From the NCBI GenBank assembly GCA_943325515.2, contig CALPPS020000067.1, forward strand, positions 1-14,052: a stretch of 14,052 nt of DNA, given 5' to 3'. Source of the DNA: Flavobacterium psychrophilum (GTDB taxonomy: Bacteria > Bacteroidota > Bacteroidia > Flavobacteriales > Flavobacteriaceae). How positions within the stretch are numbered: the stretch's first letter is position 1; every line of letters begins with the position of its first letter. A model generated the notes under the pieces. That model did not search any database. It was not told where the DNA came from and worked only from the letters and a program-made list of their open reading frames with translations. Shown one piece after another: positions 1-14,052 of the stretch. Both the position numbers and the translations under genes were made by a program.

Positions 1-2
1 AA

Positions 3-842
3 CAAAAAACAATTATGAACAATGCCTCTAAAGGTAGTTTGGATAATGGAAAAGCTATTGTTGGAAGCTCATTGAGTTCTTTTACCGATATATTGCTAAC
101 TATGACATTAATACCGATTTATACTTTTCTATTTTTACTTTACCAAAATCATTTTATTACTTTTTTGTGTAAATTATTTAAACCTGAATACCACAAAAAT
201 CTTAGAGACGTTTTAGTACATATAAAAATTGCAGTACAAAGTTATGTAGTAGGTTTAATATTAGAAATGATAGGTGTATCCATCTTAACCACTATTGGTC
301 TATATATTATAGGTGTTGAGTATTTTATTCTGTTAGGTATGATTACAGGTATTTTAAATTTGGTTCCCTATATAGGTATATTGGTCGCTGGCGTAATCAG
401 TATTTTAGTTTCACTCTCTGGCTCAACTGATTTAACAATCATATTTGGAGTAATTATTGTGAATATCATTGTGCAATTGATAGACAACAATATTCTTGTG
501 CCATTATTTGTCAATTCAAAGGTTCAGATCAATGCGTTAGTGTCTATTATTGGCATCATCATAGGAAATGTTTTAGGTGGTATCACGGGTATGTTTTTAG
601 CCATACCAATCATTGCTATATTTAAAGTAATTTTTGATCGTGTTGAAACTATGAAACCTTGGGGTTATTTAATGGGTGATGATTTACCAAAAACATTTGA
701 GTGGCACAAAATTAAAATTCCTCATTATCATTATGACAACTCAACCTCTTCTATCAACTTTAATGATGGTGATAACACTGTAATTCCTAAAGATACTAGA
801 GAAGAAAGCGACAAGAATGACATTTCAAATAGATCCGATTAA
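3..842 (+). CDS. AI-2E family transporter (PF01594), 5'-truncated by window edge
   Basis: This is the C-terminal part of a polytopic inner-membrane protein of the AI-2E transporter/permease family, whose members export or exchange small solutes. The substrate here cannot be told. The reading frame is open to the left edge with no stop, and the family is usually about 350 residues, so the ATG at 15 is probably internal and the first helices lie outside the window. Counting from that ATG (275 residues), hydrophobic segments run at about 27-47, 70-160 and 165-210. The family hallmark is present: an LNLVPYIG-type segment near residue 113, followed by a QLIDNNILVPLFV-like stretch and a Gly-rich final helix. 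The last 55 or so residues are a polar, acidic tail, longer than usual. Family is clear; substrate is not. Confidence 0.85.
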   Translation, partial: QKTIMNNASKGSLDNGKAIVGSSLSSFTDILLTMTLIPIYTFLFLLYQNHFITFLCKLFKPEYHKNLRDVLVHIKIAVQSYVVGLILEMIGVSILTTIGLYIIGVEYFILLGMITGILNLVPYIGILVAGVISILVSLSGSTDLTIIFGVIIVNIIVQLIDNNILVPLFVNSKVQINALVSIIGIIIGNVLGGITGMFLAIPIIAIFKVIFDRVETMKPWGYLMGDDLPKTFEWHKIKIPHYHYDNSTSSINFNDGDNTVIPKDTREESDKNDISNRSD

Positions 843-986
843 TTAAAACTTTAAAAAAAGAGTATGTATTTATTCCCTTATTTTTTTTTAAAATCAATTG
901 AATTTTTCACTATATTAGTAGTGGTTTAATACAAGTTACTATGAATTCTTTTAAGTTATTTTGTTAATTACTAAATCTAAAAAATT

Positions 987-1367
987 ATGAAATTATTTAA
1001 ATTATCATTATTTTTGTGTATCCTATTTACTTCTGCCTATTCCTTTTCACAAAATACAAATAAGTCTAAAGCATCCTTACCTATAGACAAAAAAACAAAT
1101 TGTTTTATCCGCTACTATTATTATCCAAATCTTGAAGCTTATTTTGATAATTTAAAAATGGTTTATTACTATTTTGAAGATGGTGATTGGCAAACTGCTG
1201 AAGAATTACCAACAAATTATGGTGGATATTCATTGTTTAATAAAACTAAAGTTATCATTACCGACTTTGACGAAGAAAACCCTCAACAGTTTTTAAAAAT
1301 CCATAAAAAAAAGTATCCATACAATGCTAAAGGAAGATTTTCTAAAGCTAACACCTCCTCAAATTGA
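987..1367 (+). CDS. Small exported protein of unknown function
   Basis: A 126-residue protein that I do not recognise. It has a clear Sec signal peptide at residues 1-22 (short basic start, hydrophobic core, SFSQ cleavage region), so it should be periplasmic or secreted. There is no lipobox cysteine. The mature part is rich in Tyr, Asn and Lys, with clusters RYYYYPN and MVYYYFEDGDW, and a basic C-terminus. The compact aromatic pattern suggests a small beta-rich fold, but that is inference. It stands alone: 144 bases after the transporter and 87 bases before the next gene. A perfect AT-rich inverted repeat follows its stop. The start is set by the ATG directly before the signal peptide. Likely a lineage-specific flavobacterial protein. 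Confidence 0.7.
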   Translation: MKLFKLSLFLCILFTSAYSFSQNTNKSKASLPIDKKTNCFIRYYYYPNLEAYFDNLKMVYYYFEDGDWQTAEELPTNYGGYSLFNKTKVIITDFDEENPQQFLKIHKKKYPYNAKGRFSKANTSSN

Positions 1368-1371
1368 ATAG

Positions 1372-1390
1372 ATTTTGTTAAAAACAAAAT
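1372..1390 (+). terminator. AT-rich inverted repeat after the small exported protein gene
   Basis: A perfect 8-bp inverted repeat, ATTTTGTT (1372-1379) and AACAAAAT (1383-1390), with a 3-base loop, starts 4 bases after the stop codon. The stem is weak because it is nearly all A-T, and the T-rich stretch (CCTTTTTATTT) follows only about 12 bases later. It may be a weak terminator or a protein-binding dyad. Confidence 0.3.
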
Positions 1391-1419
1391 AAATAAATCA
1401 CTCCTTTTTATTTAATCTG

Positions 1420-1427
1420 TATATTTG
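1420..1427 (+). promoter_or_regulatory. Bacteroidota -7 box (TATATTTG) for the PIG-L operon
   Basis: TATATTTG fits the TAnnTTTG -7 consensus of the Bacteroidota primary sigma factor exactly and lies 27 bases before the ATG at 1455. No convincing TTTG -33 box sits 17-23 bases upstream, so the promoter is incomplete or relies on an activator. The box contains the TTG at 1425 that opens the longest reading frame, which argues against that TTG as the start codon. Confidence 0.45.
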
Positions 1428-1454
1428 AAGCTATTGCACATTAAAGTTGTAAAC

Positions 1455-3956
1455 ATGCAAAAGCACCTCACTATTTATTTTGTTTTTTTTGCCTTTATTT
1501 TTCAAATTGTAGAGGCACAACAACCAGCAAAACCTGACGCTGTTGCCATTTATAACCAAATAAAAAAACTGAATTTTCTTGGCTCAGTTCTTTATATTGC
1601 TGCACATCCCGATGATGAAAACACACGATTAATTTCCTATTTATCCAATCAAGTTAATGCACGAACTGGCTATTTATCGCTAACTCGTGGCGATGGTGGA
1701 CAAAACTTAATTGGTCCCGAATTGAGAGAATTACTTGGATTAATTCGCACACAAGAACTTATAGAAGCAAGAAAAATTGATGGTGGCGAACAATTCTTTT
1801 CGCGTGCTAACGATTTTGGATTTTCTAAAAATCCTGATGAGACGCTACAAATTTGGGATAAAGATCAAGTGTTAAGCGATATTATTTGGACTATTCGCAA
1901 ATTCCAACCCGATGTGATTATCAACCGTTTTGATCATCGTTCTCCGGGTACTACTCACGGACATCATACTTCCTCTGCTATGCTAAGTTTTGAAGCCTTT
2001 GACAAGGTTAATGATGCTACCGTTTTCCCTAACCAACTGCAATATGTTACGACTTGGCAACCAAAACGGTTGTTTTTTAATACTTCGTGGTGGTTTTATG
2101 GTAGTAAAGAAAAATTTGAAGCTGCCGATAAAACCAATCTAATAAACATGAAAATTGGAACTTATTATCCCTCTTTAGGGAAATCCAATCAAGAAATTGC
2201 AGCACTCAGCCGTAGCCGTCATCAGTCACAAGGGTTTGGTTCTACGGGAACTCGTGGTGAAGAAGATGAATATTTGGAATTTCTTAAAGGCGATATGCCT
2301 AAAGACAAAACCAATCTTTTTGAAGGCATTGATACTACATGGAACCGAGTGAAAAAGGGTAAATCTATTGGTGATATTTTAGCCAATGTAGAAAAGAATT
2401 TTGATTTCAAAAACCCATCTGCTTCAATTCCAGAATTGTTCAAAGCCTTTGTTATGATTCAACAATTAGACGACAAACATTGGAAAATCATCAAATCAGA
2501 AGAAATCAAAAAGATAATTGCGGCTTGTGCTGGTTTGTATTTAGAAGCTGTTTCTGAGGTACAAGAAGCTACTTTGGGAAGTGATATCAAAGTAAAATTG
2601 GAAGCTATAAACCGAAGTTCCATTCCAATGAAATGGAAAGGGATTAATTCAAATCCAGAAAATGAATTCGATTTTAGAACTATAGATTTAAAAAATAATG
2701 TTTCAAATTCAAATGAAATTAATTTAAATATTCAATCAAATATATTTAACTACACCAATCCTTATTGGCTTAACGAAGATGGAACAACTGGAATGTATCG
2801 TGTGGATAATCAACAAAATATCGGTATTCCTGATGTATTGCGACAAGTAAAAATAGAATTTATAATCGAAATTAATGGTGTAAATATTCCATTTGAACGA
2901 AACGTAATTTACAAATACAACGATGATGTCAAAGGTGAAGTCTATCAACCGCTAGATATAGTTCCTGTGACATCTTCCTCTTTTGCTGAGAAAGTATATA
3001 TTTTTAACAGCGACAGAAGTAAATTAGTTACTGTAAAAGTAAAAGCTGGAAAAGATACTGTTAGCGGAAACGTGAAACTAAATGTTCCTCAAAACTGGGA
3101 AGTTTCTCCTACTGAAATTCCGTTTACTATTGACAAAAAGGGACAAGAAGTATTAGTTGTATTTACCGTTTCCCCTTCCAAAGAAGCCAGCGAAATCAAT
3201 ATTAAAAGCATCGTAACCGTTGATGGGCAAATTTATGACCAAGAGAAAATCGACATCAACTATCCACACATTTACAAACAAATGGTTTTAAAACCAGCAG
3301 AGGCCAAAGGTATTCGACTAAAAATCAAAACCAAAGATGAAAAAATTGCTTACATCATGGGTGCTGGCGATGAAGTGCCAAAAAGCTTAACGCAAATGGG
3401 ATATGAAGTGAGTATTATAAAACCAGAAGAAATAACTACAGAAAGACTGAGCAGCTTTGATGTAGTGATGACAGGAATAAGAGCCTATAATGTGGTTAAT
3501 TCCTTAGCCTACAAACAAAGCATCTTATTAGATTTTGTCAAAAATGGCAAAACCATGATTGTACAATACAATACCTTAGATGATTTGGTAACCAAAGACA
3601 TGTCACCGTTTCCTTTGAAAATATCACGTGATAGAGTGACCGAAGAAAACGCGGAAGTTCGATTTTTAGCACCCAATCATCCTGTGTTAAATTACCCTAA
3701 TAAAATTACCGAAGAAGATTTTAAAGGGTGGAAACAAGAACAAGGATTGTATTATCCAAGTGAATGGGATGCTAACTTCACTCCTATTCTATCTGCTAAT
3801 GATAAAGGCGAAAAACCCAAAGATGGTGCTTTACTAGTTGCTAAATATGGAAAAGGAAATTATATCTATACTGGTATAAGTTTCTTTAGGGAATTACCTG
3901 AAGGAGTTTCTGGAGCATTTAGACTATTAGCCAACATAATAGCCATAGGAAAATAA
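1455..3956 (+). CDS. Secreted multidomain PIG-L (LmbE-like) deacetylase
   Basis: An 833-residue exported PIG-L family protein. The family comprises zinc-dependent N-deacetylases acting on N-acetylglucosamine-type groups. I chose the ATG at 1455, ten codons inside the longest frame, because it directly starts a signal peptide (residues 1-21) and follows a -7 box. The PIG-L domain spans about 40-300. It has the metal motif AHPDDE (His51, Asp53, Asp54) and a later His cluster THGHH near 168-171. A beta-rich middle region follows, with a NEW3-like segment at about 530-600. The last 200 residues look like a glutamine-amidotransferase/ThuA-like fold (FDVVMTGIRAYN). At over three times the length of a plain PIG-L protein it is a distinct multidomain type. 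One base separates it from the next small gene, so it heads an operon with a symporter. Its true substrate is unknown. Confidence 0.88.
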   Translation: MQKHLTIYFVFFAFIFQIVEAQQPAKPDAVAIYNQIKKLNFLGSVLYIAAHPDDENTRLISYLSNQVNARTGYLSLTRGDGGQNLIGPELRELLGLIRTQELIEARKIDGGEQFFSRANDFGFSKNPDETLQIWDKDQVLSDIIWTIRKFQPDVIINRFDHRSPGTTHGHHTSSAMLSFEAFDKVNDATVFPNQLQYVTTWQPKRLFFNTSWWFYGSKEKFEAADKTNLINMKIGTYYPSLGKSNQEIAALSRSRHQSQGFGSTGTRGEEDEYLEFLKGDMPKDKTNLFEGIDTTWNRVKKGKSIGDILANVEKNFDFKNPSASIPELFKAFVMIQQLDDKHWKIIKSEEIKKIIAACAGLYLEAVSEVQEATLGSDIKVKLEAINRSSIPMKWKGINSNPENEFDFRTIDLKNNVSNSNEINLNIQSNIFNYTNPYWLNEDGTTGMYRVDNQQNIGIPDVLRQVKIEFIIEINGVNIPFERNVIYKYNDDVKGEVYQPLDIVPVTSSSFAEKVYIFNSDRSKLVTVKVKAGKDTVSGNVKLNVPQNWEVSPTEIPFTIDKKGQEVLVVFTVSPSKEASEINIKSIVTVDGQIYDQEKIDINYPHIYKQMVLKPAEAKGIRLKIKTKDEKIAYIMGAGDEVPKSLTQMGYEVSIIKPEEITTERLSSFDVVMTGIRAYNVVNSLAYKQSILLDFVKNGKTMIVQYNTLDDLVTKDMSPFPLKISRDRVTEENAEVRFLAPNHPVLNYPNKITEEDFKGWKQEQGLYYPSEWDANFTPILSANDKGEKPKDGALLVAKYGKGNYIYTGISFFRELPEGVSGAFRLLANIIAIGK

Positions 3957-3957
3957 T

Positions 3958-4065
3958 ATGAGAACAGAAAAAAAATCTCTTTGGAAAAATAGTTATACTT
4001 GGTTATTAATTGCCAATGCTATTTACATTATAATCTTTTTTTTCTTAATGCAATTATTCTTTTGA
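3958..4065 (+). CDS. 35-residue single-helix membrane microprotein
   Basis: A short frame fills the gap between the deacetylase and symporter genes. ATG at 3958 is one base after the deacetylase stop, and TGA at 4063-4065 is one base before the symporter ATG. It encodes 35 residues: a basic N-terminus (RTEKKSLWKNS), then one hydrophobic helix from about residue 14 to the end (YTWLLIANAIYIII, then FFFLMQLFF). Charge placement predicts the N-terminus in the cytoplasm. The exact packing between two real genes and the sensible membrane topology make it a credible gene. By analogy with the small companion subunits encoded beside some sodium/solute symporters (DUF4212, YhdT), it may stabilise or regulate the transporter. 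That role is inference; I saw no homology proof. Confidence 0.7.
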   Translation: MRTEKKSLWKNSYTWLLIANAIYIIIFFFLMQLFF

Positions 4066-4066
4066 T

Positions 4067-5788
4067 ATGCAACAGCTTGATTGGATTATTTTAGTAGTAA
4101 CGCTACTTTTCATTGTTTTTTATGGGGTGTATAAAACTAAAGGAAGCAAAAATGTAGAAGAATACATTTTAGGCAACAAAGAAACACCTTGGTGGACAGT
4201 GGGTTTGTCAGTCATGGCAACTCAAGCAAGCGCTATAACTTTTCTTTCCACACCAGGACAAGCTTATCATGACGGTATGGGATTCGTGCAATTTTATTTT
4301 GGATTGCCTATTGCTATGGTGGTTATCAGTATGACTTTTATACCTATTTACCATCGCCTAAAAGTGTTTACCGCCTACGAATATCTCGAACAGCGTTTTG
4401 ACCTAAAAACGCGCTCTTTTACTGCTATCTTGTTTTTAATCCAACGTGGATTAGGAACAGGATTAACCATTTATGCACCAGCTATAATTCTATCGGCAGT
4501 TTTGGGCTGGAATTTAACATTGCTCAACATCATCATAGGGATTTTAGTCATGATTTATACTTTTGCAGGAGGAACAAAAGCCGTAAACGTGACCCAAAAA
4601 CAACAAATGTTCATAATAATGAGCGGTATGTTTATTACCTTTTTCCTTATTTTACATTTGCTACCCAATGATATGACATTTTCCAACGCATTACATATAG
4701 CTGGTGCCAATGATAAAATGAATATCCTTGATTTTTCTTTTGACCCAGAAAATCGCTACACCTTTTGGAGCGGTATAACGGGTGGTTTCTTTTTGATGTT
4801 ATCCTATTTTGGAACTGATCAATCTCAAGTAGGAAGATACCTTTCTGGGAAGTCAACTAGAGAAAGCCAAATGGGTTTAATTATGAATGGTTTTCTAAAG
4901 GTGCCTATGCAATTCTTTATTCTATTAACTGGGGTAATGGTATTCGTTTTCTTCCAATTCAATCCTGTGCCACTACATTTTAATCCTGTGAATAAAGACG
5001 CTATCGAAAAGTCTAAATATGCCTCAGATTACCATTCGCTAGAAAACCAACTAACACAATTATCCGAAGAAAAAAAGGAATTCAATTTGCTATATATTGA
5101 TCATCTCAATCAAAATTATGACAACCCTATTTTGAGAAAGAAATTAATTTCACTTTCGGGCAAAGAAAAAGATTTGCATGAACAAGCTAAAGAAATCATT
5201 GAAAAAGTAGATAGCAAAGCGGAAACCAACGATAAGGATTATGTGTTCATCTATTTTATCCTACATTATCTTCCTTCAGGTTTAATAGGACTATTATTAG
5301 CGGTGATTTTATCAGCAGCCATGTCTTCCTCAGCTTCTGGATTGACAGCATTGGCATCCACAACGGCTATAGATATTTATAAAAGAAATGTAAAAGGTGA
5401 AAAATCAGATAAACATTATGTTGATGCTACCAAGTATTTCACCTTGCTTTGGGGTGTAATAGCCATTCTATTTGCTTGTGTGGGTACACTATTTGAAAAC
5501 CTCATACAGTTAGTGAATATAGTAGGTTCTATTTTCTACGGAACAGTATTAGGGGTTTTCTTAGTTGGTTTCTACATCAAATTCGTGAAAGCTAATGCTA
5601 TATTTTGGGGAGCTGTAATCAGTCAAACTACCATTTTTTTTATCTATTACTACACTATTCATATTTATCCAACCGGACAGGAAAAACTGGGTTATTTGTG
5701 GTTAAATTTTATCGGAGCAACTTTGACCGTAGTGCTATCGATGCTATTACAATTGGGCTCCAATACAAAATCAAAAATAATGTTATAA
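4067..5788 (+). CDS. Sodium/solute symporter (SSS family)
   Basis: A 573-residue inner-membrane transporter of the sodium:solute symporter family (PF00474), which couples sodium entry to uptake of sugars, sialic acid, amino acids or similar solutes. Family marks: the early helix segment ATQASAITFLSTPGQAY near residues 51-67, a GGTKAVNVTQKQQ loop near 167-179, and AAMSSSASGLTALAST at about 418-433, the Ser-rich sodium-site helix. Residues of about 302-391 form a polar, Lys/Glu-rich, probably coiled-coil insertion between two helices, which is unusual. The gene begins one base after the 35-residue microprotein and is followed by a terminator, so it ends the deacetylase operon. The context suggests uptake of a deacylated amino-sugar compound; the substrate itself cannot be read from sequence. 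Confidence 0.9.
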   Translation: MQQLDWIILVVTLLFIVFYGVYKTKGSKNVEEYILGNKETPWWTVGLSVMATQASAITFLSTPGQAYHDGMGFVQFYFGLPIAMVVISMTFIPIYHRLKVFTAYEYLEQRFDLKTRSFTAILFLIQRGLGTGLTIYAPAIILSAVLGWNLTLLNIIIGILVMIYTFAGGTKAVNVTQKQQMFIIMSGMFITFFLILHLLPNDMTFSNALHIAGANDKMNILDFSFDPENRYTFWSGITGGFFLMLSYFGTDQSQVGRYLSGKSTRESQMGLIMNGFLKVPMQFFILLTGVMVFVFFQFNPVPLHFNPVNKDAIEKSKYASDYHSLENQLTQLSEEKKEFNLLYIDHLNQNYDNPILRKKLISLSGKEKDLHEQAKEIIEKVDSKAETNDKDYVFIYFILHYLPSGLIGLLLAVILSAAMSSSASGLTALASTTAIDIYKRNVKGEKSDKHYVDATKYFTLLWGVIAILFACVGTLFENLIQLVNIVGSIFYGTVLGVFLVGFYIKFVKANAIFWGAVISQTTIFFIYYYTIHIYPTGQEKLGYLWLNFIGATLTVVLSMLLQLGSNTKSKIML

Positions 5789-5792
5789 AAAA

Positions 5793-5836
5793 AACCACGA
5801 GTTCTATTGAGTTCGTGGTTCCTTTTTAATTTTTTA
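5793..5836. terminator. Bidirectional intrinsic terminator between convergent genes
   Basis: Perfect 8-bp stem AACCACGA (5793-5800) and TCGTGGTT (5813-5820) with a 12-base loop. It is followed on the plus strand by CCTTTTTAATTTTTT and preceded by a run of A (a T-run on the minus strand). It sits 4 bases after the symporter stop and before the 3' end of the convergent DUF2911 gene, so it can serve both. Confidence 0.85.
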
Positions 5837-5843
5837 AAGTAAA

Positions 5844-6698
5844 TTATTTTTTACTCCATTCTTTGATACTATCGTTATTCATTTTTACGTAGTCATCGTT
5901 TTTAGCTTTTTCAGCATTAGCTAATGATAATTTTGCAGTAGCAATAGCGCCTGGTTTATCTCCTAATTTAGCTTGGATTAACGATTTTAATCTCAAATGC
6001 CAAAAAGGAATATCCTCTCCTGCTTTTGCCATACTCAAGGCTTTATTTACATATTCTAGCGCTTTATTTAAATCACCATTAGATTGTAAGTAGTATTGAG
6101 CCGATGAAAAATAATCACCTGCTGATGGTCCTGATAAAGCTTTGTCAATACTTGCCATAGCCATTTTTTGAGTAGGCACTTCAAATTTTAAAGACGCCAT
6201 AGTTTTTTCCCAAGAAATATCTAGAGTCCCACTATCATTAGTCAAATTATTAACTGAAATTGTAAATGATTCAACATTGTTTCCTAAAGCAATAGGATCA
6301 ACAAAAGTGCTCAACGCTACTTTGTTGGCATCCCAGTTTTCTGGTGTTCCCCAATTGTCAGTATCAGTATAGAAAATTACTTCCCACATATCTGCTTTTG
6401 GCGAAGTAAATAAAGCATACTTTCCTTTTTTCAGAGTGGTCCCTTTGATTACAACATCTTCACTAAAAGTCACTATTGTATTAGCATTGGCACCTGTTCT
6501 CCACAATTTACCAAAAGGAACTAAATCCCCAAATATAGTTCTGCCTTTAGCACTGGGTCTTGAATAATCTACCATTACCTCTGTCAAACCAACAGTTTGT
6601 GTCAAAGACGCATGTGGACTTGGCGATGGTGTTTTTACTTGTGCATTAGTTACAAAATTAGCAATGGTTATGGCTACTATAAAAATAATTTTTTTCAT
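5844..6698 (-). CDS. Exported DUF2911 protein with TPR-like C-terminus
   Basis: A 284-residue periplasmic protein of the DUF2911 family, common in Bacteroidota and of unknown function. I start it at the ATG at 6698, not at the longer frame beginning at 6749, because that ATG begins a clean signal peptide (residues 1-20, ending TNAQ) and the longer frame would overlap the promoter. The DUF2911 domain covers about 25-170, with hallmark segments YSRPSAKGRTIFG (45-57), LVPFGKLWRTGAN (59-71) and KGKYALFTSP. From about 190 to the end the sequence is alpha-helical with TPR-like spacing (ALEYVNKALSMA, then AIATAKLSLANAEKAK), suggesting protein binding. It is a single-gene unit, convergent with the symporter and divergent from the SRPBCC-photolyase operon. 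Confidence 0.88.
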   Translation of the reverse strand: MKKIIFIVAITIANFVTNAQVKTPSPSPHASLTQTVGLTEVMVDYSRPSAKGRTIFGDLVPFGKLWRTGANANTIVTFSEDVVIKGTTLKKGKYALFTSPKADMWEVIFYTDTDNWGTPENWDANKVALSTFVDPIALGNNVESFTISVNNLTNDSGTLDISWEKTMASLKFEVPTQKMAMASIDKALSGPSAGDYFSSAQYYLQSNGDLNKALEYVNKALSMAKAGEDIPFWHLRLKSLIQAKLGDKPGAIATAKLSLANAEKAKNDDYVKMNNDSIKEWSKK

Positions 6699-6721
6699 AA
6701 AAAGAGTTTTAGATGTTTTTC

Positions 6722-6750
6722 CAAATTTACAAAGACTATAAGATGTCAAA
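6722..6750 (-). promoter_or_regulatory. Bacteroidota -33/-7 promoter for the DUF2911 gene
   Basis: On the minus strand TTTG (6747-6750) is followed after 17 bases by TAAATTTG (6722-6729), a full match to the TTTG/TAnnTTTG promoter of the Bacteroidota primary sigma factor. Transcription would start near 6715, leaving a leader of under 20 bases before the ATG at 6698. This supports that start choice. Confidence 0.7.
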
Positions 6751-6841
6751 TGTTAAGAATAACATAAAAATAGATTTTGTTTATTATTTTAAAAAATAGA
6801 TTAAACAATTTGACTAATTTTACGAAAATTATAGTTAAATA

Positions 6842-7312
6842 ATGAAAATTTACAGATTACATACAAAACAAAACTTACCTATAACTATTGATGAAGCATG
6901 GGATTTATTATCTGACCCAAAAAATCTTCAAAAAATAACACCTGAGTATATGGGTTTTAAAATTCTATCTGGCGCTGATAGACCAATGTTTCCAGGTCAA
7001 ATTATTCAATATATTGTAACTCCTGTTTTAGGAATTCCAGCCAAATGGGTAACAGAAATAACACATGTTGTTGATAAAAAATATTTTGTCGACGAACAAC
7101 GCTTTGGACCTTATGCTTTGTGGCATCACAAACATTTTATCAAGGAAATTGAAGGCGGTGTAGAAATGGAAGATATTGTGGATTATAAAGTTCCTATGGG
7201 AATTTTAGGTCAATTAGTGCATCCTTTTCTAGTTAAGCCAAAATTGAATGAAATATTTGAATACAGAAGAAAGAAATTAATAGAAATGTTTGGAGAATTT
7301 AAACAACAATAA
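6842..7312 (+). CDS. SRPBCC (START-like) family protein
   Basis: A 156-residue cytoplasmic protein with the pattern of the SRPBCC/START-like ligand-binding superfamily. An N-terminal strand (IYRLHTKQNLPI) leads to a helix pair IDEAWDLLSDPKNLQKITP at about 17-35. Strands forming the beta sheet follow, ending with the long C-terminal helix (LVHPFLVKPKLNEIFEYRRKKLIEM) that normally closes the ligand cavity. The ligand is unknown. It is the first gene of an operon: its stop codon is one base before the SDR gene, and the photolyase follows. As I recall, SRPBCC, SDR and photolyase genes often cluster in Bacteroidota and gammaproteobacteria as part of light or singlet-oxygen responses, so a photoprotective role is likely. 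No signal peptide is seen. Confidence 0.85.
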   Translation: MKIYRLHTKQNLPITIDEAWDLLSDPKNLQKITPEYMGFKILSGADRPMFPGQIIQYIVTPVLGIPAKWVTEITHVVDKKYFVDEQRFGPYALWHHKHFIKEIEGGVEMEDIVDYKVPMGILGQLVHPFLVKPKLNEIFEYRRKKLIEMFGEFKQQ

Positions 7313-7313
7313 A

Positions 7314-8012
7314 ATGAAAAATGTACTCTTAATAGGTGGTTCATATGGTAACGGACTAGCCATAGCCAAAGAATTACAAAACGAAAATAAAGTTTTTATC
7401 GCTTCAAGGACAAACGAAAATATAGCTGAAATGAATGTTACTCACATTCCTTTTGATGCCTTGACGGATACTTTGGATACTACCCAACTTCCCGATGTAA
7501 TTCATGGATTTGTGTATTGCCCCGGAAGCATTAATCTTCGTCCATTTAGAGGACTGAAAATTGAAACTTTTGAAGCTGATATGCAAATTAACTTTATCAG
7601 TATGGTTAAAGTTATTCAATCCATCCTACCAAATTTGAGTGCTGCAGAACAATCCAGCATAGTACTATTTAGTTCTATTGCTGCAAGTATGGGAATGCCT
7701 TTTCACACTAGTGTTGCAGCTGCAAAAGGCGCCATTGAAGGTTTTGCAAAAGCATTGGCAGCAGAATATGCTCCAAAAATAAGAGTCAACGTTATTGCTC
7801 CCTCTTTAACGGATACTCCCTTAGCAGAAAAATTCTTAAGTAATGATGAGAAAAAAGAAAAGTCAGGACTGCGCCATCCTTTAAAAAGAGTTGGAACCAC
7901 TGAAGATATGGCGCAAATGGCTAGTTTCTTATTGAGCGATAAAAGCAGTTGGATATCTGGACAAATCTTCCATGTTGATGGTGGCATGTCTACATTATTA
8001 GTAAATGTCTAA
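7314..8012 (+). CDS. Atypical short-chain dehydrogenase/reductase (SDR)
   Basis: A 232-residue SDR with a Rossmann fold. The ATG at 7314 is preferred over a TTG at 7290 because the TTG lies inside the SRPBCC gene, while 7314 follows that stop by one base and places the dinucleotide loop GGSYGNG at residues 8-14, as in the family. The C-terminal half is well conserved (RVNVIAPSLTDTPLA, then FHVDGG). The active site is odd: Ser121 and Lys138 are in the expected places, but the position of the catalytic Tyr in YxxxK is Val134 (TSVAAAKG). It may therefore not act as a normal alcohol dehydrogenase or reductase. I recall similar HxSVAAAKG sequences in photolyase-linked SDRs, so this is probably a subfamily trait rather than decay. 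Confidence 0.88.
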   Translation: MKNVLLIGGSYGNGLAIAKELQNENKVFIASRTNENIAEMNVTHIPFDALTDTLDTTQLPDVIHGFVYCPGSINLRPFRGLKIETFEADMQINFISMVKVIQSILPNLSAAEQSSIVLFSSIAASMGMPFHTSVAAAKGAIEGFAKALAAEYAPKIRVNVIAPSLTDTPLAEKFLSNDEKKEKSGLRHPLKRVGTTEDMAQMASFLLSDKSSWISGQIFHVDGGMSTLLVNV

Positions 8013-8021
8013 ATCTACTTC

Positions 8022-9308
8022 ATGAACATATTCTGGTTTCGACGTGACTTGCGATTAGAGGATAATGTAGGTTTGTTTCATGCCTTGCAAAGTGGTGAAT
8101 CGGTACTGCCTATATTTATTTTTGATGAAGATATACTTGCCCAATTGCCAAAAGACGATGCACGGGTTACTTTTATTCATCAACAATTAGAAAAAATTCA
8201 AAAGCAACTTCTAGAAATTGGGAAATCATTAGCTGTTTTTCAGGGTAAACCTTTTACAACTTTTCAGCAACTGATAGCTGAAAATAATATTACTACCGTT
8301 TATACTAATCACGATTACGAACCCTATGCTCGCAAAAGAGATTTGGATTTGTATCATTTATTTAAAGAAAATAACATTGCATTCAAAACCAGTAAAGACC
8401 AAGTAATTTTCGAAAAAAGCGAAGTTGTTAAAGACGACAACACGCCTTATGTGGTCTATACACCTTACGCTAACAAGTGGAAAGAAAACTTTAAGAAGAT
8501 ACAGTTAATAAATTATAAATCAGATGACTTACTTAATGAAATAATAATTCACTCCTACCCTTTTTTAAGTTTGAGTGATATAGGTTTCAAAACTTCTACT
8601 ATAAAAATAACACCTTTCGATATTTCCAATTCTTTAATTGATAATTACGAAGCTACACGCAATTTTCCTGCACTGAATAAAACTTCTTATCTCGGCATTT
8701 ATCTTCGCTTTGGTGCTGTTTCCATTCGGAAAATGATAGCCAAAGCTATTGAAAGTAAAAACGAAACTTTCTTTAAAGAATTAATATGGCGCGAGTTTTT
8801 TATGCAAATCCTTTGGCATTTTCCTCACACAAACAAATCGAGTTTCCGTCCAAAATATGATGGAATACAATGGGATAATAACGAAGTTTTATTTAAAAAA
8901 TGGTGTGACGGAAAAACAGGCTATCCTTTTGTAGATGCTGGTATGCGAGAACTAAACGCCACTGGACACATGCACAACCGTGTACGAATGATTACGGCTA
9001 GTTTTTTGTGCAAACACTTACTTATTGACTGGCGATGGGGCGAAACTTATTTTGCTACTAAACTACTAGACTACGAACAATCCAGCAATGTAGGCAACTG
9101 GCAATGGGCTGCAGGCAGTGGTGTTGATGCTGCTCCTTACTTTAGAATTTTCAATCCAACGGAACAAATCAAGAAATTTGATAAAGATTTAATTTACATC
9201 AAAAAATGGATATCCGAGTTTAATACTGATGATTATCCTCAACCAATAGTAGATCATAAAGAAGCCAGAGAACGTTGTTTACTAGAATATAAAAAAGCTG
9301 TTGGATAA
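8022..9308 (+). CDS. phrB: Class I deoxyribodipyrimidine photolyase
   Basis: A 428-residue flavoprotein that repairs cyclobutane pyrimidine dimers with blue or near-UV light. The N-terminal antenna-cofactor domain (about 1-165) starts with WFRRDLRLEDN. The helical FAD domain (about 195-428) carries WREFF, the block GYPFVDAGMREL, MHNRVRM, DWRWGE and NWQWAAGSGVDAAPYFRIFNP. Aligned by spacing to E. coli photolyase, the electron-transfer Trp triad is complete at Trp360, Trp337 and Trp284, and the Asn near FAD N5 is Asn356. These favour an active CPD photolyase over a (6-4) enzyme. The length is somewhat short of the 470 or so of the E. coli enzyme. It is the last gene of the operon, 9 bases after the SDR. 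Which antenna pigment it uses cannot be told. Confidence 0.93.
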   Translation: MNIFWFRRDLRLEDNVGLFHALQSGESVLPIFIFDEDILAQLPKDDARVTFIHQQLEKIQKQLLEIGKSLAVFQGKPFTTFQQLIAENNITTVYTNHDYEPYARKRDLDLYHLFKENNIAFKTSKDQVIFEKSEVVKDDNTPYVVYTPYANKWKENFKKIQLINYKSDDLLNEIIIHSYPFLSLSDIGFKTSTIKITPFDISNSLIDNYEATRNFPALNKTSYLGIYLRFGAVSIRKMIAKAIESKNETFFKELIWREFFMQILWHFPHTNKSSFRPKYDGIQWDNNEVLFKKWCDGKTGYPFVDAGMRELNATGHMHNRVRMITASFLCKHLLIDWRWGETYFATKLLDYEQSSNVGNWQWAAGSGVDAAPYFRIFNPTEQIKKFDKDLIYIKKWISEFNTDDYPQPIVDHKEARERCLLEYKKAVG

Positions 9309-9347
9309 TTAATTGATTTTTATAAGATTAGTTGCTTAATTTAAGCG

Positions 9348-9355
9348 TAACTTTA
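9348..9355 (+). promoter_or_regulatory. Possible -7 box for the small lipoprotein gene
   Basis: TAACTTTA matches seven of eight positions of TAnnTTTG and lies 26 bases before the ATG at 9381, a typical distance. The nearest upstream TTG is only 13 bases away, shorter than usual, so support is weak. Confidence 0.3.
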
Positions 9356-9380
9356 GTATTAATCTTTTAAAAAAAATATT

Positions 9381-9602
9381 ATGAAAACAAGTTCTATAAG
9401 TATCCTGCTTTTTTCAGTGATGGTATTGTTATCTTGTAAACAAGGTACAGAGAAAACAACAGATAGCGTTGAAACAAACACAATTGAGAAAGAAACGGTA
9501 ATCGTTAAAGATACCGTAAAAACTGAAGATGCTACATCTGTGAAAGTAGACAGTAACGGTGTTAAAATCAACAGTAAAGACATGAAAGTTGATGTAAAGT
9601 AA
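9381..9602 (+). CDS. Small lipoprotein of unknown function
   Basis: A 73-residue putative lipoprotein. A hydrophobic signal (residues 3-17) ends in the lipobox LLSC, with Cys19 as the lipidated residue. The mature part is highly polar, rich in Thr, Val, Lys, Glu and Asp with alternating patterns (KDTVKTED, then VKVDSNGVKINSKDMKVDVK), suggesting a short extended or beta-like tail with no enzyme motif. A longer frame on the opposite strand overlaps it but has no recognisable features. I prefer this strand because of the lipobox, the fitting start and a plausible -7 box. It follows the photolyase by 72 bases, with its own signals, so it is probably separate from that operon. A long-loop hairpin follows. 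Confidence 0.75.
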   Translation: MKTSSISILLFSVMVLLSCKQGTEKTTDSVETNTIEKETVIVKDTVKTEDATSVKVDSNGVKINSKDMKVDVK

Positions 9603-9620
9603 AATCTTCTGGCTTTAATT

Positions 9621-9680
9621 AACACCCCTTTGGTGAACCCATCCCTACATATAGAGAAGTCATTGAAGGGGTGTTGTTTT
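9621..9680 (+). terminator. Long-loop hairpin after the lipoprotein gene, partly built from the repeat
   Basis: A perfect 10-bp stem AACACCCCTT (9621-9630) and AAGGGGTGTT (9666-9675) with a 35-base loop, followed by GTTTTTCC. It starts 18 bases after the lipoprotein stop and could end transcription. The right arm and T-run align with the start of the 88-bp repeat unit (GAAGGG, then GTTTTTCCTTCAACC), so the repeat seems to supply half of the terminator. Confidence 0.55.
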
Positions 9681-9852
9681 TCCTTCAACCTACAAAGTTA
9701 AATAAAATCTAAAAAAGAGTGGAAAATTCCCCTCCCTTGGAGGGGTGCCCGAAGGGTAGATGGTTTTTCCTCAACCCAAAAAGTTAAATTAAAATCTAAA
9801 AAAAGAGTGGAAAATTCCCCTCCCTTGGAGGGGTGCCCGAAGGGCGGGGTGG
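9665..9852 (+). repeat. Left tandem array of the 88-bp hairpin repeat
   Basis: Contains a degenerate first unit (9665-9745), one full unit (9746-9833) and the terminal part of a third (9834-9852). Each unit holds GCCCGAAGGGC, a T-run with TTCAACCC or a close variant, an AAAATCTAAAAA stretch, and the hairpin CCCCTCC-CTT-GGAGGGG (9729-9745 and 9817-9833). The last copy ends in GGGCGGGGTGG, whereas the internal copy reads GGGTAGATGG. That end lies 4 bases from the stop codon of the endonuclease gene. Core for comparison: 9817-9852. Confidence 0.9.
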
Positions 9853-9856
9853 GTTC

Positions 9857-10270
9857 CTAGCAGTAATGCTCAATAATAAAAATCTCCAACGCCTTCATCA
9901 CATTCTCTAAATCATGTAATATATTAAAATCATTTGTTCTGAAAACGGTTAATCCTAAAGACAATAAATAAGCCTCTCGCTTTTCATCATATTCTTCTTT
10001 ATCATTATGGCTTTCGCCGTCTATTTCAATAACCAATCCTAAAGTCTTAACATAAAAATCAACAATATAATTGCCAATTATTCGTTGTCTATCAAAATCA
10101 ATAGCGTGAAACTTACCTTTATGCACTTGTTGCCAAAATACAACTTCTGAGTAATTACCAGCTTTTCTTAATGCTCTTGCCCGAGATTTTAATTTGATGT
10201 TAAAAGGTAAATTTTCAACAAAATTTCGTTTAATTGGAATTTCTTTTATATGTGTTAGAATAGGTGTCAT
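9857..10270 (-). CDS. DUF559 / Vsr-like endonuclease-fold protein
   Basis: A 137-residue protein of the DUF559 endonuclease family, which has a PD-(D/E)XK-type fold related to Vsr mismatch endonuclease. Family signs: LKSRARALRKAGNYSEVVFW near 27-46, FDRQRIIGNYIVDFY at 59-73, LVIEIDGESH at 79-88, then a YDEKREAYLLSLGLTVFRTND-type block. Likely catalytic residues are Asp71, Glu82 and Asp84, with His88. The family's biochemical role is poorly known. I start at the ATG at 10270. A GTG at 10288 would add six residues but lies inside the adjoining repeat. The gene is framed by inverted repeat copies: one begins 15 bases upstream of the ATG, the other 4 bases past the stop. This suggests the gene and repeat travel or function together. 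There is no RAYT-type HUH motif and no partner methylase. Confidence 0.85.
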   Translation of the reverse strand: MTPILTHIKEIPIKRNFVENLPFNIKLKSRARALRKAGNYSEVVFWQQVHKGKFHAIDFDRQRIIGNYIVDFYVKTLGLVIEIDGESHNDKEEYDEKREAYLLSLGLTVFRTNDFNILHDLENVMKALEIFIIEHYC

Positions 10271-10284
10271 GATTATGATATTTT

Positions 10285-10320
10285 CCACCCCGCCCTTCGG
10301 GCACCCCTCCTCAGGAGGGG
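10285..10320 (-). repeat. Inverted copy of the hairpin repeat at the 5' side of the DUF559 gene
   Basis: Reverse complement of the core at 9817-9852: the first 26 bases and the last 7 are identical, and only the 3-base hairpin loop differs (TCA here, AAG in that orientation there), giving 33 of 36. In minus-strand RNA it forms two adjacent hairpins in the presumed leader of the DUF559 gene. Confidence 0.9.
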
Positions 10321-10393
10321 AATAGCATGCGGGTATTTTACTAATGATTTAATAAACTCAAAGATATTAAAAAATCTAAAGTATCTATAATTG

Positions 10394-10429
10394 CCACCCC
10401 GCCCTTCGGGCACCCCTCCGAAGGAGGGG
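10394..10429 (-). repeat. Second inverted copy of the hairpin repeat
   Basis: Again matches the 36-base core with a different loop (GAA). It lies 109 bases to the right of the copy at 10285, in the same orientation. On the plus strand it contains GCCCTTCGGGC, a stem closed by a C(TTCG)G tetraloop, followed by CCCCTCC-GAA-GGAGGGG. No gene lies between the two inverted copies. Confidence 0.88.
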
Positions 10430-10528
10430 AATATCAATTTGTTATTGTTGTTCTTGTGAGATTCTGAAAAACAAACTGTATATCAATTTGTTCAAAGTTG
10501 CAATTTCTTTAATACTACTTGTAAATTC
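10430..10528. other. AT-rich gene-free spacer within the repeat region
   Basis: No coding frame or RNA gene seen. It holds a 13-base direct repeat, ATATCAATTTGTT, at 10431-10443 and 10480-10492. The first copy touches the end of the inverted repeat at 10394-10429. It could be a rearrangement trace, but chance is possible in AT-rich DNA. Confidence 0.4.
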
Positions 10529-10759
10529 TGCTCCTCTTAGGAGCCTGTCCCGATAATAGGGAAGTGCCCGAAGGGCGTGATAGTTTTTCCTTCAACCCAC
10601 AAAGTTAAATAAAATCTAAAAAAAAGTGGTAAATTCCCCTCCCTTGGAGGGGTGCCCGAAGGGCGTGATAGTTTTTCCTTCAACCCACAAAGTTAAATAA
10701 AATCTAAAAAAAAGTGGTAAATTCCCCTCACTTGGTGGGGTGCCCGAAGGGCGGGGTGG
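10529..10759 (+). repeat. Right tandem array of the 88-bp hairpin repeat
   Basis: A diverged head (10529-10564) is followed by full units at 10565-10652 and 10653-10740, which differ at only 2 of 88 positions (10730 and 10736), and a terminal piece 10741-10759 ending GGGCGGGGTGG. The period matches the left array and the orientation is the same. The diverged head has a different stem with the same loop, GCTCCT-CTT-AGGAGC (10530-10544), plus an extra TCCC/GGGA hairpin (10548-10562). The right end directly abuts the stop codon of the HAD gene. Read from the minus strand, GC-rich hairpins followed by a T-run (8 T within ACTTTTTTTTAG) could terminate that gene. Confidence 0.9.
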
Positions 10760-11416
10760 TTAATTGATGTTTCTTATAACATCAAAACTCAACTCATTGA
10801 AATGACTGATTACTTTATCAGCTTTGGAGTAATCCTGCAACTTAGAATTAACACTATCATACCCTACGCAATAAATACCGGCTGCCTTGGCTGCTGCTAC
10901 ACCATTGGTACTATCTTCTATCACGATGCATTGTTCTACTGGAGTATTGGCTAAGAAAGCCGCATGTTGAAAAATAGCTGGATGTGGTTTAGACTTTGGA
11001 AAATCTTCCCCTGAAATAATATGGGTAAAGTAGTGGTGTAACCCAAAACGATTAAAAATCCTATTAATAGTTACTGTTGCTGATGATGATGCTAAAACCA
11101 ACTGCATCCCATTAGCATGCAACTCTTTGATTAAGTCTTCCACACCATCTAATAAATACAAATCTTGTTTGCTATCAAAGGCGTCATTAAACAAGTTGCG
11201 TTTGGTTTCTACTAGCGTTTGCACATCTTCCTCTAAATTAAACTCAGCTTTCAAGCGTTCAAAGATATTCTTGGTCGAATTACCTGTAAACGAGGCATAC
11301 ATTTCGGGAGTAATAGGAATGTTAAGTTGTTTGAAATGCAAGTCATAGGCATAGTGATGCACCGGTTCGGTATCTACTATTACCCCATCCATGTCAAATA
11401 TTACAGTTTGTATCAT
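10760..11416 (-). CDS. HAD-superfamily phosphatase, beta-phosphoglucomutase-like
   Basis: A 218-residue cytoplasmic HAD hydrolase (subfamily IA, beta-phosphoglucomutase/phosphatase type). All four HAD motifs are visible: DMDGVIVD at 8-15 with nucleophile Asp8 and acid/base Asp10, Ser110-112 in VLASSS (motif II), Lys143 in SKPHP (motif III), and EDSTNG at 167-172 (motif IV). A helical cap lies between motifs I and II (about 16-90). Such enzymes dephosphorylate sugar phosphates or interconvert them; substrate cannot be assigned from sequence. Length is normal for the family. Its stop codon is immediately next to the tandem repeat array. The gene upstream on the same strand, tcdA, is 63 bases away, so joint transcription is possible. 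Confidence 0.9.
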   Translation of the reverse strand: MIQTVIFDMDGVIVDTEPVHHYAYDLHFKQLNIPITPEMYASFTGNSTKNIFERLKAEFNLEEDVQTLVETKRNLFNDAFDSKQDLYLLDGVEDLIKELHANGMQLVLASSSATVTINRIFNRFGLHHYFTHIISGEDFPKSKPHPAIFQHAAFLANTPVEQCIVIEDSTNGVAAAKAAGIYCVGYDSVNSKLQDYSKADKVISHFNELSFDVIRNIN

Positions 11417-11479
11417 TTAAAAGTTACGAATTACGAATTATGAATAATTATTTCTGCGACCAAATACTGTTACAAAACA

Positions 11480-12196
11480 CTATTCCATTTTTAAAAGATG
11501 ACGAATCACCGTTTCTGCTGCATACAAACCAAAAAGTCCAGGCATGTAACTGTTAGTTCCGTAAAACGAGCGTTTATAGTTAGTCCCATCGGTCATTTTT
11601 AAACTGCTTTCATCTTGAATTTCTGAGGAGAAAACCACTTTCAGTTTGTCTATTTTATATTCTTTTAAACGTTTTCTAACGGTTTTTGCTAGAAGACAAT
11701 TTGTGGTATTGCTGATGCACGATACTTTTACTTTTGCTGCTTCCATCTTCCCTCCTGCTCCCATGCTCGAGATTACTTTGACTCGTTGTCTTTTACAAGC
11801 AACTATTAAATTTAGTTTGGGTGTAATGCTGTCAATGCAATCTAAAACATAATCATAGTGAGGGGTAACAATTTCTATAGCTCTTTCTGGAGATAAGAAT
11901 TCTTCTAAGCGTGTTAAGTTTAGTTCTGGGTTTATATCCATAAGTCTGTCGCCTACTACTTGTACTTTGGACATACCAACGGTAGAGTGCAGAGCTGGTA
12001 ATTGTCGGTTAACGTTTGTAATATCTACTACATCACCATCTACTATTGTCATGCTGCCTACTCCAGCACGTGCCAAAAACTCCGCAGCAAATGATCCCAC
12101 ACCACCTAGCCCAACTACTAGTACATTAGCACTTTTAAGATTATTTAATCCTTCTTTTTTGAATAAGAGTTCGGCTCTTTCTTGCCACTTTGCCAT
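11480..12196 (-). CDS. tcdA: tRNA threonylcarbamoyladenosine dehydratase TcdA
   Basis: A 238-residue ThiF/E1-like enzyme that uses ATP to cyclise t6A at position 37 of ANN-reading tRNAs to ct6A. Visible features: the nucleotide loop GLGGVGSFAAEFLARAG at 29-45, acidic VDGDVVDITNVNRQ at 52-65 (ATP and Mg binding), LDCIDSITPK at 119-127, SSMGAGGK at 143-150 and VVFSSE in the C-terminal third. These match TcdA (YgdL/CsdL) rather than MoeB or ThiF, and the absence of the CxxC zinc pairs of MoeB/ThiF supports this. The place of the common DPLA segment reads NCLLA at 166-170. Length agrees with the family's 240-270. It lies upstream of the HAD gene on the same strand. Confidence 0.9.
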   Translation of the reverse strand: MAKWQERAELLFKKEGLNNLKSANVLVVGLGGVGSFAAEFLARAGVGSMTIVDGDVVDITNVNRQLPALHSTVGMSKVQVVGDRLMDINPELNLTRLEEFLSPERAIEIVTPHYDYVLDCIDSITPKLNLIVACKRQRVKVISSMGAGGKMEAAKVKVSCISNTTNCLLAKTVRKRLKEYKIDKLKVVFSSEIQDESSLKMTDGTNYKRSFYGTNSYMPGLFGLYAAETVIRHLLKME

Positions 12197-12206
12197 TTCT
12201 ATATTT

Positions 12207-12231
12207 AGGATTTAGGAATTAGAAATTTAAA
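12207..12231. repeat. Short trace of the GATTTAG-type heptamer upstream of tcdA
   Basis: TTTAGGATTTAGGAATTAGAAAT-type sequence with 7-base spacing, the same unit as the long array at 13472-13963. It lies within 35 bases upstream of the tcdA start codon. Confidence 0.5.
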
Positions 12232-12287
12232 GTGCAAAAATAAGGAAAATTGTTTATTCCCGACTACTCGAGAATGATATAGCAAAA

Positions 12288-12563
12288 CTATAAAACTGGA
12301 CTTTCAAAAAAAGAAACTTCTTTGGCTTTCGCTTTATCTCTGGCTTTGGCTAAACGTTTTTTTGTTCTTCGATCTAATCTTTCATTATGTTCGCGTTGAG
12401 CCGCTACTCTTGCGTTTCGTTCTGCATCTTGCTGGGCTGGTTGTTGTGTTTCTTGTTGCATTTTGTCTTGGTCAGTGCCCTGTTGGTCTGATTGATTGCT
12501 GGTTTGGGCTAGGGCTGCGGTGCTTGCTCCTATTAAGAGCAGAGTTGCAAAAATTGTTTTCAT
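12288..12563 (-). CDS. Small exported Gln-rich / basic protein
   Basis: A 91-residue protein of unknown function. Residues 1-20 form a good Sec signal peptide (MKTIFATLLLIGASTAALAQ). The mature chain has two parts: a Gln/Asp/Ser-rich low-complexity stretch at about 21-50 (SDQQGTDQDKMQQETQQ) and a strongly basic, probably helical part at about 51-82 (RNARVAAQREHNERLDRRTKKRLAKARDKAKAKE). The likely location is the periplasm. The composition suggests binding to acidic polymers such as nucleic acid, LPS or wall material, but that is speculation. A plus-strand frame of similar length overlaps, but it has no signal or motif. A TAATTTTG -7 box upstream supports this strand. Confidence 0.7.
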   Translation of the reverse strand: MKTIFATLLLIGASTAALAQTSNQSDQQGTDQDKMQQETQQPAQQDAERNARVAAQREHNERLDRRTKKRLAKARDKAKAKEVSFFESPVL

Positions 12564-12592
12564 GATGGTGTTGTTAAGGGTTATTTTTTATG

Positions 12593-12600
12593 CAAAATTA
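12593..12600 (-). promoter_or_regulatory. Bacteroidota -7 box for the Gln-rich protein gene
   Basis: On the minus strand TAATTTTG fits TAnnTTTG exactly, 30 bases before the ATG at 12563. The only nearby upstream TTG is about 10 bases away, which is too close, so the -33 element is missing or divergent. Confidence 0.45.
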
Positions 12601-12632
12601 GCCGTTACTCCAACTTGGGGTCTTATATAATT

Positions 12633-12715
12633 TTAGAGGAAAGTTGTATAATTAGAGGAAAGAAGAAAGAGGCTAGAAGAAAGAAGAAAGATGAGCGATG
12701 AGAGAATTGTGAATT
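12633..12715. repeat. Purine-rich low-complexity tract
   Basis: TTAGAGGAAAG occurs at 12633-12643 and again at 12652-12662, then runs into an almost pure A/G tract (GAAGAAAG repeated, AGATGAGCGATGAGAG). It lies between the Gln-rich protein gene and the tatD-like gene. No coding frame or RNA gene is seen here. The remainder to 12800 is AT-rich simple sequence. Confidence 0.5.
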
Positions 12716-12800
12716 TATTATAAGTTTATGATTTTAAATTTTAAATATTAAATCCTAAATTCTTATCTCCTTTCCCTTATCCTCTAAATTACAAAGTCAA

Positions 12801-13451
12801 CTATACTTTAAAAAACACCTTTTCATAATTAGCTGCTATTTGTTGTTGCAGGGCTTCTATAGTCATGCCTTTGTATTCTGACGCAATACTATATACTTCT
12901 TCCAAAGTTTCTTCAATAGTATCTGTCTCTAGAAAAAATCTATCATTGGGAACCGATTGAAAGACGGTTTTCAATTCAGGATTTCGCAATAAATATTTCC
13001 CGAAGGAAAGATAAAAACCATGGTCAAGCATTTGTTGGGCTACTTGCTCATTCTTGGAAAATCCGTGGAGGATTAAAGGTACTGAGATTTTTAGTCGCTT
13101 TTTAATGGCAATTAATTCATCATAGGCTGCCACAAGATGGAGTACTAAGGGTTTTTGGTATTGCTCCGCTAGGGCAATTTGTTGTTCAAATACTGCTATT
13201 TGTAATGACATTGGAATGTCGATGCGCTTATCTAAGCCACATTCGCCTAGTGCTAAACATTCGGGCAGTTTTAATTTGGTTTCGATAGTTGCCAAATCAG
13301 TTGCCAATCGGTTTTCGTCTATATACCAGGGATGAATGCCAATGGAATACTGAGAAATAGTGTCATCAAACGCCCAAGGATATTGGTTGACGAGTTCCAC
13401 CGTATTGGATTGGTTAGTAAACTTGTGGGTATGTAAGTTGAAGAATTGCAT
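12801..13451 (-). CDS. TatD-family metal-dependent hydrolase
   Basis: A 216-residue TIM-barrel metallohydrolase of the TatD family, which includes 3'-5' DNA exonucleases and poorly defined phosphoesterases. Metal-site pattern: NLHTH with His7 and His9, GIHPWY with His40, LGECGLD with Glu70, VLHL with His105, LHGFS with His129, and LETD with Asp177. It is shorter than E. coli TatD (about 260), with compact loops, as in many Bacteroidota members. The ATG at 13451 places the metal motif at the very N-terminus, as usual. It has no tight operon partner: 238 bases separate it from the next minus-strand gene, and the leader side holds a long heptamer array, which may replace or distance its promoter. 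Confidence 0.88.
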   Translation of the reverse strand: MQFFNLHTHKFTNQSNTVELVNQYPWAFDDTISQYSIGIHPWYIDENRLATDLATIETKLKLPECLALGECGLDKRIDIPMSLQIAVFEQQIALAEQYQKPLVLHLVAAYDELIAIKKRLKISVPLILHGFSKNEQVAQQMLDHGFYLSFGKYLLRNPELKTVFQSVPNDRFFLETDTIEETLEEVYSIASEYKGMTIEALQQQIAANYEKVFFKV

Positions 13452-13471
13452 GTGTAAAAGTAATATATTAT

Positions 13472-13963
13472 GATTTAAGATTTGGGATTTGGGATTTGGG
13501 ATTTAGGATTTGGAAATTGGGATTTGGGATTTAGGATTTGGGATTTAGGATTTAGGATTTAGGATTTGGGATTTAGGATTTGGGATTTGGGAATTGGGAT
13601 TTGGGATTTGGGATTTAGGATTTGGGAATTGGGATTTGGGATTTGGGATTTAGGATTTGGGAATTGGGATTTGGGATTTAGGATTTGGGAATTATGATTT
13701 GGGATTTGGGATTTAGGATTTGGGATTTGGGATTTAGGATTTGGGAATTGGGATTTGGGATTTAGGATTTGGGATTTAGGATTTGGGGATTTGGGAATTG
13801 GGATTTGGGATTTAGGATTTAGGATTTGGGATTTGGGATTTGGGATTTAGGATTTGGAAATTGGGATTTGGGATTTAGGATTTGGGAATTAGGATTTGGG
13901 AATTAGGATTTAGGATTTAGGATTTAGGATTTAGGATTTAGGATTTGGGATTTGGGGATTTGA
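13472..13963. repeat. Heptamer minisatellite array, about 70 units (GATTTGG / GATTTAG / GAATTGG)
   Basis: About 70 head-to-tail 7-base units fill 492 bases, with two single-G insertions. Main unit forms are GATTTGG, GATTTAG and GAATTGG. A longer 35-base pattern (GATTTGG, GAATTGG, GATTTGG, GATTTGG, GATTTAG) recurs in tandem around 13584-13653. The plus strand is G-rich: five successive GGG tracts with 4-base loops lie at 13582-13612, a G-quadruplex candidate. The array starts 20 bases upstream of the tatD-like start codon. Stop codons recur in the frames, so it is not coding. Confidence 0.95.
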
Positions 13964-14029
13964 GTAGCGGTTTATAACATTTGTTCTGGAACTATAAACT
14001 TTCCATCCGAAACTTATAACTAAACTTTG

Positions 14030-14037
14030 TAACTTTG
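14030..14037 (+). promoter_or_regulatory. Possible -7 box for a gene beyond the right edge
   Basis: TAACTTTG fits TAnnTTTG exactly. No clear -33 box precedes it. The stretch 13964-14052 holds no gene and probably belongs to the upstream region of a plus-strand gene outside the window. Confidence 0.3.
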
Positions 14038-14052
14038 ACCAATCAATCCTCA

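Follow-up and report, generated by a model that had tools for sequence, protein, structure and literature searches.

DUF559 genes and intrastrand-triplex repeats: a candidate repeat-and-nuclease system found in Flavobacterium and extending to Proteobacteria

Does the DUF559 gene that lies between inverted repeats in Flavobacterium psychrophilum belong together with these repeats, and if so, in what way? The DNA analysed here, referred to as the window, is a stretch of 14,052 nucleotides (contig CALPPS020000067.1). The gene and the repeat copies around it are as follows.

9676..9844, plus strand: tandem array of 88-base units containing the left-hand copies (tandem-repeat detection)
9729..9759, plus strand: worn copy with two mismatches, hairpin intact, tail lost
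9817..9852, plus strand: intact putative triplex element 3' of the gene, 0 mismatches (z -1.98)
9857..10270, minus strand: gene of the DUF559 candidate nuclease, ATG start at 10270, 137 aa, PF04480 match
10285..10320, minus strand: intact putative triplex element 5' of the gene, inverted, tail toward the gene, 0 mismatches (z -2.22)
10394..10429, minus strand: third intact copy, oriented like the upstream element (motif match)
10564..10753, plus strand: tandem array of 88-base units containing the right-hand copies (tandem-repeat detection)
10636..10668, plus strand: worn copy with two mismatches, hairpin intact, tail lost
10724..10759, plus strand: worn copy with the second hairpin and tail kept and the first hairpin mismatched (read from the sequence; inverted repeat)

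A sequence-only reading of this DNA had described inverted 36-base cores around the gene that differ only in a loop, a repeat edge that faces the gene from both sides, and further copies in tandem arrays to the left and right. All of this was confirmed. The cores at 9817-9852 (plus strand) and 10285-10320 (minus strand) share 33 of their 36 bases, and the hairpin loop accounts for the three that differ. The GGGCGGGGTGG edge of the repeat points to the DUF559 gene on either flank, and the worn copies lie in the two 88-base arrays (9676-9844 and 10564-10753). The element at 9817..9852 reads CCCCTCC-loop-GGAGGGG, followed by a second hairpin, TGCCCGAAGGGC, and the tail GGGGTGG, which is directed toward the gene. 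Both hairpins of the window element were predicted to form in single-stranded DNA, modestly above shuffled sequences (z -2.0 and -2.2) with a tool that ignores triplexes. Neither the window nor the 20 loci searched gave a match to an Rfam family.

The single-domain protein encoded between the repeats matches profile PF04480 with an E-value of 2.1e-26 and 92.4 bits (curated Pfam cut-off 20.6); its other Pfam match, MTES_1575, is below the cut-off. An alternative upstream GTG at 10288 would extend the product to 143 aa. The ATG at 10270 is the likelier start, since the ten nearest proteins are each of ∼137 aa and the GTG overlaps the repeat at 10285..10320. An AF2 model of a 142-residue reading of the protein (pLDDT 91.6) has the Vsr/EDxHD fold, also of the homing-endonuclease type, within the PD-(D/E)XK group, with conserved active-site residues; E47, D76, H93 and D100 are invariant. 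This fold type is common to the Vsr mismatch endonuclease and the EDxHD homing endonuclease I-Bth0305I. Judged by its modelled fold and these residues, the protein is a candidate nuclease of the Vsr/EDxHD-type PD-(D/E)XK kind. The sequence-only reading had proposed a Vsr-like fold without an HUH motif, and no transposase match, HUH (Y1) included, was obtained with the Pfam profiles. The homology search yielded 3013 relatives. We know of no established role for DUF559 proteins, YcjD of Escherichia coli included; YcjD has been placed among the PD-(D/E)XK nucleases (PMC1189080).

In each repeat a hairpin, with a pyrimidine arm, a loop and a purine arm, is followed by a linker, which is either 2-3 bases long or a second hairpin, and then by a G-rich tail. 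The tail mirrors the purine arm: G stays G, and A appears as either A or T. The arm/tail pair of the window is GGAGGGG/GGGGTGG, and other pairs are AGAGGGG/GGGGTGT, GAAGGGG/GGGGTAG, AGAAGGGG/GGGGTAGT, GGGGGAAGG/GGATGGGGG and GGGAGAGGG/GGGTGAGGG. Such a mirror pattern is what is expected of a purine third strand lying antiparallel, and a short turn between arm and tail fits a fold of this kind. In the mirror test, circularity was avoided by fixing the gene-proximal hairpin before the adjoining 45 bases on its gene side were examined. The test covered the 208 of 286 flanks with a perfect hairpin and an arm containing A, of which 201 were non-symmetric. The full mirror was present in 143 of these 201 flanks and a direct copy in 8, while a tail exchanged for that of a hairpin with a different arm matched in 152 of 11,610 cases. 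Where a second hairpin forms the linker, its sequence varies and its stem persists: a stem of at least 4 was present in 62 of the 86 distinct long linkers, compared to 30% of shuffles.

Because the G-rich tail mirrors the purine arm of the hairpin, the repeats can be regarded as an intrastrand-triplex motif. By their sequence pattern they belong to the intrastrand-triplex repeats (PIT, BoxC, TM), a class already known, though gene-less, which has copies in more than 260 genomes and raises local instability, and for whose member TM_ECO a stable triplex in vitro is reported (Holder et al. 2015, PMC4666352). The likeness comprises the three-block architecture, the purine-motif rule, the dispersed intergenic copies and the inverted pairs, and all three perfect copies of the window have a pyrimidine arm, a purine arm and a mirroring third block. 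The differences are that the repeats described here frame a nuclease gene and that the linker in the window is a 12-base second hairpin. The triplex finder of the same paper (ITxF, PMC4666352) is described as allowing loops of 1-6 bases; B-type elements with TTA linkers are within this range, whereas the window linker, with its 12 bases and own stem, is outside it. As this linker exceeds 1-6 bases, the window element is probably best seen as an extended form of the triplex repeat.

The distribution of such elements beside DUF559 genes was analyzed at 143 genes from Bacteroidota, Proteobacteria and other taxa. The set consisted of (i) the 80 best loci with relatives of the window protein, taken from public genomes regardless of repeats, (ii) the window, (iii) 41 loci from 150 Flavobacterium-group and 60 Pseudomonadota genomes, (iv) 20 further loci, and (v) ycjD. 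A PF04480 match was present in 20 of the 60 Pseudomonadota genomes, and 34 loci were used out of 49 match rows after exclusion of weak, partial, duplicate (L124 = L057) and unfetched rows. The same kind of repeat adjoins nearly all of the best 80 loci, and the Pseudomonadota and further loci have the same architecture with different sequences.

The element finder detected at least one element with its tail toward the gene at 130 of the 143 DUF559 genes, compared to 6 of 428 control ORFs from the same loci (Fisher p ∼1e-104 with kinship of the loci ignored); in either orientation, 7 of 428 control ORFs had one. Elements facing the gene were present on both sides of 64 genes. Upstream, 119 elements were directed toward the gene and 37 away from it; downstream, the numbers were 75 and 32. 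Vsr genes differ in this respect, since none of 17 in the same phylum sample had such a flanking element. Among proteobacterial DUF559 genes, 27 of 33 had an upstream element, against an expectation of 0.01 per flank and strand; the latter comes from 400 kb of sequence of eleven proteobacterial genomes with DUF559 genes, in which 22 motifs were counted. Many of the surveyed loci are related, and the counts are therefore not independent. An element facing the gene was not detected at 13 of the 143 loci (L023, L038, L045, L047, L105, L108, L110, L116, L144, L146, L158, L160 and ycjD); of these, L110 and L146, from a Flavobacterium DUF559 subfamily, have AAGGGGG/GGGGGAT repeats on both flanks with the tails outward. 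An earlier inverted-repeat score was at least 35 for 53 of 80 DUF559 genes and for 6 of 611 control ORFs; it gave the window itself a low value of 18, probably a coordinate artefact, and the element finder was used instead. The survey confirmed that the pairing of DUF559 gene and repeat is real and general; the sequence-only reading had asked whether DUF559 genes lie between repeats elsewhere and had not foreseen a range that extends to Proteobacteria.

The type of repeat was then compared with the type of gene. Locus L001 shares its neighbours on both sides with the window, and both of its flanking repeats are CTCCTCC/GGAGGAG/GAGGTGG; the arm, its partner and the third strand have all changed together, and on both flanks. 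To judge from the sequences, the repeat type follows the gene, a change of arm being accompanied by a change of the tail and of the opposite flank. Four genomes have two DUF559 subfamilies; none of their eight loci carries any repeat type but its own. G148 is a counter-example: both flanks of its gene carry a GGGGTGT variant absent from the rest of that genome, in which 12 copies of the common type are present.

The sample of 150 Flavobacterium-group genomes included 61 with some match to the protein and 21 with a close one (E ≤1.2e-35). The common repeat pattern was found in 20 of these 21; the remaining genome, G059, has no copy of it and five copies of the L001-type variant. Either pattern was present in 21/21 genomes with a close gene and in 18/129 others (p 3e-15, kinship ignored). 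Copies more than 1 kb from the gene were counted separately because flanking copies enter the first count, and the proportions were then 12/21 and 18/129 (p 5e-5, kinship ignored), nine of the gene-bearing genomes having flanking copies only. Repeats widespread without any association with DUF559 genes had been named beforehand as the outcome that would speak against a repeat-nuclease system: the 18 genomes point that way in part, while every genome with a close gene has the repeats.

Two loci of Ghiorsea (L057 and L061), a genus of the Zetaproteobacteria, encode DUF559 proteins that share 60% and 58% identity with their Flavobacterium counterpart and carry GAAGGGG/GGGGTAG repeats. Transfer of the gene together with its repeats between phyla is possible on the evidence of these sequences.

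The copy number and occupancy of the repeats differ between species, as the sequence-only reading had anticipated, and the empty site that it had called for was found at the window's own position, the photolyase locus. Among 30 such loci, the gene is present in three (G059, G002 and G033, the last by gene coordinates), G038 has a single worn repeat, and 26 show neither gene nor repeat within ≤1.5 kb. The filled locus of G059 and the empty one of G151 have matching flanks; the empty allele may be ancestral or the result of precise loss. Variant or worn repeats remain in G051, G151 and G038, relatives of the window without the gene at this locus, as would be expected after loss of the nuclease. 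The region upstream of purH was compared in 30 of 36 Kaistella-group genomes; the DUF559 gene was found in five of these and an apparent deletion scar retaining only the outer edges in two, and some of the rest have an upstream gene that is not clearly purN. Inspection by eye of the purN-purH locus, the photolyase locus and one gene-less pair led to no call of a target-site duplication. The gene moves slowly: of 26 protein pairs with an identity of 90% or more, 24 have both neighbours in common, and 40 of 96 pairs with 80-90% identity share none.

Inverted pairs also occur without a gene. In the Flavobacterium set, adjacent repeats separated by less than 700 bases were taken as pairs: 10 of 11 gene-enclosing pairs are tail-in, and the 33 gene-less pairs comprise 6 tail-in, 9 tail-out and 18 tandem arrangements, the tandem ones mostly from one array. 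In the pseudomonad-phylum genome G183 (Pseudomonadota), four tail-in pairs and one overlapping tail-out match were found in 80 kb of background, and a ∼125-base gene-less tail-in unit recurs at at least 10 further places with 75-87% identity. G265 lacks the unit at the orthologous junction, where the two flanking genes meet. G183 has ten PF04480 matches (L120, L134, L147-L152, L222 and L223), eight of them near full length; with its several repeat types and dispersed gene-less pairs it would make a good model genome.

In outline, the arrangement resembles REP/BIME elements with their RAYT transposase, to which the sequence-only reading had compared it. In both cases a nuclease-like gene is framed by inverted palindromic repeats and gene-less inverted pairs lie elsewhere, which suggests that the two work alike. 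This part of the comparison stands; the view of the repeat as a REP-like palindrome does not, as it is more fully described as an intrastrand-triplex motif. The enzyme is unrelated (DUF559, not Y1/HUH), and so is the repeat, which lacks the GTAG tag and has a third-strand mirror block. Membership of the REP/RAYT family was rejected, given the missing HUH (Y1) transposase and a window tail, GGGGTGG, that is not a GTAG-tagged hairpin; the GGGGTAG tails of L043, L057, L061 and L068 follow the arm sequence. Because both halves differ from REP/RAYT and, to our knowledge, no system pairing a nuclease with triplex repeats is known, we provisionally consider this system categorically new, yet REP/RAYT-like in outline. 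The novelty is provisional because the literature search was confined to open-access papers, among which no published link between DUF559 and inverted or triplex repeats (BoxC, PIT) was found.

Two other repeat families were considered. We know of no enzyme linked to RIME. The second downstream element of L122 presumably resembles the RIME of Rhizobium (Osteras et al. 1995), and on this likeness RIMEs, a name also used in PMC2573895, may fall in the same class as the triplex repeats. CGTC REPs, which are described as apparently lacking a transposase (Di Nocera et al. 2013, PMC3733652), were rejected as a home for the window element, which has none of the CGTC foot, AT stem base and CCA tail described in that paper.

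We consider it probable that the DUF559 protein and the repeats are a cognate pair, in which a Vsr/EDxHD-type PD-(D/E)XK nuclease reads the folded intrastrand-triplex repeat, cuts nearby and mobilises the unit. The partnership of enzyme and repeat is well supported; we infer the cutting and the mobilisation. The G-rich third strand would run antiparallel along the purine arm, pairing as G.GC and as T.AT or A.AT. The basic unit would be an inverted pair with the tails inward, autonomous when the nuclease gene lies inside and dispersed and gene-less when the pair encloses a short spacer. The repeat would fold when its strand becomes single during replication or transcription, and the nuclease would recognise the fold plus the arm sequence and cut at or near the folded repeat, near its foot. 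Repair or transposition might then copy, move or remove the unit, by analogy with the action of RAYT on REPs.

The nuclease could instead act by homing, cutting existing repeats or pairs so that break repair copies the gene in, with the repeats as homology arms and their own spread due to something else. The repeats elsewhere in the G059 genome carry the variant of the flanking ones, so the repeats follow the gene; the empty G151 allele, moreover, has no repeat pair, though possibly through loss. We therefore regard homing as unlikely. A housekeeping function appears a still poorer candidate: the nuclease would remove or repair hairpins or triplexes that stall replication, the flanking copies would be regulatory sites or terminators, and the repeats would arise and decay by other means. 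The Vsr-type fold, Vsr being a repair nuclease, and the slow movement of the gene are in keeping with such a role, as is the reported tie of triplex repeats to instability (PMC4666352). However, the inverted elements that flank 64 of 143 genes on either side with gene-facing tails, the concerted change of both flanks, and the filled and empty sites would all be superfluous under it.

That the gene is a mere passenger, cargo between repeats mobilised by another enzyme, gains something from the 18 of 129 genomes that have repeats and no close gene. It is nonetheless very improbable, since subfamily and repeat type match in genomes with two subfamilies, and across phyla it is this one gene family that the repeats enclose. 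A chance association, or ordinary transcription terminators, could be suggested by elements that are intergenic and contain hairpins; the control ORFs (6/428) and Vsr genes (0/17), together with the covariation of the three blocks, leave this reading a negligible chance, and it was rejected on the two sets of controls.

There is also a wider claim, toward which we lean only slightly: DUF559 nucleases may be the missing partner enzymes of bacterial triplex repeats, the two forming minimal mobile systems, from Bacteroidota to E. coli, in which the nuclease reads a folded triplex by its arm sequence and third strand and then moves or processes it. This could explain the differences in copy number and instability among the repeats. 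No enzyme and no generally accepted role have so far been described for PIT, BoxC and TM repeats, and joining them with DUF559 turns both into a testable question. If true, this would be a repeat-and-nuclease system with an origin separate from that of REP/RAYT. That the three DNA blocks change jointly in different clades is evolutionary, rather than test-tube, evidence that a triplex fold matters in living bacteria.

The published data on E. coli touch on this claim. Copy 9 of the published motif (1,351,204-1,351,239) falls between fabI and ycjD in strain MG1655, and ycjD is annotated as DUF559; in the K-12 locus of our survey (L161), triplex motif 9 is at 3205-3240 and ycjD at 3408-3761. This gene has one downstream copy, with the tail away from the gene. 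In our own reading of Table 1 of PMC4666352, four of the five MG1655 inverted pairs are tail-in. Holder et al. 2015 state that no mobility genes were found beside the triplex motif, and the words DUF559 and endonuclease are absent from the main text of that paper (PMC4666352). Of 5426 complete E. coli genomes, 3362 contain at least 80% of the ycjD region. Lineages without ycjD were considered as empty sites and dropped, as the two examined have efflux genes beside fabI (PMC12817139).

Two other repeat arrays were observed. In G149 (C1:95872-98047), 14 intact copies of the element stand in a row, mostly 153 bases apart and far from the DUF559 gene of that genome. In the window itself, positions 13479-13962 hold ∼69 copies of the 7-base unit GATTTGG, upstream of a TatD-like gene.
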